DNA from: an uncultured Pelagibacteraceae bacterium
Lineage (GTDB): Bacteria > Pseudomonadota > Alphaproteobacteria > Pelagibacterales > Pelagibacteraceae
Length of the DNA: 64,000 bases
NCBI GenBank assembly: GCA_902616675.1
Contig: CACMTV010000001.1
Location: 62,001 to 126,000 of the forward strand
Direction of reading: 5' to 3'
Both the position numbers and the translations under genes were made by a program. Positions 1 through 64,000 of the stretch are shown here, one piece after another (the stretch's first letter is position 1; every line of letters begins with the position of its first letter). Below the pieces are notes generated by a model, which did not search any database, was not told the DNA's origin, and worked only from the letters and a program-made list of their open reading frames with translations.

Positions 1-311
1 ATGTTCCTTGGGCAGTTATTTTCCCACTAGTTGACAATCAAGGTAGACATCCATCGCAAATTTATGAGGCTCTTCTCGAAGGCGCTTTGTTATTTTTTAT
101 TTTAAATTTAATAATAAAAAAAACGTCTTACAAAAAGGGTATATGTGCAGCTATTTTTTTGATATTTTATTCTATATCTAGAATCATATCTGAATTTTTT
201 AGAGAGCCAGATATTCAAGTTGGATATATTTTTAATTATATAAGTATGGGATCTCTATTGAGTTTTTTCATGTTTGGATTGGGAATTTTAATGTATTTTA
301 AAATTAAATGA
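1..311 (+). CDS. lgt: Prolipoprotein diacylglyceryl transferase, C-terminal part (5' end outside window)
   Basis: Lgt moves diacylglycerol from phosphatidylglycerol to the lipobox cysteine of prolipoproteins in the inner membrane. The frame is open from base 3 at the window edge. It begins with PWAVIFP, followed by a DNQ-RHPSQIYEALLEG block, which is the conserved Lgt region, and then hydrophobic membrane segments. About 102 residues are visible; the N-terminal part lies upstream. An internal ATG at 87 is not the start, because the conserved motif lies before it. The stop overlaps the next start (ATGA at 308). LspA, the next enzyme in lipoprotein maturation, is at about 52 kb. Confidence 0.93.
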   Translation, partial: VPWAVIFPLVDNQGRHPSQIYEALLEGALLFFILNLIIKKTSYKKGICAAIFLIFYSISRIISEFFREPDIQVGYIFNYISMGSLLSFFMFGLGILMYFKIK

Positions 312-1354
312 TAAATTTGAATGGAGTTCAATCAGTTGATAAATTTATAGAAAATGCTCTATACGATAAGAAATATGGTTACTATTCAAAAAAAAACCCG
401 TTTGGTAAAAAGGGTGATTTTGTAACAGCACCTTTAATTTCACCATTATTTAGTGAAATGATATTAATATGGGTAGTTTCCTATTGGATACACCTTGGGA
501 AACCAAAAAAGTTTTCTTTTGTTGAACTGGGTCCTGGGAATGGAGCCTTCTGTGAAACATTTTGTAAGACTTTAGAAAAATTTCCTCAATTTAAAAAATC
601 AGTGAAAATATATTTGTTAGAAAAAAGTGAAAGACTTATTAAAATTCAAAAAAACTTATTAAAAGATAAGAATGTTACTTGGATTAAAAACTTTAATCAG
701 ATAAAAAATGGACCAGCATTATTTTTTGGTAACGAATTTTTCGACTCTATCCCAATAAAACAGTTTCATGTTAAGAAATCAAATATTTATGAAAAATTTA
801 TTCACTTTAAAAGCGGTAAGTTTAAAGAATTTCTTTTTAAAAAAACCTCGAAAAAAACTTTTAAAAAGCTAAAAGACTTTGGCCTAATTAGAAACGCAGG
901 GGTTATTGAATATCCTCAAAAAGGATTTAAAATTTTGGAACCAGTTATTAAAAAAATTAATATGTTAGGTGGAGGTATTTTATTAATAGACTACGGTTAT
1001 ACGAAAGCACAAGGTAATGATACATTACAATCAATAAAATCACATAAGAAAAATATTTTTTATAAAAATATTGGAGAAGCTGATATTACTTATTTAGTTA
1101 ATTTCCAACTTTTAAATAAATTTCTTTTAAATAAAAAGCTTTTTTTAAATAACTTAGTTAGTCAAAATTTTTTTTTAAGAAAACTAGGAATTATAGAGAG
1201 AGCAGAAATTTTATCTAAAAAACTAAGTTTCAAAGAAAAATCCGATATATATTATAGATTAGAGAGGCTTTTAAGCGAAAAAAAAATGGGAGGATTGTTT
1301 AAAGTTTTATTTGCTGCGAATAACAAAACTAGGTTTAACTTAGGATTTAAATAA
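308..1354 (+). CDS. MidA/NDUFAF7-like SAM-dependent methyltransferase
   Basis: This belongs to the COG1565 family, related to NDUFAF7, which methylates an arginine of a complex I subunit in mitochondria. The bacterial substrate is not established, so a complex I role is inference. Family signatures are GDFVTAPLISPLFSE (residues about 36-50), the SAM-binding ELGPGNGA loop (73-80) and NEFFDSIP (about 142-149). The length of 348 residues is typical. The start overlaps the lgt stop by 4 bp and the stop overlaps the next gene by 1 bp, so lgt, this gene and the pgeF-like gene look like one transcript. Confidence 0.85.
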   Translation: MINLNGVQSVDKFIENALYDKKYGYYSKKNPFGKKGDFVTAPLISPLFSEMILIWVVSYWIHLGKPKKFSFVELGPGNGAFCETFCKTLEKFPQFKKSVKIYLLEKSERLIKIQKNLLKDKNVTWIKNFNQIKNGPALFFGNEFFDSIPIKQFHVKKSNIYEKFIHFKSGKFKEFLFKKTSKKTFKKLKDFGLIRNAGVIEYPQKGFKILEPVIKKINMLGGGILLIDYGYTKAQGNDTLQSIKSHKKNIFYKNIGEADITYLVNFQLLNKFLLNKKLFLNNLVSQNFFLRKLGIIERAEILSKKLSFKEKSDIYYRLERLLSEKKMGGLFKVLFAANNKTRFNLGFK

Positions 1355-2124
1355 TGTTTTATTCAAAAAAATTTAAAAAATTTAAAAATATAAATCACTG
1401 TTTTTTTTCTAGAAAAGGTGGTTTTTCTAAAGGTATTTACAAAAGTTTAAATTGTGGTCATGGATCTAGAGATAATAAAAAAAATATTAATAAAAATTTG
1501 AATTTTGTGTCAAAAAAAATAAAAGTAAATAGAAAAAATCTTTTTTTAATGTATCAAACGCACAGTAATAAAGTAATTATAATTAACAAGAAAAATAAAA
1601 ATTTAATTAAATTCAAGTCAGATGCTATAATTACAAAAATTAGAGGAATAGCTTTAGGAGTTGTTACCGCAGATTGTGTGCCGATTATTCTTTTTGACTC
1701 TAGAAATCATACTATTGGATGTATTCATGCGGGATGGAAAGGTGCTTCTTCTGGAATTATTGAGAATACCATTAAACAATTTAAAAAAATTAATTCCAAA
1801 AATAAAATTTATGCTGCGATTGGTCCTTGTATAGGAGATAGAAGTTACGAAGTTGATTTACCTTTTTATAAAAAGTTTTTGTCTCAATCAAAAAAAAATA
1901 ATATCTATTTTATTAAAAAGAAAAACAATAAAAAATTATTTAATTTGAGAAAGTACGTTAATGATAAATTGATTAAATTAAACGTTATAGTAGATAACGT
2001 TAATAAAGACACTTTTAGAGAAAAAAGTAATTTTTTTAGTTACAGAAGATCTCAAAAACTCAACCAAAATGATTATGGGAGATGTATTTCTGTAATTAGC
2101 ATGACAAAGTTTAGCCAAAATTAA
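1354..2124 (+). CDS. pgeF: PgeF/YfiH-family multicopper oxidase-like protein (purine nucleoside phosphorylase type)
   Basis: This is the COG1496 family, called laccase-like and also reported as a purine nucleoside phosphorylase or peptidoglycan-editing factor. Visible signatures are TQTH-like YQTHSNKV, TADCVPIILFD (near residue 105), HAGWKG (from His125) and GPCIG (about 160), which carry the metal-binding His and Cys residues of the family. The 256-residue length is normal. The start shares one base with the previous stop. Which of the reported activities matters in this organism cannot be told from sequence. Confidence 0.82.
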   Translation: MFYSKKFKKFKNINHCFFSRKGGFSKGIYKSLNCGHGSRDNKKNINKNLNFVSKKIKVNRKNLFLMYQTHSNKVIIINKKNKNLIKFKSDAIITKIRGIALGVVTADCVPIILFDSRNHTIGCIHAGWKGASSGIIENTIKQFKKINSKNKIYAAIGPCIGDRSYEVDLPFYKKFLSQSKKNNIYFIKKKNNKKLFNLRKYVNDKLIKLNVIVDNVNKDTFREKSNFFSYRRSQKLNQNDYGRCISVISMTKFSQN

Positions 2125-2141
2125 TCATTATGTTAATAGTT

Positions 2142-2157
2142 GTTAAAGCTCTTTAAC
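2142..2157. repeat. Inverted repeat upstream of prs
   Basis: GTTAAAG and CTTTAAC form 7-bp arms around a CT centre in the 109-bp gap between the pgeF-like gene and prs. There is no T-run after it, so it is not a standard terminator. It could be an operator for prs or a weak 3' hairpin of the upstream transcript. I see nothing else in this gap. Confidence 0.4.
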
Positions 2158-2233
2158 GTAAAATCTTGAACAACGACAAATTAGGAAACAACTGGAAATG
2201 ACTAATAAATAATTGTATAAATAATTACATTTC

Positions 2234-3166
2234 ATGAAAATTTTATCTGGAACAAGTAATCCGAAATTAAGCAAAGAAATCTCAAAACTGCTTAAACTTA
2301 AACTAGTAAATACAAATATAAAAAGATTTTCTGATGGAGAAATTTATATTGAAATAAATGAAAACATTAGAGGAAATAGTGTGTTTGTAATTCAATCAAC
2401 TTCTAACCCCGCTAATGACAACTTAATGGAATTGTTATTATGTATAGATGCCTTAAGAAGATCCTCAGCAAAAAATATTACTGCGGTTATTCCTTATTAT
2501 GGATATGCAAGACAAGATAGAAAGGTTGTTCCAAGAACATCCATCTCTGCAAAAGTTGTTGCAAATTTAATTACGAATGCTGGGGCAAGCAGAGTAGTAA
2601 CTGTAGATTTGCATGCAGGTCAAATTCAAGGATTTTTTGACATGCCAGTTGATAACCTTTTTACAACACCTTTATTTGCTAGGTATATTAAAAAAAAATT
2701 AAAAAATAAAAAATTAATATGTGTATCTCCTGACGTTGGAGGAGTTCAAAGAACCAGAGGTCTTGCAACAAAGATTAAAGCAGACTTAGCAATTATTGAT
2801 AAAAGAAGACCTAAACCAGGTAAATCTCAAGTTATGAATATAATCGGTAACGTTAAAGGTAAAACTTGTATTATAGTCGATGATATTATCGATAGCGGTG
2901 GAACAATTGTCAACGCAGTGGATGCCTTAAAAAAGAATGGGGCTACTGAAGTTTACGTATTTATTACTCATGCAGTTTTAAGTGGTGATGCTGCAAATAA
3001 AATTAAAAAATCGAAAATAAAAAAATTGATAATAACAGACACAATTGATAACTCGCAAAAAATAAAAAATAACAATAAAATTGAGGTATTATCTATTTCT
3101 TCATTAATGGCGGAGGCTATAAAAAGAATTTCTAACTCAACATCCGTATCAGATTTGTTTAATTAA
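2234..3166 (+). CDS. prs: Ribose-phosphate pyrophosphokinase (PRPP synthetase)
   Basis: This enzyme makes 5-phosphoribosyl 1-pyrophosphate from ribose 5-phosphate and ATP, feeding purines, pyrimidines, histidine and NAD. The family landmarks are present: FSDGEIYIEI near the N-terminus, the Y-ARQDRK stretch, a DLHAGQIQGFF block and the PRPP loop DDIIDSGGT at about residues 215-223. The length (310) is standard for class I. It has its own upstream gap of 109 bp, the first real intergenic space in the window, so it probably has its own promoter. HisG and PurD in this window use PRPP or its products. Confidence 0.97.
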   Translation: MKILSGTSNPKLSKEISKLLKLKLVNTNIKRFSDGEIYIEINENIRGNSVFVIQSTSNPANDNLMELLLCIDALRRSSAKNITAVIPYYGYARQDRKVVPRTSISAKVVANLITNAGASRVVTVDLHAGQIQGFFDMPVDNLFTTPLFARYIKKKLKNKKLICVSPDVGGVQRTRGLATKIKADLAIIDKRRPKPGKSQVMNIIGNVKGKTCIIVDDIIDSGGTIVNAVDALKKNGATEVYVFITHAVLSGDAANKIKKSKIKKLIITDTIDNSQKIKNNNKIEVLSISSLMAEAIKRISNSTSVSDLFN

Positions 3167-3220
3167 CACTTGTTTTATTTTAAAAGTTGAGTTAAATAGC
3201 TTTTTCAAAATAAATTATTT

Positions 3221-3970
3221 ATGATTAATATAAAAGCCAATAAAAGAGAGAAATCTACAGCTGGCTATAATAATAAGTTGAGAATAGACGGTTTTATTCC
3301 AGCAATATTATATGGCGGAAAAAATGCTAATGAGAAAATATCTATAGCGAAAAAAGATTTAAAAAATTTTATTCAAAATGAATCATTTTTATCGACAGTG
3401 TTCGAGATTGATATTGATGGTAAAAAAGAAAAAGTTCTTCCAAGAGATGTAGCATACCATGTTACTACTAATGAGCCCATACATTTAGATTTAATGAGAA
3501 TAGTTTCTGGGACTAAAATTGTAATAGAAATACCTGTAAAATTCATTAACAATAATGAATCTCCTGGTTTGAAAAGAGGTGGAGTTTTAAACATAGTTAG
3601 ACGTAAAGTTGAATTAAAATGTCCTGCAGATAGTATACCTGAAGATATAACGATAGATTTATCTGGTACTGACATAGGAACAAGTATCAAGATTTCCTCT
3701 GTGAAACTTCCCGAAAATGTTGTGCCATTAATTACTGATCGAGATTTTGTAATAGCAACTGTAGCTGCACCAACTATTATTAAAGAACCTGAGAAACCTG
3801 CTGAAGCAGAAGCTGCGGAAGGTGCTGAAGGTGAAGCAGCAGCTCAGGGAACGGAAGGAGCTACAGAAACGCCTGGTAAAGAAGGCGAAGCTGCTAAAAA
3901 AGATGAAAAGGGTAAAGACGCATCTACTGATAAAAAATCCGCAGAAAAAAAACCTGCTGAGAAGAAATAA
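3221..3970 (+). CDS. rplY: 50S ribosomal protein L25 (Ctc/TL5 long form) with low-complexity tail
   Basis: This protein binds 5S rRNA in the large subunit. Residues 1 to about 90 are the L25 domain and about 95-185 the TL5-type beta domain, as in the long alphaproteobacterial form. The last 60 residues are low complexity: first Ala/Glu/Gly-rich, then Lys/Asp/Ala-rich with repeated EKKPAEKK-like ends. The tail codons (gct, gaa, gca) make a locally less AT-rich patch. It is followed 5 bp later by pth, the usual L25-Pth pairing. Confidence 0.95.
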   Translation: MINIKANKREKSTAGYNNKLRIDGFIPAILYGGKNANEKISIAKKDLKNFIQNESFLSTVFEIDIDGKKEKVLPRDVAYHVTTNEPIHLDLMRIVSGTKIVIEIPVKFINNNESPGLKRGGVLNIVRRKVELKCPADSIPEDITIDLSGTDIGTSIKISSVKLPENVVPLITDRDFVIATVAAPTIIKEPEKPAEAEAAEGAEGEAAAQGTEGATETPGKEGEAAKKDEKGKDASTDKKSAEKKPAEKK

Positions 3971-3975
3971 ATAAT

Positions 3976-4548
3976 ATGCTTTTATTAGTTGGATTAGGAA
4001 ATCCTGGACCTGATAGTGAGAATAATCGACACAACATCGGGTTTAAGATAATTGATGCTATCAATTCTCATTTTAAACTTTCGAAACAAAAACCTAAATT
4101 TAAGGGTCTTTTAACTACTGGAAATATTGAGTCTAAAAAAGTTTATGCAATTAAACCTTTAACTTTCATGAATAATTCAGGCACTGCTATTAAGGAATTA
4201 ATAGATTATTTTAAAATTGATGCGAAAAACGTAATTGTTTTTCATGATGACCTAGATATTGATTTTGGAAAAGTTAAGGCTAAAGTTGGAGGATCAAGTG
4301 CTGGTCACAACGGGATAAAATCTATAGATAAATTTATTGGAACAGATTATTCAAGGGTAAGAGTTGGCATAGGCCATCCTAAGGAAAAAAGAAGAGTTAA
4401 TAGTCATGTTTTGGAAGATTTTAAAGATGACGAGGAAGAAAAAATAAAAGAAATTACTGAAAGTATTGTAAAATTAGTTCCAACCTTAATAGATAAAAAA
4501 ATTGATTTGTTTTCAAGCAAAGTTAATCAAAATTTAAATGGGATTTAA
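3976..4548 (+). CDS. pth: Peptidyl-tRNA hydrolase
   Basis: Pth recycles tRNA by cleaving peptidyl-tRNA released from stalled ribosomes. The N-terminal GLGNPG motif carries the substrate-contacting Asn9, and His19 (in NRHNIGF) matches the catalytic histidine of the family. FMNNSG and the HDDLDI segment (about 91-98) are also present, followed by GGSSAGHNG. Length 190 is standard. The last 11 bp overlap the start of ychF, so rplY, pth and ychF are very likely co-transcribed translation genes. Confidence 0.97.
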   Translation: MLLLVGLGNPGPDSENNRHNIGFKIIDAINSHFKLSKQKPKFKGLLTTGNIESKKVYAIKPLTFMNNSGTAIKELIDYFKIDAKNVIVFHDDLDIDFGKVKAKVGGSSAGHNGIKSIDKFIGTDYSRVRVGIGHPKEKRRVNSHVLEDFKDDEEEKIKEITESIVKLVPTLIDKKIDLFSSKVNQNLNGI

Positions 4549-5608
4549 GTGTGGTATAGTGGGTTTGCCAAATGTTGGTAAGTCAACTTTATTCAATGCT
4601 TTAACCTCTACAAAAAATGCTGAAGCTGGTAATTTTCCATTTTGTACAATTGACCCAAATATCGGAATTGTAAATGTACCGGACATTCGATTAGATACAA
4701 TTACAAAATTATCTAATTCTAAAAAAAAAATTTATACTACAATAACTTTTGTTGATATTGCAGGTTTGGTAAAAGGCGCATCAAAAGGAGAGGGTTTAGG
4801 TAATAAATTTTTATCCCATATTAGAGAGGTCGATGCGGTTATTCACCTAGTTCGATGTTTCGAAAGTGAAAATGTTCAACACGTGAATAATAAGGTAAAT
4901 CCTGTAGAAGATCTTGAAACTATTAAAACCGAGATCGCATTATCGGATATTGAAACTGTTCAAAAAAAACTCGATAAATCAAAAAAAAAACTACTATCTC
5001 AAAAAGAAATAGAAATTTTAGAAAAATCACTTCAAATCCTGAATAGTGGAAATGAATTAAATTCATTAGATAATTCATCGAAATTATTTTTGAGAAAAAT
5101 AGGTTTGCTCAGTTTAAAACCTAAAATAATAGTATGTAATGTTGATGAATCGACTTTAATAGATGGAAATGAACATACATTTAGCATTACGAAAGCCTAT
5201 CCAAATGAAAAGGTAATAACCATATGTGCTGACATTGAAGATCAATTATCAAGTCTGACAAACGATGAAAAAATTAAATTTATGAGAGAAATAGGTCTTG
5301 AAAAAATGGGTATAAGTAAACTTATAAAGGAAGGTTATGATTTGCTGGAATTAGAAACTTTTTTTACCTCTGGAAAAGAAGAGAGCAGGGCTTGGACGGT
5401 TAAGAAAAATACTTCAGCACCAAAAGCTGCAGGAGTTATTCATACTGATTTTGAAAAAAATTTTATAAGAGCTGAGGCTGTTGATATCAACGATTTCATT
5501 AAATTCGGTAGTGCTGAGAAATGTAAGGAAAATGGAAAATTAAGGATAGAAGGTAAAGATTATATTGTAAAAGATGGAGATGTTTTATACTTCAGGGTTA
5601 ACCCGTGA
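4538..5608 (+). CDS. ychF: Ribosome-binding ATPase YchF (Obg family)
   Basis: YchF is an Obg-like P-loop protein that hydrolyses ATP and binds ribosomes. The P-loop GLPNVGKST is at residues 9-17, switch II DIAGLVKGAS at about 75-85, and the usual NKxD is replaced by NVDE, as in ATP-using members. A C-terminal TGS domain ends in [10 protein letters not shown], which is nearly invariant in the family. The length of 356 residues is standard. The 3' end overlaps the convergent petC by 24 bp. Confidence 0.97.
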   Translation: MGFKCGIVGLPNVGKSTLFNALTSTKNAEAGNFPFCTIDPNIGIVNVPDIRLDTITKLSNSKKKIYTTITFVDIAGLVKGASKGEGLGNKFLSHIREVDAVIHLVRCFESENVQHVNNKVNPVEDLETIKTEIALSDIETVQKKLDKSKKKLLSQKEIEILEKSLQILNSGNELNSLDNSSKLFLRKIGLLSLKPKIIVCNVDESTLIDGNEHTFSITKAYPNEKVITICADIEDQLSSLTNDEKIKFMREIGLEKMGISKLIKEGYDLLELETFFTSGKEESRAWTVKKNTSAPKAAGVIHTDFEKNFIRAEAVDINDFIKFGSAEKCKENGKLRIEGKDYIVKDGDVLYFRVNP

Positions 5609-6361
5609 CCATATTTTTTTCATACTTAAAAAAACTAAAATTGATAATAAAACTAAATATAAAATTACTTTAACTCCCGTTTTATGTCTGCTCTCTAACT
5701 CTGGTTCTGCAGCCCAACTTAGAAAGGTAGTAACATCTTTTGCCATTTGATCAACCGTAGCCTCAGTTCCGTCTGCATACTCTACTAAACCATCAGATAA
5801 ATTATTTGGCATTTTAATCTTATTACCAATCATATATTTATTATAATAAACCCCCTCATCTAATTTTACTCCAGGAGGTGGATCCTCATAGCCAACTAAA
5901 ACCGAGTAAATATAATTTGCACCCCCTTTTCTTGCTTTTACTAAAACGGACATATCGGGGGGATAGGCTCCACCATTTGCTGCTGCTGCAGCATTAACAT
6001 TTGGGTAAGGACTAACAAATTTATCAGATGGTCTTCCTGGTCTAGTAAACATTTCTCCCTGGGCGTCTGGGCCATCAGTCACCTCAAAACCTGCTGCTAT
6101 AGCTTTGACCTCTTCTTCTGAGAATTCTGGCCCTCCAGGTTCTCCAAGATTTCTATAACTTAAATACTGCATTGAGTGGCAAGAAGCACAAACTTCGTTG
6201 TATACCTGGTATCCTCTTTGTAGTGAGGCTCTGTCAAATTTACCAAGTAAGCCTTTAAAACTCCAATCTACTTTAATAGGATCAATTTGTTCCGCCGATT
6301 TTAGAGTATTAAAAACAATGAGAGATAAAAGTATACAAAAAAATAACTTAAATTTTTTCAT
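5585..6361 (-). CDS. petC: Cytochrome c1 (bc1 complex)
   Basis: This haem-bearing subunit of ubiquinol-cytochrome c reductase passes electrons from the Rieske centre to cytochrome c. An N-terminal signal peptide (about residues 1-22) is followed by the haem motif CASCH (Cys58, Cys61, His62). A single C-terminal membrane helix is followed by a basic end. The start overlaps petB by 14 bp, giving the usual petABC order. The 3' end runs 24 bp into ychF on the other strand. Its expected partner is the cytochrome oxidase encoded at 33-38 kb. Confidence 0.96.
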
Positions 6362-7607
6362 TATCCTTCTTTGCCATTGAATAATCAGCCGATCCTGATA
6401 AGGCTGGCTCGGATATGCTTAAAGGCACAGGTTCAGTTTTTTCTAAATATCCAACAACAGGCAATATTACTATGAAGTGAAGGAAGTAATAAACAGTTCC
6501 AACTCTTGCTAAAACTAAGTAAATACCTTCAGCCGGCATTGCTCCTACGTAACCAAGAACCAACACGTCTACAATTAAAATCCAAAAGAATTGTCTATAA
6601 ATTGGTCTAAATACTGCTGATCTTACTTTAGACGTATCTAACCATGGTAATATAAATAAAATAAATATTGCACCGAACATTAGAATTACACCACCAAGCT
6701 TATCTGGAACTGATCTCAAGATCGCATAAAAAGGTAATAAATACCATTCAGGAACTATATGTGCTGGAGTAACCATTGGATTAGCTTGAATGTAATTATC
6801 TGAGTGTCCTAGAACATTAGGAGCAAAAAATACAAAACCAGCAAAAATTATCATGAATAAAAGTAAGGCAAATGTATCTTTTATAGTTATATAAGGGTGA
6901 AAAGGAACAGTATCTTTTGAAGGTTTTTTAATGTCTATGCCAACAGGATTATTATTTCCAGGTACATGTAACGCCCATATATGTAAAACAACTAAACCTA
7001 AAATCAAAAAGGGTATTAGATAGTGTAAGCTAAAAAATCTTGTAAGTGTAGGATTATCAACTGAGTACGCTCCCCATAACCAAGTGGTAATGCTGTCCCC
7101 AACTAAAGGAATTGCACTAAATAAATTTGTAATAACTGTCGCTCCCCAGAAACTCATTTGACCCCAAGGTAAAACATAACCCATAAAAGCAGCAGCCATC
7201 ATAAGAAGATAAATCATCAAACCTATTATCCATATGATTTCTCTTGGAGACTTATAAGAGCCATAGAACAAAGATCTAAATATATGAATATAAACTGCTA
7301 AGAAAAACATTGAAGCGCCATTACTGTGAATATATCTAATCAACCATCCGTAATTAACATCTCTCATAATGTGCTCTACACTTGCAAAAGCTAAATCTGC
7401 ATGTGCAACATAATGCATCGCTAATACTATTCCAGTAATAATTTGCGTCAGCAAACAAAAAGTTAATATGCCGCCAAAAGTCCACCAATAATTTAAATTT
7501 TTAGGTGTGGGGTAATCTGTTAAATGGGATGCTAATGATAATAAGGGAAGTCTATCATTAAACCATTTTCCAGCTTTTGACTTTGGTACGTATTCTTTTT
7601 CACTCAT
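6348..7607 (-). CDS. petB: Cytochrome b (bc1 complex)
   Basis: This is the membrane core of the bc1 complex, holding both b haems and the quinol sites. Visible marks are the transmembrane histidines in [12 protein letters not shown] and [20 protein letters not shown], and the Qo-site [14 protein letters not shown] motif. The protein has 419 residues and about eight membrane helices, normal for the proteobacterial form. It starts 5 bp after petA and overlaps petC, so the three are one operon. Confidence 0.97.
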
Positions 7608-7612
7608 AAATT

Positions 7613-8137
7613 TTATCCGATCTTAATAGTGTTGGCATCAACAAATTCATATTTTGGTATTTCCATATTTTTTGGTGCCGGACCTTTTCTAATCCTTCCT
7701 GACAAATCATAATGAGAACCATGACAAGGACAAAACCATCCTTTGTAATCTCCTTTGTTTGAAAGTGGAACACATCCTAAATGTGTGCAAACTCCCAACA
7801 TAACAAGCCATTCATCTTTTCCACTTTTCACTCTCTCCTCATCTTTTTCTGGATGTGGAAGTTCTTCTAAAGCTACTGACCTTGCCTCCAAAATTTCCTC
7901 TTGAGTTCTCCTTTTCAAAAAAACAGGTTTGCCTCTCCATAAAACAGTAATAGATTTACCAGGTTCAATTTGACTTATGTCAACCTCGGTAGTTGCTAGT
8001 GCTTTTTGAGCTTTATCAGGATTCATTTGGTCTATTAAAGGCCATACTACTGCACCTAAGCCTACTGCCCCGACTGTGTAGCTAGTAGTAAATAAAAAGT
8101 CTCTTCTTGTAGTTGTCTTTTTTTCTGATTTGTCCAT
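7613..8137 (-). CDS. petA: Rieske iron-sulfur subunit of bc1 complex
   Basis: This subunit carries the 2Fe-2S cluster that takes the first electron from ubiquinol. Ligand motifs are CTHLGC (Cys117 to Cys122) and CPCHG (Cys136 to His139); the two outer cysteines give the stabilising disulfide. The N-terminus TRRDFLF followed by a hydrophobic helix is a twin-arginine signal that remains as an anchor. It is the first gene of the bc1 operon and is divergent from trmL. Confidence 0.97.
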
Positions 8138-8151
8138 ATTGATGTTTATAC

Positions 8152-8170
8152 TCTTATTTATTAAATAAGA
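8152..8170. repeat. 19-bp palindrome upstream of petA
   Basis: TCTTATTTA and TAAATAAGA form 9-bp arms around a single T, 15 bp upstream of the petA start and about 50 bp upstream of trmL. It is the only strong symmetry in the 83-bp divergent region, so a regulator site or a promoter core element is plausible. Such A/T palindromes also arise by chance in AT-rich DNA. Confidence 0.4.
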
Positions 8171-8220
8171 TAGAAAATTAATATTTTCTAGGGTCAGAAT
8201 GACACATAATATTATTGATT

Positions 8221-8670
8221 ATGATTAGTATTGCTCTTTATAAACCTGATATTCCACAAAACACAGCTTCAGTTTTGAGACTTTGTGCTTGTTTCGGATT
8301 AAAAATGCATATTATTGAACCATGTGGTTTTAACCTAAACGACTCTAGATTTAAAAGAGTAATTATGGATTATATTAATCAGAGTAGTATTATTAGATAT
8401 GAAAATTTCGATGAACTTTTAATAAAAAATAAAAAATCTAGAATTATTTTAATGTCAACCAAAGCTACAAAATCGTTGTTTAAATTTAAGTTTAAAAATA
8501 GTGATATAATTCTTTTGGGAAGAGAGAGTAAAGGTGTGCCGGAATATATTCACAGAGATATTAAAAATAGATTAAAAATTCCTATATCGCCAAAAACTAG
8601 ATCTTTAAATGTTGCGATTGCCGCTTCCATCTCAACAGCAGAAGCTCTAAGACAAATTAGAAAATTTTGA
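8221..8670 (+). CDS. trmL: tRNA (cytidine/uridine-2'-O-)-methyltransferase TrmL
   Basis: This SPOUT-fold methyltransferase modifies the ribose of the wobble base 34 in some leucine tRNAs. The N-terminus ISIALYKPDIPQNTASVLRL is the family opening; a LLGRESKGVP stretch and the C-terminal knot region with SLNVAIAAS follow. I chose the ATG at 8221 over an in-frame TTG at 8215, since it gives the usual short N-terminus. Length is 149 residues. hemF starts 1 bp after the stop. Confidence 0.9.
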   Translation: MISIALYKPDIPQNTASVLRLCACFGLKMHIIEPCGFNLNDSRFKRVIMDYINQSSIIRYENFDELLIKNKKSRIILMSTKATKSLFKFKFKNSDIILLGRESKGVPEYIHRDIKNRLKIPISPKTRSLNVAIAASISTAEALRQIRKF

Positions 8671-8671
8671 T

Positions 8672-9499
8672 ATGAATATAGAAGATAAAAAAATATTTTC
8701 TGATAAGTGGTTTTCGTATTTACAAGAACAAATATGTAATTCTTTCGAAAAAATTGAAATAGAGTCAAGAAGTCAAAAAAAATTTATCTCAACAGATTGG
8801 TACAAAAAATCTAAAGGTCGTGGTGGTGGCACATATAAAATATTAAAAAATGGAAAAATATTTGATAAAGTTGGTGTAAATAAATCCACTGTTTCAGGCA
8901 TATTTTCAAAAAAATTCCGCCATAATATTCCAGGAGCGCAAAAAGATGGAAAATATTGGGCTTCTGGAATTTCAGTCGTAGCACATATGAAGAACCCAAA
9001 AATACCTGCTATTCATTTTAATACAAGATTTATAGTTACATCAAAAAATTGGTTTGGAGGTGGAATAGATGTTACGCCTAGCTTCAAGGACAAAAAGGAA
9101 GAAAAAATTTTCCACTCTTCTTTGAAAAAGGTCTGTAAAGAAAATAATAAAAATTATAGAAAATATAAAATATGGTGTGATAAATATTTTTTTTTACCTC
9201 ATAGAAATGAGCCAAGAGGAATTGGGGGAATTTTTTTTGACTACGAAAATAAGAATTGGGAAAAAGATTTTAAATTTGTAAGAGACGTTGGAATAAATTT
9301 TCTTGTAATATCAAAAAATATTATCAAAAGAAAAATTAATCTTAAATATAAAGGTAAAGATAAGGAAAAACAGCTTTTAAAAAGAGGAAGGTATATAGAA
9401 TTTAATTTGTTATATGATAGAGGAACAAAATTTGGATTAAATTCTGGGGGAAATACTGAGGCTATTTTAATGTCTTTGCCACCAAATGCTAAATGGTAA
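8672..9499 (+). CDS. hemF: Oxygen-dependent coproporphyrinogen III oxidase
   Basis: HemF decarboxylates coproporphyrinogen III to protoporphyrinogen IX using O2. Recognisable blocks are RGGGTYKIL, a HFNTRFIV segment, GGGIDVTPSF, HRNEPRGIGGIFFD and the C-terminal GRYIEFNLLYDRGTKFGLNSGGNTEAILMS stretch (split here only for naming). Length is 275, slightly shorter than the E. coli enzyme (about 300). It sits beside the bc1 operon and supplies haem to the respiratory chain; only the aerobic form is seen here. Confidence 0.95.
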   Translation: MNIEDKKIFSDKWFSYLQEQICNSFEKIEIESRSQKKFISTDWYKKSKGRGGGTYKILKNGKIFDKVGVNKSTVSGIFSKKFRHNIPGAQKDGKYWASGISVVAHMKNPKIPAIHFNTRFIVTSKNWFGGGIDVTPSFKDKKEEKIFHSSLKKVCKENNKNYRKYKIWCDKYFFLPHRNEPRGIGGIFFDYENKNWEKDFKFVRDVGINFLVISKNIIKRKINLKYKGKDKEKQLLKRGRYIEFNLLYDRGTKFGLNSGGNTEAILMSLPPNAKW

Positions 9500-9504
9500 A
9501 TTAA

Positions 9505-9981
9505 ATGGAAAAAGAACCTATTACAAAAGATGGTCTAGAAAAATTAAAATTAGAATTAGAAAATCTAAAAAATATTGAGCGTCCAAAAATTGTAGAGGCA
9601 ATTTCAGAAGCTAGATCTCATGGTGATCTTAAGGAAAACGCAGAATATCACGCGGCTAAAGAACAGCAGGCTAAAATTGAAGGAAGGGTTTTATCAATAA
9701 ATGATACGATAGCCAGAGCAAATGTAATTGATGTCACTAAATTAGATAACAACGGTAAAGTTATTTTCGGTTCTACAGTTACTGTTGAAGATTTAGACAC
9801 AAAAAAGAAAATTAAGTATAAATTAGTAGGTAAAGATGAAGCAGATATCAGTTTAAATTTGATATATTTTCAAAGTCCTATTGGAAAAGCTTTGATTGGA
9901 AAAGATTGTAATGAGATGATTAGTGTAAACACGCCATCAGGAGAAAGAAATTTCGAAATTTTAAAAGTAGATTACATTTAA
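9505..9981 (+). CDS. greA: Transcription elongation factor GreA
   Basis: GreA enters the RNA polymerase secondary channel and stimulates cleavage of backtracked RNA. The N-terminal coiled coil carries the acidic tip in the ARSHGDLKENAEYHAAKE segment (about residues 36-53). The C-terminal FKBP-like domain ends with a SPIGKALIGK block and NTPSGERNFEIL. Length is 158, standard. The stop TAA overlaps the stop of the convergent cca gene by 4 bp within a TTAA. Confidence 0.97.
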   Translation: MEKEPITKDGLEKLKLELENLKNIERPKIVEAISEARSHGDLKENAEYHAAKEQQAKIEGRVLSINDTIARANVIDVTKLDNNGKVIFGSTVTVEDLDTKKKIKYKLVGKDEADISLNLIYFQSPIGKALIGKDCNEMISVNTPSGERNFEILKVDYI

Positions 9982-11243
9982 TTAGAAATGGTATTTTTTT
10001 TTATAATTTTTTCAAGGTCATTAGATGATAAGTAAAAATTATTCTTAACCCAAATTTTCTTAGCTTCACTCAATATTGTTCCAATTTTTTTTCCTTCTTG
10101 GATGCCTCTTTTTATTAAGAACTTTCCATCAAATGGAAATTCAGGTATTGAAATTTTATCTAAAGATTTAAAAGATGTAATCTCTTTATCTGAGATTTTC
10201 TTTTTTTCTAAGAGAAATAGACAATACAATATTTTCATATTTTTAATACCAATTTCAAATAAATTATTTTTTAAATTTTTTTTGAAAAATTCTTTATCAG
10301 TTTTAGTCTCTTTAAACTTATTTCCTAATAATCCTAAATTATCATTAATTTTATTCGAAACTTTATATTTATGAGAAAAATACTCATGATTATCTTTTAA
10401 ATCTATAAGAAGTATTGATAAAAATAATATTTCTGAGTTATCAACGTAATTTTTAATTAAACTGAAATTCTTTAATCTATGAATATTTCTAAATTCTGGA
10501 AAAACCAAAATAAAAAGCTCAATTAACTTTTGATTATCTACAATTTTAAAAAAGTTTTCTAAATGTAGTATTTTAATTAATTCGGATAAAACCCTTTCTT
10601 TTGAAAGATTTTTAATACCATTTAATTTTAATTTTATGGCTTGAATAGTGGAAAGCTCAACTGGAGAATTATATTGTATTGTAAATCTCAAAAATCTTAT
10701 GATTCTGAGAAAATCCTCTTCTATTCTGGTCTGGGGATCTCCAATAAATTTGACAACATTTTCATTGAGGTCATTAACTCCTTGTTGGGGATCAAATATT
10801 TTTCCATTTTTGTTTAGATAAATTGCATTAATTGTAAAATCTCTTCTTTTTGAGTCTTCTTTCCAATCATCAATGGTCTCAATTTCAGCATGTCTACCGT
10901 CAGTTTTAATGTCCTTTCTTAACGTGGTAAATTCAAATTTTTTATTTTCTAATATTATTGTTACAGATCCATGATCAATTCCTGTATCAACTATTTTAAA
11001 TTTTGAATTATGTAATTTTTTTTTAAGTTCATCTGGGGTAAAAATTGTAGCTATATCAATATCTCCAATCTTTTTTAATTGTAAGTAATTTCTTACACAT
11101 CCGCCAACAAACATTGCAACTTCTTTATTTTTAGACTCCCCGTCTTCTAATTTTTTAAAAAGGAGTTTTATTTCTTTTGTTTTATAAAATGGGAAAAAAT
11201 ACTTATTAAGTTTAGAAGTTAAATTTTCAAAAAAGTTTTTCAT
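9978..11243 (-). CDS. cca: CCA tRNA nucleotidyltransferase
   Basis: This class II nucleotidyltransferase repairs or adds the 3' CCA of tRNAs. The head has FVGGCVRNYL and the catalytic IGDIDIAT aspartates, then RRDFTINAIYLN, and RIEEDFLRIIRFLRF before the helical body. The open frame extends to 11297, but that part lies in tRNA-Gln, so I start at the ATG at 11243, six bases after the tRNA end (421 residues). Both tRNAs in this window already encode CCA, so the enzyme may act mainly in repair here. Confidence 0.92.
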   Translation of the reverse strand: MKNFFENLTSKLNKYFFPFYKTKEIKLLFKKLEDGESKNKEVAMFVGGCVRNYLQLKKIGDIDIATIFTPDELKKKLHNSKFKIVDTGIDHGSVTIILENKKFEFTTLRKDIKTDGRHAEIETIDDWKEDSKRRDFTINAIYLNKNGKIFDPQQGVNDLNENVVKFIGDPQTRIEEDFLRIIRFLRFTIQYNSPVELSTIQAIKLKLNGIKNLSKERVLSELIKILHLENFFKIVDNQKLIELFILVFPEFRNIHRLKNFSLIKNYVDNSEILFLSILLIDLKDNHEYFSHKYKVSNKINDNLGLLGNKFKETKTDKEFFKKNLKNNLFEIGIKNMKILYCLFLLEKKKISDKEITSFKSLDKISIPEFPFDGKFLIKRGIQEGKKIGTILSEAKKIWVKNNFYLSSNDLEKIIKKNTISN

Positions 11244-11248
11244 TATTC

Positions 11249-11322
11249 TGGCTGGGGCACTAGGATTCGAACCTAGGATGGTGGTACCAAAAACCACTGC
11301 CTTACCGCTTGGCTATGCCCCA
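11249..11322 (-). tRNA. tRNA-Gln (TTG anticodon)
   Basis: The minus strand folds as a 74-nt cloverleaf: acceptor TGGGGCA paired with TGCCCCA, D arm starting GCCA, anticodon stem GTGGT/ACCAC with loop TTTTGGT (anticodon TTG), T arm CTAGG-TTCGAAT-CCTAG, discriminator G and an encoded CCA. It lies between ispE and cca on the same strand and may be processed from their transcript. Confidence 0.96.
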
Positions 11323-11355
11323 ATTCTCTGCTTCATATATCATAAAAAAATTGAA

Positions 11356-12186
11356 TTAAATAGTTTTTGTAATAACGCACCAATATTTAGGGTATTTCCT
11401 TTTTAATTTAGTGAATGCAAATTTAGCAGTTTTTTTGGATTTATAAACTCCATAACAAACCGAGCCAGAACCTGTCATTCTAGAAAAATCGCAACCTTTT
11501 AGCTTGTCGATTGATCGCAAAAGTACTGAAATATTCGAATATTTTTTTTCTACTAATTTTTGTAAGTCGTTACGATCTTTTTTTACATTTTCTATATACT
11601 TTTCTTTTTTGTACTTTTTTTCGTAAATTTTATCTGATGAGGAACTAAAATTTTTGACCATTTTATATATATTTTTGGTTTTACAATTTATATTTGGGAA
11701 AACAATTAAAATATAGAATAAAAAATTATTTTTTGATTTAAAAACTTTACCTAAGTTTTTTTGATAAGAGGAATTATTTAAAAATAATCTAAAATCAGAG
11801 CCTATTTTTTGTTCGAAAACTCTTATTATTTTTTCTTTTATTTTATTTTTTAAAAAATATTTTACAATACTAACTGAATTACTCGTACCTCCACCAAGCC
11901 CGGAATAAACAGGAATATTTTTTTTTATTGTGACTTTATAATAACTTTTTATAATTTTAAATTTTCTGAGTAAAAGTAGGGTATCGGTTATTGTATTTTT
12001 TTTTAAATTTACATTACCTTTAAACTTTCCATTAAAAATAACAACATCCTTTTTATTTCGTTTTAAATTTATTTCATCAAATAAGTCGACTAACATCGTG
12101 TTTGTTTCAATATCATGCATTTGGTTTTTAAGTTTTTTTAAGACTCTTAATGTTAAATTGATTTTAGCAAAAGATTTTATTCGCAT
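11356..12186 (-). CDS. ispE: 4-diphosphocytidyl-2-C-methyl-D-erythritol kinase
   Basis: IspE phosphorylates CDP-methylerythritol in the MEP route to isoprenoids. The opening is KINLTLRVL with the catalytic-region lysine; the GHMP-kinase ATP loop is PVYSGLGGGTSNS (about residues 92-104), and the C-terminal MTGSGSVCYGVY is the third GHMP motif. Length 276 is normal. It shares one base with the TPR gene upstream. Together with ispH (28.6 kb) it supports the precursor supply for quinones and for the carotenoid cluster. Confidence 0.93.
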   Translation of the reverse strand: MRIKSFAKINLTLRVLKKLKNQMHDIETNTMLVDLFDEINLKRNKKDVVIFNGKFKGNVNLKKNTITDTLLLLRKFKIIKSYYKVTIKKNIPVYSGLGGGTSNSVSIVKYFLKNKIKEKIIRVFEQKIGSDFRLFLNNSSYQKNLGKVFKSKNNFLFYILIVFPNINCKTKNIYKMVKNFSSSSDKIYEKKYKKEKYIENVKKDRNDLQKLVEKKYSNISVLLRSIDKLKGCDFSRMTGSGSVCYGVYKSKKTAKFAFTKLKRKYPKYWCVITKTI

Positions 12187-13904
12187 TAATTTAATGAAAC
12201 TGGACCATCAAGAATTTTTTTCATAATATTTTTTTTAAGATCAATTTTTGTATCTTCAAGACTTAATACGTATTTCCAGTAATATCTGGCTTGCAGCTTT
12301 TCTCCATTCATCCATAAGATATCAGCAAAATGATCGTTTACTATAGGGTCTAACGGCATAAGTTGGACGGCTTTTTTTAAATATTCTTTTGCCTTGTCAT
12401 ATTTTTTCAATTTGTACAAAGCCCATCCTAAGGAGTCTGTTATATAACCATCATTAGATTTAAGTCTATTAGCTTCTTCTAACATTTTAAGTGATTTTTC
12501 AATATTAATTCCTTTTTCAATCCAACTATACGCTAAATAATTTATAACGTAAGCTTGATCAGGTTTAGCCTCTAGTGAGTCTAAAAAATCTTTTTCAGCT
12601 TTTGTCCAATCTCCTATCTGTTCATAAGCTATACCCCTACCATCTTTTGCTTTAGGATATAATTCGTGAGTTTTAGAAATACTTTTTAACACTTTAGTAT
12701 AGTATTTTATAGCTTCTTTAAATTTTTCGTTATTTTTTAAAAAATTAGCAAAATCGTAAGATTGAAAGACATTTGGTGAATTTAAATTTCGATATCCAAT
12801 TTTTAATATTCTTATCGCCTCGTCATCTTTTGACTCTTCGATATTTAAAAAAGCTATCTGTTTTGATGAATGCCAACTATAATATTCTCCAAACTTTTTT
12901 AAAAGAAAATAAATTTTTTTCGCCTTTTGAAAATCTTCAACCATAACAAAATTTTCCGCTAGTAGTGTGTTATACGAAAAAAAATTTTGATTTAAATATT
13001 TAGATAAATTTATATAGAAATTAGATTGAGAGTATATTCCTTGTGTTGAAAGTGCATTAGCTGTTATATAAAATAATTCTGCAATAATGTTTGAGACATT
13101 CTTACAATCGAAATTATTTTTTAGATGGTTTGTTTTATTTTGTTGAATATCTAAATAAAACTGATTGAGTAATAAATTTCTAGGTGCATCAGTCAATTTT
13201 TCGCTTAAGACTAAGCTTGCTTTTTTTGTTAAATCTTTTTTAAGTAAATAATTAGCATAAAAAAAAGCATACCTAGAAAAATCTGTATTTTTATCGTCGA
13301 CTAAGTTTTTAAATTGTGTCTCCGTATTTGCTGTATCGAAGTAACAATTTAAAAAGACGTTGTTAATATTTTTAATGTTTTTATATTTGGGATTAATCAG
13401 CTCAAAAACTTCTAAGGCTTCATTATAGTTTAATTTTGACTCTTCTATTTTAACCCAGCTAAATATTATTTGACTAATTAAATCTTGTAAAGGCGTGTAT
13501 TTTCTATTTTCAGTCGAGTTAAAGTAATTGTTGGCTTTATTAAAATTACCGTTTTTTATGAATTTACTTATGGTAACTATATCACTAAAGAAAAAACTCA
13601 TCCCTTTTTTTTTAAGCTTATTTGAATATCTAAATGCCTCATTAATTTTTGAGTTATTAACTAAAGTTTCAATATAAGACTTTGAATAGATAGTATGTTT
13701 ATCTTCAAGATTTTCTAGAGTTTTAAAAAATTCATAGGAGTTTTTATATTTATTATCCTGTAATGAAATGACTCCAGAAAAATAATTAGAAATGGAGACG
13801 CCGTCGTTATATCTTTCTAAACCAATACTAGAATTAATTAATATGAAAATATATAAAAAGAAGGTTTGTAAAATTAATTTATTTAGTTTAAAAAATTTAC
13901 TCAT
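12186..13904 (-). CDS. TPR-repeat protein, exported or membrane-anchored
   Basis: No specific function is recognised. The first 30 or so residues contain a hydrophobic stretch (FFLYIFILINSSIG) that reads as a signal peptide or anchor. The remaining 540 residues are helical, and the C-terminal third shows clear TPR units, for example the YAYSWIEKG, LGWALYKLKKYDKAKEYLKKA and WMNGEKLQARYYW regions (separated in the protein). It is the first gene of a minus-strand group with ispE, tRNA-Gln and cca, a TPR-ispE neighbourhood common in Alphaproteobacteria. Its start is 12 bp from the divergent udg start. Confidence 0.75.
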   Translation of the reverse strand: MSKFFKLNKLILQTFFLYIFILINSSIGLERYNDGVSISNYFSGVISLQDNKYKNSYEFFKTLENLEDKHTIYSKSYIETLVNNSKINEAFRYSNKLKKKGMSFFFSDIVTISKFIKNGNFNKANNYFNSTENRKYTPLQDLISQIIFSWVKIEESKLNYNEALEVFELINPKYKNIKNINNVFLNCYFDTANTETQFKNLVDDKNTDFSRYAFFYANYLLKKDLTKKASLVLSEKLTDAPRNLLLNQFYLDIQQNKTNHLKNNFDCKNVSNIIAELFYITANALSTQGIYSQSNFYINLSKYLNQNFFSYNTLLAENFVMVEDFQKAKKIYFLLKKFGEYYSWHSSKQIAFLNIEESKDDEAIRILKIGYRNLNSPNVFQSYDFANFLKNNEKFKEAIKYYTKVLKSISKTHELYPKAKDGRGIAYEQIGDWTKAEKDFLDSLEAKPDQAYVINYLAYSWIEKGINIEKSLKMLEEANRLKSNDGYITDSLGWALYKLKKYDKAKEYLKKAVQLMPLDPIVNDHFADILWMNGEKLQARYYWKYVLSLEDTKIDLKKNIMKKILDGPVSLN

Positions 13905-13916
13905 GATATCTTAAAT

Positions 13917-14603
13917 ATGAATAACAAATTAACTAAGTTAATTAAATACTATAGTTTGATTAATCACAATTTAATCTTTAGTAATAAATCTATTAATCGA
14001 TACAACCAAATTCAGCCAAAAATTCAAAAAGATAAATCTGAAAATTTACAAAGGTTAAGAGAGAATATTAACGAAATTAAAAACTGTAAATTGAAAGAAA
14101 ATGCTTCAAATCTTGTTTTTTCAGATGGAAATCCTAATTCAAAAGTGATGATAGTTGGAGAAGGGCCAGGGGCTAATGAGGACAAAGAAGGATTGCCATT
14201 TGTAGGAAGAGCTGGACAGCTTCTAGATAAAATGCTTCATGCTATAAACCTAAGCCGTAAAAATGTTTACATAACAAATGTTGTTAATTATAGGCCGCCT
14301 GAAAATAGAAAACCTACAGAAAAAGAGGTTGAAAGATATCTTCCATATCTGAAAAAGCATATAGAAATTATAAAACCACAAATAATTTTGCTTTTAGGAA
14401 GTACCGCAATGAATGCTATTTTACAGGATGCAGATGTCATTTCAAAAATGAGGGGGAAATGGTATGAAATAGAAATCAATAAATGTAAATTAAGTTCTAT
14501 AGTATCTTTTCACCCTGCGTATCTTTTAAGACAGCCAGAGCAAAAAAAGTTCTCTTGGATAGATTTAAAAATGATTAGAGATAAATTAAACAAATTAAAA
14601 TAA
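13917..14603 (+). CDS. udg: Family 4-type uracil-DNA glycosylase
   Basis: This removes uracil from DNA after cytosine deamination. The catalytic GEGPGANEDKEGLPFVGRAGQ region begins near residue 80, NVVNYRPPENRKPT follows, and the C-terminal SFHPAYLL motif is intact. Classic family 4 enzymes hold a 4Fe-4S cluster through four cysteines. Here I find only one of these (in KNCKL); the other positions are Ile, Tyr and Tyr, so a cluster is unlikely. The 228-residue length is usual. It starts 12 bp from the divergent TPR gene. Confidence 0.88.
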   Translation: MNNKLTKLIKYYSLINHNLIFSNKSINRYNQIQPKIQKDKSENLQRLRENINEIKNCKLKENASNLVFSDGNPNSKVMIVGEGPGANEDKEGLPFVGRAGQLLDKMLHAINLSRKNVYITNVVNYRPPENRKPTEKEVERYLPYLKKHIEIIKPQIILLLGSTAMNAILQDADVISKMRGKWYEIEINKCKLSSIVSFHPAYLLRQPEQKKFSWIDLKMIRDKLNKLK

Positions 14604-14605
14604 AA

Positions 14606-15178
14606 TTGAAAAGACTTAAAATAATTGCTGGAGTGGATGAGGTTGGAAGAGGATGCATTGCTGGACCAGTGGTATCAGCAGCAGTAATTTTAAAAAAAGG
14701 AATTAAAATAAAAAATTTAAAAGACTCAAAAAAACTTAATTTTAAACAAAGAATAGAAATAATAAAAAATATTAAAAAAAACTCATTCTTTTCAATTGGT
14801 GTAGCTTCTGTTAAAGAAATTGAAAAATTAAATATCTTACAAGCGTCACTATTATCGATGAAAAGAGCTATTATGAATTTATCAAAAAAACCCGATTTGG
14901 TTTTAGTTGATGGTATTTTTGCTCCTCAAGTGGATAGTCGTTGTAAGACTGTAATTAAAGGAGATGAAAAAATTAAATGTATAAGTGCAGCATCTATATT
15001 AGCAAAAGTGTATAGAGATAAAATTATGATTAAAATGTCAAAAAAATATAAAAACTATTCTTGGAATAAAAACTTCGGCTATGGAACCAAACAGCATATA
15101 TTAGGATTAAAAAAGTATGGTTTAACAACAATGCATAGAAAAAATTTCAAACCCATACACAAGATGTTGTTAAAATAA
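14606..15178 (+). CDS. rnhB: Ribonuclease HII
   Basis: RNase HII removes ribonucleotides embedded in DNA. The AGVDEVGRG motif gives the first catalytic Asp11-Glu12, and DSKKL, a VDGIFAP segment and the KVYRD block follow. The best start is a TTG at 14606, two bases after the udg stop; no ATG lies close enough to keep the conserved N-terminus. Length 190 is normal. Order udg-rnhB-ccrM places DNA repair beside DNA methylation. A type I RNase H is at 30.5 kb. Confidence 0.94.
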   Translation: MKRLKIIAGVDEVGRGCIAGPVVSAAVILKKGIKIKNLKDSKKLNFKQRIEIIKNIKKNSFFSIGVASVKEIEKLNILQASLLSMKRAIMNLSKKPDLVLVDGIFAPQVDSRCKTVIKGDEKIKCISAASILAKVYRDKIMIKMSKKYKNYSWNKNFGYGTKQHILGLKKYGLTTMHRKNFKPIHKMLLK

Positions 15179-15228
15179 TTTTTGAGCACCTAAAAAACCT
15201 TTTTTTTCACGTAAAAATAATTGACCTA

Positions 15229-15251
15229 AGATTCAATTTAAGGTTGAATCT
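15229..15251. promoter_or_regulatory. Inverted repeat with two GANTC sites before ccrM
   Basis: AGATTCAA and TTGAATCT form perfect 8-bp arms around 7 bases. Each arm contains a CcrM methylation site (GATTC at 15230, GAATC at 15246). The repeat ends 4 bp before the ccrM ATG. A TTGACC at 15221 could be a -35 element. Self-regulation by promoter methylation is known for Caulobacter ccrM; here it is inference from position and sequence. Confidence 0.5.
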
Positions 15252-15255
15252 CAAA

Positions 15256-16329
15256 ATGTCAAAGTTTTCTAACAAGATTATAATCGGTGATTGTTTAAAA
15301 GAATTAAAAAAAATTCCTGACAAATCTTTTAATCTAGTATTTGCTGATCCTCCTTACAACATGCAGATAGGTGAAAAGTTAACTCGCCCTGATGCAAGTA
15401 AAGTAAATGGGGTAAACGATAAATGGGATCAGTTTAACAGTTTTAAACATTACGATGATTTCTGTAAAGCATGGCTTTCAGAATGTAGAAGAATTTTAAA
15501 AGACAACGGAAGCATTTGGGTAATAGGTTCTTATCATAATATTTTTCGTTTAGGCTACCACTTACAAAACTTAAATTATTGGCTTCTTAATGATGTGATT
15601 TGGAGAAAAAATAATCCAATGCCCAATTTTAGAGGTACTAGATTTACCAACGCTCACGAAACTCTCATTTGGGCTTCAAAAAGTAAAAAATCAAAATATA
15701 CGTTTAACTATCGATCTCTTAAATGTTTGAATGACGACTTACAGATGCGGTCTGATTGGACTTTTCCAATTTGCAATGGAAAAGAGCGATTAAAGAAAAA
15801 TGGAAAAAAGGTTCATTCTACTCAAAAACCAGAGGCTTTACTTCATAGAATTATACTAGCTACTACAAATAAAGGAGATAGCATTTTAGATCCTTTTTTG
15901 GGAACAGGAACAACAGCTGTTGTAGCGAAAAAATTAAGAAGAAATTACTTCGGGATTGAGAAAGAAAGAAAATATTTTAAAGCTGCAAGTTATAGAATTG
16001 AAAAAACAAAAACTATTGATGATAGTCATCTTGATACAATTGAAAATAATAAATCAAAACCTAGAGTGCCATTTGGCTCATTGGTAGAATTAGGAATATT
16101 AAAGCCAGGAACGTCTTTATTTGATGCCAAAAAGAAAATTAACGTGAAAATAATGGCGGATGGAAGCATAAAATATAAAGAGTCTGAAGGTTCAATTCAT
16201 AAGATTGCTGCCAAAATAATGGGTGCAGATAGTTGTAATGGTTGGACTTACTGGCATTATGATTTAAATGGTTCGGCAGTTTTAATTGATAGTCTGAGAC
16301 AAAAATTTATTGCAGAAAAACAAATTTAG
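15256..16329 (+). CDS. ccrM: Cell-cycle adenine DNA methyltransferase CcrM (GANTC)
   Basis: CcrM methylates adenine in GANTC and ties gene expression to replication in Alphaproteobacteria. The catalytic DPPY is at residues 31-34, the SAM motif FLGTGTT near 214, and the C-terminal DNA-recognition domain (PFGSLVELGILKPGTSL, then GWTYWHYD) is present. An in-frame TTG at 15244 lies inside the upstream inverted repeat. I prefer the ATG at 15256, giving 357 residues, against 358 in Caulobacter. The rnhB-ccrM-mutY-dciA-dsbA-smc grouping is typical of the class. Confidence 0.95.
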   Translation: MSKFSNKIIIGDCLKELKKIPDKSFNLVFADPPYNMQIGEKLTRPDASKVNGVNDKWDQFNSFKHYDDFCKAWLSECRRILKDNGSIWVIGSYHNIFRLGYHLQNLNYWLLNDVIWRKNNPMPNFRGTRFTNAHETLIWASKSKKSKYTFNYRSLKCLNDDLQMRSDWTFPICNGKERLKKNGKKVHSTQKPEALLHRIILATTNKGDSILDPFLGTGTTAVVAKKLRRNYFGIEKERKYFKAASYRIEKTKTIDDSHLDTIENNKSKPRVPFGSLVELGILKPGTSLFDAKKKINVKIMADGSIKYKESEGSIHKIAAKIMGADSCNGWTYWHYDLNGSAVLIDSLRQKFIAEKQI

Positions 16330-17456
16330 TTTTTATAAACTGAACCTAAATAAAAATTAATGAAACCTCTTCTTTTTGTTAAAAGTTTCATCAAAAAATT
16401 TCTTATAATTTGCATAAATTTGCTTGAGAAGTGAAATATAAAAAAATTAAGGTTTGATCTTCTTCTTACTATTTTCGCTCTCATTGACCTTTTTTGAAAA
16501 TAAATACTTTGAATATCCCCTTTTTTATCTTTAATTAAATTAAATAATTCATATGCACTTTCTATCGATTGTCCTGCACCTTGGGCCAACGTCGGCAAAA
16601 AACCATTAAATGCATCACCAATATAGAAAACTTTACTGTTAGTTGAGGGGAGTATTTTAGGAGTAGCATATAGTGGCCAAGACTTTAAATCTTCTCCAAA
16701 AACTTTAGTTAAATTTGGATTTTGTTTTACAACTTTATCAAGTACAGATTTTATATCGTCAGGGTCATACTTACTGTGTCTCACTACGCAAACTAAATTA
16801 AGTTCTTTGTTTTTATTAATCGGGTAAATAACTAAATGACAGTTTTTACCCATCATCAGATTAATTTTCGATTGATCAATATTTAATCCTGTTGTTGACT
16901 TTATTATAGCCCTTATTGCAATTGCATTTTTAAACACCGGTTTATTTTTTTTCTTTTCAAAGAATGTCCGTGTATTAGAGAAAATTCCATCTGCACCAAT
17001 AACATAATCTACTAGATCGTTTGTATTATCATCAAATTTTACAAGCACTTTTCCTTTTAATTCAGAAACCTCTTTTATTCTTTTTCCAAACCTAATGTGC
17101 TGAGTATAAATATCGTCTTTTAAAAATTCAATTAAAGTGGATCTCTGTAAGGTTGTATACTTGATTTCATTTGAATTAAATTGGATCAAATCTAAATCAC
17201 ATATTTTTTTATTTTGAATATTGTAAATATCGATTCCTTTTGGGTGATATATTTTTTCATTATTAATTTTACTAAAGTTTATTTTATTTAAAATTTTAAT
17301 AATATTAGTTGACATTTGTATGCCATAACCTTCATCAAGAGGTAGGCTCTCATTTTTTTCATAGACCATAAAGTCATGACTTTTATCTTTGTATAAAAAA
17401 TTTGCCAAAGTTAAGCCAGCAATCCCAGATCCAATAATCGCAATTTTTTTTTTCAT
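16326..17456 (-). CDS. FAD-dependent monooxygenase (UbiH/salicylate hydroxylase-like)
   Basis: This is a class A flavoprotein hydroxylase of COG0654 type; the substrate is unknown. The N-terminal FAD loop is IIGSGIAGLTL (GSGIAG at 8-13), a VIGADGIFSNTR block binds FAD and NAD(P)H, and the C-terminal YIGDAFNGFLPTLAQGAGQ is the third flavin motif. Family members hydroxylate aromatic rings, so a role in ubiquinone synthesis or in aromatic breakdown is possible but not shown. It abuts mutY and overlaps the ccrM stop by 4 bp. Confidence 0.82.
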   Translation of the reverse strand: MKKKIAIIGSGIAGLTLANFLYKDKSHDFMVYEKNESLPLDEGYGIQMSTNIIKILNKINFSKINNEKIYHPKGIDIYNIQNKKICDLDLIQFNSNEIKYTTLQRSTLIEFLKDDIYTQHIRFGKRIKEVSELKGKVLVKFDDNTNDLVDYVIGADGIFSNTRTFFEKKKNKPVFKNAIAIRAIIKSTTGLNIDQSKINLMMGKNCHLVIYPINKNKELNLVCVVRHSKYDPDDIKSVLDKVVKQNPNLTKVFGEDLKSWPLYATPKILPSTNSKVFYIGDAFNGFLPTLAQGAGQSIESAYELFNLIKDKKGDIQSIYFQKRSMRAKIVRRRSNLNFFIFHFSSKFMQIIRNFLMKLLTKRRGFINFYLGSVYKN

Positions 17457-18454
17457 TAAAATAAAACTGAAACCTGTTTAAATATTTTTTTTGTAAATGA
17501 AGGCATAAACTCGTTATTCCTCTTAATAGAATACCAAGAATAATTATTGGGTATATCTTTTGAGAACTGATAATATAAATTAATATTTAATTTTTTATTC
17601 GAAATAGAATTTTTATATTTTGATAATAATTTCCATTTTTTGAAAGATTTATTTTTTTTGATACTTTCAATTTTTGGCAAATTAAATTCATTTAAAAAAC
17701 CCAAATTATTTTTTTTAGTTAAAGCTATCTCGCCTTTTTTTGATAGGTAACAAAAAATATTTATACTCTCATTGATCACTTCTTTTTTAATTGGCTTAAT
17801 TTTATTTTTAGATTTGTAAAATTTACAATTATTTTTAATAGGACATTCGCTGCATTTTGGAATTTTAGAATTGCAAACTAACGCTCCAAATTCCATTATG
17901 GCCTCAACAAGGTCTGAATTTCTGTTTGTGTTGAATATATTTTTTTTATTAATATGTTTAAAAACCTCAAAATTTATTTTCTTTACTTCTTTATTCAATA
18001 TTCTTGAAATAACTCTTTTCACATTTCCATCTAATGCAAGCGTTGGTTTGTTATAGATTAAAGCTGCCAAAACATTTGAAGTATAGTCGCCAACGCCAGG
18101 TAAAATTTTAATTTTTTCTATTTCTCTAGGAAGTTTACAATTTAATTTATTGACTAAAATTTTTGAAGTGGCTAAGAGGTATTTAGCTCTCCGATAATAT
18201 CCTAGACCCTCCCATAACTTTAGAACTTTCCTTTCACTTGCTTTGGATAAAGTATCGAGATTCTGAAATTCTTTTGTAAATTTAACAAAATAAGGGATTA
18301 CAGTTTTAACCTGTGTTTGTTGCAACATAAATTCGCTTAAAACTCGATAATAAAGCTGATTTGCTGATCTTTTACCAACACGCCAGGGTAGGTCACGCTT
18401 GTTATTATCATACCAAGCTAAAATTTTTTTTGTTAAATTAAAGTTCAAATGCAT
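17456..18454 (-). CDS. mutY: A/G-specific adenine DNA glycosylase
   Basis: MutY excises adenine paired with 8-oxoguanine. Catalytic Glu41 (SEFMLQQTQV), the helix-hairpin-helix with LPGVGDYTSN and Asp142 (LDGNVKRV) are present, as are all four 4Fe-4S cysteines (194, 201, 204, 210). The C-terminal NUDIX-like domain for 8-oxoG recognition is weakly conserved but of the right size (332 total). Its ATG directly abuts the ATG of divergent dciA (ATGCAT), so its 5' signals lie inside dciA coding sequence. Confidence 0.95.
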   Translation of the reverse strand: MHLNFNLTKKILAWYDNNKRDLPWRVGKRSANQLYYRVLSEFMLQQTQVKTVIPYFVKFTKEFQNLDTLSKASERKVLKLWEGLGYYRRAKYLLATSKILVNKLNCKLPREIEKIKILPGVGDYTSNVLAALIYNKPTLALDGNVKRVISRILNKEVKKINFEVFKHINKKNIFNTNRNSDLVEAIMEFGALVCNSKIPKCSECPIKNNCKFYKSKNKIKPIKKEVINESINIFCYLSKKGEIALTKKNNLGFLNEFNLPKIESIKKNKSFKKWKLLSKYKNSISNKKLNINLYYQFSKDIPNNYSWYSIKRNNEFMPSFTKKIFKQVSVLF

Positions 18455-18931
18455 AAAAAAAAAATTAATAATAGTTTAACTAAAAATTTCATTCAAGGGC
18501 TTAGACCTCTATCAAGCACTTTGCCTCCTAAAATAAAAAAAGTTTTAAAGAAAAATGGATTTAATTTATCTTCAATTGTTGATAATTGGAATAATATTGT
18601 GGGTAGTGATATTTCTAACAATTGTTATCCCATTAATGTTAAAGCGCAAGGTAACTCTAAAGAAGTGGCTTTGATACTTAATGTCATTCATGGGAAGGAG
18701 ATCGATATTGAATATAATAGAAAGAACATTATCGATAAGATTAATTCATATTTTGGTTATATTTTTATTAACAAAATTCAAATCAAAATAATTAACGCAA
18801 AATTAAATAATCGGATAAAAACTGAAAATAAAAGTAGTAATTACTTTAATAGTAGTTTGAAAAATATTCAAGACATCAATTTAAGGAATAAATTAGAAAA
18901 GTTAATAATTGCATACAATGAAAAAAAATAA
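18449..18931 (+). CDS. dciA: DciA-family (DUF721) replicative helicase loading factor
   Basis: DciA-type proteins interact with the DnaB helicase in bacteria that lack DnaC. The opening RPLSSTLPPKIKKVL and the FNLSSIVDNWNNIVGSDISNNCYPINVK block match the DUF721 domain; the C-terminal 40 residues are a helical tail. The start is fixed by the conserved RPL segment at residues 18-20, with no other ATG nearby. It overlaps the next gene by 14 bp. It belongs to the conserved mutY-dciA-dsbA-smc block. Confidence 0.85.
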   Translation: MHKKKINNSLTKNFIQGLRPLSSTLPPKIKKVLKKNGFNLSSIVDNWNNIVGSDISNNCYPINVKAQGNSKEVALILNVIHGKEIDIEYNRKNIIDKINSYFGYIFINKIQIKIINAKLNNRIKTENKSSNYFNSSLKNIQDINLRNKLEKLIIAYNEKK

Positions 18932-19511
18932 ATTTATTTTAATTATAATTTTAATTTGTTCTCAGTTTTTATTTTTTTCATTTTCTTTTGGTGATGTTCT
19001 TAAAATAGGAAATGAAAACGCCAGAATAACCGTTAAAGTGTTTTCTTCTTTAACTTGTCCTCATTGTGCGTCTTTTCATGAAAAGATTTTTGAAAATTTA
19101 AAAAAAGAATATATTGATGAAAACAAAGTTAAATTTGAGCATCATGCTTTTCCATTAGATTTGGCTGCTCTCAACGCAGAAAAGATCGTAAGATGCGCTT
19201 CAAATCCAGATACAAAATTTCAACTTTTAACTAAAATTTATAAAAAACAAAAAGAGTGGGCAGTGGGTTCAGATATTAGTAAAATAAATGAACTATTAAT
19301 TAAAATTGGAATTGATTCAAAAATGAATGAAAATAAATTAAAAGCTTGTTTGAAAAATGAAAAAACTCAAGAATTGATTTTAAATGAGAGAATTAAGGCT
19401 CAAAAAGAATATAATATTAGATCTACGCCAACCATATACATAAATGATAAGAAATATGAGGATAAGCACGAATTCAAATCTTTCAAAAAACAGATAGATA
19501 AATTATTATAA
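18918..19511 (+). CDS. DsbA-family thiol:disulfide oxidoreductase, exported
   Basis: This is a periplasmic thioredoxin-fold protein. The signal peptide covers residues 1 to about 25 (MKKNKF, then a hydrophobic run). The active site is CPHC at 47-50 within SSLTCPHCASFHEKIF, and the cis-proline loop is STPTIYIND near the C-terminus. The frame opens at a TTG (18909), but the ATG at 18918 gives the proper signal peptide. It is likely to form or shuffle disulfides in exported proteins, although reductive roles are possible for this subfamily. Confidence 0.9.
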   Translation: MKKNKFILIIILICSQFLFFSFSFGDVLKIGNENARITVKVFSSLTCPHCASFHEKIFENLKKEYIDENKVKFEHHAFPLDLAALNAEKIVRCASNPDTKFQLLTKIYKKQKEWAVGSDISKINELLIKIGIDSKMNENKLKACLKNEKTQELILNERIKAQKEYNIRSTPTIYINDKKYEDKHEFKSFKKQIDKLL

Positions 19512-19515
19512 TAAC

Positions 19516-21951
19516 ATGAAGTTTAAAAAATTGGAGCTGACTGGGTTTAAGTCATTTTTTGATAAAACAACTTTTTACATTGAAGAAGGTTTGACTGGAA
19601 TCGTTGGCCCAAACGGTTGTGGAAAATCAAACATTGTCGAGTCTTTAAGGTGGTGTATGGGGGAAACATCTGCAAAAAGTATGAGGGGAGCTGGCATGGA
19701 AGATGTGATATTTTCGGGAACATCGAACAGACCTGAAAAAAATTTCTCAGAGGTTTCTCTATTAATAGATAATAGAGATAAAGATGGACCAGAACAATAC
19801 CACAAACTAGACGAAATTTTGATTACTAGAAAAATTGAGAGAGATAAGGGGTCCAAATATTACTTAAATGAGAAGGAGGTAAGAGCAAGAGATGCGCAAA
19901 CTTTTTTTGCCGATTTATCAACTGGAGCGCACTCTCCATCTTTGATAAGCCAAGGAAAAATTGGACAATTAGTAACTGCTAAACCAGTTGAAAGAAGAAC
20001 TATTTTAGAGGAAGCAGCGGGGATTGCAGGTATTCATGCAAGAAGACATGAGGCTGAAACAAGATTGAATGCTGCTGAAAATAATCTTAAAAGAGCTGAT
20101 GAACTAAAAAAACAACAACAAAAACAATTAGATAATTTAAAGAAACAAGCTGAAGAGGCAACAAAATATAAAGAAATTTCAAAAGAAATCAAAAAAACAG
20201 AAGCTGGATTATACTATCTTAAATTAATAGAGATCGAAAAAAATAAAAAACAAATTTTGGATAATGTAAGTGAACAAGATGATGAAATAAGCGCAATTAA
20301 AATAGATTTAAATCATAATACCGAACTTCTAAATCAAGAAAATGCAAAGTTAGGTCCACTTAGAGATAGAAAATTAGAAAGTTTGGCGAAGCTTCAAAAA
20401 ATTAATTTAGATATGACTAATTTAGAAGAAGAAGAAAAAAGAATTAAAAAACTATCTTTGAAACTTGAAAACTCTTTAGAAACTATTGACTCGGACTTAG
20501 AAAGAGAAAAAAGTATCTCCTTAGATGCTTCGTTGAATGAAAAAAGAATTCTTGAGGAAAAAGACGAATTGATAAAAACAGAAAAATTATTTGGAAATTC
20601 TGAAATAGAAATAAATGAAAATTTAGAATTATCTAAAAATAATTTAAATAATTTAAAAAAAGAACTCGATAATTTGATATTAAAAATTGGAAGTCTAATT
20701 GACCACGAAAAGAAGATATCGAAAGCTTTATTTAATAGTCTAAAAATTTTGGTAGATAAAATTACTTCAGCTCATGAAAATTATGCAACCAACTATAGTA
20801 AGAATGAAACAGTGAAGAGTGACTCAATTAAAAGGAAAGAAAGAATAAAAAATATAGATATAGAATTAGAAAACTGGAAAAATTTGAAAGTCAACTCTCA
20901 AAAAATGATTAATGATTTACAAGAGAGAAAAAAGAAAGTTAATAATGAAATGAAAGAAAATAAAAAAAACCCAGAAATCATCGCTACGACAAAGGGTCAG
21001 AATATACAGAATTTGGAAAACACAAAAAAAAGAAGTGAAGAGCTTACAGAAGAATTAGATTTTGCAGAAGAAAGATTTAATAAAATAAATAACAACATTA
21101 ATAGTATTCAAGAGAAATTAGCAACTCTTAGAGAAAACAAGGCCAGAAATGAGGCAACCCTAGAAGGAATAGCAACAAGAAAAAAAGATTTGTTTTTCTC
21201 AATAAACGCGGAATTAAATATTTCAGATGAGATTAAGCTCTTATCTTTGTCAGAGTTAAACGTGGAAGAATTACCTACAATTGATAATCAAATTGCAGCA
21301 GTTGAAAAGATTAAAAAGGAAAGAGAGTCAATGGGTACGGTTAATCTTAGAGCTGATATAGAAACAAAAAAATTTGAAGATGAAATTAAAAAAATGGAGG
21401 ATGATAGAGCTGATCTTTATTCGGCAATAATTAAACTTAAATCAAGTATTGAAGAATTAAATCAAAAAGGAAGAGAGAGACTTTTAGATGCCTTTGAAAA
21501 AGTAAATAGAAAGTTTAATGAGGTTTATACAAAACTTTTTAGTGGTGGAAGTGCAAAGCTTGAATTGGTTGACTCAGATGATCCTTTAGAAGCTGGATTA
21601 GAAATGTTTGTTTCTCCGCCTGGAAAAAGATTGCAATCTATTACCTTGTTATCAGGAGGCGAACAAGCGTTGACAGCATTATCTTTAATTTTTGCCGTAT
21701 TTTTAGTTAATCCTTCACCGATATGTGTCTTAGACGAAGTTGATGCTCCTTTAGATGATGCTAATGTAACAAGATTTTGCTCTTTGTTAGATGAATTAAC
21801 AAACATTACCAAAACTAGATTTATCATAATCACTCACCACGCTTTAACGATGTCACGTATGCATCGATTGTACGGAATTACAATGCCTGAAAAAGGTATT
21901 AGCCAATTAGTTGCTGTTGACTTAGAGAAGGCAGAGGAACTTGTAGCTTAA
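19516..21951 (+). CDS. smc: Chromosome segregation SMC protein, short form without a recognisable hinge
   Basis: SMC ATPases organise and segregate the chromosome. The Walker A GPNGCGKS is at 31-38, the ABC signature LLSGGEQ near 711 and Walker B CVLDEVDAPLDD near 737, so both head halves are complete. The protein is only 811 residues against about 1150 in relatives. Between about 170 and 690 it is nearly all charged coiled coil with few glycines, and I find nothing like the globular hinge that joins two SMC chains. The coding frame is continuous with no sign of a frameshift. It follows dsbA by 4 bp. Confidence 0.93.
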   Translation: MKFKKLELTGFKSFFDKTTFYIEEGLTGIVGPNGCGKSNIVESLRWCMGETSAKSMRGAGMEDVIFSGTSNRPEKNFSEVSLLIDNRDKDGPEQYHKLDEILITRKIERDKGSKYYLNEKEVRARDAQTFFADLSTGAHSPSLISQGKIGQLVTAKPVERRTILEEAAGIAGIHARRHEAETRLNAAENNLKRADELKKQQQKQLDNLKKQAEEATKYKEISKEIKKTEAGLYYLKLIEIEKNKKQILDNVSEQDDEISAIKIDLNHNTELLNQENAKLGPLRDRKLESLAKLQKINLDMTNLEEEEKRIKKLSLKLENSLETIDSDLEREKSISLDASLNEKRILEEKDELIKTEKLFGNSEIEINENLELSKNNLNNLKKELDNLILKIGSLIDHEKKISKALFNSLKILVDKITSAHENYATNYSKNETVKSDSIKRKERIKNIDIELENWKNLKVNSQKMINDLQERKKKVNNEMKENKKNPEIIATTKGQNIQNLENTKKRSEELTEELDFAEERFNKINNNINSIQEKLATLRENKARNEATLEGIATRKKDLFFSINAELNISDEIKLLSLSELNVEELPTIDNQIAAVEKIKKERESMGTVNLRADIETKKFEDEIKKMEDDRADLYSAIIKLKSSIEELNQKGRERLLDAFEKVNRKFNEVYTKLFSGGSAKLELVDSDDPLEAGLEMFVSPPGKRLQSITLLSGGEQALTALSLIFAVFLVNPSPICVLDEVDAPLDDANVTRFCSLLDELTNITKTRFIIITHHALTMSRMHRLYGITMPEKGISQLVAVDLEKAEELVA

Positions 21952-21955
21952 ATCA

Positions 21956-22237
21956 ATGGAAGACAGGGACTTTAAAACTCGCCTAAAAATTGCAAAAAAA
22001 GATTTACAAAAAACAAGCCTGGATGAAAACAATAAAAGGGGACTTTTTATGGGTTCAGCCTTTAGATTGGGTACAGAATTAGTGGCCGCAGTAGTAGTTG
22101 GGACAATTATTGGGTTTATTTTAGATAATTGGTTTGATACTAAACCTTGGTTTATTATTACATTCTTTTTTTTAGGTGTAATAGCAGGCATACTTAACGT
22201 AATTAGAGTAGCAAAGAACATGCAAAAAAAGGATTAG
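21956..22237 (+). CDS. atpI: F0F1 ATP synthase assembly protein AtpI/AtpZ-like
   Basis: This small membrane protein helps assemble the c-ring or supports cation balance of the ATP synthase. It has two hydrophobic segments (about residues 38-58 and 63-82) after a charged N-terminus. The FRLGTELVAAVVVGTIIGFILDNWF block is recognisable as the AtpI family. Length 93 is usual. It is the first of five F0-related genes and starts 4 bp after the smc stop, so it may share a transcript with smc. Confidence 0.9.
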   Translation: MEDRDFKTRLKIAKKDLQKTSLDENNKRGLFMGSAFRLGTELVAAVVVGTIIGFILDNWFDTKPWFIITFFFLGVIAGILNVIRVAKNMQKKD

Positions 22238-22252
22238 TAAAGATATTTGATT

Positions 22253-22987
22253 ATGGCAGCCAATCCAATGCACCAATTCCAAGTTTACAAAATTGGACCT
22301 GAAATTAAATTAGGGGACATAGACCTGTCGTTTACAAATGCAAGTTTATTCATGCTTTTAAGCGCTTTATCAATTTGTCTATTTTTATATTTTGGATCAA
22401 AACAAAAAAATATAATTCCGGGAAGATTGCAGTTAATCGCAGAACTTTTTTATAATTTTATCGCAAAAATGATAAGTGATACAGCCGGTTCAAAAGCTAA
22501 GCCTTATTTTCCTTTCATATTTACTCTATTCATGTTTGTATTACTTTGTAACATGATCGGAATGCTACCCTACTCTTTTACAGTAACTAGCCACATTATT
22601 GTAACACTAGTAATGGCATTATTTATATTTATAGCAGTAACAATTATTGGATTTATAAAACATGGTTTTAAATATCTGTCAATATTTGTTCCCAAAGGTG
22701 TTCCTGTTGTATTATTGCCCTTGATAACTATTATTGAAATAATTTCTTATTTAAGCAGACCGGTAAGCCTTTCAGTGAGATTATTTGCAAACATGATGGC
22801 CGGTCACACTATGTTAAAAGTTTTTGGTAGTTTTGTTATAAGTTTAGGTTTATTAGGTGGGTGGTTGCCACTTAGTTTTTCGGTTGCATTAACAGGTTTA
22901 GAAATACTTGTAGCTTTTTTACAAGCATATGTTTTTGCAATATTAACCTGCATCTACTTAAATGATGCATTAAATCTTCACCATTAA
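22253..22987 (+). CDS. atpB: ATP synthase subunit a
   Basis: Subunit a forms the two proton half-channels next to the c-ring. The essential arginine lies in LSVRLFANMMAGH, and the ending with LTGLEILVAFLQAYVFAILTCIYLNDA is the last helix of the family. There are about five membrane helices in 244 residues. I take the ATG at 22253 rather than an in-frame TTG at 22247. The F1 genes are not in this window; separate F0 and F1 loci are common in Alphaproteobacteria. Confidence 0.97.
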   Translation: MAANPMHQFQVYKIGPEIKLGDIDLSFTNASLFMLLSALSICLFLYFGSKQKNIIPGRLQLIAELFYNFIAKMISDTAGSKAKPYFPFIFTLFMFVLLCNMIGMLPYSFTVTSHIIVTLVMALFIFIAVTIIGFIKHGFKYLSIFVPKGVPVVLLPLITIIEIISYLSRPVSLSVRLFANMMAGHTMLKVFGSFVISLGLLGGWLPLSFSVALTGLEILVAFLQAYVFAILTCIYLNDALNLHH

Positions 22988-23001
22988 AAAAAGGAGGAAA
23001 A

Positions 23002-23229
23002 ATGGAGTTAGAAGCAGCAAAAATGATTGGAGCAGGATTAGCTGCAATCGCATTAGCAGGTGCTGGGGTTGGTATCGGAATTATTTTCGGTAACTACTTA
23101 TCAGGAGCCATGAGAAATCCGTCTGCAGCTCAAAAACAATTCCCTAATTTACTTTTAGGATTTGCTTTAGCAGAGGCAACAGGTTTATTTGGACTTGTAG
23201 TTGCACTGATTATTTTATTTGCATTTTAG
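23002..23229 (+). CDS. atpE: ATP synthase subunit c
   Basis: Subunit c is the proteolipid of the rotating ring. It is a 75-residue hairpin of two helices with a polar RNPSAAQKQ loop; the proton-carrying Glu is in FALAEATGLF. The Gln and Ser/Thr ligands of sodium-type rings are not evident, so H+ coupling is expected. It has the best Shine-Dalgarno in the operon (AAGGAGG at 22991-22997), fitting the high copy number of this subunit. Confidence 0.97.
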   Translation: MELEAAKMIGAGLAAIALAGAGVGIGIIFGNYLSGAMRNPSAAQKQFPNLLLGFALAEATGLFGLVVALIILFAF

Positions 23230-23237
23230 AAATAAAT

Positions 23238-23813
23238 ATGAGGCTTAAAGTACCTTTAGTTATTTTTATTTTGTGTTTTGAAACATTTTTGTTTGCAGCT
23301 GAGGCCGGTATGCCTCAGCTGGATCCAAAATATTGGTTTTCACAAACATTTTGGTTAGTATTAATTTTTTTAATACTTTATCTCTCTTTATCAAAATTTT
23401 TTATTCCTAAAATAAAAGATAATTTAGACGATAGAGAAAAAAAAATTAAAGAGAATTTAGATGAGGCAAAAGAATTCTCAGAACTCGCTGAAAAAAAAAG
23501 ATTGGAATATGAAAATGAAATATCTAATACAAAAAAAGAAGTAATCAAAATAATAACTGAGTCAAAAAGACAAATAGATAAAAATATAAATCAAAAAAAA
23601 GACAACTTTGAAAAAGAATTAGAAAAAGAAGTAAATAAAGCGGAAAAAGAAATTATTGACTTAAAAAAAAATTCCTCAAGTTCTATCAATCTTATTGCGG
23701 AGGAAATTTCAGCTAAAGTAATTGAAAATCTTACTGGAGAGAAATTAAATAACAGCAGTATTAAAGCGTCTGTAGAAGAAGTTTCAAAAAATAAGATGGA
23801 AAAATACTTATGA
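23238..23813 (+). CDS. atpF2: ATP synthase subunit b' (AtpF2/AtpG)
   Basis: One of two b-type stator subunits, as in phototrophs and Alphaproteobacteria. A hydrophobic N-terminal leader precedes the motif GMPQLDPKYWFSQTFWLVLIF, which marks b' and contains the membrane helix. The rest is a long charged coiled coil reaching to F1. Length is 191. It overlaps the start of the b gene by 4 bp. Confidence 0.93.
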   Translation: MRLKVPLVIFILCFETFLFAAEAGMPQLDPKYWFSQTFWLVLIFLILYLSLSKFFIPKIKDNLDDREKKIKENLDEAKEFSELAEKKRLEYENEISNTKKEVIKIITESKRQIDKNINQKKDNFEKELEKEVNKAEKEIIDLKKNSSSSINLIAEEISAKVIENLTGEKLNNSSIKASVEEVSKNKMEKYL

Positions 23814-24307
23814 TTATTGATGCAACGTTTTGGGTGGCTATCTCATTTTTGATTTTTGTTATACTTTTAATATATTTTAAAATTCCTTTAAAAGTTAAAA
23901 AACTACTAGATGATAATATTAGTCAAATTAGAAAACAGGTAGATGAGTCAGAAAACCTTAAAGAGGAAGCTAAAAATAAACTAGCTGAACATGAGAAGAG
24001 AATAGTTGGTTCAAAATCTGAAGTTAAGAAAATGATAAGAGAAGCTAATGAACTTGCTGAGAAAAATATTATTAAATCAAACGAAATTTTTCATCGACAA
24101 ATGGAAATGAAAAAGAAAAATACCGAGGAAAAGATCAAACAATTAAAAAACCAGGCAATTAAAGATGTAAAAAATGCCTCTATTAATATAGCATTTGAAA
24201 GTATAGAGAAATTGATGTTAAATTCCTTAGATAAAAGTAAATTAGATAAGATTTATAATCAAAGTATTGAGGAAACAAAGTTAGCACTTCAAAAGAAATC
24301 TAGTTAA
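23810..24307 (+). CDS. atpF: ATP synthase subunit b
   Basis: The second stator subunit. An N-terminal membrane helix (ATFWVAISFLIFVILLIYF) is followed by a Lys/Glu-rich coiled coil to residue 165. It overlaps b' by 4 bp and ends 15 bp before crtI, with no terminator-like hairpin between them. Transcription may therefore run from the F0 genes into the retinal genes. Confidence 0.94.
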   Translation: MIIDATFWVAISFLIFVILLIYFKIPLKVKKLLDDNISQIRKQVDESENLKEEAKNKLAEHEKRIVGSKSEVKKMIREANELAEKNIIKSNEIFHRQMEMKKKNTEEKIKQLKNQAIKDVKNASINIAFESIEKLMLNSLDKSKLDKIYNQSIEETKLALQKKSS

Positions 24308-24322
24308 AATAGCCAATATAAA

Positions 24323-25789
24323 ATGGCAAAAAAAATAATAGTTATAGGCTCAGGCTTTGGCGGTTTAGCTGCATCTCTTAGATTAAAAGCTAAAGGCTAC
24401 AATGTTACTTTGGTAGAGAAACATCCAGATTTAGGTGGTAGAGCAAGGGTATTTAAAAAAGGAAATTTTATCTATGACGGTGGCCCAACAGTAATTACTG
24501 CTCCATATCTTTTCGAAGAACTATTTTCTCTATTTAATAAGAAAATTACTGACTATGTTAAAATAGTACCATTAAATTTGTGGTACCGTTTTGTATTCAG
24601 CGATGGACAAACTTTTGATTATTCTGGTAGTGAGAAATCTATGGAAAAAGAGGTCAAAAAGTTTTCAGATAAAGACTTTGAGGGATATAATAATTTGGTA
24701 AATTTCACTGAAAAAATTTTTAATAAGGGCTTTACAGATTTATCAGATAAACCTTTCAATAATCTTTCTTTTATGCTTAAACAAGTTCCTTCGTTATTAT
24801 CTTTAAAAAGCTATAAATCTGTTTATCAATTAGTTTCAAATTATATTTCAAATGAAAAATTAAGAAGAGTATTTAGTATGCATCCTCTTTTAGTTGGCGG
24901 CAATCCTTTTACAACAACTTCAATTTATACTTTGATATTATTTTTAGAAAAAAAATGGGGTATTCACTATTCAATGGGTGGTACTGGTAATGTAGTTTTA
25001 GCTCTAGAAAAATTAATGAGAGAAGAAAATATAGAGATTATTAAAGATGCAGAGGTAACTGAAATAATTTCAAGCAGCAGTAAAGTGCAAGGTGTCAAAA
25101 TAAATAATTCTAAAGTTATTAATTGTGATTATATTATTTGTAATTCTGATCCTCCTAATGTTTATCGAAATTTGATAAAATCCAAAAAAAATTATAATTT
25201 TTTGTTTAAGCAAAAAATGAAAAGGATGGATTATTCAATGGGGTTATTCGTTTATTATTTTGGATCTAAAAGACAATATAATAATGTGGCTCATCATACT
25301 ATTTACTTTGGTAAATCTTATGAAAAACATTTAGATAAAATCTTCGAGAAAAAAGTTCTATCTGAAGATATTAGTTATTATTTACACAGACCCTCTGCAA
25401 CAGATCCTAATATGTCACCAAAAAATCAAGATGCATTTTATGTTTTAGTTCCAGTTCCAAATAATTTATCTAATATAAATTGGTCTAAAGAGGGAGAGAA
25501 ATTTAAAAATCTAATTTTAGATAAAATGGATAAATCAGTGCTTCCTGGAATAAAACAAAATGTTGTAAGTGATTTTTATTTAACACCTGATTATTTCGAA
25601 AAAGACTTAGCAACCTTGCATGGATCAGGATTTTCAATACAGCCAAAATTTTCACAATCAGCTTATTTTAGATTTCACAATCAATCAGAAGTTTTTAATA
25701 ATTTATACTTCGTGGGAGCTGGAACACACCCAGGAGCAGGAATGCCCGGGGTTCTCTCATCTGCTAAGGTATTAGATAAACTATTTTAA
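24323..25789 (+). CDS. crtI: Phytoene desaturase
   Basis: CrtI converts phytoene to lycopene. The FAD-binding GSGFGG (residues 8-13) is followed by LVEKHPDLGGRARVF and YDGGPTVITAP; the C-terminal GAGTHPGAGMPGVLSSAK is the diagnostic ending. The length (488) is normal. It is the first gene of a four-gene carotenoid-to-retinal cluster whose start and stop codons overlap (TAATG to crtB). The GGPP synthase (crtE) is not in the window. Confidence 0.96.
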   Translation: MAKKIIVIGSGFGGLAASLRLKAKGYNVTLVEKHPDLGGRARVFKKGNFIYDGGPTVITAPYLFEELFSLFNKKITDYVKIVPLNLWYRFVFSDGQTFDYSGSEKSMEKEVKKFSDKDFEGYNNLVNFTEKIFNKGFTDLSDKPFNNLSFMLKQVPSLLSLKSYKSVYQLVSNYISNEKLRRVFSMHPLLVGGNPFTTTSIYTLILFLEKKWGIHYSMGGTGNVVLALEKLMREENIEIIKDAEVTEIISSSSKVQGVKINNSKVINCDYIICNSDPPNVYRNLIKSKKNYNFLFKQKMKRMDYSMGLFVYYFGSKRQYNNVAHHTIYFGKSYEKHLDKIFEKKVLSEDISYYLHRPSATDPNMSPKNQDAFYVLVPVPNNLSNINWSKEGEKFKNLILDKMDKSVLPGIKQNVVSDFYLTPDYFEKDLATLHGSGFSIQPKFSQSAYFRFHNQSEVFNNLYFVGAGTHPGAGMPGVLSSAKVLDKLF

Positions 25790-26634
25790 TGAATAATTTA
25801 ATTAAAAAACACGCTAAATCTTTTTACTGGGCAAGTTTTTTTTTATCTAAACCAGTATTTAATAAATGTTCAACTTTATATAATTTTTGTAGAACTTTAG
25901 ATGATATAGTTGACGACGATAAAAAACTGGAAATTAAAAGAGAAAAATTTTTAAAGTTTAAAAAAGATTTTATTAATAAAAATAACGATAACCCAATAAT
26001 CAAAGAAATGTGGTCGATAATAGATGAGGAGAAAATTTCTAAACAGGTAGTAATGGACTTATTTAGTGGAGTTCAAACGGACTTAGAAGAAAAAGTTAAA
26101 ATTAATTCAAAAAAGGAATTATTAGTATATTCCTATAGAGTTGCCGGAACAGTTGGTTTGATGATGTCAAAAATTTTAAAGGTGAATAATAAAGAAGCTC
26201 TGAAAGGTGCTGTTGATCTTGGAATTGCAATGCAACTTACAAATATCGCTCGTGATGTTTGTGAAGACAAGGCGCGTAATAGGCAATATGTTAATCATGA
26301 TTTTTCCTCAATAAAAGACATAATTAATGAATCCCAAATATTTTATGATAAATCTTTTCACTCAATAAGTAGTATTCCACTCAAATCTAGATTTTCAGTT
26401 ATTGTAGCTAGACGCGTTTACAGGAAAATTGGTGACTATATCCTTAAACAAAAAAATATTGAGAATTATAATGATGCAGGAAAGATATATGTGCCAATTT
26501 TTCAAAAAATTATTCAGACCTTTTTGTCTTTTTTTGACTTTATTAAATTATTATTTGTGAAAGAATTAAATTACGAAAATCATGCTAATCATACTATTCT
26601 AGAAAAGGAAGTAAATTTAAATGAAAGAATTTGA
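25789..26634 (+). CDS. crtB: Phytoene synthase
   Basis: CrtB condenses two geranylgeranyl diphosphates to phytoene. Both Mg-binding aspartate motifs are visible: DDIVDD at 38-43 and ARDVCED at about 154-160, in the squalene/phytoene synthase fold. Length is 281. It overlaps crtI by one base and crtY by 14 bases. Confidence 0.95.
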   Translation: MNNLIKKHAKSFYWASFFLSKPVFNKCSTLYNFCRTLDDIVDDDKKLEIKREKFLKFKKDFINKNNDNPIIKEMWSIIDEEKISKQVVMDLFSGVQTDLEEKVKINSKKELLVYSYRVAGTVGLMMSKILKVNNKEALKGAVDLGIAMQLTNIARDVCEDKARNRQYVNHDFSSIKDIINESQIFYDKSFHSISSIPLKSRFSVIVARRVYRKIGDYILKQKNIENYNDAGKIYVPIFQKIIQTFLSFFDFIKLLFVKELNYENHANHTILEKEVNLNERI

Positions 26635-27688
26635 CTACGTAATAATTGGTGGTGGGTGCGCTGGCTTGTCTTTGGCTTATGAACTAGAAATTAACAATAG
26701 GTTGAATGACAAAACCCTTGCAATTATTGAAAATCGTAAAGAATATAAACGAGATAAAACATGGTCCTTCTGGAAGGTCTTTGATCATAATTTTGATGAT
26801 TGTGTAATTAAAAGTTGGAATAATTTTACAATTAATACTTCGGAAAGTTCTTTTGAATTGGCAAATAAAAAATTTCCTTATCAAAGCATTGATAGTGGAA
26901 AATTTTATAACAAAATAAATTCTAGGCTTTCTACTAATTCTAATGTCAGTTTTTACAAAAATCTTAACGAAATCAAATCAGAAAATTCAATAATTTTTAA
27001 TAGTGTTTTTGAAAAACAACTGGATAAATCAAATTTATGGCAACATTTTCAGGGTATTGAGATAGAGACGCCAATGAAAATTTTTGATGAGGAAATTATA
27101 AATTTAATGGATTTTAATTGTGATCAGAAAAATGATGTGCATTTTTTCTACACATTGCCATTCAGTAAAAATAAAGCTTTGATTGAAACAACTTGGTTGT
27201 CGGATTTGGAGAATCAGAGCCTTATGGATTATGACCTCCAATTAGAAAATTATATAAAAAATAATCTTGGTATAAAAAACTATAAAATAAATTTTACTGA
27301 AAAAGGTGCTATACCACTTTTTTATCCCTCATCAGGAAATGATAAAAAAGTAATAAATATTGGATCAGCTGGAGGTATGACCCGGTTAAGCACTGGTTAT
27401 ACTTTTTTAAATATTCAAGAACATAGTCAGTACATTGTAAAGAATATTGATAAAATTGATAAAATAAAAACATTCAATCTAGGAAAAAAATATCAATTTT
27501 TAGATAAAGTATTTCTAAGAGTTTTAAAAAAACATCCTGAAAAAATGCCAAAAATATTTTTTAATATGTTCAAAGCCTCTTCCAATACAATTATAAAGTT
27601 TTTGTCAAATAAAAGTAATTTGATTGAAGATATAAACATTATAAGCAAAATGCCAAAATTAATTTTTTTTAGGGCATTATTTAATTAA
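26621..27688 (+). CDS. crtY: Lycopene beta-cyclase (CrtY type)
   Basis: CrtY closes both ends of lycopene to give beta-carotene. The flavoprotein loop GGGCAG is at residues 10-15. Further family features are a TWSFW segment after the FAD domain, and the GAIPLFYPS and NIGSAGGMTRLSTGYTF blocks. Length is 355. A GGAAG Shine-Dalgarno lies before the start inside crtB. The stop and the blh start overlap as TAATG. Confidence 0.93.
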   Translation: MKEFDYVIIGGGCAGLSLAYELEINNRLNDKTLAIIENRKEYKRDKTWSFWKVFDHNFDDCVIKSWNNFTINTSESSFELANKKFPYQSIDSGKFYNKINSRLSTNSNVSFYKNLNEIKSENSIIFNSVFEKQLDKSNLWQHFQGIEIETPMKIFDEEIINLMDFNCDQKNDVHFFYTLPFSKNKALIETTWLSDLENQSLMDYDLQLENYIKNNLGIKNYKINFTEKGAIPLFYPSSGNDKKVINIGSAGGMTRLSTGYTFLNIQEHSQYIVKNIDKIDKIKTFNLGKKYQFLDKVFLRVLKKHPEKMPKIFFNMFKASSNTIIKFLSNKSNLIEDINIISKMPKLIFFRALFN

Positions 27689-28593
27689 TGGAAAAAATAA
27701 ACTTTAAACACTCAATTATTTTTTTTAATTTTTGTATTTTGATAAGCCCAGTTTATCTAACGCTTAATTTTGAACCAATAATATTTTGTTTATTTTTAAT
27801 TTTAATTCTAGGAATTTCTCATGGAGCGTTGGATAATATCAAAGGAACGAAGCTTTTAAAATTATTTGGATATAAAAATACAACTTTCTTTTATTTTGCT
27901 TATATATTAATTTCATTATTAATAATAATATTTTGGTTAATTTTTCCGAATACAGTTTTATTATTATTTTTAATTGTTGCAGCCTATCATTTTGGAAAAG
28001 AGGATACGGTATTCTCTTTTAAAAGAAAATTTTTCATATCTGAATGTTTATTCTTCTTTAAAGGTTCAGCAGTAATTATGACCCCACTATTGTTTAAGAG
28101 AGAGGAAACAAATGAAATATTTAGAATTCTTAATTTTAATTTTTTTGAAGCAGAATTTTTTGTAGACGAATTTTTAATTGCTATGTTATGTCTAAGTTTT
28201 TTATCTTCTTTTTATATTTCCAAAAAAGAAAATTCAGACCTTAAAAGTGTTATGATCGTAGATTTTTTTTCCTTAATTATATTAAATATTTTTTTATCAC
28301 CTATTTTAGCTTTTACTATTTATTTTTGTTTTCTTCACTCAATAAGGCATTCGATTTCTCTTATTTTTGAATTGGATAAATCTTTTAAATCAGGGCTTAA
28401 AAAATTTATAAAAAAAGCCATCCCATTAACTATCGTAACTGGAGCAATATTTTTACTTACAATATTTTTTTTAAATAATTTTTATAAGCTTGATGAGGCT
28501 ATTTATAAGGTGATTTTTATTGGTTTGGCGTCGCTTACTTTTCCGCATATATTGTTAGAATATCTTTTAGAAAAATATGAAAAAAGAACTTAA
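27688..28593 (+). CDS. blh: Beta-carotene 15,15'-dioxygenase (Brp/Blh family)
   Basis: Blh cleaves beta-carotene into two retinals, the chromophore of proteorhodopsin. It is an all-helical membrane protein of 301 residues. Likely iron ligands are His45 (GISHGALD), His101 (AAYHFGKED) and His216/His220 (FLHSIRHS). With crtI, crtB and crtY it makes a complete route from GGPP to retinal. No rhodopsin gene is present in the window, so the pump is encoded elsewhere. The last 17 bp overlap ispH. Confidence 0.93.
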   Translation: MEKINFKHSIIFFNFCILISPVYLTLNFEPIIFCLFLILILGISHGALDNIKGTKLLKLFGYKNTTFFYFAYILISLLIIIFWLIFPNTVLLLFLIVAAYHFGKEDTVFSFKRKFFISECLFFFKGSAVIMTPLLFKREETNEIFRILNFNFFEAEFFVDEFLIAMLCLSFLSSFYISKKENSDLKSVMIVDFFSLIILNIFLSPILAFTIYFCFLHSIRHSISLIFELDKSFKSGLKKFIKKAIPLTIVTGAIFLLTIFFLNNFYKLDEAIYKVIFIGLASLTFPHILLEYLLEKYEKRT

Positions 28594-29521
28594 AATTTAT
28601 TTAGCCTCACCAAGAGGATTCTGTGCTGGGGTAAAAAGAGCGATAGACATTGTTGAAAAATCGATCAACAAGTTTGGATCTCCAGTATATGTTAGACACG
28701 AAATAGTTCATAATAAGCAAGTTGTTGAAGAGCTTAAAAAAAAGGGAGCAATTTTCGTCGATGAATTATCTGATATAGAAGATGAAAAAAGACCAGTAAT
28801 TTTCTCTGCTCATGGTGTCCCCAAGTCTGTACCGCAAGAAGCAAAATTAAAGAATTTATCCTTTGTAGACGCTACCTGCCCTCTAGTATCTAAAGTTCAT
28901 AGGGAGTCTGAACAATTATACAAAAAGGGTTTTGAAATTTTACTTATCGGGCACAAAAATCATCCTGAAGTTATAGGCACAATGGGTCAGTTGCCAGAGG
29001 GATCTATAAAATTAATTGAAACAAAAAAAGATGCTGAAGCATTAGAAATTAATGATATTAAAAAACCTTTAGCTTACATAACTCAAACAACACTTTCAGT
29101 AGATGATACAGCAGAGATAATAAGCTATCTGAAAAATAAGTTTCCAAACATAAAAGGTCCAATAAAAGAAGATATTTGTTATGCAACAACTAACAGGCAG
29201 TCAGCAGTAAAAAAAATAGCTTCAAAATGTGATATGTTTTTTGTTGTAGGAAGTCGGAATTCATCTAATTCGGTAAGATTAGTAGAGGTGGCAAAAAAAG
29301 CAGGATGTAAGAATTCACATTTGATGCATTCGGAAAAAGAAATCCCGTTCAAAGAGATAGAAAACTCTAGAACTATTGGAATATCTTCAGGTGCATCTGC
29401 ACCTGAAAAATTAGTACAAACATTACTTAACAATATAAAAAAAGATAGGAAGGTATCTATAGAAGAGGTGGTGGTTGCTGAAGAAAAAGTAATTTTCAAA
29501 TTACCAAAAGAGCTTAACTAA
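28577..29521 (+). CDS. ispH: 4-hydroxy-3-methylbut-2-enyl diphosphate reductase
   Basis: The last step of the MEP pathway, making IPP and DMAPP with a 4Fe-4S enzyme. The three cluster cysteines are Cys16 (SPRGFCAGV), the one in DATCPL (about 101) and the one in DICYATTNRQ (about 201). Length 314 is standard. It overlaps blh by 17 bp and thrB by 1 bp. The ispH-thrB-rnhA order is common in Alphaproteobacteria, so the carotenoid genes look inserted just upstream of an old block. Confidence 0.96.
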   Translation: MKKELKIYLASPRGFCAGVKRAIDIVEKSINKFGSPVYVRHEIVHNKQVVEELKKKGAIFVDELSDIEDEKRPVIFSAHGVPKSVPQEAKLKNLSFVDATCPLVSKVHRESEQLYKKGFEILLIGHKNHPEVIGTMGQLPEGSIKLIETKKDAEALEINDIKKPLAYITQTTLSVDDTAEIISYLKNKFPNIKGPIKEDICYATTNRQSAVKKIASKCDMFFVVGSRNSSNSVRLVEVAKKAGCKNSHLMHSEKEIPFKEIENSRTIGISSGASAPEKLVQTLLNNIKKDRKVSIEEVVVAEEKVIFKLPKELN

Positions 29522-30456
29522 TGGCTGTCTATACAAAAATTGATCATGAAAAAATAAGAAAAATCTTATCTTCCTATGATTTAGGTAAATTAAATCAATT
29601 TAAAGGTATTGAAGAAGGAATAGAAAATACAAATTATTTTTTATCTGTTGAAAAGAAAAAGTTCATTCTCACAATTTACGAAAAAAGAGTTAAATCTGAA
29701 GATTTACCATTTTTTTCTGATCTTATGTCCTCGTTAAATAAATCCAATTTTAAGTGCCCCGCACCAATACTAAACAAACAAAATAAAACAATTACTGATT
29801 TTGAGGGAAAAAAATTAATGATTGTCTCTTTTCTTGAGGGCAAAGCAAAGAAAAATTTGTCCCCTTTAAACTGTAAGTCTGTTGGAACTGAAGTTGCAAA
29901 AATGCACAAACTTACCAAAAGTTTTAAATTTAGAAGAGAAAACAATCTTTCAGTAAAATCATGGAGAAATTTATTTAACTCTGTCAGAGATAAGTGCTCA
30001 AAAATACATAAAGATCTTCCTAAATTAATAGAAGAAAATCTAAGAGATGTAGAGAAAAATTGGCCAAAAGATTTGCCTCGTGGGATTATCCACGCAGATT
30101 TATTTCATGATAATATTTTTTTTCTAAAAGACAAATTTAGTGGCATAATTGATTTTTATTTTTCTTGTGATGATTTTTTTGCTTTTGAAATAGCTATTTG
30201 CTTTAACGCGCTTTGTTTTGATGGATTAAAAGAGGACTTAAGTTTTAATGTTACAAAAGCAAAAAATTTTATAGATGGATATACTTCTATAAGAAATCTT
30301 GATGAAGAAGAAAAAAATAATATAAAAGTGTTGTCTCAAGGAGCTGCTTTAAGATTTTTGCTTACTAGAGTATTTGATGCACTTAATACTGTTGAAGGGG
30401 CTATGGTCAAAATTAAAGATCCAATTGAATATTTAAAAAAGATTAGAATTTCATAA
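29521..30456 (+). CDS. thrB: Homoserine kinase (type II, ThrB2)
   Basis: Phosphorylates homoserine for threonine synthesis. This is the aminoglycoside-phosphotransferase-like form: GIEEGIENTNYFL near the N-terminus, catalytic IHADLFHDNIFF from about residue 189, and GIIDFYFSCDD as the metal-binding segment. Length is 311. Threonine synthase (thrC) lies 1 kb downstream on the opposite strand, so both last steps of the pathway are close. Confidence 0.93.
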   Translation: MAVYTKIDHEKIRKILSSYDLGKLNQFKGIEEGIENTNYFLSVEKKKFILTIYEKRVKSEDLPFFSDLMSSLNKSNFKCPAPILNKQNKTITDFEGKKLMIVSFLEGKAKKNLSPLNCKSVGTEVAKMHKLTKSFKFRRENNLSVKSWRNLFNSVRDKCSKIHKDLPKLIEENLRDVEKNWPKDLPRGIIHADLFHDNIFFLKDKFSGIIDFYFSCDDFFAFEIAICFNALCFDGLKEDLSFNVTKAKNFIDGYTSIRNLDEEEKNNIKVLSQGAALRFLLTRVFDALNTVEGAMVKIKDPIEYLKKIRIS

Positions 30457-30489
30457 AAATTCTAAAAATTATGAGGATTATTTCTTTTA

Positions 30490-30912
30490 ATGAAGTTTAA
30501 AATTTATACTGATGGAGCTTGTTCAGGAAATCCTGGAAAAGGAGGTTGGGCTGCAATTATTATAGACGGAAAAAATCATTCAAATATATCTGGAAGTGAG
30601 AATAAAACTACAAACAATAGGATGGAGTTAATGGCGCCTATAATGGCATTAAAAAAAATTAAAACTAAGTCAGAAATTACAATTTATACAGACTCAAGAT
30701 ATGTCAAAGATGGAATAACTGAATGGATAAAAAAATGGAAATTAAATAATTGGAAAAGTTCAAATAAAAAACCAGTCAAAAATAAAGATCTTTGGATTAA
30801 ATTGGATAATTGTTGCCAAAAACACCATGTAAATTGGATATGGGTTAAAGCGCATGCGGGAAATAAACTAAATAATTTAGTAGACGAGTTAGCAGTTTCA
30901 AAAACTAAATAG
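30490..30912 (+). CDS. rnhA: Ribonuclease HI
   Basis: Degrades the RNA strand of RNA-DNA hybrids. Catalytic residues are recognisable: Asp8 (YTDGACSGNPG), the Glu of NNRMELMA and the Asp of YTDSRYV, with the basic KWKLNNWKSSNKKPVKNKDLW handle region and a C-terminal HAGNKLNNLVDELA with the last Asp. Length is 140. The 3' end overlaps the convergent peroxiredoxin gene by 8 bp. Confidence 0.96.
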   Translation: MKFKIYTDGACSGNPGKGGWAAIIIDGKNHSNISGSENKTTNNRMELMAPIMALKKIKTKSEITIYTDSRYVKDGITEWIKKWKLNNWKSSNKKPVKNKDLWIKLDNCCQKHHVNWIWVKAHAGNKLNNLVDELAVSKTK

Positions 30913-31393
30913 ATTTTAAAAAATTTTCTGCTCCAGATAACTCACAAGTTGCTGTTTCTTTTTCTTCTACTACTTTTTTTAAAACCTGATTTTCTATCAA
31001 CATTGTATAACGATTTGATCTAATACCTAATCCTTTTGATGATTTGTCAACTTCAGCACCTATAGACTTTGTAAATTTTAAAAAAGGATCACCAGCCATC
31101 AAAATCTTTGTTCCTACATTTTGAGTTTCACCCCACGCTTTCATAACGTTAGGATCGTTTACTGCTATACAAATAATTTTTGTTACTCCTTTTTTTAAAG
31201 CTAGATCGAAGTTTTTAACAAAACCAGGCAAATGGACTGCTGAGCAGGTTTTTGTAAATGCACCTGGCATACCTAAAATTATAATTTTACTGTCTTTACA
31301 TAAATCAAGAATATCAACTTTTTTAACATCATTATTTTGATCAAGATAAAATAATTCTGAACTAGGTAATTTTTCTCCAACTTTTATTTTCAT
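30905..31393 (-). CDS. Peroxiredoxin (Prx5-like)
   Basis: Reduces hydrogen peroxide and organic peroxides. The peroxidatic Cys50 lies in GMPGAFTKTCSAVHLPGF, the signature of the Prx5 group, and Arg in the SNRYTMLIE block supports the active site. Another cysteine near the C-terminus (ATCELSG) might act as resolving residue, which is inference. Length is 162. It starts on the last base of thrC and is the last gene of the cox operon strand. Confidence 0.93.
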   Translation of the reverse strand: MKIKVGEKLPSSELFYLDQNNDVKKVDILDLCKDSKIIILGMPGAFTKTCSAVHLPGFVKNFDLALKKGVTKIICIAVNDPNVMKAWGETQNVGTKILMAGDPFLKFTKSIGAEVDKSSKGLGIRSNRYTMLIENQVLKKVVEEKETATCELSGAENFLKSI

Positions 31394-32760
31394 TATTTTT
31401 TTTCTAAAATATATTTTTTTATATCTTCTAATTTGTTTTCAATTATTTCAAATTTTTCAATTTTTTTTAACAAATCTGAAAATTGTTTTGGTGGATCTAC
31501 ATTTTTTCCTATTGCTAGTTTGATTGTTTCTAAAAATTTATAGGGATGTGCCGTACCTAGCACGATAGTTTTTGAATTATTTTTAACTTTATATGATGCC
31601 CCCACAGCTGTTGCAGTATGTGGGTCTAAAATAAAACCGTAATTTATAAAAAAATCTTTAATAATTCTAAGAGTATCAGCATCACTAATTTTTTCAGCAG
31701 AAAAATTTTCTCTTATCTTTTTTAATTCATCTTTTTCTAATTTAAAAAAACCATTATCATTTAAATTTTTCATTGATTTTGAAACTTTTTGATCATCGCT
31801 ATTAAGCACATCAAATAATAACCTTTCAAAATTACTCGCTACTTGAATGTCCATACTTGGAGAAAGAGAGGGTCTAACTTCAGCTGGTCTGTACTCTCCA
31901 GAATTTATTACTCTGCATAATATGTCGTTTTCATTTGTCGCAACTATTAACTTATCTATGGGTAATCCCATTTTTTTGGCAATATAACCTGCATATATAT
32001 CTCCAAAATTTCCAGTTGGAACAGAAAAATTTAATTTTGAAGACATTTGAAAATATGCATAAAAATAATAAACAATCTGACAAATAATTCTTGCCCAATT
32101 AATTGAATTTACTCCAGACATATTTATTTTTTCTCTAAATTGTTCATCATTAAACATTTGTTTAACAATTTTTTGGCAGTCATCAAAATTTCCTTTAACA
32201 GCTATATTATAAATATTATTCGACTGACATGTAGTCATTATTTTTCGTTGAATATTAGAAATTTTTTTGTGAGGGTGCAAAACAAAAAGGTTGATATTTT
32301 TTTTTTCTTTTAAAGCTGCTATCGCTGCAGATCCAGTATCACCTGATGTTGCAACAATTATATTTATTTTTTTTTTATTTAAATTTAACGCCTCATACAT
32401 CAGTCCAATTACTTGCATAGCAATGTCTTTAAATGCCAAAGTTGGGCCATGGTAAAGCTCGAGTAAATTAATATTGTCTATTTTTTTAATTTCCACAATA
32501 TTTTTCGTATTAAAACTTGAATAAGCTTCATCAAGAATTAATTTGATTTTACCCTTTTTTAAAGCAGGAACGCAAAACTCGGATATAATTTCAACTCCCA
32601 AATCTATATAATTAAGTTTGCTTAATTCTTTTAATTTGTTATCACTGAATTTTTTTATTTCACTTGGAAGAAATAGACCTCCGTCTGGAGCTAATCCTCT
32701 TAAAAAGATATTGCTAAAATCAAAGTTTAAAGATTTATTTCTTGTGCTTATGTAATTCAT
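31393..32760 (-). CDS. thrC: Threonine synthase
   Basis: Converts O-phosphohomoserine to threonine with PLP. The N-terminal MNYISTRNKSLNF and GLAPDGGLFLP are typical of the long proteobacterial form. The PLP lysine is in GPTLAFKDIAMQ, and VATSGDTGSAAIAAL binds the phosphate. Length is 455. It overlaps the SURF1 gene by 4 bp, the usual alphaproteobacterial placement after the cytochrome oxidase assembly genes. Confidence 0.96.
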   Translation of the reverse strand: MNYISTRNKSLNFDFSNIFLRGLAPDGGLFLPSEIKKFSDNKLKELSKLNYIDLGVEIISEFCVPALKKGKIKLILDEAYSSFNTKNIVEIKKIDNINLLELYHGPTLAFKDIAMQVIGLMYEALNLNKKKINIIVATSGDTGSAAIAALKEKKNINLFVLHPHKKISNIQRKIMTTCQSNNIYNIAVKGNFDDCQKIVKQMFNDEQFREKINMSGVNSINWARIICQIVYYFYAYFQMSSKLNFSVPTGNFGDIYAGYIAKKMGLPIDKLIVATNENDILCRVINSGEYRPAEVRPSLSPSMDIQVASNFERLLFDVLNSDDQKVSKSMKNLNDNGFFKLEKDELKKIRENFSAEKISDADTLRIIKDFFINYGFILDPHTATAVGASYKVKNNSKTIVLGTAHPYKFLETIKLAIGKNVDPPKQFSDLLKKIEKFEIIENKLEDIKKYILEKK

Positions 32761-33410
32761 TGTTTTTTTCTAAAATATAAAAAATATAACAATATTGAAA
32801 GTGCTACAGAATACCAAGTTATAGCGTATTTGAGGTGATTGTTAGGCAAATTTGGACTGACAATTTTATTCTGTACTAAATTATTTTGACTGTTTTGTAA
32901 AAATAGAACAAAATTATTAAGTTTATATCCTGTAAAACTCTCAAGTTCCTCCAATTTTAAAGAGTACCATGTATTATTTTTAATATCGTTTTCAGGTTTA
33001 AATACATTTGGTTTAGTTATCTTTTTCACAATACCCTCTAAAGATTTTGATTTAATATTGTTGATTTTTTTATTGCCTTTGAGATCTTTATTGATCCAAC
33101 CTCTATTAACCAGAAGTATTTCGTTAGAACTTATCTTTATTGGGGTGATTATATCGAATCCTGGAGTGCCTTTGTCATTTAAACTATAAAGGTATATTTG
33201 TTTTTCAAAGTCGAAAATCCCATGAAATTGTACTTTTTGATAATTAACTAAATTTGAGTTTGAATAAAATACAGGTTCAGAATTAAGACCTTTATTAATT
33301 TCACTAATAAGATCAAGTTTCCATTGTAATCTATAGACTTGCCATGTACCGAGTGAGCAAAAAAGCGTTATGGAAAAGAAAACAAAAATACTAAAAGATA
33401 TTTTTCTCAA
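32757..33410 (-). CDS. surf1: SURF1-family cytochrome oxidase assembly protein
   Basis: Helps insert haem a into cytochrome oxidase subunit I. It has the family layout: one membrane helix at each end (about residues 4-22 and 195-213) with a periplasmic domain between. The GTWQVYRLQWK and LLVNRGWI motifs are visible, and the HLKYAITWYSVAL ending is diagnostic. Length is 217. It is placed 6 bp after coxC and overlaps thrC. Confidence 0.93.
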   Translation of the reverse strand: MRKISFSIFVFFSITLFCSLGTWQVYRLQWKLDLISEINKGLNSEPVFYSNSNLVNYQKVQFHGIFDFEKQIYLYSLNDKGTPGFDIITPIKISSNEILLVNRGWINKDLKGNKKINNIKSKSLEGIVKKITKPNVFKPENDIKNNTWYSLKLEELESFTGYKLNNFVLFLQNSQNNLVQNKIVSPNLPNNHLKYAITWYSVALSILLYFLYFRKKQ

Positions 33411-33416
33411 ATATTT

Positions 33417-34208
33417 CTAACTACCCCAAATATATATTGCAGCAAAAAGGAATAACCAAACCACATCTACAAAGTGCCAGTACCAAGCTGCTGCCTCAAA
33501 TCCAAAGTGATGATCGGGTTTAAAATGACCTTTAATTGATCTGTAAAGGCATACTGCTAAAAAAATTGTTCCTATGATAACATGAAAACCGTGAAAACCT
33601 GTAGCCATATAAAAAGTTGACCCATAAATATTTCCATCTATCGTGAATGAGGCGTGATGGTATTCATAAGCTTGAAAACACGAAAAAACAAAACCTAAAA
33701 AAACAGTTGCGATTAAACCATTAACCAACCCTTTTCTATCATTTTCAATCATCGCATGGTGCGCCCAGGTTACTGTCGTACCTGACAGTAATAAAATTAA
33801 TGTATTTATTAATGGTATGTCCCATGGATCAAAAGTTTTTATATCTGCCGGTGGCCATATTTTTCCTATTGCTTCAGTTGGAAATAAGCTTGCATTAAAA
33901 AATGCCCAAAACCAAGCAACAAAAAACATAACTTCTGATGCAATAAAAAGTGTCATGCCGTATCTATGAGTAATTTGAACTACAATAGTATGATGACCTT
34001 GTTTTTCAGCTTCATCAACAACGTCTCTAAACCACATGAAAGACCCATAAATTAACAATGCTGTCCCAATTAGCAACAACCACAAAGCTTTAGTGTGAAA
34101 ATAATAAACCGCACCTACTGCTAAAACCAAACAAGCAAAGGAAGTGAATATTGGCCACGGACTGGGATCAACTAAGTGGTAATCGTGCTTTTTTTCTCCT
34201 GATGACAT
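33417..34208 (-). CDS. coxC: Cytochrome c oxidase subunit III
   Basis: A core membrane subunit of the aa3-type oxidase. It opens with KKHDYHLVDPSPWPI, has seven membrane helices, and ends in the HFVDVVWLFLFAAIYIWG motif. GFHGFHVIIG is also characteristic. Length is 263. It directly follows cox11 with no gap. Confidence 0.97.
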   Translation of the reverse strand: MSSGEKKHDYHLVDPSPWPIFTSFACLVLAVGAVYYFHTKALWLLLIGTALLIYGSFMWFRDVVDEAEKQGHHTIVVQITHRYGMTLFIASEVMFFVAWFWAFFNASLFPTEAIGKIWPPADIKTFDPWDIPLINTLILLLSGTTVTWAHHAMIENDRKGLVNGLIATVFLGFVFSCFQAYEYHHASFTIDGNIYGSTFYMATGFHGFHVIIGTIFLAVCLYRSIKGHFKPDHHFGFEAAAWYWHFVDVVWLFLFAAIYIWGS

Positions 34209-34754
34209 TTAGGCGTTATCCTTTTTGTAATAATCTGACGAAAAGAAAGTAAATGATAAAGTAACATCAGAAATATTATTTGTTTTATTATCATCTACAA
34301 CTTTTGGGTCCAAGAAAAATGTTAATACAAAATTTCTTTTTTGCCCCGGATTTAAAGTTTGTTTTTCAAAGCAAAAGCAACCGATTTTATTAAGATATAT
34401 ACCAAAAGGTGATGGAGAAACGTTGAAAGTAGCTGACCCAGATGTAGGTTGATTAGACTCATTTTCTACAAAAAATTTTACAGTATGTACCTCTCCAGGT
34501 TTCAAACTCATTGTATTTTTTTCTGGATAAAATTTCCAATCTAAAGCTCCATTAGAATTTGTGTCAAATCGTATTTTATAATCTTTATTTATAACAATTT
34601 TAGGTATCTCTTTATTTTCAGCATTTTGTGTTGTGCCTCCAAATCCAGTGACTCTACAAAACAAATCGTAAAGTGGAACTGCTGCGAAAGATAAGCCTAG
34701 CATTAAAAAAAATATTCCAGCGAGTATAATTGGTGTAAGAGTTTTTTTGTTCAT
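34209..34754 (-). CDS. ctaG: Cytochrome oxidase copper-delivery protein CtaG/Cox11
   Basis: Delivers copper to the CuB site of subunit I. An N-terminal membrane helix (residues 8-28) is followed by VPLYDLFCRVTGFGGTTQ, with Cys33, and the copper motif CFCF (Cys126, Cys128) in the periplasmic immunoglobulin-like domain. Length is 181. Its start codon abuts the stop of a 36-residue gene described next. Confidence 0.95.
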   Translation of the reverse strand: MNKKTLTPIILAGIFFLMLGLSFAAVPLYDLFCRVTGFGGTTQNAENKEIPKIVINKDYKIRFDTNSNGALDWKFYPEKNTMSLKPGEVHTVKFFVENESNQPTSGSATFNVSPSPFGIYLNKIGCFCFEKQTLNPGQKRNFVLTFFLDPKVVDDNKTNNISDVTLSFTFFSSDYYKKDNA

Positions 34755-34865
34755 TTAAATTTCTCTATTATATATTCCAATATTATAAAAAGTTAGCAAA
34801 AATAAAAACAGCATAAATGCAATTAACAAAAGCGCTGTAATTAAATTTTTCTTTTTTTTATCCAT
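34755..34865 (-). CDS. Small single-helix membrane protein in cox operon (CoxF-like)
   Basis: This 36-residue frame opens with ATG inside the last codons of ctaB (11 bp before the ctaB end, 8-bp overlap) and ends exactly at the ctaG start. The product is MDKKKKNL, then one hydrophobic helix of about 20 residues, then a short polar end. A tiny Lys-then-helix protein at this exact place is usual in alphaproteobacterial cox operons, where it is called CoxF or left hypothetical. I recognise the position and layout, not a sequence match; a shared function in oxidase assembly is inference. Confidence 0.7.
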   Translation of the reverse strand: MDKKKKNLITALLLIAFMLFLFLLTFYNIGIYNREI

Positions 34866-35781
34866 AAAGCCTCATAAAAAAATGGTCTGATAAAATCAAT
34901 AAGAATATTATGAACAAGTAAAAAATAGAGTACAAAAATATTCTTCTAGCTAAAGTATTTATTTCTTTATTCTTTTTAACTTTTAAAAGTGTTCCACATA
35001 AATAGATGTAATAAATAGTTAAAGCTAAAGCTGGATAAAAATATATTTTAGAGAGAAAATTTATAAAATATGGAGCGGAAATTGTAGGCAGCATTAAAAG
35101 AGAGTAAATAAAAATATTTTTTTTTGTCTTTTCAATGCCGTAAATTATAGGAAGCATAGGTATCTTCGCTTTCTTGTAATCGTTGGACTTATAGATACTC
35201 AATGCCCAAAAATGAGATGGGGTCCATAGAAAGATAATTAAAAATAAAATAAAAGGTTCAATAGTTAATGACCCGGTTGCTATAGTCCATCCTATCACTG
35301 GAGGAAGAGCACCGGCAGCTCCGCCTATAACAATATTCTGTGGTGTTCTTCTTTTTAACCAAACTGTGTAAATGAAAAAATAAAAACATATAGTTAACAA
35401 TAATAAAGATGCAGACATTAAATTAGATGAATAATATAATAGAGAGATAGATCCTATTGATAGTGAAATACCAAAAAATAATGCTTGGTTCTTAGTTACT
35501 TGACCAGTTGGTATGGGTCTTAAACACGTTCTAGTCATCAAAGCATCTAAATCAGACTCATACCACATATTTAAAGTTCCAGCTGCGCCAGCGCCCAATG
35601 CAACTGCTATTAAGGATAAAACAGAATTTAAATAGCTTACATTGTTTGGTGCAATAATAAGTCCAACCATACAGGTGAAAAGAACCAACGACATTACTCT
35701 TGGTTTCATTAAATTGAAAAATGAGTCAATGTATAAGCTAGATTGCTTAATATTTTTTGCTCTAATGCTTGCTTGTATCAA
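34858..35781 (-). CDS. ctaB: Protoheme IX farnesyltransferase (haem O synthase)
   Basis: Adds a farnesyl group to haem b, the first step to haem a. This UbiA-superfamily membrane enzyme shows the first aspartate-rich motif in NMWYESDLDALMTRT followed by RPIPTG, and the second in the YKSNDYKKAKIPMLP segment. About nine helices fit in 307 residues. It begins one base after the coxA stop. Confidence 0.96.
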   Translation of the reverse strand: MIQASIRAKNIKQSSLYIDSFFNLMKPRVMSLVLFTCMVGLIIAPNNVSYLNSVLSLIAVALGAGAAGTLNMWYESDLDALMTRTCLRPIPTGQVTKNQALFFGISLSIGSISLLYYSSNLMSASLLLLTICFYFFIYTVWLKRRTPQNIVIGGAAGALPPVIGWTIATGSLTIEPFILFLIIFLWTPSHFWALSIYKSNDYKKAKIPMLPIIYGIEKTKKNIFIYSLLMLPTISAPYFINFLSKIYFYPALALTIYYIYLCGTLLKVKKNKEINTLARRIFLYSIFYLFIIFLLILSDHFFMRLYG

Positions 35782-35782
35782 T

Positions 35783-38214
<2,432 letters not shown>

Positions 38215-38267
38215 TTTATTTTTTATACAACTTTTTAATACTTTAACAAATTCAATAAATGCGACAA

Positions 38268-38978
38268 TTAAGGTAAGTTATTGATAAAATTAACTAGAGA
38301 AATAGCGCTTATAACAGCGGTATCTGATCTCAGTATATTTTTTGATATTGTAAATGGCACAACTTGAGAAAATGATAAAATAAGCTCTCTTTCAGATGGA
38401 GAAAAGTCTCCTTCTGGACCAATTAAAATGTTTAAGGATTTAAAATTTTTAAATTTTTCAATACTCAAATTATCTTTTGAATTAACATCGCCAAATAAAA
38501 GTTTAGTAGATTGATCTAAATTTTTTAAAAAATCTTTTAATTTAACCACCTTTAAAATTTCAGGTGGAAACATTTGATTAGATTGTTCTGTAGCCTCAAT
38601 AACAATTTTTTTTGCTCTATCATAATTTAATTCTTTTATTTCAGTCCTTTCTGAGATTATTGGAATAATTTTGCTGACGCCAAGTTCTGTAGCCTTTTGC
38701 AAAATTATTTCCATAGGATTTTTTTTTACTAAACAGATGGCGAGTTCAATTTTATTTTTTTTTTGAGGTTCTTTTATTTTTTTCAAAAATTTTACTTCTA
38801 CTCTTTCTTTTTCTAAAAAAACTATTTCACTTTCCCATTCACCTTTAATATTAAATAAATTTATAATAGATCCTCGCTTTAATCTCATAACATTTACAAC
38901 ATAGTGGGTGTGCTCTTTTGATAGTAAATTAGTGGAGTTTTCAACTATACTATTAGGATGATATAATCTAATATTCAT
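38268..38978 (-). CDS. rsmE: 16S rRNA m3U1498 methyltransferase
   Basis: SPOUT methyltransferase acting on the small-subunit rRNA. The LIGPEGDFSPSERELI motif (about residues 170-185) and LRSDTAVISAI near the C-terminus form the SAM-binding knot; an HYVVNVMRLKRG PUA-like part is at the N-terminus. Length is 236. It is divergent from the CDGSH gene with a 51-bp gap and may be read together with the cox operon. Confidence 0.93.
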   Translation of the reverse strand: MNIRLYHPNSIVENSTNLLSKEHTHYVVNVMRLKRGSIINLFNIKGEWESEIVFLEKERVEVKFLKKIKEPQKKNKIELAICLVKKNPMEIILQKATELGVSKIIPIISERTEIKELNYDRAKKIVIEATEQSNQMFPPEILKVVKLKDFLKNLDQSTKLLFGDVNSKDNLSIEKFKNFKSLNILIGPEGDFSPSERELILSFSQVVPFTISKNILRSDTAVISAISLVNFINNLP

Positions 38979-39029
38979 TATTAATTTATATACTAAAAAC
39001 TAATTTAAATTAATTAAAGAATAAACTTT

Positions 39030-39269
39030 ATGGCCAAAGCATTAAGGGCAGGAGATAACCCAATAGGAGTTGATGTTGTAGAAGGAAAATCATATTTCTG
39101 GTGCACATGTGGAAAAAGTTTAAAGCAGCCTTTTTGTGATGGATCTCATAAAGGAACAGAATTTTCACCTTTTGTTTTTAAAGCTGAACAATCTAAAAAA
39201 GTTTTTTTCTGTACTTGTAAACAAACTAAGGATCAACCGTTGTGTGATGGATCGCACAACTTAAAATAA
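39030..39269 (+). CDS. Dual CDGSH iron-sulfur protein
   Basis: A 79-residue protein with two CDGSH motifs, each binding a redox-active 2Fe-2S cluster through three Cys and one His: Cys25, Cys27, Cys36, His40 and Cys61, Cys63, Cys72, His76. There is no membrane helix, so it is cytosolic, unlike mitochondrial mitoNEET. The function of bacterial members is unclear; redox sensing or cluster transfer are the usual proposals. It is 3 bp before the haloacid dehalogenase gene. Confidence 0.92.
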   Translation: MAKALRAGDNPIGVDVVEGKSYFWCTCGKSLKQPFCDGSHKGTEFSPFVFKAEQSKKVFFCTCKQTKDQPLCDGSHNLK

Positions 39270-39272
39270 TCT

Positions 39273-39938
39273 ATGAAACCAAAAGCCATTGTATTTGATG
39301 CATACGGTACTCTTTTCGACGTCAATTCAGCAGCAGAAAAATGCAAAAACAAAATAGGAAATAAATGGGAAAGTTTTGCAAATTTTTGGAGGACTACCCA
39401 ACTTGAATATACTTGGCTAAGAAGTTTAATGAAAAAACACAAAGATTTCTGGCAAGTAACTGAAGATAGTTTAGATAAGTCAATGAAAGTTTTTAATATT
39501 GACAATAGTTTGAAAAAAGAATTACTAAATCTTTATAAAATTTTATCACCATATCCAGAAGTAAAAAAAGTTTTAACAAATTTGAAAGAAAAAAAATTTA
39601 AATTAGCAATTCTTTCAAATGGAACACCAGACCTTCTCGAAGAGCTTGTAAAAAAAAATAATTTAGATAATTTATTTGATGACCTTTTTTCTATAGAACA
39701 AGTAAAAATTTATAAACCTGACTCTAAGGTTTATGATATTCCAATTAAAAAGTATAAAATAAAACCTGAAGAAATAGTTTTTTTAAGTGCTAATACCTGG
39801 GATGTGTCAGGGGGTGGAAACTACGGATATAACTCAGTTTGGGTAAACAGAAATAAATCTTATTTCGATAACCTTGATTATTATCCAAAAAATGAGATTG
39901 GCAACTTAACGCAGCTACTTGATATCGTTAAAACTTAA
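39273..39938 (+). CDS. Haloacid dehalogenase, type II (HAD superfamily)
   Basis: Type II members hydrolyse L-2-haloacids. The nucleophile Asp9 is in VFDAYGTLFDVNS, motif II is LSNGTPDLLEEL, the lysine motif is VKIYKPDSKVY and motif IV is FLSANTWDVSGG. The pattern DAYGTLFD plus SANTWD is that of haloacid dehalogenases rather than general phosphatases. Length 221 fits. The natural substrate in a marine cell could be a halogenated acid or another small acid; this is not shown. Confidence 0.85.
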   Translation: MKPKAIVFDAYGTLFDVNSAAEKCKNKIGNKWESFANFWRTTQLEYTWLRSLMKKHKDFWQVTEDSLDKSMKVFNIDNSLKKELLNLYKILSPYPEVKKVLTNLKEKKFKLAILSNGTPDLLEELVKKNNLDNLFDDLFSIEQVKIYKPDSKVYDIPIKKYKIKPEEIVFLSANTWDVSGGGNYGYNSVWVNRNKSYFDNLDYYPKNEIGNLTQLLDIVKT

Positions 39939-39952
39939 TATATATTTTATTC

Positions 39953-40795
39953 ATGTCACAAATCGAGATAAAAAAAATTATTAAAGCTATTAATGCTTCA
40001 GACGGTGCTGGGGTAAAGTTAAAAAGAAGTATTGGAACTCCAGAGGCTGATTATATTGATCCGTTTTTAATGCTAGATGAATTTGGATCCGAAAATAAAG
40101 ATGATTATATTGCTGGATTCCCACCCCACCCTCATAGAGGAATTGAGACTGTTACCTATATGTTAAATGGTGAATTTGAACATCAGGATAGTACTGGCGC
40201 AAAAGGAAAGATGGCTCCAGGTGATGTTCAGTGGATGAAGACTGGAAGAGGAATTATTCACTCGGAGATGCCAGCAATGTCTGGAGGAAAATTGTTAGGT
40301 TTTCAACTTTGGATAAATATGCCAGCTAAGTTAAAAAAGAATAAACCTGAATATATTTATATTAAAGGTAACGAGCTCGGTGTTTACTCAGATAAAGAAA
40401 AAACTGTAAAAGTAATTGCGGGAAACTATGCAAATGTAGAGGGGCCGGAAAAAAAACATAATGTTGAGCCAATTTACTTACATGTAATATTAGAAGAGGG
40501 AAAAGAATTTAAATACGAAGTACCATCTGGTCATAATTCTTTTATTTATATTCTTAAAGGGGATTTAAAAATTGGAAATAAAAAACATGAAAAAGCTAGT
40601 GACTCAAACCTAATTTTACTAGAACAGGGAAGCGAACTTCAAATCAAAGCAAATAAAAAAACAGAGTTTCTATTCATAGCAGGTAAACCAATTGGAGAAC
40701 CAATAGCAAGAGGAGGTCCATTTGTCATGAATACTAAAGCAGAAATACTAGAAGCCATTCAAGATTATAACAACGGAACATTTGCTAAATACTAA
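39953..40795 (+). CDS. Pirin family protein
   Basis: Pirins are bicupin proteins; some act as quercetinases, others bind regulators. The metal ligands fit the family: His59 and His61 (PPHPHRGIETVTY), His103 and Glu105 (GIIHSEMP). The ending with GKPIGEPIARGGPFVMNT is strongly conserved. Length is 280. It lies in a plus-strand group with CDGSH, haloacid dehalogenase and a quinone oxidoreductase, suggesting a redox or detoxification theme by proximity only. Confidence 0.92.
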   Translation: MSQIEIKKIIKAINASDGAGVKLKRSIGTPEADYIDPFLMLDEFGSENKDDYIAGFPPHPHRGIETVTYMLNGEFEHQDSTGAKGKMAPGDVQWMKTGRGIIHSEMPAMSGGKLLGFQLWINMPAKLKKNKPEYIYIKGNELGVYSDKEKTVKVIAGNYANVEGPEKKHNVEPIYLHVILEEGKEFKYEVPSGHNSFIYILKGDLKIGNKKHEKASDSNLILLEQGSELQIKANKKTEFLFIAGKPIGEPIARGGPFVMNTKAEILEAIQDYNNGTFAKY

Positions 40796-40820
40796 AAGTT
40801 AAAGTACGTTTCCGTAAAAA

Positions 40821-41795
40821 ATGCCAAAATCAATTATTATTAAAAAAAATGGTGGGCCCGAAGTTTTAGAACTTCAAAATATTGAAGTTGGATCGCCTGG
40901 TCCAGATGAAATTAAAGTTACAAATCACGCGATAGGATTAAATTATATTGATACTTATCATAGATCGGGTTTATACCCTATTAAATTACCAAGTGGAATA
41001 GGATTAGAAGCAGCTGGAAAAATAGACGAAGTCGGTTCTAATGTAACAGAATTTAACAAAGGCGATAATATTGCTTACGCTTCAATTCCACTAGGAGCTT
41101 ATTCTCAGCAAAGAATTATTCCTTCTAAAATTGCAGTAAAAATACCTGACGGTATTACTCATGAACTAGCTGCAACTTTAATGACAAAAGGTTTGACTAC
41201 AAATTATTTGCTTACAAAAACTTATCATCTCAAAGCTGGTGAAACGGTTTTATTTCACGCTGCAGCAGGTGGAGTGGGACAGATTTTTGCTCAATGGGCT
41301 AATAGCATTGGAGCAAAAGTCATAGGAACAGTCGGATCCGATGAAAAGATTAAAGTAGCAGAAGAAAATGGATATTCTCATGTTATAAATTATACTAAAA
41401 ATGATTTTGCAAAAGAAGTTTTAAAAATAACAAAAAATGAGGGAGTTCCTGCAGTTTTTGATGGAGTAGGAAAAAAAACATTTTATGGATCTTTAGCTTG
41501 TCTTAAAACTAGAGGAATGATGATTAGTTTTGGTAATGCGTCTGGTCCATTAGATCCTGTAAATATTCCAAAAGATATACAGCCAAAAGGTCTATACATT
41601 ACAAGACCTTCTATAGCACAATATTTTACCAACAGAAAAGAGCTTCAAGAAGGAGCGGACGCGATTTTTGAGAAGATAAAGTTCGGAAAAATTAAAATTA
41701 GAATAGCAAAAAAATATAAATTAGCAGAAGCAAAACAAGCACATGCTGATTTAGAAGCAAGGAAGTTATATGGTCCTGCAATTTTAATTCCTTAA
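40821..41795 (+). CDS. qor: NADPH:quinone oxidoreductase (QOR, zinc-free MDR family)
   Basis: Reduces quinones or related enones with NADPH. The pattern GLNYIDTYHRSGLYP is specific to the QOR group, and the nucleotide loop AAAGGVGQIFAQWA follows near residue 145. The catalytic zinc cysteines of alcohol dehydrogenases are absent. Length is 324. The stop overlaps the next start (TAATG). Confidence 0.92.
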   Translation: MPKSIIIKKNGGPEVLELQNIEVGSPGPDEIKVTNHAIGLNYIDTYHRSGLYPIKLPSGIGLEAAGKIDEVGSNVTEFNKGDNIAYASIPLGAYSQQRIIPSKIAVKIPDGITHELAATLMTKGLTTNYLLTKTYHLKAGETVLFHAAAGGVGQIFAQWANSIGAKVIGTVGSDEKIKVAEENGYSHVINYTKNDFAKEVLKITKNEGVPAVFDGVGKKTFYGSLACLKTRGMMISFGNASGPLDPVNIPKDIQPKGLYITRPSIAQYFTNRKELQEGADAIFEKIKFGKIKIRIAKKYKLAEAKQAHADLEARKLYGPAILIP

Positions 41796-42061
41796 TGAAT
41801 AAAAAAATAGTTTCTCCATGCATAAGTATCTGTAAAACTGATCCTCTGACTGGTTATTGCTATGGTTGTGCAAGAACTAATGAAGAAAAAAAATTATGGA
41901 AGGATGAGAAAACAACAAATTTTTGGAAAATAAAAAATCTAGACCAGATTGCATCAAGAATGACAGGCTGGCAGCTAGATACTTTTAAGGAGTCGTATGA
42001 TCATAAAATTAAAAAAGGAATTTCTCTATTTAAAAAAGAATTATTAAATAAAAAATTATAA
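41795..42061 (+). CDS. DUF1289 family protein
   Basis: A small protein with four cysteines at 9, 13, 22 and 25 in the pattern PCISICKTDPLTGYCYGCARTNEE, the DUF1289 signature. They could hold zinc or an iron-sulfur cluster. The rest is basic. No function is established. It is coupled to qor by a one-base overlap, and its end overlaps the convergent DUF2721 gene by 6 bp. Confidence 0.85.
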   Translation: MNKKIVSPCISICKTDPLTGYCYGCARTNEEKKLWKDEKTTNFWKIKNLDQIASRMTGWQLDTFKESYDHKIKKGISLFKKELLNKKL

Positions 42062-42466
42062 GTCTTTTTTCATTGATTCCATATCACTTAGATGAAACTT
42101 TAAAGCCTCATTAGATAGTCTTATTTCCTGTAAAAATAAAAAAATTGAAAAAATCATACAAAGACAACAGAATGCAAAACTTAATCTAGCATAAAAAATA
42201 AGTTCTAGATAAAGAAGTAAAACTGTAAGCATGTTAAAAAGAAAACCAAAAGCAGAAAAACCCATTACGAATTTTAGGAAATTCGTTCTTTTATTTAAAA
42301 CATGAAGTTGATTTTCCCACTCTGGCGGGATTTTTTTTTCAAATGTATATTGGTCGTGTATTTTTCTTATAAGAGCGCTTAAAGTATGAAATCGATTACT
42401 GTACATTGTCATCATCAAAGGTATTGCTGGAAACATTAGTGCTGCTACTGTGTAATCAATATCCAT
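42056..42466 (-). CDS. DUF2721 family membrane protein
   Basis: A 136-residue membrane protein of unknown role. It has an N-terminal hydrophobic stretch (ALMFPAIPLMMTMYSNRF) and two later helices (about 67-88 and 92-112) separated by a cytoplasmic segment. The AALMFPAIPLMM and NRFHTLSALIRKIHD segments match the family. It stands alone on the minus strand between DUF1289 and ubiA. Confidence 0.78.
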   Translation of the reverse strand: MDIDYTVAALMFPAIPLMMTMYSNRFHTLSALIRKIHDQYTFEKKIPPEWENQLHVLNKRTNFLKFVMGFSAFGFLFNMLTVLLLYLELIFYARLSFAFCCLCMIFSIFLFLQEIRLSNEALKFHLSDMESMKKDL

Positions 42467-42520
42467 AACGAATCAAATTGATTATGTATATTACGTTTGA
42501 TATTTACAAGTCATATTTAA

Positions 42521-43381
42521 ATGAAAGATTTAAAAATATTCATTAATTTAACAAGATTAAATAGACCGATTGGTTATTTATTGTTGTTTTGGCCTTGTAG
42601 TTGGGGATTGGCTTATGCTTTTTCTTTAAATAACGATATAGAACTTTTCCTTTATTATCTTGTTTTATTTTTTTTTGGCGCAGTTTTAATGCGAAGCGCA
42701 GGATGTATTGTTAATGATATAGTTGATAGGAGATTAGATAAAAAAGTTAAGCGAACTAAAAATCGACCTCTGGCTGCTAACTTAATTTCTGTAAAAAAAG
42801 CTTTTCTTTATGTATTTGGACTTTGTGGCCTAGCATTTTTTATTTTAATCCAGTTTAACTTATTAACTATTGTACTCGGTTTAGCTTCAATGTCTCTAGC
42901 TTTTTCCTATCCCTTTATGAAAAGGATAACTTACTGGCCCCAACTTTTTTTAGGTTTAACATTTAATTGGGGAATAATAATGGCTTGGACTGCAATGGTG
43001 AATTATTTATCCCTTGATATATTTATAGTTTATTTGGCGGCCATATTTTGGACATTGGGATATGACACGATTTATGGTGCTCAAGATATTATTGATGATG
43101 AAATTATTGGAGTTAAATCAACATCAATTAAATTTAAATCAATGCTAAAAAAATTTGTTTTAATATGTTACTCGTTAAGCCTAATAATTCTTTTTTTATT
43201 CTTTTATAAGAACATGAATTTAATTTATTTTTTAATACCATTTTCAGCGTTTTTAATTTCTTTGATTTATCAAGTTATCTCTTTTGATAAAGATAATCAT
43301 AAAACTTGTCTAAATGCTTTTAAAATAAATAATTACTCTGGATTTTATTTATTTTTAACTTTTTTAACTTTATCCTTTTAA
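42521..43381 (+). CDS. ubiA: 4-hydroxybenzoate polyprenyltransferase
   Basis: Joins the polyprenyl chain to 4-hydroxybenzoate in ubiquinone synthesis. The first aspartate motif is in CIVNDIVDRRLDKKVKRT, followed by NRPLA, and the second in DTIYGAQDIIDDEIIGVKST. The opening RPIGYLLLFWPCSWGL is typical. It is 286 residues with about eight or nine helices. The ABC exporter gene starts 2 bp later. Confidence 0.95.
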   Translation: MKDLKIFINLTRLNRPIGYLLLFWPCSWGLAYAFSLNNDIELFLYYLVLFFFGAVLMRSAGCIVNDIVDRRLDKKVKRTKNRPLAANLISVKKAFLYVFGLCGLAFFILIQFNLLTIVLGLASMSLAFSYPFMKRITYWPQLFLGLTFNWGIIMAWTAMVNYLSLDIFIVYLAAIFWTLGYDTIYGAQDIIDDEIIGVKSTSIKFKSMLKKFVLICYSLSLIILFLFFYKNMNLIYFLIPFSAFLISLIYQVISFDKDNHKTCLNAFKINNYSGFYLFLTFLTLSF

Positions 43382-43383
43382 AA

Positions 43384-45126
43384 ATGAAATTTGATGAATT
43401 AAAAAAAATATTGAGAAGGTTGTACAAAGATCATGTAAATAGATATCTTGATAGAATATTTTTGTCATTGTTTCTTTCATTAATAGTCTCTACAAGTACC
43501 TCGGCGATAGCTTGGCTTCTTGACCCAGCAGTAAAAAAAATATTTATTGAAAATAATCAAACTTATGCATGGGCAATTCCTTTAGCAATTATAGTAGCTT
43601 TTTCCTCAAAAGGGATATGTCTTTACTTTGCTAGAATTCTTTTAATTAAAACTGGTCAACAAATTTCAGGAGAGCTTCAAAATAAAGTTGCACGTTATAT
43701 TTTAACTACTGATATCGCCTCAATAGAAAAAAAACACTCAGGAAAGTATATTTCAAATATTGAGTTTGATGCGGGTCAAGTTAATTCTTTGGTAAGTACT
43801 GGAATTCTTAATGCAATGAAAGATTCTATGACGCTTATAGCCTTAGTAGGAGTGATGCTTTATCAAAATTGGAAGTTAACATTTTTTGCTTTAATAATGA
43901 TGCCACTAGCGGCTGGTTTGGCTAAAACGCTCGGCAAAAGAATAGGTAAGGCTGTTACTGAGGCTGGAGAAGTGTCGGGAAGATTAACTTCTTACTTATC
44001 TGAAATTTTAAGAGCTTCTAAAATAATTAGAATATATCAAAAAGAAGATTTTGAGTTTGGAAGATCAAAAGCGATAATTGATCAGATGGTTGATAAAGCA
44101 GCGAAAATATCTTCTATTATTATCAGGGCTACGCCATTGATGGAAATTTTAACTGGTTTTATGATAGCCGGATTTATTTATTTTTCTGGATCACTTATTT
44201 CGTCAGGTGAATTACAAGTGAATCAATTTTTCTCTTTTTTGGCAGCTATGATGCTCGCTTATCAACCTATTAGATCTCTAGCAACTATAAATATGGTTGT
44301 ATTCGCAGGGGCTGCTGGAGCTAAAAGAATTTATAATGTTATTGATGAACCTATTCAGATTTCCAATAATAAAAGTCTTCCTGATTTGGATGCATCTAAA
44401 GGTAATATAAAGTTCGTAAATGTAAGTTTTAAATATGAGAATTCAGATGACAAGGCGGTAAGTGATATCAATTTAAACATTGAAGGTGGCACAATGGCAG
44501 CGTTTGTCGGTCATAGTGGGGCTGGAAAAAGTACCATTATAAATTTATTACCTAGATTTTATGATCCTCAAAGCGGCAATATTTTTATTGATGATCAAAA
44601 TACTAAATCAGTAAATTTGAATTCTTTGAGAAAATCTATTTCACTTGTAAGCCAAGATGTTATTCTTTTTGACAACTCTGTAAAAGAAAATATTCTTTAT
44701 GCTAATTCTAATGCTTCTGATAAAGAATTTTTTGACTCATGCAAATTTGCAGCAGCAGATGAATTTATAAACAATTTACCAAAAAAATATGAAACTTTAG
44801 TTGGAGAAAATGGTCAGAGACTTTCAGGAGGCCAAAAACAAAGAATTTCAATAGCAAGAGCAATTTTAAAGAAGTCTCCGATAATTCTGTTAGATGAGGC
44901 GACATCATCTTTAGATGCAGAATCTGAGGATATTGTTCAAACTGCAATTAAAAATTTAACTAAAAACAAAACTACTCTTGTAATCGCACACAGGTTGTCA
45001 ACAATTCATAATGCAGATAAAATTTTTGTTATTAAAAACGGGAAGCTTATAGACTCGGGAAATCACTCAGAACTAATAAAGAATTGTAGTTATTACAAAT
45101 TATTGTATGAGAAGCAATTGAAATAA
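43384..45126 (+). CDS. msbA: Lipid A/ABC exporter of MsbA type
   Basis: A fused exporter: six membrane helices in the first 320 residues, then an ATPase domain with Walker A GHSGAGKST (about 377), signature RLSGGQKQR (about 479) and Walker B IILLDEATSS (about 499). MsbA flips lipid A-core across the inner membrane. The assignment as MsbA rests on the next three genes (waaA, lpxK, lpxL), all lipid A enzymes; sequence alone supports only a type IV lipid or drug exporter. Confidence 0.88.
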   Translation: MKFDELKKILRRLYKDHVNRYLDRIFLSLFLSLIVSTSTSAIAWLLDPAVKKIFIENNQTYAWAIPLAIIVAFSSKGICLYFARILLIKTGQQISGELQNKVARYILTTDIASIEKKHSGKYISNIEFDAGQVNSLVSTGILNAMKDSMTLIALVGVMLYQNWKLTFFALIMMPLAAGLAKTLGKRIGKAVTEAGEVSGRLTSYLSEILRASKIIRIYQKEDFEFGRSKAIIDQMVDKAAKISSIIIRATPLMEILTGFMIAGFIYFSGSLISSGELQVNQFFSFLAAMMLAYQPIRSLATINMVVFAGAAGAKRIYNVIDEPIQISNNKSLPDLDASKGNIKFVNVSFKYENSDDKAVSDINLNIEGGTMAAFVGHSGAGKSTIINLLPRFYDPQSGNIFIDDQNTKSVNLNSLRKSISLVSQDVILFDNSVKENILYANSNASDKEFFDSCKFAAADEFINNLPKKYETLVGENGQRLSGGQKQRISIARAILKKSPIILLDEATSSLDAESEDIVQTAIKNLTKNKTTLVIAHRLSTIHNADKIFVIKNGKLIDSGNHSELIKNCSYYKLLYEKQLK

Positions 45127-45130
45127 AAAT

Positions 45131-46396
45131 ATGATTTTCTTATACAGGATTTTAACTTTTTTTTTATTTCCAATTTTTGTAATAATTACATACCTGAGAA
45201 GGTTTGCTGACAAAGAGGATAAGATAAGATTTAAAGAGAAAATATCTATTAATGAAAGTTTTTTTCCTAAAAATAAAAAAGTGGTTTGGATTCATGCGGC
45301 TAGTATAGGTGAAACAAATAGTGTTTTACCGTTGATTCAAGAAATAATTAAAAATAATCAAAAAATATTTGTTTTACTTACGACAACTACGCTTACCTCA
45401 AGTCAAATCGTTAATAAAACAGGATTAAAACAAAATAATTTTCAGCATCGTTTTTTTCCTCTTGATGTTCAATTTTTAGTTAAAAAATTTTTAGATTATT
45501 GGAAACCAGAAACAATTATATTTGTTGATTCAGAAGTTTGGCCAAACTATTTGTTGGAGATATCTAAGAGAAATATACCTTTAATGTTACTGAACGGAAG
45601 AATTACAACAAAATCGTTTAAACGTTGGAAAATATTTCCTAATTTATCAAAAAAAATATTTAATCTGTACGATTTATGTTTGACAGCCAGTACCGAGTCA
45701 GAAAAAAACTTAAAATCTTTAGGAGCAAAAAATGTAAAGTTTATAGGTAACTTAAAATTTTGCGTTTCAGCAAGTGATAAAAATGATAATCATAAATTAA
45801 AATCTTTTTTTAATAATTACTTTATTTGGTGTGCGGCGAGTACTCACAGAGGAGAAGAAGAAATAATTTTAAAGACTCATAATTTATTAAAAAATAAAAT
45901 AACTAATTTATTAACGATTATAATTCCACGTCATATAATAAGATCAAAAGAAGTTTATGATATTTGTAATAAATTTAATTTGGAAGGTCAGATTATAAGT
46001 AAATCTGATGACATCATTGAAAAGTCTGAAATATTAATAATAAATTCCATCGGGGAAATGACAAAATATTTTTATAATTGTAAAAGTATTTTTATGGGAA
46101 AATCATTATTAAAAAACTTAATTAAAGTAGGTGGTCAAAACCCTATTGAGCCTGCTAAATGTGGATGCAAAATTTATCACGGTCCATATGTTTCAAATTT
46201 TAGAGAAATATATAATTATCTAAATAAAAAAGAAATTGCATACGAAGTAAAAAATGAAATTGAATTATCGGAAAATATATTAAAAGATTTTGAAAATAAT
46301 GATTATTTGAATAAAAAAAATATTGAAGACCTTAATAATTATGGCGAAAAAATACTAAATTTAACAACTAAAGAAGTTTTGGATTTAAATAAATGA
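45131..46396 (+). CDS. waaA: Kdo transferase
   Basis: Transfers Kdo from CMP-Kdo to lipid IVA. An N-terminal anchor (residues 3-20) is followed by VVWIHAASIGE, a common GT-B opening of this family, then FVDSEVWPNYL, LLNGRIT and the C-terminal KVGGQNPIEPAKCGC nucleotide site. Length 421 is standard. The stop TGA overlaps the lpxK start. Confidence 0.95.
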   Translation: MIFLYRILTFFLFPIFVIITYLRRFADKEDKIRFKEKISINESFFPKNKKVVWIHAASIGETNSVLPLIQEIIKNNQKIFVLLTTTTLTSSQIVNKTGLKQNNFQHRFFPLDVQFLVKKFLDYWKPETIIFVDSEVWPNYLLEISKRNIPLMLLNGRITTKSFKRWKIFPNLSKKIFNLYDLCLTASTESEKNLKSLGAKNVKFIGNLKFCVSASDKNDNHKLKSFFNNYFIWCAASTHRGEEEIILKTHNLLKNKITNLLTIIIPRHIIRSKEVYDICNKFNLEGQIISKSDDIIEKSEILIINSIGEMTKYFYNCKSIFMGKSLLKNLIKVGGQNPIEPAKCGCKIYHGPYVSNFREIYNYLNKKEIAYEVKNEIELSENILKDFENNDYLNKKNIEDLNNYGEKILNLTTKEVLDLNK

Positions 46397-47319
46397 AATT
46401 TAAGAAACCCAAATTTTGGAACAATATAAATTTCTTGTCTGTTTGTTTGCTACCACTTTCTTTAATAACCATCGTACTTAATTTTATTAAATCAAAAGTG
46501 ATAACAGAACAAAGATTTAATATTCCGATAATTTGTGTTGGAAATATTTTTATTGGTGGAACTGGGAAAACACCATTAAGTATTTATATCTATAATCTGC
46601 TTAAGAAAAAAAAATTTAAGCCTGCAATTATTAAAAAGTACTACCCCTCTCATATAGATGAGATAAATTTAACAAAAAGTAAAGTGAAGCATTTTTTTTC
46701 AGACCAAAAAAGAATGCTTTCTATTTCAAAAGCGGTTACAAAAAATAATGATATCATCATTATGGATGATGGTCTTCAAGACGTCTCAATAGTTAAAGAT
46801 TTAAATATAATATGTTTTAATAGTTCTGACCTTATTGGAAACGGTTTTTTATTACCTGCAGGACCTTTAAGAGAACGATTAAGAAAAATAAGTGACTGTC
46901 AAATAGCAATAGTTAATGGAAAACGTAACATTGATTTTGAAAAAAAATTAAAATCAATATCTAGTAGTATAGAAATTTATCAATCCAAATATGAACTTAA
47001 CAATTTAAAAAAATTTAGAGGAAAGAAAGTCTTAGCATTTGCTGGAATTGGAAATCCTAAGAACTTTTTCAAATTATTGAAAGATAATGGTTTGAAAATA
47101 AGTGAAGAAATATCATTTCCAGACCATTATAATTATAAAAAAAATGAGATAGAAAATTTGATATTACAAGCAAAAGAAAAAGGGTTGAAATTAATAACAA
47201 CAGAAAAAGATTATTTTAGAATTAAACAATTAGGGTTTAAAAAGATTAATTATGTTTCTGTAAACCTTAAAATAATTAATTCCAAAAGTTTTGAAAAAGA
47301 ATTATTGAGAAATTTATGA
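46393..47319 (+). CDS. lpxK: Tetraacyldisaccharide 4'-kinase
   Basis: Phosphorylates the 4' position of the lipid A precursor. The P-loop GGTGKTPL is at about residues 55-62, preceded by a short membrane helix (about 17-33). IIMDDGLQD is the second conserved motif. Length is 308. It overlaps waaA and lpxL by 4 bp each, so the three enzymes are translated as a coupled set. Confidence 0.94.
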   Translation: MKFKKPKFWNNINFLSVCLLPLSLITIVLNFIKSKVITEQRFNIPIICVGNIFIGGTGKTPLSIYIYNLLKKKKFKPAIIKKYYPSHIDEINLTKSKVKHFFSDQKRMLSISKAVTKNNDIIIMDDGLQDVSIVKDLNIICFNSSDLIGNGFLLPAGPLRERLRKISDCQIAIVNGKRNIDFEKKLKSISSSIEIYQSKYELNNLKKFRGKKVLAFAGIGNPKNFFKLLKDNGLKISEEISFPDHYNYKKNEIENLILQAKEKGLKLITTEKDYFRIKQLGFKKINYVSVNLKIINSKSFEKELLRNL

Positions 47320-48179
47320 GGAAAAAATTTTTTTATTTTTTTCAATCAGTAATTATCTATGTGTTTTATTTTTTATCTAAAATTATTGGTTTAAAATTAA
47401 GTAGATTTTTTTTTTCTTTAATATTTAAAAAAATTGGAAATTTATTTAAATCAAAAAAAATTATTTATGATAACTTAAATAGGATTAAACCTGAAATTAG
47501 CCAATTAGAAAGGGATAAAATTATAAATAAAATGTGGTCCAATTACGGTAAAACATTTATAGAATATATTTACCTTGGGTCATTTAAAAAAAAGTCTAAT
47601 CATATAATTATAAAAAATAGAGGGGTAATGGATGAAATTGCAAAAAAAAATAAACCTGTAATATTTATTTCTGGTCATTTTGCTAATTATGAATTGATGT
47701 CAATGGAACTTACAAAGGCCAATATTAAACTTGCAACAATTTATCGACCATTGAATAATATGTTTTTGAATCCATATATGGAATACCTAAGAAAAACTTA
47801 TGTATGTAAAAACCAAATTAAAAAGGGTTTAAATGGTGTTAAGGAGTCTTTGGAGTATATAAAAAAGGGTTACAGCGTTGCATTAATGGTAGACCAAAGA
47901 GTAAGTGAAGGTCCAAGAATTAGTTTTTTTAATGGCGAAGCTCACACTACGACTTTGCCTGCACAATTATCTTCTCGCTTTGGTTGTGATATAGTTCCTA
48001 TTTATATTTCAAGAGACAAAAACGATATATTCGAAATGGAAATATTAGATCCAATTAACATTTTAGAAAGTGAGAAGAAAAACAAAGAGTTAATAACTAA
48101 AAAGATTAATCAAACTATAGAAAAACTAATTTTAAGAGATCCTGGTCAATGGATTTTGACACATAATAGGTGGAAATAA
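47316..48179 (+). CDS. lpxL: Lipid A acyltransferase (LpxL/HtrB family)
   Basis: Adds a secondary acyl chain to Kdo2-lipid A. One N-terminal membrane segment is followed by the catalytic H-x4-E motif GHFANYE (about 121-127), ATIYRPLNN, and MVDQRVSEG with FFNGEAHTTT. Length is 287. The chain specificity (LpxL or LpxM) cannot be told. It ends 11 bp before the convergent DUF2093 gene. Confidence 0.9.
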   Translation: MRKKFFYFFQSVIIYVFYFLSKIIGLKLSRFFFSLIFKKIGNLFKSKKIIYDNLNRIKPEISQLERDKIINKMWSNYGKTFIEYIYLGSFKKKSNHIIIKNRGVMDEIAKKNKPVIFISGHFANYELMSMELTKANIKLATIYRPLNNMFLNPYMEYLRKTYVCKNQIKKGLNGVKESLEYIKKGYSVALMVDQRVSEGPRISFFNGEAHTTTLPAQLSSRFGCDIVPIYISRDKNDIFEMEILDPINILESEKKNKELITKKINQTIEKLILRDPGQWILTHNRWK

Positions 48180-48190
48180 CTAAATATTTA

Positions 48191-48382
48191 TTACTTTAAT
48201 TTCTCAAACCTTTTTTTTACCTCTGAAGGTGAAAAATAAGCTTCTTGAAGCTCAACATTCCAGTAATTCAAATTTTCAAGTGGAATTTTTTTTTTTGAGA
48301 CTGCACACTCAACATGGTCACCTTTTTCAATTACTTCAAAACTGTTAGCTAAATACTTTAACTTTGCTTTTATTCCACCCAT
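48191..48382 (-). CDS. DUF2093 family protein
   Basis: A 63-residue alphaproteobacterial protein of unknown function. The family pattern includes LKYLANSFEVIEKGDHVECAV, IPLENLNYWNVELQEAY and the PSEVKKRF ending (each named separately). It is divergent from purD with a 31-bp gap. The small basic-acidic fold and single conserved Cys suggest a binding role, but nothing more can be said. Confidence 0.8.
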   Translation of the reverse strand: MGGIKAKLKYLANSFEVIEKGDHVECAVSKKKIPLENLNYWNVELQEAYFSPSEVKKRFEKLK

Positions 48383-48413
48383 AATTTAAGTAATATATAA
48401 CAAATCTTTTGAT

Positions 48414-49679
48414 ATGAATATTGCTTTAATTGGTAGTGGAGGTAGAGAGCATGCCTTATGTACAAAATTACAGGAATCTAAAAAAATAAATAAGATATTT
48501 TGTATACCAGGAAATGCTGGAACAGCAAAGATATCTACAAACCTGAATATAAATTTTCTGAATTTCCAGTTGTTACTTAAAACTCTCAAGAGATATAAAA
48601 TTCAACTAGTTATTGTGGGACCTGAAGAGCCTTTAGTAAAAGGTATAGTAAATTTTCTTGAAAAAAATAATATTAAAGTTTTTGGGCCAAATAAATTTGC
48701 CTCTCAATTAGAGGGTTCTAAGGCATTTATGAAAAAGATTTGTAAAAAATATAAAATACCTACAGCAAATTTTAAAATTTGTAAAAATAAAAATGATTTT
48801 AAAAATTCTATTGATAAATTTAGATTACCCATTGTTGTTAAGGCCGATGGATTGGCGGCAGGAAAAGGTGTAGTCATATGTAAAACTAAGAAAAAAGCAT
48901 TTGAAATTTCTAATCAAATATTTAAAGGTAAGTTTAAAAGTTCTAATAAAGTCATTCTAGAAGAGTTCTTAGAAGGGGAAGAAGCAAGTTATTTTTTAAT
49001 TGTAGATAAAAATAATTTTGTTAATTTCGGTACAGCCCAAGACCATAAAAAAGTTTACGAAAAAGAAAAAGGACCAAACACAGGAGGTATGGGCGCTTAT
49101 TCTCCTGCACCAATTATTGATAATGAATTAGAAAAAAAAATTATCAAAAGAATTGTAAAACCAACTTTAAAATCTTTAAAAGATAAGAAACAATTTTATA
49201 GAGGTTTTTTATATGTTGGATTAATGATCAAAGACAAAAATCCATATTTAATAGAATATAATGTAAGAATGGGAGATCCCGAATGTCAGGTTATAATACC
49301 TAGGCTAAAAACGGATCTATTAAAAATAATAAAATTTTCACTCAAAAATCAATTGAAAAAATTAAAACTTAGTTGGGAAAAAAAAAGATGTATGACAATT
49401 GTTTTATGCTCTAAGGGGTATCCTGGTAATTACAATAAAGGCAAAGTTCTTGAAATTAGAAGAATTAAAAATAAAAGAAATTTATTTATTTTTCATGCCG
49501 GTACTAAAGAAAGTGAAGGAAATATTTTCTCCGCAGGTGGAAGAGTTTTAAATATAGTTAGCAAAGGGAAAAATTTTTATCAAATACGAAAAAAAATTAT
49601 AAAATTAATCAAAAAGATTAACTGGAAAGGTGGTTTTTATAGAAAAGATATTGGTTGGAGAGTTATTAAAAAATTATGA
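48414..49679 (+). CDS. purD: Phosphoribosylamine-glycine ligase
   Basis: Second step of purine synthesis, joining glycine to phosphoribosylamine. The opening ALIGSGGREHAL, IVGPEEPLVKG, the ATP-grasp VVKADGLAAGKGVVI and NTGGMGAYSPAP are clear. Length is 421. It uses glycine, which also controls the riboswitch at the window end, and a product of PRPP made by prs. The stop overlaps the rsmD start (ATGA). Confidence 0.96.
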   Translation: MNIALIGSGGREHALCTKLQESKKINKIFCIPGNAGTAKISTNLNINFLNFQLLLKTLKRYKIQLVIVGPEEPLVKGIVNFLEKNNIKVFGPNKFASQLEGSKAFMKKICKKYKIPTANFKICKNKNDFKNSIDKFRLPIVVKADGLAAGKGVVICKTKKKAFEISNQIFKGKFKSSNKVILEEFLEGEEASYFLIVDKNNFVNFGTAQDHKKVYEKEKGPNTGGMGAYSPAPIIDNELEKKIIKRIVKPTLKSLKDKKQFYRGFLYVGLMIKDKNPYLIEYNVRMGDPECQVIIPRLKTDLLKIIKFSLKNQLKKLKLSWEKKRCMTIVLCSKGYPGNYNKGKVLEIRRIKNKRNLFIFHAGTKESEGNIFSAGGRVLNIVSKGKNFYQIRKKIIKLIKKINWKGGFYRKDIGWRVIKKL

Positions 49680-50236
49680 GAATTATAAGCGGAAAATTTA
49701 AAGGGAAGAAAATATTATACACTAATTCTTCGATTACTCGTCCATTGAGAGATTACGTCAAAGAAAATATATTTAATATTATTACTCACGGCAGATTAAC
49801 TAGACTGGATTTAGACAATGCGAATATTTTAGATTTATACTCAGGAGTAGGATCTTTTGGAATTGAGTGTTTGTCTAGAAATGTAAACAAAGTTGTTTTT
49901 GTTGAGAAAGATCCTTTAGCGTTCTCAATTTTAAAAAGAAATATAACTGATTTGAAATTATCTAATAAAGCTGAACTAATAGCCGAAGACATAAAATATT
50001 TTATTGAAAAGTTAGAAAATAATGACAAATTTGATTTAATTTTTTTGGATCCGCCTTATAAAGATAAATCTTATTTAGAAATTTTAAGTCTTATAAAAGA
50101 AAAGAAGATATTAAACAAAAACCACAAAATTATAATTCATCGTGAAAGAAAATGTGACGAAAAATTAAGTTTATTATTAAAAATATTCTTTGAAAAAAGC
50201 TATGGAAGATCAAAAATTATTTTCGGTTCTTTTTAA
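49676..50236 (+). CDS. rsmD: 16S rRNA m2G966 methyltransferase
   Basis: Methylates G966 of 16S rRNA. It has the RIISGKFKGKKI opening, TRPLRDYVKENIFNII, the SAM loop LDLYSGVGSFGIECLSR and catalytic DPPYKD at about residues 125-130. Length is 186. It overlaps purD by 4 bp and the convergent pgi by 20 bp. Confidence 0.94.
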   Translation: MRIISGKFKGKKILYTNSSITRPLRDYVKENIFNIITHGRLTRLDLDNANILDLYSGVGSFGIECLSRNVNKVVFVEKDPLAFSILKRNITDLKLSNKAELIAEDIKYFIEKLENNDKFDLIFLDPPYKDKSYLEILSLIKEKKILNKNHKIIIHRERKCDEKLSLLLKIFFEKSYGRSKIIFGSF

Positions 50237-51440
50237 ACAAGTTATCCTTGGTTAATGTTTTTAATTGTTCAACTGCAGGTTGGCTAAAAGGATCAACTTT
50301 CAAATTTTCTCCCATAAGTACTGTTTCAAATATAAAATATGAAAACAATTCGCCAAGAGTTTCCTCGTTTCTTTTTTTCATTTCTATTGAAAGAAAAGGT
50401 ATCTTTTTGTTTTTAAATAAAGTTATCAGAGCTTTTTTTTGATTTTCTATGACTTCATAGGTATCTTTATTATTCAATGCTTCAACAAAGAATCCTTTAT
50501 TTTTATTTATTTTTTTTTTGTTATGTAATGAAAAAATATAAAAAAAACTATCTTTTGGACCATCTAGGTAAAGCTGAAGGAGACTATGATGATCGCGTGG
50601 GCCTATTGAAATTATAGGTATTTTCCCTTTGCCTTTTTTGCCTAGACTTTCAGCTATTAGTTGTTGGCACCATAACAAGAAATATTCTAAACCTTGGCAG
50701 TAGTTTAACAAAACCAAGGAGTTTATTTTTCTTGAGTTGTAAACTTTTGATAAGTTAATTAAATTTTTTATTAAAATATTTTTTTTTTTGTCAAGAAAAT
50801 GTGAAATTTTTTTTTTTAATTTTATAATATTTATATTCATCAAATAACAAGGAACTAAAGCTGTTTCTGAAAAAACTGAGTACCTTCCTCCTATATAATG
50901 TCTATGAAAAATAATCTTTATTCTTAGCTTTTTAGCAAATGAACTTAAATGACTTTTTTTATTTGAAGTAATAACTAAAGAGTTATTTTTATTAAAATTG
51001 GCTTTATTTTTCAAAGAATTAATTATTGTAAGAACTTCAATAGTATTTCCAGATTTAGATATAAAGATAAAAAGTGAATTATTTAAGTTTTTAATTCTCT
51101 TTAACTTATTCAACTGATCGGGGTCTAGATTATTTATGAAAATTAATTCTTTATTGATTTTTTTTTTTAAGAAGAAATTTATTGCTTGAGACCCTAATAT
51201 TGACCCACCCATGCCAATTGTTATAATTCTTTTAAATCTTTTATACTTTTTTAACTCAGAGAGACTAAAGTTTAATTTAAAATTTTTTGAAAATGAGTAG
51301 AATATGTTTTTTTTTTCTTTAAAATTATGTTTGACTTTTTTTAATGATTTATAAAATGATTTTTTATTAGTTTTATTTAAATTTTTAAATTTTTCATTTG
51401 GGACAAAGCTTTCAAAATTAATACTCTGTTGTATAGACAT
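50217..51440 (-). CDS. pgi: Glucose-6-phosphate isomerase, short form
   Basis: Interconverts glucose 6-phosphate and fructose 6-phosphate. The SIS-type phosphate sites ITIGMGGSILGSQAI and FISKSGNTIEVL are present, as are HYIGGRYSVFSE and the C-terminal DPFSQPAVEQLK. At 407 residues it is about 140 shorter than the E. coli enzyme, closer to the compact forms of some thermophiles. The core appears intact. It is the last gene of a six-gene minus-strand run from the HAD gene. Confidence 0.88.
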   Translation of the reverse strand: MSIQQSINFESFVPNEKFKNLNKTNKKSFYKSLKKVKHNFKEKKNIFYSFSKNFKLNFSLSELKKYKRFKRIITIGMGGSILGSQAINFFLKKKINKELIFINNLDPDQLNKLKRIKNLNNSLFIFISKSGNTIEVLTIINSLKNKANFNKNNSLVITSNKKSHLSSFAKKLRIKIIFHRHYIGGRYSVFSETALVPCYLMNINIIKLKKKISHFLDKKKNILIKNLINLSKVYNSRKINSLVLLNYCQGLEYFLLWCQQLIAESLGKKGKGKIPIISIGPRDHHSLLQLYLDGPKDSFFYIFSLHNKKKINKNKGFFVEALNNKDTYEVIENQKKALITLFKNKKIPFLSIEMKKRNEETLGELFSYFIFETVLMGENLKVDPFSQPAVEQLKTLTKDNLFKKNRK

Positions 51441-51727
51441 TAGTTTTTCTTAATCTCCTCTAAAAAGATATTTTCTAATTCAGATTTTTCGTCCGATTTT
51501 ACATCTTCGCTAATAGTTTCTAGAACAGTTTTATTTTTCTTTATATCGCCATTAGAATTTGGTTTTGGTAATTCACCCATTTTAGGAGGAAGAGATAAAG
51601 GACCCCTTTTTTCTATTAAAAACTCATCTGTCGTTCGAGTTTTCTCGTTTCGCAAAGCTTTACCAGCTTCACTGAATGAACCACATGATATTAAAAGAGG
51701 TAATAAAAATACAAATTTAAATTTCAT
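51440..51727 (-). CDS. BamF-like (DUF3035) lipoprotein
   Basis: A 95-residue exported lipoprotein. The signal peptide ends in LISC with the lipobox Cys15. After it comes a segment, TTDEFLIEKRGPLSLPPKMGELPKP, that resembles the DUF3035 domain of the alphaproteobacterial beta-barrel assembly lipoprotein BamF; the rest is disordered and charged. It lies directly between lspA, which would cleave its signal, and pgi, overlapping both by a few bases. The BamF link is moderate. Confidence 0.68.
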   Translation of the reverse strand: MKFKFVFLLPLLISCGSFSEAGKALRNEKTRTTDEFLIEKRGPLSLPPKMGELPKPNSNGDIKKNKTVLETISEDVKSDEKSELENIFLEEIKKN

Positions 51728-52227
51728 TTTTTCTCTCTGTTGTATATTAATTCATTTAGTATCATTAGTATAATACCTAATGATATAAAAATATCAGCAA
51801 TATTAAAAGTAAACCAATGAAAGTCTTTAATATGAAAATCTATAAAATCTGGTACCGCTTTGTAAATAATCCTATCATATAAATTACCTACAGCTCCACC
51901 AATTATAAAAGACAAAAATATCTTTTCGCTTTTTTTAGATTTAAACATTAAATAAATTAAAATTAAAATTATTAAAAAAATTAAAACTGATAGCATATTG
52001 TAATATATTCCAGCGTTTAAACTAAAAAGACCAAAACCTATACCTGTATTAAAAACTAAATTTAAATTTAAGTAATTATTTATAAATAAATATTTTTCGT
52101 TTTCTAAAAGATTTAAAATTAAATTTTTTGAATACCGATCCAAAAAAAAGATCGTAAGAATAAAAAAAAGAAAATAAATATTTTCTATTTTGAATAACTT
52201 ATTTTTTATATCTTGAAAATTAATCAG
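51724..52227 (-). CDS. lspA: Lipoprotein signal peptidase, probable CTG start
   Basis: Signal peptidase II cleaves prolipoproteins before the lipid-modified Cys. Catalytic aspartates sit in GGAVGNLYDRI and FNIADIFISLG, and four membrane helices are expected. The first possible TTG (52143) lies at FFLDRYSKN, in the middle of helix 1. The frame continues upstream to a stop just before 52230, with no ATG, GTG or TTG. The CTG at 52227 overlaps the ileS stop (CTGA) and has GGAAG six bases upstream; it gives 167 residues, near the E. coli length of 164. An ATT at 52224 is an alternative. Confidence 0.85.
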   Translation of the reverse strand: MINFQDIKNKLFKIENIYFLFFILTIFFLDRYSKNLILNLLENEKYLFINNYLNLNLVFNTGIGFGLFSLNAGIYYNMLSVLIFLIILILIYLMFKSKKSEKIFLSFIIGGAVGNLYDRIIYKAVPDFIDFHIKDFHWFTFNIADIFISLGIILMILNELIYNREKK

Positions 52228-54959
52228 AACTTACTTCCTGCTAAATTTGTACATCTTGTACATTTATTTTCTAATATTTTCCAACACCTTTCACATTTTT
52301 TTCCCTTAGCTTTGCTAACTTCAATTTTTAATTCATCTTTCTCTGATATTTTTTTTTCCGCTTTAGAAACTATAAAATACTCGGCTAAATCTATATCGTT
52401 AAGTAATTCGAATTTTTCTTTATTAATGCTTAATTTAATTTCAGCTTCTAAGCTTGAGCCAATCTCTTTACTTGCTCTTTTTTCTTCTATAGCAATATTT
52501 GTCTCTTGTTTTATTCTAAATAAATTTGACCATTTTTCGTAAAGTTTATCATTTTTCCAACTGTTAGGTATCTTTACAAAGCTATTTTCATGAATGCTTT
52601 CGTTTTTTTTGTTCACTAAACTATATATTTCCTCTGTAGTAAAAACTAAAATTGGTGCAAACCATTTTAATAAGCTTTCTAAAATAATGTTGAGAACAGT
52701 AACGCAATTCTTTCTCTTCTTTGAGTTTAAACTATCACAGTAGAGAACGTCTTTCCTTATATCAAAGTAGAAAGAGGAGAGATCCAGTGCACAAAAATTC
52801 AATAGCTCTTTGTACAATTTATGAAAATTATAACTTTTTAAGTTTTCTGTCACAGAATTACCTATTAAATATAATTTATGTAATATAAATTGTTCTAGCT
52901 CGTCCAGATCTGCTAAGTTAGTTTTTTCGAAATCTTGTTTTTCAAAATTATCCTTTAAATTTCCAAGCATAAATCGAAATGTATTTCTAATTTTTCTGTA
53001 AGACTCAGCGTGTTGGATTAAAATATTTTTATCTATTCTTAAATCTTCAGAATAGTCAGATGCTGAAGCCCACACCCTTAAAATGTCTGCACCATAATTT
53101 TTTAATATATCCTCAGGAGAAATAACGTTTCCCATAGATTTAGACATTTTCATACCTTTCCCATCAACAACAAAACCATGAGAAAGAATACTTTTAAAAG
53201 GTGCTTTACCTCTAGTTCCGCACGACTCTAATAGTGATGAATGAAACCAACCTCTATGCTGATCAGAACCCTCCAAATACATATCTGCAGGCCATTTTAG
53301 ATCTTTTCTTTTTTCTAGAACAAAGCTATGCGTTGAACCGCTATCAAACCAGACTTCAACGATATCATTTAATTTTTCATAATCGTTTGGATTATAGCTA
53401 TCTCCTAAAAAAACTTTCGGATCATCAGTAAACCAACAATCTGACCCTTGTTTTTCATATATTGAAGCTATTCTATCTATAACCTTTTGGTCTCTTAAGG
53501 GTTCTTTTGTTTTTTTATTTATAAAAATTGGCAAGGGAACTCCCCATACTCTCTGTCTCGAAACACACCAATCTGGTCTACCCTCTATCATAGACAATAG
53601 TCTATCCTTTCCTTTCTTTGGAAAAAAATTTGTTTCATTAATTGACTTAATAGCTTTTTTTCTTAAATCATTTTTCTGCATAGATATAAACCATTGGGGT
53701 GTAGCCCTATAAATAAGTGGAGCTTTAGATCTCCATGAGTGTGGATAGGTATGATTCAACTTGTCATTTTTTAATAATTTTTTTTGCTCTTTTAATTTCT
53801 CTATTACGATATTGTCAGCTTTAAAAACGTGTGTCTTTTCAAAAAAAGGGATTTCTTTAGTATAAAGTCCCGAGTCATCAACAGTGTAAAGAGAAGGAAT
53901 ATTATTTTTTAAGCATAAATTAAAATCATCTGGACCATGACTTGGCGCGCAGTGTACAATGCCAGTTCCTTGCTCGAGGTTTACAAATTGTGCATCTAAC
54001 ATGGGGACGTCATAGTCGAAATCCATTTTTAAAAATGGATGACTACAAATTGTATTACGAAACTCTGAACCTTTGAATTTTTTTAATTCTTTATAACTTT
54101 TAATTTCACAAGCATTAATGATTTCTTTTACTAAATTTGTTGCAACTACAATTTTTTTTTCTTTAAAATTTTGAAGACTGTCAATTTCTAATATCGAATA
54201 ATCAATATTACTATTGAATGCTAAAGCTTTATTTGCTGGTATTGTCCATGGTGTTGTTGTCCATATTATTATGTTAGTATCTTTTAAAAAGTCTTTATCC
54301 GTTTCCTTGACATTAAAACCAACGTATATTGTGTTAGATGTATGATCCATATATTCAACTTCTGCATCTGCTAGAGCTGTCTTTTCTACTGTCGACCAAA
54401 GAACTGGTTTGAAACCCTGATACAAACTACCATCTAAAAGAAATTTACCTAATTCTCTGACTATCTGAGCTTCTGCTTCATGGCTCATTGTGGAGTAATA
54501 ATTATTAAAATCTCCGACTACACCTAATCTTTTGAACTCTTTGATATGAACATCGATCCAGCTTTCAGCAAATTCTCGGCACTCTTGTCTAAAATCTTTA
54601 ATAGGTACCTCATCTTTATTCTTTTTCTTTTTTTTATACTGTTCTTCAATTTTCCACTCAATAGGAAGTCCATGGCAGTCCCAGCCTGGAACATAAATAG
54701 AATCTTTTCCATTCATTTGATGAAACCTGGTTATCATATCTTTTAAGATTTTATTTAAAGCAGTTCCCATATGTATATGACCATTTGCATATGGTGGTCC
54801 ATCGTGAAGAACAAACTTTTCTTTTCCTTTAGATTTTTTTCTTAACTTTTTATAAAGATCAATTTTTTCCCAGTGCTTAATTATATCCGGCTCTTTATTT
54901 GGTAAATTTGCTTTCATTGAAAAAGCTGTTTTGGGAAGTTGTAAACTTTCTTTAGACAT
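52224..54959 (-). CDS. ileS: Isoleucyl-tRNA synthetase
   Basis: Charges tRNA-Ile. The class I HIGH region is PYANGHIHMGTALNK (about residues 57-71), the KMSKSMGN loop lies near 600, and the CP1 editing domain lies between them. The C-terminus has a zinc site with CERCW and CTRCTN, as in the bacterial mupirocin-sensitive type. Length is 911 (E. coli 938). Two bases separate it from ribF, and its stop overlaps the proposed lspA start: the common ribF-ileS-lspA order. Confidence 0.97.
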   Translation of the reverse strand: MSKESLQLPKTAFSMKANLPNKEPDIIKHWEKIDLYKKLRKKSKGKEKFVLHDGPPYANGHIHMGTALNKILKDMITRFHQMNGKDSIYVPGWDCHGLPIEWKIEEQYKKKKKNKDEVPIKDFRQECREFAESWIDVHIKEFKRLGVVGDFNNYYSTMSHEAEAQIVRELGKFLLDGSLYQGFKPVLWSTVEKTALADAEVEYMDHTSNTIYVGFNVKETDKDFLKDTNIIIWTTTPWTIPANKALAFNSNIDYSILEIDSLQNFKEKKIVVATNLVKEIINACEIKSYKELKKFKGSEFRNTICSHPFLKMDFDYDVPMLDAQFVNLEQGTGIVHCAPSHGPDDFNLCLKNNIPSLYTVDDSGLYTKEIPFFEKTHVFKADNIVIEKLKEQKKLLKNDKLNHTYPHSWRSKAPLIYRATPQWFISMQKNDLRKKAIKSINETNFFPKKGKDRLLSMIEGRPDWCVSRQRVWGVPLPIFINKKTKEPLRDQKVIDRIASIYEKQGSDCWFTDDPKVFLGDSYNPNDYEKLNDIVEVWFDSGSTHSFVLEKRKDLKWPADMYLEGSDQHRGWFHSSLLESCGTRGKAPFKSILSHGFVVDGKGMKMSKSMGNVISPEDILKNYGADILRVWASASDYSEDLRIDKNILIQHAESYRKIRNTFRFMLGNLKDNFEKQDFEKTNLADLDELEQFILHKLYLIGNSVTENLKSYNFHKLYKELLNFCALDLSSFYFDIRKDVLYCDSLNSKKRKNCVTVLNIILESLLKWFAPILVFTTEEIYSLVNKKNESIHENSFVKIPNSWKNDKLYEKWSNLFRIKQETNIAIEEKRASKEIGSSLEAEIKLSINKEKFELLNDIDLAEYFIVSKAEKKISEKDELKIEVSKAKGKKCERCWKILENKCTRCTNLAGSKF

Positions 54960-54960
54960 T

Positions 54961-55866
54961 TTATTTTGCTTGTTTTATATCTTTTCTAATTTGATTTTTT
55001 AATTCTATAATATTTTTAAATTTTTTTTCAGGTCTTATAAATTTATTAAATACCACATTGATTTTTTTATTATATAGGTTTTTTTTAATTCCAAAAATAT
55101 TTACCTCCAATAAAAGTTTTTTTCCATTAAATGTTGGTCTATGGCCGACATTTGCGATACCTTTTTTAGTTATATTGTTAATTTTTACACTTACAGCGTA
55201 AACGCCAAACTTAGGTATTATGTATTTTTTTAATAAAATATTACATGTGGGGAAGCCAATTTTTCTTCCTCTTTGAGATCCTTTTATAACTTTTCCGATA
55301 ATTTCCCATTTTCTATTTAATAAGTAATTAGCTTTTTTTATCTCCCCACTTTTTATTAATTTTCTTATTATTGTAGACGAAATAGTTTTTTTCTTTTTTT
55401 TTAAAGGAAGTGTTATAATAGTTTTGTAAAAAAAATTTTTTTCGAATTTTTTTAGTTTAGAAACATCACCCTCTCTTTTATTTCCAAATTTAAAGTTTTT
55501 GCTCACATATAAAAATTTGCATTTTATCCTTTGAAACAATATTTTATAAATAAAATCTTTATAACTTAATTTTGAAAATTTTTTATTAAATTTTTGAATA
55601 ATAACAAAGTCCAATTTTTCTTTTTTAAGGTTGGATATTTTTTGAGGTAGTGTATCCAATCTATGGTTAAGAATTTTTTTATTAAAAAACATTACTGGAA
55701 CTGGTTCAAAAGTTAAAAGTCCAAACTTTTTTTTCATTTTTTTTGCCTTTTTATAGGCCGCATTTAAAACTTTTTTATGGCCGATATGTACTCCATCAAA
55801 ATTTCCAATAGCGATTACTGAATTTTTATAATTGTTACTTATCGATGTGCTTTTGAATATTTTCAT
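54961..55866 (-). CDS. ribF: Bifunctional riboflavin kinase/FAD synthetase
   Basis: Makes FMN then FAD from riboflavin. The N-terminal nucleotidyltransferase has IGNFDGVHIGHKKVL (about 19-33) and the STIIRKLIKSGEI block; the C-terminal kinase has GKVIKGSQRGRKIGFPTCNI and FGVYAVSV. Length is 301. It lies between the HAD gene and ileS with gaps of 2 bp. Confidence 0.95.
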   Translation of the reverse strand: MKIFKSTSISNNYKNSVIAIGNFDGVHIGHKKVLNAAYKKAKKMKKKFGLLTFEPVPVMFFNKKILNHRLDTLPQKISNLKKEKLDFVIIQKFNKKFSKLSYKDFIYKILFQRIKCKFLYVSKNFKFGNKREGDVSKLKKFEKNFFYKTIITLPLKKKKKTISSTIIRKLIKSGEIKKANYLLNRKWEIIGKVIKGSQRGRKIGFPTCNILLKKYIIPKFGVYAVSVKINNITKKGIANVGHRPTFNGKKLLLEVNIFGIKKNLYNKKINVVFNKFIRPEKKFKNIIELKNQIRKDIKQAK

Positions 55867-55868
55867 TT

Positions 55869-56678
55869 TTACCAGTGTAATTTTTCTTGTATAAAATTTG
55901 TTTCAACTTCATATTTTTTTAAAATATTGCTTAAGTTTTCTAGGCCTTTAATTTCACTTTTGTGAACTCCATCTGTTATGAAAAGAGAGTCTTGTTTTAT
56001 TAAATTGGCTCCTTTTATATCTGTTCTTAAATTATCCCCGATTATTAAAGCTTTGTCCTTTTCTTTTAAAATTGTATTATAAATTTCTTTATACGGTTTA
56101 CCGAAATAAACTACTTCCCCACCTATTTTTTCAAATAATTTAGCTATACTTCCTGCACAATATTCTCGGGTGTTGCCTCTATCTACAATTAAATCAGGGT
56201 TTGTACATATCATTTTTTTATCTGTACTATTTTCGAGTAATTTTTCATAAAAATTTAATTTATCCATTTCACTATCGTAAAGACCTGTGCATAAAATATA
56301 ATCACATTTTTCCAACTCTGTTTTATGATTTTCTAGGCCTTCATAAATTTTTCCATCTCTTTCGGGGCCTAAATGAAAAAAAAATTTACCATAATCGAAA
56401 TTTTTAATTGAATTTATGGCAGCTTCACCTGATGTAAGTATGTTGTTCAAAAATTTTTTATCTATTTCCATTTTTTCAATAAGAAATTTTCTTACATCAT
56501 TTACTGGCCTAGGAGCATTTGATAAAAAGACATAATTTTTCTTGTTATTATATAATTCTTCAATTGTTTTCATTGCTCCTTCGTTTGGCTTTACCCCATT
56601 ATGGACTACCCCCCAAAGATCGATTATGAAGTGATCGTAATTGTTAAAAATGTTCTTTAAATGATCTAGTTTTTTCAA
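55869..56678 (-). CDS. HAD-superfamily hydrolase, subfamily IIA
   Basis: The nucleophile motif is FIIDLWGVVHNGV, in which Asp-x-Trp-Gly replaces the usual DxDG and is typical of an alphaproteobacterial subfamily-IIA group. FLSNAPRP is motif II, and the C-terminal LIIGDNLRTDIKGAN is the metal motif. A sugar- or nucleotide-phosphate substrate is expected; the exact one is unknown. It heads the ribF-ileS-lspA group. Length is 269. Confidence 0.85.
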   Translation of the reverse strand: MKKLDHLKNIFNNYDHFIIDLWGVVHNGVKPNEGAMKTIEELYNNKKNYVFLSNAPRPVNDVRKFLIEKMEIDKKFLNNILTSGEAAINSIKNFDYGKFFFHLGPERDGKIYEGLENHKTELEKCDYILCTGLYDSEMDKLNFYEKLLENSTDKKMICTNPDLIVDRGNTREYCAGSIAKLFEKIGGEVVYFGKPYKEIYNTILKEKDKALIIGDNLRTDIKGANLIKQDSLFITDGVHKSEIKGLENLSNILKKYEVETNFIQEKLHW

Positions 56679-56762
56679 ATTAAATTGTCCTTTAAATACC
56701 TTATAAAAAAGTTAATAAAATATAGCAATATCAAGACTTTTAGCTAAATTATGTCTTCTTCC

Positions 56763-56790
56763 CTTGAAATTTCAATAAAACTCACCATAT
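56763..56790 (+). promoter_or_regulatory. Heat-shock (sigma-32/RpoH) promoter of groESL
   Basis: CTTGAAA at 56763-56769, then 13 bases, then CACCATAT at 56783-56790. This is very close to the RpoH consensus (CTTGAAA, 11-15 bp, CCCCAT-T). It lies 25 bp upstream of the groES start. No CIRCE (HrcA) inverted repeat was seen in the 137-bp gap, so RpoH appears to be the main heat control. Confidence 0.8.
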
Positions 56791-56815
56791 CTGCTTGTAC
56801 AAACAGGAGATTAAA

Positions 56816-57112
56816 ATGAAATTTAGACCTTTACACGACAGAGTTTTAATTAAAGTACTAGACAGTGAAGAAAAAACCGCTGGCGGAATAATAATACCTG
56901 ATACAGCGAAAGAAAAACCACAAGAGGGGGAAGTTGTTGCTGTTGGCCCAGGATCAAAAAATGAAAGCGGAAAACTAACACCAATGGATGTTAAAGTTGG
57001 CGATATTGTTTTATTCGGAAAATGGTCAGGAACAGAGGTAAAAATTGACGGAAAAGAGTATAGCATTATGAAAGAGTCAGACATAATGGGAATTTCAAAA
57101 GGTAAAAAATAA
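56816..57112 (+). CDS. groES: Co-chaperonin GroES
   Basis: Lid of the GroEL folding chamber. It starts [12 protein letters not shown] and carries [24 protein letters not shown] (mobile loop and roof, in parts). I place the start at ATG 56816 behind AGGAG (56805-56809); an earlier in-frame ATG at 56795 would add seven unlikely residues. Length is 98. It is followed 21 bp later by groEL. Confidence 0.97.
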
Positions 57113-57121
57113 TCTAAATAA

Positions 57122-58792
<1,671 letters not shown>

Positions 58793-58798
58793 TTACAC

Positions 58799-59476
58799 TT
58801 AACACAATGAATTTAAAAAAGGCTGCAAATTCGCAGCCTTTTTTTTTGAAACAAATAAACATGCTGTCGAGTTTAATATCTGTCCATCCTTAAGTACTCT
58901 AAGATTATTATCTGCCAAAGTTTTTCCTGTAGATGTTATATCAGTTATAATTTCTGAAGATCCTATAAAAGGATAGGTTTCAGTAGCGCCTAGGCTGGAT
59001 ATTAACTTATATTGAGTTATTCCTTTGGAAAGTAAAAAATCGTTAGTTAAGTTCGGATATTTAGTTGCTACTCTTAATCTTGTATTTCTTTTAGATCTAA
59101 TATCAAAAGATACTTCTTCCAGATCAGCAATTGTTTGAACATCTATCCAATCATCTGGAACAGCAACAACTAAATTAGCTTTTCCAAAATTAAGTTTATT
59201 TTTTATAATAATCTTATCTCGCAAATTTTTTTCAGATTCATTTAGAAGATCTAGGCCTGATATTCCAAGATCGAGGGTACCATCGCCCAGTCTTTGAATT
59301 ATCTCCTTAGCATGAAGATAAATGATTTTTACATTTGGTTTATTTTCAATAGTTGCAAAATAATTTCTCTCTTTGTCACTTTGTAATATTTTAAAACCAT
59401 TTTCTTCAAAAAAAGATATTGCTTTATCTTTTAATCGACCTTTACTTGGTAAACCTATGGTAATTTCATTTTTCAT
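58799..59476 (-). CDS. hisG: ATP phosphoribosyltransferase, short form
   Basis: First step of histidine synthesis, joining PRPP and ATP. This is the short HisG (225 residues), which lacks the C-terminal regulatory domain and needs HisZ, encoded by the next gene upstream. Signatures are GLPSKGRLKDKA at the start, DLGISGLDLL, and the PRPP loop region EIITDITSTGKTLADNNL. The terminator of groEL is embedded in its last codons. It overlaps hisZ by 4 bp. Confidence 0.95.
   Translation of the reverse strand: MKNEITIGLPSKGRLKDKAISFFEENGFKILQSDKERNYFATIENKPNVKIIYLHAKEIIQRLGDGTLDLGISGLDLLNESEKNLRDKIIIKNKLNFGKANLVVAVPDDWIDVQTIADLEEVSFDIRSKRNTRLRVATKYPNLTNDFLLSKGITQYKLISSLGATETYPFIGSSEIITDITSTGKTLADNNLRVLKDGQILNSTACLFVSKKKAANLQPFLNSLC
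58815..58847 (+). terminator. Intrinsic terminator of groESL, inside hisG 3' end
   Basis: GGCTGC (58821-58826) and GCAGCC (58833-58838) pair around a 6-base loop, preceded by six A and followed by nine T. Because the A and T runs flank both sides, it can work in both directions. On the minus strand it lies within the last codons of hisG (encoding the KKKAANLQP end), before its stop. Confidence 0.88.
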
Positions 59477-60510
59477 ATATTTTTAAGATTTATTGCTGCT
59501 CCCACAGCTGGAATATTTTTTTTTGCTCCTAAACTTTTTAATAAACCATCATATCGACCGCCTCTTGCGATTTCTTTTTGCTCTGAAAAAACTTCAAATA
59601 CAATTCCAGTGTAATACTCTATATCTCTTCCAAAATTTGAAATAAAGTTTATGTCTACTTTAAGTTTTTTTAAGTTTTGGATTGATTTAAAATTGCTAAA
59701 AGTATTTTTTTTAAGATTATTTTTTTTTGTAAAGTCTGAAAATTTTTTTTCTAATTGAGACAATTTACAATTTATTTTAAGAAACGATCTTATAATTTTA
59801 ACAATTTTTTTTCCTTCACTAAATGATCTTGGGTCTTTTATTTTTTTATCAAATCTATTTAATATTTCTAATATTGATCTTCCTGCAATAACTTTGTTCT
59901 GCTCCATCTTTTTCATTTCATAAAATCTTTTCTTATCCGTATCAAAGGTTTCAGCATCAATATCTGAATTTTTCTCTAATCTTTTTAAAAGATCTTCAAA
60001 ATATTTTGGTCTCCAAAAATGTCGTATTAATCTTAATTTCCACCTTTCAGGCATATCAAGTGAGTTAATTAAACTTTTAAACAGACTTACGTCCCCCACT
60101 TTAATTCGGATTTTTTTACTTTTAATCTTTTTTGCGGAGTTTAAAATTGTTGTAATAACTTTAAAATCGTCTTGTATTTGATTTTTGGAGCCAAAAATTT
60201 CTATTCCTAATTGGTCATTTACTAAATCAGAATTTTTTTTATCTGATCTTCTATAGGCCTGGCCCGAGTAGTAAATTTTCGATTTAGTTTTTTTTTGTAA
60301 ATAATTGATGCAGGATGCTACTGTAAGATCAGGTCTTAAACACATGACTTTTCCATTTTTACTCTCAAAAGTAAGCATTGAACTTCTGAATTTTTCACCA
60401 GATCTCTCAATAATATATTCTGAGTCTAATAATACGTCTGGTTCAGACAACAAAAATCCGTTGTTTCTAAAAGTTTTTATAATTAGTTCAGATAATTTTT
60501 TTGATTTCAT
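59473..60510 (-). CDS. hisZ: ATP phosphoribosyltransferase regulatory subunit
   Basis: A HisRS-like protein without tRNA charging that activates short HisG and senses histidine. It shows a degenerate class II synthetase fold: LRPDLTVASCINYL, YYSGQAYRRSDKK and the C-terminal ARGGRYDGLLKSLG with AVGAAINL. Length is 345. It overlaps hisS by 23 bp and hisG by 4 bp, so the three are tightly coupled. Confidence 0.9.
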   Translation of the reverse strand: MKSKKLSELIIKTFRNNGFLLSEPDVLLDSEYIIERSGEKFRSSMLTFESKNGKVMCLRPDLTVASCINYLQKKTKSKIYYSGQAYRRSDKKNSDLVNDQLGIEIFGSKNQIQDDFKVITTILNSAKKIKSKKIRIKVGDVSLFKSLINSLDMPERWKLRLIRHFWRPKYFEDLLKRLEKNSDIDAETFDTDKKRFYEMKKMEQNKVIAGRSILEILNRFDKKIKDPRSFSEGKKIVKIIRSFLKINCKLSQLEKKFSDFTKKNNLKKNTFSNFKSIQNLKKLKVDINFISNFGRDIEYYTGIVFEVFSEQKEIARGGRYDGLLKSLGAKKNIPAVGAAINLKNI

Positions 60511-61822
60511 TTGCTAATTCTTTAATTGCTATTGATTTTTCTTCACCTGAAACAAGATTTCGTAAAGTAGGTTTGCCTGTTTTTATTTCATTTTCACCAT
60601 AAAGAATAACTGCTGGTGATTTTATTTTATTTGCATATTCCATCTGTTTTTTTAGTTTTCCCTCTCCGGGATAAATTTCTGCACTAATATCTGCAGATCT
60701 TAAAACCGTTTGTAAACTAATATATTCTTTCATTAAATTTTTATCGAAAATACAAATGACAATAGGTTTTGATTGCTTAACTTTGAACTCTTTTTTTTGC
60801 AACAACGCATAAACCAACCTATCCAATCCTATAGAAATACCTGTGGCAGGAGCATCATAATTACCAAAATTATTTACAAGGTTATCATATCTGCCCCCGC
60901 CCCCGATTGAACCAAACTGAATAACTTGTCCTTTGTTATTCTTAACGTCAAAATTAAGACTCACTTCAAAAATTGGACCTGTGTAATATTCCAATCCCCT
61001 TATTACAGAGGGATCAATTTCAAAATTATTGAAATTATAGTCACTAAATATTTTTAGGATTTCTTTTAGATCTTCTGTTTCCGACGATTTATTTTTTAAT
61101 TCCTTTTCTATAAAATCTATATTTTTTGAACTTAAATTTGCTCCCTTGGTATAATCTCCAGATTTATCTTTTCGCCCTTCTCCTAATAATTTTTTTACTT
61201 CACTCCATCCTAGCCTATCAATTTTATCTAATGCTCGCAGAGCTGTAAGTTTTTGTTCGATACCGTCTAATTTGATTTTTTTAAATATTTCTTCTGTAAT
61301 CTTTCTAGAAGAAATTTTTATAATATATTCTTTTTTATTTAACCCACAATTCTCAAGTATTTCTGAAATCATAACACATAATTCTGCATCAGCTTGTAAA
61401 CTTTTAGTTCCAACAAAATCTGCATCAAATTGTAAAAATTCTCTAAATCTTCCTGGTCCAGGTTTTTCATTTCTCCAAACTGTCCCAAGTTGATATCTTT
61501 TAAAAGGTTTTGGAATTTCTAAATAATTTTTTGCTACATATCTAGCTAATGGTGCGGTCAAATCATATCTTAGAGATAGCCACTTTTTTTCATCTTGAAA
61601 AGAAAAAACACCTTCATCTGGTCTATCTTTGTCTGGTAAAAATTTTCCAATACTGTCCGTGTACTCGAAGCTTGGAGTTTCGAGGTACTGAAAACCGTAC
61701 TTGATCATAACTTTCTTAATATTAGAAATTATAAAATCACGTACGAGTAATTCTTTTTCTTGTCTATCAACAAACCCCAATGGAAGTTCTTTTGAGGGTT
61801 TATTTTTTTTATCTTTCGTCAT
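60488..61822 (-). CDS. hisS: Histidyl-tRNA synthetase
   Basis: Charges tRNA-His. The catalytic blocks are SLRYDLTAPLARYVA (motif 2 region), WRNEKPGPGRFREFLQFDADFVG, GLEYYTGPIFEV and GGGGRYDNLV. The sequence around FLQFDADFVG is the alphaproteobacterial type rather than the E. coli type. The open frame reaches 61852 through the tRNA gene; the ATG at 61822 is chosen, 3 bp after the tRNA-His end (444 residues). Confidence 0.95.
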   Translation of the reverse strand: MTKDKKNKPSKELPLGFVDRQEKELLVRDFIISNIKKVMIKYGFQYLETPSFEYTDSIGKFLPDKDRPDEGVFSFQDEKKWLSLRYDLTAPLARYVAKNYLEIPKPFKRYQLGTVWRNEKPGPGRFREFLQFDADFVGTKSLQADAELCVMISEILENCGLNKKEYIIKISSRKITEEIFKKIKLDGIEQKLTALRALDKIDRLGWSEVKKLLGEGRKDKSGDYTKGANLSSKNIDFIEKELKNKSSETEDLKEILKIFSDYNFNNFEIDPSVIRGLEYYTGPIFEVSLNFDVKNNKGQVIQFGSIGGGGRYDNLVNNFGNYDAPATGISIGLDRLVYALLQKKEFKVKQSKPIVICIFDKNLMKEYISLQTVLRSADISAEIYPGEGKLKKQMEYANKIKSPAVILYGENEIKTGKPTLRNLVSGEEKSIAIKELANEIKKII

Positions 61823-61825
61823 TTT

Positions 61826-61902
61826 TGGTACAGCAGGGTGGATTCGAACCACCGACCCCTAGTTCCACAAACTAGTGCTCTAACCAGCTGAGCTACTGCT
61901 GC
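61826..61902 (-). tRNA. tRNA-His (GTG anticodon)
   Basis: A 77-nt cloverleaf on the minus strand: acceptor GCAGCAG with CTGCTGT, D stem GCTC/GAGC, anticodon stem CTAGT/ACTAG with loop TTGTGGA (anticodon GTG), T arm GGTGG-TTCGAAT-CCACC, discriminator A and encoded CCA. The first pair is a G-U wobble and there is no encoded G at -1 (the base is T). It sits directly before hisS. Confidence 0.96.
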
Positions 61903-61961
61903 ATAACTCCTTTTTATATTAATTATTAATAAATTTGTATTTTAAAATATATAATGATTTA

Positions 61962-62110
61962 GCTAAGCAATAGCCTAGCGTGCATTCTGTGAGAATGTAA
62001 GAAGGTTGTAACTGTATTTTTCTTTATCATTTTTAAATATGTAAGAAATAATTGTGTCTTTTTCAAGGATTATTAACGGGACATTAGCCTAAAAGCCTCA
62101 GTCCCGCTAA
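61962..62110 (-). ncRNA. Candidate structured RNA between cspE and tRNA-His
   Basis: Three hairpins lie in this non-coding stretch. (1) 62101-62110 with 62073-62082, ten pairs around CGGGAC/GTCCCG. (2) CATTCT/AGAATG around three bases at 61983-61997. (3) Seven pairs at 61962-61979 around a 4-base loop. Hairpins 1 and 3 each contain a G-U pair when read on the minus strand but an A-C mismatch on the plus strand, so minus-strand transcription is favoured. It could be a separate small RNA or the 3' untranslated part of cspE. No known RNA family is recognised. Confidence 0.35.
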
Positions 62111-62133
62111 TTTAAGATTTGGAAAATTTAGAA

Positions 62134-62346
62134 TTAAGATGTTTTCTGCAATTTAACTGCAGCAGGACCTTTTTCCGTGCTCTCCACTTCAAACGTTAAT
62201 TCATCACCTTCGTTTAAATATTTTAAACCAGCTTCTCTTACAGCTGAAGAGTGAACGAACACGTCTTTTTCTTTGTCTTCTCTTTCAATGAAACCGTAAC
62301 CTTTAGTACCATTGAACCACTTTACTTTACCTTTTAGTGTACTCAT
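62134..62346 (-). CDS. cspE: Cold-shock protein (CspA family)
   Basis: A 70-residue single-strand nucleic-acid binding protein. RNP1 is KGYGFIE (about 15-21) and RNP2 is VFVHSSAV (about 29-36), in the standard five-strand fold. It acts as an RNA chaperone; such proteins are often highly expressed in SAR11. It stands alone with non-coding DNA on both sides: a palindromic leader upstream and a hairpin-rich stretch downstream. Confidence 0.96.
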
Positions 62347-62378
62347 TTTATTTACTTATCCTTATTTGTTTAACTAAT

Positions 62379-62396
62379 GTTAGTAATATTACTAAC
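62379..62396 (-). promoter_or_regulatory. Perfect palindrome in the cspE leader
   Basis: GTTAGTAATATTACTAAC reads the same on both strands and lies 33-50 bp before the cspE ATG. In RNA it would form a 7-pair stem with an AUAU loop near the 5' end of the expected transcript. A further ACTAA-TG-TTAGT half overlaps it. It may be a 5' leader hairpin or a regulator site. Confidence 0.45.
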
Positions 62397-62405
62397 TTTG
62401 CACCT

Positions 62406-62432
62406 TTAATAGATTAAAATGAAAATTGTCAA
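62406..62432 (-). promoter_or_regulatory. Predicted promoter of cspE
   Basis: On the minus strand TTGACA (62432-62427) is a perfect -35 element. A TATTAA-like -10 (62411-62406) follows after 15 bases, or ATTAAA/TTAAAG at 16-17. Transcription would start at about 62398, giving a leader of roughly 50 bases that begins with the palindrome. Confidence 0.45.
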
Positions 62433-62490
62433 GATTAGAATTGCCTAAAAATCTTAATTTTTTGAAAAAATTGCAATTTTGCAACAAAAT

Positions 62491-63594
62491 TTAGTATAGC
62501 AAAGCAATAATTGAGGCAATTATAGCCAGGCCTAAAGCAGATAAAACATATTTGTTTTTTGTAAAAATTCTTTTTAATTTTAGAGATGTGGGCTCTTTAT
62601 ACTCTAAACCAGTTTCTCCTTTGACAGATGATTTAGTAAAACCACCTTCTCTACCAATTTTAAGAAATTTATTTTTTCTGTGATCAAATATTTCCTCTGA
62701 ATTCATGCTTTCAAAAAAATTTAAATTTTCTAAAATGGTATTTTTTATACTATCAGCAATTTCATCATGATTTCTATGTGCTCCGCCTAAAGGTTCTGGA
62801 ATAATATCATCTATAACTCCAAGCTTAAGAAGGTCTTGAGCTGATAATTTCATTGCTTCAGCAGCTTCTAAAGATTTACCAGGATCTCTCCATAAAATTG
62901 AAGCACATCCCTCTGGAGATATGACTGAGTAAATTGAATTTTCTAACATTATTACTTTATTAGAAGAGGCAAGTGCAATTGCACCACCTGATCCGCCTTC
63001 GCCAATTATCACAGAAATATTTGGAACTCTAAGCGACATGCAACATTCAATAGAGTGTGCTATTGCGGAGGCCTGACCTCTCTGTTCTGCGCCTATTCCT
63101 GGATAAGCACCTGGTGTATCTATAAAAGTAATTATAGGAATTTTAAATCTGTCTGCTAGCTTCATTAATCTTATACATTTTCTGTAACCTTCCGGACTCA
63201 TCATGCCAAAATTTTTTTCTATTCTAGTATTTAAATCTTCTCCCTTTTCTTGACCAATTACTAAAACAGATTTGCTATCAATTAATCCAAAACCAGCGGT
63301 CACAGAATGATCATCACCAAAATATCTATCTCCTGCTAAAGGAGTAAAGTCTTTAAATATTTTTTTGATATAAAAACTTGCTCTTGGTCTATCCTCATGT
63401 CTTGCAACTTGAGTTTTTTGCCAACTATTTAAATTTGTATAAATATTTTTCAATTTTGTATTAATTTGATCCTGCGTTGATTTAATTTTATTTGTATCAA
63501 CCTCTGATATACTCTCGTTTCCAGGACTTTTTAGAAGTTCCATTTCATCTTCTAATGTTTTTATCTCTTTTTCAAATTCTAGATAGTTTTTCAT
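62491..63594 (-). CDS. accA: Acetyl-CoA carboxylase carboxyltransferase alpha subunit with C-terminal membrane helix
   Basis: AccA and AccD transfer the carboxyl group from biotin to acetyl-CoA, the entry to fatty-acid synthesis. Core marks are KIFKDFTPLAGDRYFGDD, DTPGAYPGIGAEQRGQ and GEGGSGGAIALA. The catalytic part ends near residue 315, as in E. coli (319 total). Here about 48 more residues follow, closing with YVLSALGLAIIASIIALLY (349-367), a clear hydrophobic helix. This could anchor the enzyme to the membrane. Its gene is divergent from glcB. Confidence 0.94.
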   Translation of the reverse strand: MKNYLEFEKEIKTLEDEMELLKSPGNESISEVDTNKIKSTQDQINTKLKNIYTNLNSWQKTQVARHEDRPRASFYIKKIFKDFTPLAGDRYFGDDHSVTAGFGLIDSKSVLVIGQEKGEDLNTRIEKNFGMMSPEGYRKCIRLMKLADRFKIPIITFIDTPGAYPGIGAEQRGQASAIAHSIECCMSLRVPNISVIIGEGGSGGAIALASSNKVIMLENSIYSVISPEGCASILWRDPGKSLEAAEAMKLSAQDLLKLGVIDDIIPEPLGGAHRNHDEIADSIKNTILENLNFFESMNSEEIFDHRKNKFLKIGREGGFTKSSVKGETGLEYKEPTSLKLKRIFTKNKYVLSALGLAIIASIIALLY

Positions 63595-63675
63595 ACTTAG
63601 GTTTTATAATAATTCGCTCTTTAATAGAATTAAAATAAGTCAACAAATTGTCAATAAACTGGGATCAATTATCAT

Positions 63676-63704
63676 TTGACTTTAAAGTTTTACTAAGAGA
63701 AAAT
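63676..63704 (+). promoter_or_regulatory. Predicted promoter of the riboswitch-glcB transcript
   Basis: TTGACT (63676-63681), 17 bases, then GAAAAT (63699-63704), which matches 4 of 6 positions of the -10 consensus. Transcription would start around 63711, just before the first aptamer. Confidence 0.5.
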
Positions 63705-63713
63705 ATTAAAAAA

Positions 63714-63869
63714 TACGGGAGAGACTACTTTAATGTAGCGCCGAAGGAGCAACCACCCCGGAAACTCTCAGGCAAAAGGACCGTGCAAATACAATTCTGG
63801 AAAGAGACACGTTCTCACCGAAGGAGTAACTCTCTCAGGTACCAATACAGATGGGGTGAGATTGGTGCT
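63714..63869 (+). promoter_or_regulatory. Tandem glycine riboswitch controlling glcB
   Basis: Two glycine aptamers in series. Aptamer 1 runs about 63714-63785 (P1 ACGG with CCGT; conserved GCGCCGAAGGAGCAA and CTCTCAGGCAAAAGGACC). Aptamer 2 runs about 63796-63851 (P1 TCTG with CAGA; CACCGAAGGAGTAA and CTCTCAGGTACCAATAC). The downstream gene is malate synthase, starting at 63872, not a glycine cleavage gene. Two competing pairings are visible. UCUCACC of aptamer 2 (63813-63819) can pair with GGUGAGA (63855-63861), which includes the Shine-Dalgarno-like GGTGAG. Also 63838-63846 can pair with 63861-63869 next to the start codon. Confidence 0.95.
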
Positions 63870-63871
63870 AT

Positions 63872-64000
63872 ATGAAACTTATTAGTAAAAACGAACTTAA
63901 AATTAACCAAACTTTATTTAATTTTATTAATGAAGAGGTGCTACCTGGCACAGACATTGTACAAGATGATTTCTGGAGTAAATTTGCAAATGTAGTGCAC
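63872..64000 (+). CDS. glcB: Malate synthase G, N-terminal part (3' end outside window)
   Basis: Malate synthase condenses glyoxylate with acetyl-CoA to malate. Only 43 residues are visible: MKLISKNELKINQ, then LFNFINEEVLPGTDIVQDDF and WSKFANVVH. The FI-EVLPGT-----FW pattern followed by a VH is the N-terminus of the long G isoform. The glycine riboswitch just upstream fits a role in turning glycine-derived glyoxylate into malate. GcvT is excluded because its N-terminus is quite different. Confidence 0.88.
   Translation, partial: MKLISKNELKINQTLFNFINEEVLPGTDIVQDDFWSKFANVVH

Follow-up and report, generated by a model that had tools for sequence, protein, structure and literature searches.

A predicted C-terminal membrane anchor in the acetyl-CoA carboxylase alpha subunit of the Pelagibacterales (SAR11)

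The stretch of DNA analysed in this study (64,000 nucleotides from an uncultured Pelagibacteraceae bacterium, hereafter the window) carries accA as a single intact ORF in the ORF list of the 64-kb sequence, and the encoded protein continues well beyond its catalytic domain (Table 1). AccA takes part in the first committed step of fatty-acid synthesis and, together with AccD, forms the carboxyltransferase, an alpha2beta2 assembly. Divergent from accA, a glycine riboswitch aptamer was detected on the plus strand (window positions 63706-63793; Rfam RF00504, 69.6 bits), upstream of an ORF that is cut by the window end and whose start, as we take it, resembles malate synthase. Three adjacent ORFs occupy positions 58799-61852 on the minus strand and are presumably hisG-like (58799-59476), hisZ-like (59473-60510), and, for the third adjoining ORF, hisS-like. 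The listed GTG start of the hisS-like ORF (61852) falls within a tRNA gene (61829-61902), so its true start probably lies further in.

Table 1. Window coordinates of accA and of the parts of its product
Feature	Position	Strand	Basis or remark
accA (acetyl-CoA carboxylase carboxyltransferase subunit alpha)	62491..63594	-	ATG-start ORF, 367 aa, C-terminal extension
Catalytic AccA domain, residues 4-314	62653..63585	-	Pfam match, structure alignment, Foldseek
Linker, residues 315-335	62590..62652	-	Low-confidence in AlphaFold2 model
Lys/Arg-rich helix, residues 336-346 (positive-inside flank)	62557..62589	-	Helix in AlphaFold2 model
C-terminal hydrophobic helix, residues 348-367, predicted tail anchor	62494..62553	-	Kyte-Doolittle, AlphaFold2, position profile

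The membership of the window protein in the AccA family is plain, and carboxyltransferase activity is predicted for it. Pfam PF03255 matched residues 4-314 with 441.5 bits (cut-off 23), and among the NCBIfam models the protein scored 435.9 bits against NF004344 (cut-off 357) and 392.5 bits against TIGR00513 (cut-off 319.3), also exceeded the curated cut-off of NF041504, and reached 275.3 bits against the equivalog model NF008971, below its cut-off of 406. The Pfam and NCBIfam models place the domain end at residue 314-315, and the AccA chains of Staphylococcus aureus and Escherichia coli (2f9i and 8uxz) align with the window protein up to residue 314. In a Foldseek search, the best match of the modelled protein was the E. 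coli acetyl-CoA carboxylase (ACC) structure 8uz2, with a TM-score of 0.89 by target length, and further top matches were other bacterial carboxyltransferase structures. The GEGGSGGA motif, which we take to be a glycine-rich motif with a role in acyl-CoA binding, is invariant from column G198 to column A205 in 22 AccA sequences. Among genomes of the window's family, AccD was matched in 30 of 31 and the biotin carboxyl carrier protein (BCCP) in 28 of 31, the window's own genome included in both cases; just one of the 31 AccD searches and nine of the 31 BCCP searches exceeded the cut-off, which for AccD is a curated one. The SAR11 protein thus shares the whole domain (residues 4-314) and the fold with the AccA of E. 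coli and S. aureus, but differs from known AccA by an added tail of 53 residues with a hydrophobic helix.

The first-pass annotation had put the extension past the catalytic part at about 48 residues; the extension is real, and its length is 53 residues (315-367). The 19-residue hydrophobic end described in the same annotation was borne out, with a Kyte-Doolittle (KD) mean of 2.31 across the last 19 residues (349-367). This is the one segment with KD>=1.6 in the protein, it finishes at the last residue, and neither a second transmembrane (TM) segment nor an N-terminal signal was found, the catalytic domain starting from residue 4. Two helices, 336-346 and 348-366, were modelled in the tail by AlphaFold2 from a 30-sequence alignment, with a mean pLDDT of 78 over residues 341-350, 89 over 351-360, and 91 over 361-367; values of 54-65 were obtained over residues 311-340, the part with the linker. 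One AccA of Candidatus Fonsibacter, submitted as its own query, gave the same terminal helix (348-367), the 28 sequences of this model being common to the alignment of the window model. TM segments were judged throughout by KD means and by AlphaFold2, which works without membrane modelling. The Pfam and NCBIfam models of AccA do not cover the tail; no other NCBIfam model matched the window tail, and no Pfam domain was found in it or in one tail from the second family of the order. Bacterial C-tail-anchored proteins consist of a cytoplasmic domain and a single C-terminal TM segment with a positive flank. SAR11 AccA, with its predicted anchor, agrees with them in each sequence feature tested, but as a central metabolic enzyme it differs from these proteins in kind.

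The tail was found throughout the sampled Pelagibacterales. An AccA match was obtained in 132 of the 147 genomes of the window's family, including all 53 good-quality ones, and all 132 genes, followed to the stop codon, encode a tail of 43-57 aa with a KD19 of 1.89-3.54. All 30 AccA genes compared from the second family of the order also carry a tail (53-59 aa), so that the two families together show tails of 43-59 aa with a KD19 of 1.88-3.54 (162/162 genes), and the best hydrophobic window finishes 0-6 residues from the C-terminus in every one of them. A further 17 AccA genes of the second family have open frames of 369-382 aa, as judged by frame length alone. The tail is also present at 18 of 18 named loci of Pelagibacteraceae, Pelagibacterales, and Candidatus Fonsibacter. 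No AccA match was found in 15 of the 147 family genomes, nor, in a separate search, in the family genomes G210, G261, and G268 (90-95% completeness); the second family includes five genomes with just a weak AccA match and one (G182) for which no position was listed. The tail is unseen in these genomes. The first-pass annotation had named two grounds for doubting the extension, its absence from close relatives and a nearby stop codon error. The opposite of the former was found in the 162 genes, and the latter is unlikely because relatives at 83-91% identity to the window AccA share a tail of equally 53 residues.

Outside the order, and within a sampling confined to Pseudomonadota, the tail was absent from 150 alphaproteobacterial AccA loci (genome G467 being counted twice) and from 48 other proteobacterial loci taken from among the matches listed. 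The outsider loci were chosen to include the best matches, the longest open frames, lower-scoring matches, and small genomes. In 120 of the alphaproteobacterial loci and the 48 others (again among the matches listed), 1-36 aa follow the domain, and just two of these tails were long enough to score (KD -0.45 and -0.15). The remaining 30 alphaproteobacterial loci, which include four class genomes with N-terminally short matches that frame length alone did not exclude, have no 19-mer above 0.99 in their final 60 residues, and all 30 are without the tail. In the outsider loci compared, AccA ends 0-36 residues past the domain and has no hydrophobic segment. Likewise, 62 of 62 other named loci lack the tail; one of the named loci, L369, is cut at its 5' end. 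In the class sample, 265 genomes from outside the order had an AccA match (E<=1e-40). By hand reading, the frames of its genes outside the sequences compared leave no room for both the domain and a tail of the SAR11 kind, with the exceptions of G439 and G510, in which the gene is cut. Two non-SAR11 AccA (L398 and L333) carry polar tails of 28 and 36 aa, respectively, with no hydrophobic helix, that of L333 being Lys/Arg-rich.

The small-genome subset bears on a rationale offered by the first-pass annotation, namely that anchoring may suit a very small cell by placing the first step of fatty-acid synthesis near phospholipid synthesis. This would be a reason for the anchor and no alternative to it, and the trait does mark SAR11, a group known for its small cells. 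However, of 53 alphaproteobacterial genomes of <=1.4 Mb that lie outside the order and gave an AccA match (hand count; genome size is a mere proxy for cell size), 43 have an AccA that could be followed to its stop codon, none of them with the tail, eight have open frames of <=338 aa that could not hold it, and in two the gene is cut. The tail as a general small-genome trait was rejected on these grounds. Moreover, diffusion across a sub-micrometre cell should be fast, so that proximity alone would gain little. The small-cell rationale came out weak from this comparison and is unlikely to be the reason for the anchor.

The conservation of the tail is physical rather than residue by residue. In 157 distinct tails, Lys/Arg and Asp/Glu each account for 0-1% of residues at every position 1-16 from the C-terminal end, and Lys/Arg peak at 40-64% at positions 20-22. 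An almost uncharged C-terminal end with such a Lys/Arg peak is the pattern of a terminal transmembrane helix flanked by positive charge on its cytoplasmic side. Over the 12 residues that precede the hydrophobic window, the net charge is positive in 131 of 132 tails of the window's family and in 30 of 30 of the second family; at least one charged residue lies within the best window in 30 of 132 and three of 30 tails, respectively. Shuffling of the tails yielded KD>=1.8 in 13% of 32,400 draws and such a segment <=6 residues from the C-terminal end in 3.1% of draws, whereas all 162 real SAR11 tails have one there, which is more than chance would give; the real tails are related and hence no independent trials. 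Over the last 20 residues, mean identity is 21% for the 6211 pairs within the window's family and 14% for pairs that span the two families, and the last residue is highly variable (L, N, F, S, Y, I, V, A, and others).

These patterns bear on two other functions that a hydrophobic C-terminus may have. The helix may be a soluble assembly element that packs on AccD, on AccB/AccC, or on another AccA and crosses no membrane; the two tails of each carboxyltransferase tetramer could pair, and the linker may be long enough for the helix to fold back. However, a specific contact should conserve residues, and the last 20 residues of the tail reach 21% identity where the catalytic domain reaches 69%; the Lys/Arg belt at positions -20 to -22 fits the positive-inside rule instead. 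Since hydrophobicity is kept and the residues are hardly kept, a lipid-facing helix is favoured over a protein contact, and the assembly element appears very improbable indeed. Alternatively, the tail may be a degradation signal for a membrane protease that sets AccA turnover and forms no stable anchor, in the way that a hydrophobic C-terminus may act as a protease signal. Such a signal does not require a helix of about 19 residues that is nearly free of charge and positively flanked, and the last residue of the tail varies widely, which together make a degradation signal a very unlikely account.

The tail also behaves as coding sequence under selection. The median dN/dS of the tail is 0.22 (304 usable pairs, 303 of them below 1) and that of the domain 0.036 (246 usable pairs), as measured on pairs of 86-99.5% domain identity that share ancestry; the tail is far less constrained. 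It is therefore a real and selected, though loosely constrained, part of the protein. An origin by frameshift, loss of a stop codon, or decay of the gene end would make the extension an artefact, but 162 of 162 SAR11 genes from many assemblies carry it and it is under purifying selection. An assembly or frame error was rejected on the same two grounds, and the chance that the extension is artefactual is close to nil. The membrane anchor proposed by the first-pass annotation is well supported on sequence grounds, the hydrophobic helix being terminal, positively flanked, under selection, and spread across the order. In the Pelagibacterales sampled, the tail is very probably a true C-tail anchor, one that would fix AccA to the inner membrane.

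With regard to its origin, all 26 tail-bearing AccA fall on one side of a single branch in a tree of 113 AccA domain sequences trimmed of their tails (SH-aLRT 78 for this branch, quick search), which is consistent with, but no proof of, one gain before the split of the two families. The 3' neighbour of accA differs between the window, where it is presumably a cold-shock-like gene, and the Pelagibacteraceae locus L356, where we take it to be a secA-like gene, and the tail is present in both. Because the neighbour changes and the tail stays, read-through into a specific downstream gene was rejected. At L356, accA and the convergent secA-like gene overlap by 6 bases (L356:5093-5098), and at L361, L367, and L368 a long opposite-strand ORF lies near the accA end. 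A fusion with a small membrane gene 3' of accA was also considered and rejected for the loci surveyed. These 26 loci included 20 non-SAR11 ones, one of which (L372) has 36 bases left, and no small same-strand hydrophobic ORF with an ATG start was found directly 3' of accA in those. No donor gene for the tail was found among the 26 loci.

Within the window's own genome (903 kb, 72% complete), a sample of 402.7 kb composed of the window and 20 further stretches contained 390 naively called ORFs of at least 100 aa, and just three of these have exactly one TM-like segment located <=10 residues from the C-terminus. They are AccA and two ORFs of 113 and 116 aa, AccA being the sole one over 116 aa. 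In the sampled part of the genome, tail anchoring of large proteins is no general habit. The partner proteins lack a comparable end: no hydrophobic C-terminal end was found at 30 AccD loci of the family (maximum KD19 of 0.90 within the final 60 residues) or at 28 BCCP loci (maximum 0.99), and the notion that AccD or BCCP is likewise anchored was rejected. An internal 19-mer slightly above 1.6 occurs at two AccD loci, L451 and L459. The AccD of three genera of the window's family (g3, g13, and g14; loci L457-L461) is unusually diverged, with 114-142 bits against TIGR00515, compared with 222-317 bits for the other listed genera; of the five genomes concerned (G013, G016, G002, G025, and G014), four have a normal AccA and G014 has no AccA match. 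In family-f70 Alphaproteobacteria with 0.9 Mb genomes (G357 and G476), the AccA frame extends to about 585 aa. One of these (L340:1171-2922, from G357) is an AccD-AccA fusion with the accD match at residues 19-286 and the accA match at 263-570, and neither it nor its counterpart L339 from G476 has a hydrophobic tail.

Membrane association of this subunit has precedents in plants and in E. coli. The plant AccA homologue alpha-CT is without a predicted TM domain, and CTI proteins keep it at the inner envelope of the plastid; its docking attenuates fatty-acid synthesis, and the alpha-CT bait comprised residues 420-769 (PMC7712654). The plant alpha-CT/CTI1-3 system resembles the SAR11 case in that an AccA homologue is docked to a membrane via a noncatalytic C-terminal extension, but it needs a separate TM protein, and a large coiled coil is predicted for the extension (PMC7712654). 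In E. coli, AccA is bound by YhcB, a protein of the inner membrane, when the cells enter stationary phase; YhcB has been proposed to sequester it, restraining fatty-acid synthesis, and AccA is also proteolysed (PMC12977641). Here too, AccA is the ACC subunit bound by an inner-membrane protein, but the TM protein is a separate one and the association depends on growth phase (PMC12977641). AccA is accordingly the subunit bound in both systems. In SAR11, the TM segment lies within AccA itself and not in a partner of the CTI or YhcB type, although another docking protein may be present as well; PF06295 was the family searched. This YhcB family was matched in none of 41 Pelagibacterales genomes, the window's own included, and in none of 142 class genomes above the cut-off (two weaker matches), and the E. 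coli positive control worked in both searches. The proposal that the tail compensates for a YhcB lost in SAR11 was rejected as stated, because the class sample is likewise without YhcB. By analogy, the SAR11 tail may be a built-in version of the CTI/YhcB-type membrane association, given that plants and E. coli dock AccA and that the YhcB family is unmatched in the order. No account of a membrane anchor on AccA, be it of SAR11 or of another bacterium, was encountered in the portions of the PMC literature covered, a library without preprints and most subscription papers.

The actual insertion, topology, and effect of the tail we infer as follows. The catalytic part of AccA would stay in the cytoplasm, and a flexible linker and a positive helix would lead to a single transmembrane helix, with which the protein ends (N-in topology). 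As the carboxyltransferase is an alpha2beta2 assembly, each enzyme would carry two anchors, and the tail-less AccD would be carried along. The purpose of the tail may, tentatively, be to set the site or the rate of malonyl-CoA production relative to the membrane, a suggestion with perhaps one chance in favour for every two against. More doubtful is the further idea that ACC is a permanent membrane enzyme and that the anchor regulates it, responding to the membrane in which it sits and adjusting the initiation of fatty acids to what the membrane needs, in a lineage that does without YhcB as a docking protein. A lipid-facing regulator of this kind would show a kept physical signature and a drifting sequence, as the tails do.

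The predicted result is a membrane-localised acetyl-CoA carboxylase with a built-in anchor. Few cell lineages on Earth are as abundant as SAR11. That the anchor occurs in every member of the order compared, and that AccA is the sole large protein with one in the 403 kb of genome sampled, suggests that the location of ACC matters enough for selection to act on it. A built-in anchor would be a third solution beside the separate docking proteins of plants and E. coli, and the question of why ACC should be at the membrane becomes testable by adding or removing one short tail.

Follow-up and report, generated by a model that had tools for sequence, protein, structure and literature searches.

What does a tandem glycine riboswitch do in front of a malate synthase gene, and how firmly does it belong to the bacteria that carry it? 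The glcB riboswitch is the standard example of SAR11 tying its central carbon flow to the supply of glycine. Few cell types in the sea are as abundant as SAR11, and in writing the glcB riboswitch is treated as a SAR11 trait. The locus described here comes from a genome of 902,962 bases that is 72% complete, and it was analysed in a stretch of 64,000 nucleotides (the window, G000:C1:62001-126000). The genus of this genome (g1) and Pelagibacter (g6) fall in one family.

Several features of this system have been described earlier. In metagenomes, glcB was reported to rank second in frequency among the targets of glycine riboswitches, mostly in Pelagibacter (Kazanov, 2007; PMC2211319). In HTCC1062, a riboswitch was located in the intergenic region 498458-498706 between glcB (SAR11_0510) and accA (SAR11_0511), and the gcvT intergenic region spans 649763-649953 (Meyer, 2009; PMC2704228). 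The riboswitches of our genome G076, taken as HTCC1062, lie inside these regions (498528-498615 and 649787-649876). Tripp (2009), as cited in PMC5069720, reported that glycine regulates carbon partitioning, and the title of that paper calls the SAR11 switch glycine-activated. Glyoxylate has been hypothesized to be converted to malate when glycine is adequate (PMC13198564; likewise PMC5069720). The link between the riboswitch and malate synthase, which the original prediction gave as known from SAR11, is therefore real and already published (PMC2211319; PMC2704228; PMC5069720), and the window adds a member in a genus other than Pelagibacter. In the literature found, malate synthase is reported as a target only in SAR11 or in metagenome fragments mostly assigned there (PMC2211319; PMC5069720), and among the matches listed from 389 alphaproteobacterial genomes no riboswitch stood beside glcB outside SAR11. 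The exclusivity of the glcB riboswitch to SAR11 is supported, not proven.

A Tandem Glycine Riboswitch Upstream of a Complete glcB Gene

The features of the locus, in window coordinates, are as follows.

62491-63594, minus strand: accA, acetyl-CoA carboxylase carboxyltransferase subunit alpha (PRK05724, 435.9 bits)
63676-63704, plus strand: promoter-like site, TTGACT and GAAAAT spaced by 17 nt, just 5' of the riboswitch (L005 1677-1705)
63706-63793, plus strand: glycine riboswitch aptamer 1 (RF00504, 69.6 bits)
63787-63860, plus strand: glycine riboswitch aptamer 2 (RF00504, 44.1 bits)
63796-63799, plus strand: 5' strand of the aptamer-2 P1 core, TCTG, assigned from sequence as the partner of CAGA at 63848-63851
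63839-63846, plus strand: predicted hairpin 5' arm, GTACCAAT, inside the 3' part of aptamer 2
63861-63868, plus strand: predicted hairpin 3' arm, ATTGGTGC, 4-11 nt before the glcB ATG
63872-64000, plus strand: first 129 nt of glcB, malate synthase G; the gene runs on to C1:128037

Aptamer 1 was matched to the Rfam Glycine model by cmscan of the 64-kb window (E-value 1.9e-12). Aptamer 2 is absent from that output owing to a 7-nt overlap between the matches, and it was recovered with the same model in a search of the genome (C1:125787-125860). Both scores exceed the gathering cut-off of 32 bits, so that the covariance search bears out the tandem glycine riboswitch proposed from the letters alone. 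The two matches abut with a short linker, and the TCTG of the aptamer-2 P1 core has an equivalent position in the leaders of gcvT and of Pelagibacter glcB. The riboswitch had been placed at 63714-63874 and does lie there, except that the tandem starts about 8 nt further upstream. An open reading frame with a TTG start (63648-63875) overlaps the riboswitch and was dismissed as accidental.

The downstream gene had been named malate synthase G from its N-terminus. When the sequence was extended beyond the window edge, the frame opened by the ATG at 63872, 11 nt past the end of the aptamer-2 match, proved to be a complete gene of 721 amino acids with no internal stop, and the protein scored above the cut-offs of both NCBIfam models for malate synthase G (PRK02999, 1195.6 bits against 565; TIGR01345, 1085 bits against 989). 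The upstream neighbour accA is divergently oriented. The closest GlcB matches, 91-93% identical, come from SAR11 single-cell genomes, in agreement with the SAR11 identity suggested earlier. The riboswitch-glcB link had also been offered as support for this identity; its presence does support it, but its absence would not count against it, since the riboswitch is missing from most of the window's genus.

Transcription would start just upstream of aptamer 1. Promoter-like sites of this kind numbered three against 2.0 expected, which is weak taken alone; by analogy, the position of the site agrees with the glcB transcription start that was mapped in HTCC7211-type cells, 162 nt ahead of the start codon (PMC5069720).

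A Predicted Hairpin Before the glcB Start Codon

In the glcB leaders of g1, a predicted hairpin formed by GUACCAAU and AUUGGUGC covers the bases before the AUG. Its pairing holds in 98.2% of cells across 14 distinct g1 leaders, while slid controls reach 20-55%. The changes among these 14 leaders are one-sided (U-A/U-G, A-U/G-U), with no two-sided covariation, and a shuffle control (430/500) gave no support beyond conservation. The case for the hairpin is thus built on conservation, the slid controls and the contrast with gcvT. Free-energy folding takes no account of ligand or tertiary structure; in it, the hairpin is part of the minimum-energy fold predicted for the ligand-free window leader, and the bases from about -4 to -10 before glcB are mostly paired in the ligand-free ensemble of the window leader and of the congeners tested. 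No terminator-like site was found in the leader region, which favours control of translation.

The joining strand of aptamer 2 makes up the 5' arm of the hairpin, and the loop holds CAGA, the 3' side of aptamer-2 P1. Since arm and loop are made of aptamer-2 bases, folding of aptamer 2 and formation of the hairpin should exclude each other. Without glycine, the 3' part of aptamer 2 would pair with the bases before the start codon and hide the ribosome-binding region. Glycine, if bound by this RNA, would fold aptamer 2 (P1 UCUG/CAGA and the 3' joining strand) and so take up the 5' arm of the hairpin. Given the mutual exclusion, glycine is predicted to free the ribosome-binding region, that is, to act as a translational ON switch. 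Malate synthase would then be translated, and glyoxylate would be turned into malate when glycine is plentiful. The ON sign is in line with the description of the switch as glycine-activated in the literature. That glycine would raise the use of glyoxylate, as suggested earlier, is the hypothesis already in print, and it fits the hairpin predicted in the window leader. We consider it probable that the window holds the known SAR11 tandem glycine riboswitch of the glcB leader, in which glycine turns translation on by releasing the hairpin.

Comparison With the gcvT Riboswitch and With Pelagibacter

The riboswitch had been described as standing before malate synthase and not before the glycine cleavage genes. 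The glcB copy is real, but gcvT keeps its own riboswitch in the same genome: a second tandem (C4:6066-6222, minus strand; aptamers of 68.8 and 46 bits) precedes gcvT-gcvH-gcvP. The glcB riboswitch is an addition to the gcvT riboswitch, not a replacement. A glycine riboswitch of some kind is present in 27 g1 genomes; 26 of them carry one ahead of gcvT, and for the 27th the downstream gene is unreadable. Far more genomes keep the gcvT riboswitch than keep that of glcB. The two riboswitches of the window genome are alike in class, in tandem arrangement and in a near-identical aptamer-1 core, and have ACCGAAGGAGUAA and CUCUCAGGU in common in aptamer 2. The gcvT riboswitch differs in that it controls the glycine cleavage operon and in that its own P1 extension takes in the start codon. 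Relative to RF00504 in general, which is found with gcvT or glycine transporters, the window riboswitch is alike in the sequence and structure of both aptamers and differs in its target gene, malate synthase.

The P1 extension, a feature that comes from the present comparison and is not a published defining one, is a helix between the start-codon region and the strand adjoining aptamer-2 P1 on its 5' side, seen in Pelagibacter glcB leaders and in the gcvT leaders of the genera examined. Examples are CATATTAAC/GTTAATATG in Pelagibacter gcvT, GTAATAAC/GTTATTAT in g1 gcvT and AAATAAAC/GTTTATTT in g11, and where genera differ, the changes compensate each other. Of the 11 positions, 7-10 are paired in most leaders of Pelagibacter glcB and of gcvT, and in some g9 genomes the helix stops short of the AUG. 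Throughout the gcvT leaders L002, L007-L032 and L215-L254, the start codon lies in or beside this helix.

The HTCC1062 glcB riboswitch resembles that of the window in its tandem aptamers directly before glcB, the divergent accA, a similar leader length and a second tandem riboswitch before gcvT. In HTCC1062-type leaders, however, a helix of their own (CAUA-A-CAC with GUG-C-UAUG) extends aptamer-2 P1 over the start codon. In the g1 glcB leaders, such pairing over the start codon amounts at most to short, interrupted runs, and the hairpin described above is present instead. Aptamer 2 also differs, with ACCGAAGGAGUAA...CUCAGGUACCAAUACAGAUGGGG in the window against GCCGAUGGAGCAAAACUCUCAGGCAAAAAUACAGAUGGGG in the HTCC1062 type.

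Patchy Distribution and Loss by Deletion

The comparison took in more than 100 glcB leaders. By motif, the glcB switch was present at 18 of the nearest 80 named glcB loci. It was found in 6/31 g1 genomes (5/30 fetched by glcB position, plus the window) and in 32/57 Pelagibacter leaders, the latter not being a frequency since known riboswitch leaders were fetched first and the draw is biased. In three other genera it was seen in none of 13 leaders. On the GlcB tree, its presence needs at least nine changes. Family f2 belongs to the same order; the 24 f2 genomes G037-G060 all lacked a glycine riboswitch, and among the f2 genomes in the matches listed, G037 and G038 gave no GlcB match at 1e-50.

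Some g1 genomes carry deletion scars, in which the promoter region (CATTT-ACTTTAAA) jumps to the tail of aptamer 2 just before the ATG. This tail reads ACCAATACAGATGG, or ACCAACATAGATAGGGTA...GATTGG, and the lost stretch measures about 145 nt. The scar is clearest in L046, L118 (G232) and L119 (G014), relatives of the window genome; Rfam found no glycine aptamer in L046, L119 or L120. Of the intact form and the scar, the intact form is the ancestral one, since CAGATGGGG belongs to aptamer 2 and occurs in gcvT riboswitches too. Since the scars occur in close relatives, loss explains much of the patchiness of the glcB switch.

In other genomes of g1 nothing but a short leader is present, ending GTAAAGATCGG...ATG. 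Most of the g1 genomes without the riboswitch (L122-L143, L049-L114) have in common the last 25 nt before glcB, TATTATA...ATGTAAAGATCGG...ATG. The short leader may be what is left of the riboswitch tail after more trimming, or else a start region that arose anew.

A separate case was seen in a Pelagibacter near HTCC1062 (L175 584-661, G082:C1), where the tandem is collapsed to one hybrid aptamer of 64 nt before glcB (55.5 bits). The hybrid runs from the 5' half of aptamer 1 into the 3' half of aptamer 2, with the shared GCCGAAGGAGCAA as the junction. An assembly collapse is a possible origin of this hybrid.

Alternative Readings of the glcB Leader

The reading most directly opposed to an ON switch keeps the same riboswitch and reverses its sign: glycine-bound aptamer 2 would stabilise a structure at the start codon and lower the translation of GlcB. 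It draws on the P1-adjacent strand of Pelagibacter glcB leaders and of the gcvT leaders compared: this strand pairs with the start region, often including the AUG, so that P1 would close the start site there. The g1 genus is without this extension on glcB and its hairpin uses aptamer-2 bases instead, and the SAR11 literature speaks of a glycine-activated switch, at least in the title of Tripp (2009) as cited in PMC5069720. For the window we regard the opposite sign as unlikely. The Pelagibacter-type platform itself, read equally simply, would tend to OFF, which sits uneasily with the literature. As the start-region pairing of Pelagibacter glcB and of gcvT reads simply as OFF, the sign is not transferable between lineages.

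A riboswitch might also be decaying and non-functional, kept merely because the deletion seen in its relatives has not yet happened. Most g1 genomes have indeed lost the glcB switch, and the scars lie in relatives of the window genome. Yet both aptamer cores are intact, with scores like those of the gcvT copy, and species with glcB 91-93% identical to that of the window keep near-identical cores while the linkers vary, which leaves decay very improbable. An error at the root of the analysis, either a chance RNA match or a mis-assigned malate synthase gene, is scarcely credible: no points in its favour were found, and it is met by the E-value of aptamer 1 across 64 kb, by the full-length equivalog match to malate synthase G and by 18 other named SAR11 genome records with the same riboswitch-glcB arrangement. 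Glycine-activated release of the hairpin is the reading that we prefer.

Origin and Physiological Context

In a riboswitch tree of 146 columns, the glcB riboswitches of g1 form one group and those of g6 form one group. The tree does not itself join the two, yet it does not reject a single group of all glcB riboswitches either (p-AU 0.25). An aptamer-2 motif, ACCGAAGGAGTAA...CTCAGGT, is common to g1 glcB and to g1 and g9 gcvT, and this sequence likeness would be expected if the g1 line had copied a gcvT leader, and also under gene conversion or retention.

The serABC genes and prototrophy occur in subclade IIIa, and the full set is missing in subclade I isolates (PMC10030771). Full-length SerA above the cut-off was found only in g5, g7, g8, g11 and one f2 genome, and the genera of all 12 genomes with full-length serA showed no glcB switch in the sample examined. 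Every glcB switch seen here falls in a genus lacking full-length SerA, a pattern that agrees with the auxotrophy link made by Tripp (2009), as far as that paper is cited, and that is confounded by phylogeny. A correlation between switch loss and serA is not claimed as an effect, since the serA-positive genomes fall in few genera. In the window genome (assembly 72% complete), no full-length serA or serC was matched, which is in line with a glycine/serine auxotrophy tied to the switch.

In the literature searched, with most subscription journals (including Tripp, 2009) outside that search, we found no earlier report of the patchiness, the deletion scars or the differing expression platform, and these are the observations worth keeping. 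Tentatively, and with clearly less confidence than in the ON switch of the window, they may be taken together. SAR11 would then have two structurally different forms of the glcB switch, independent or rebuilt, possibly with opposite responses to glycine and lost many times by clean deletion, making the switch a changing ecotype trait. If this is true, glycine control of the glyoxylate branch would be a trait of ecotypes and not a fixed property of SAR11. It can now be asked in which SAR11 ecotypes glycine still governs the glyoxylate branch, and whether losing the switch goes with their serine and glycine metabolism.
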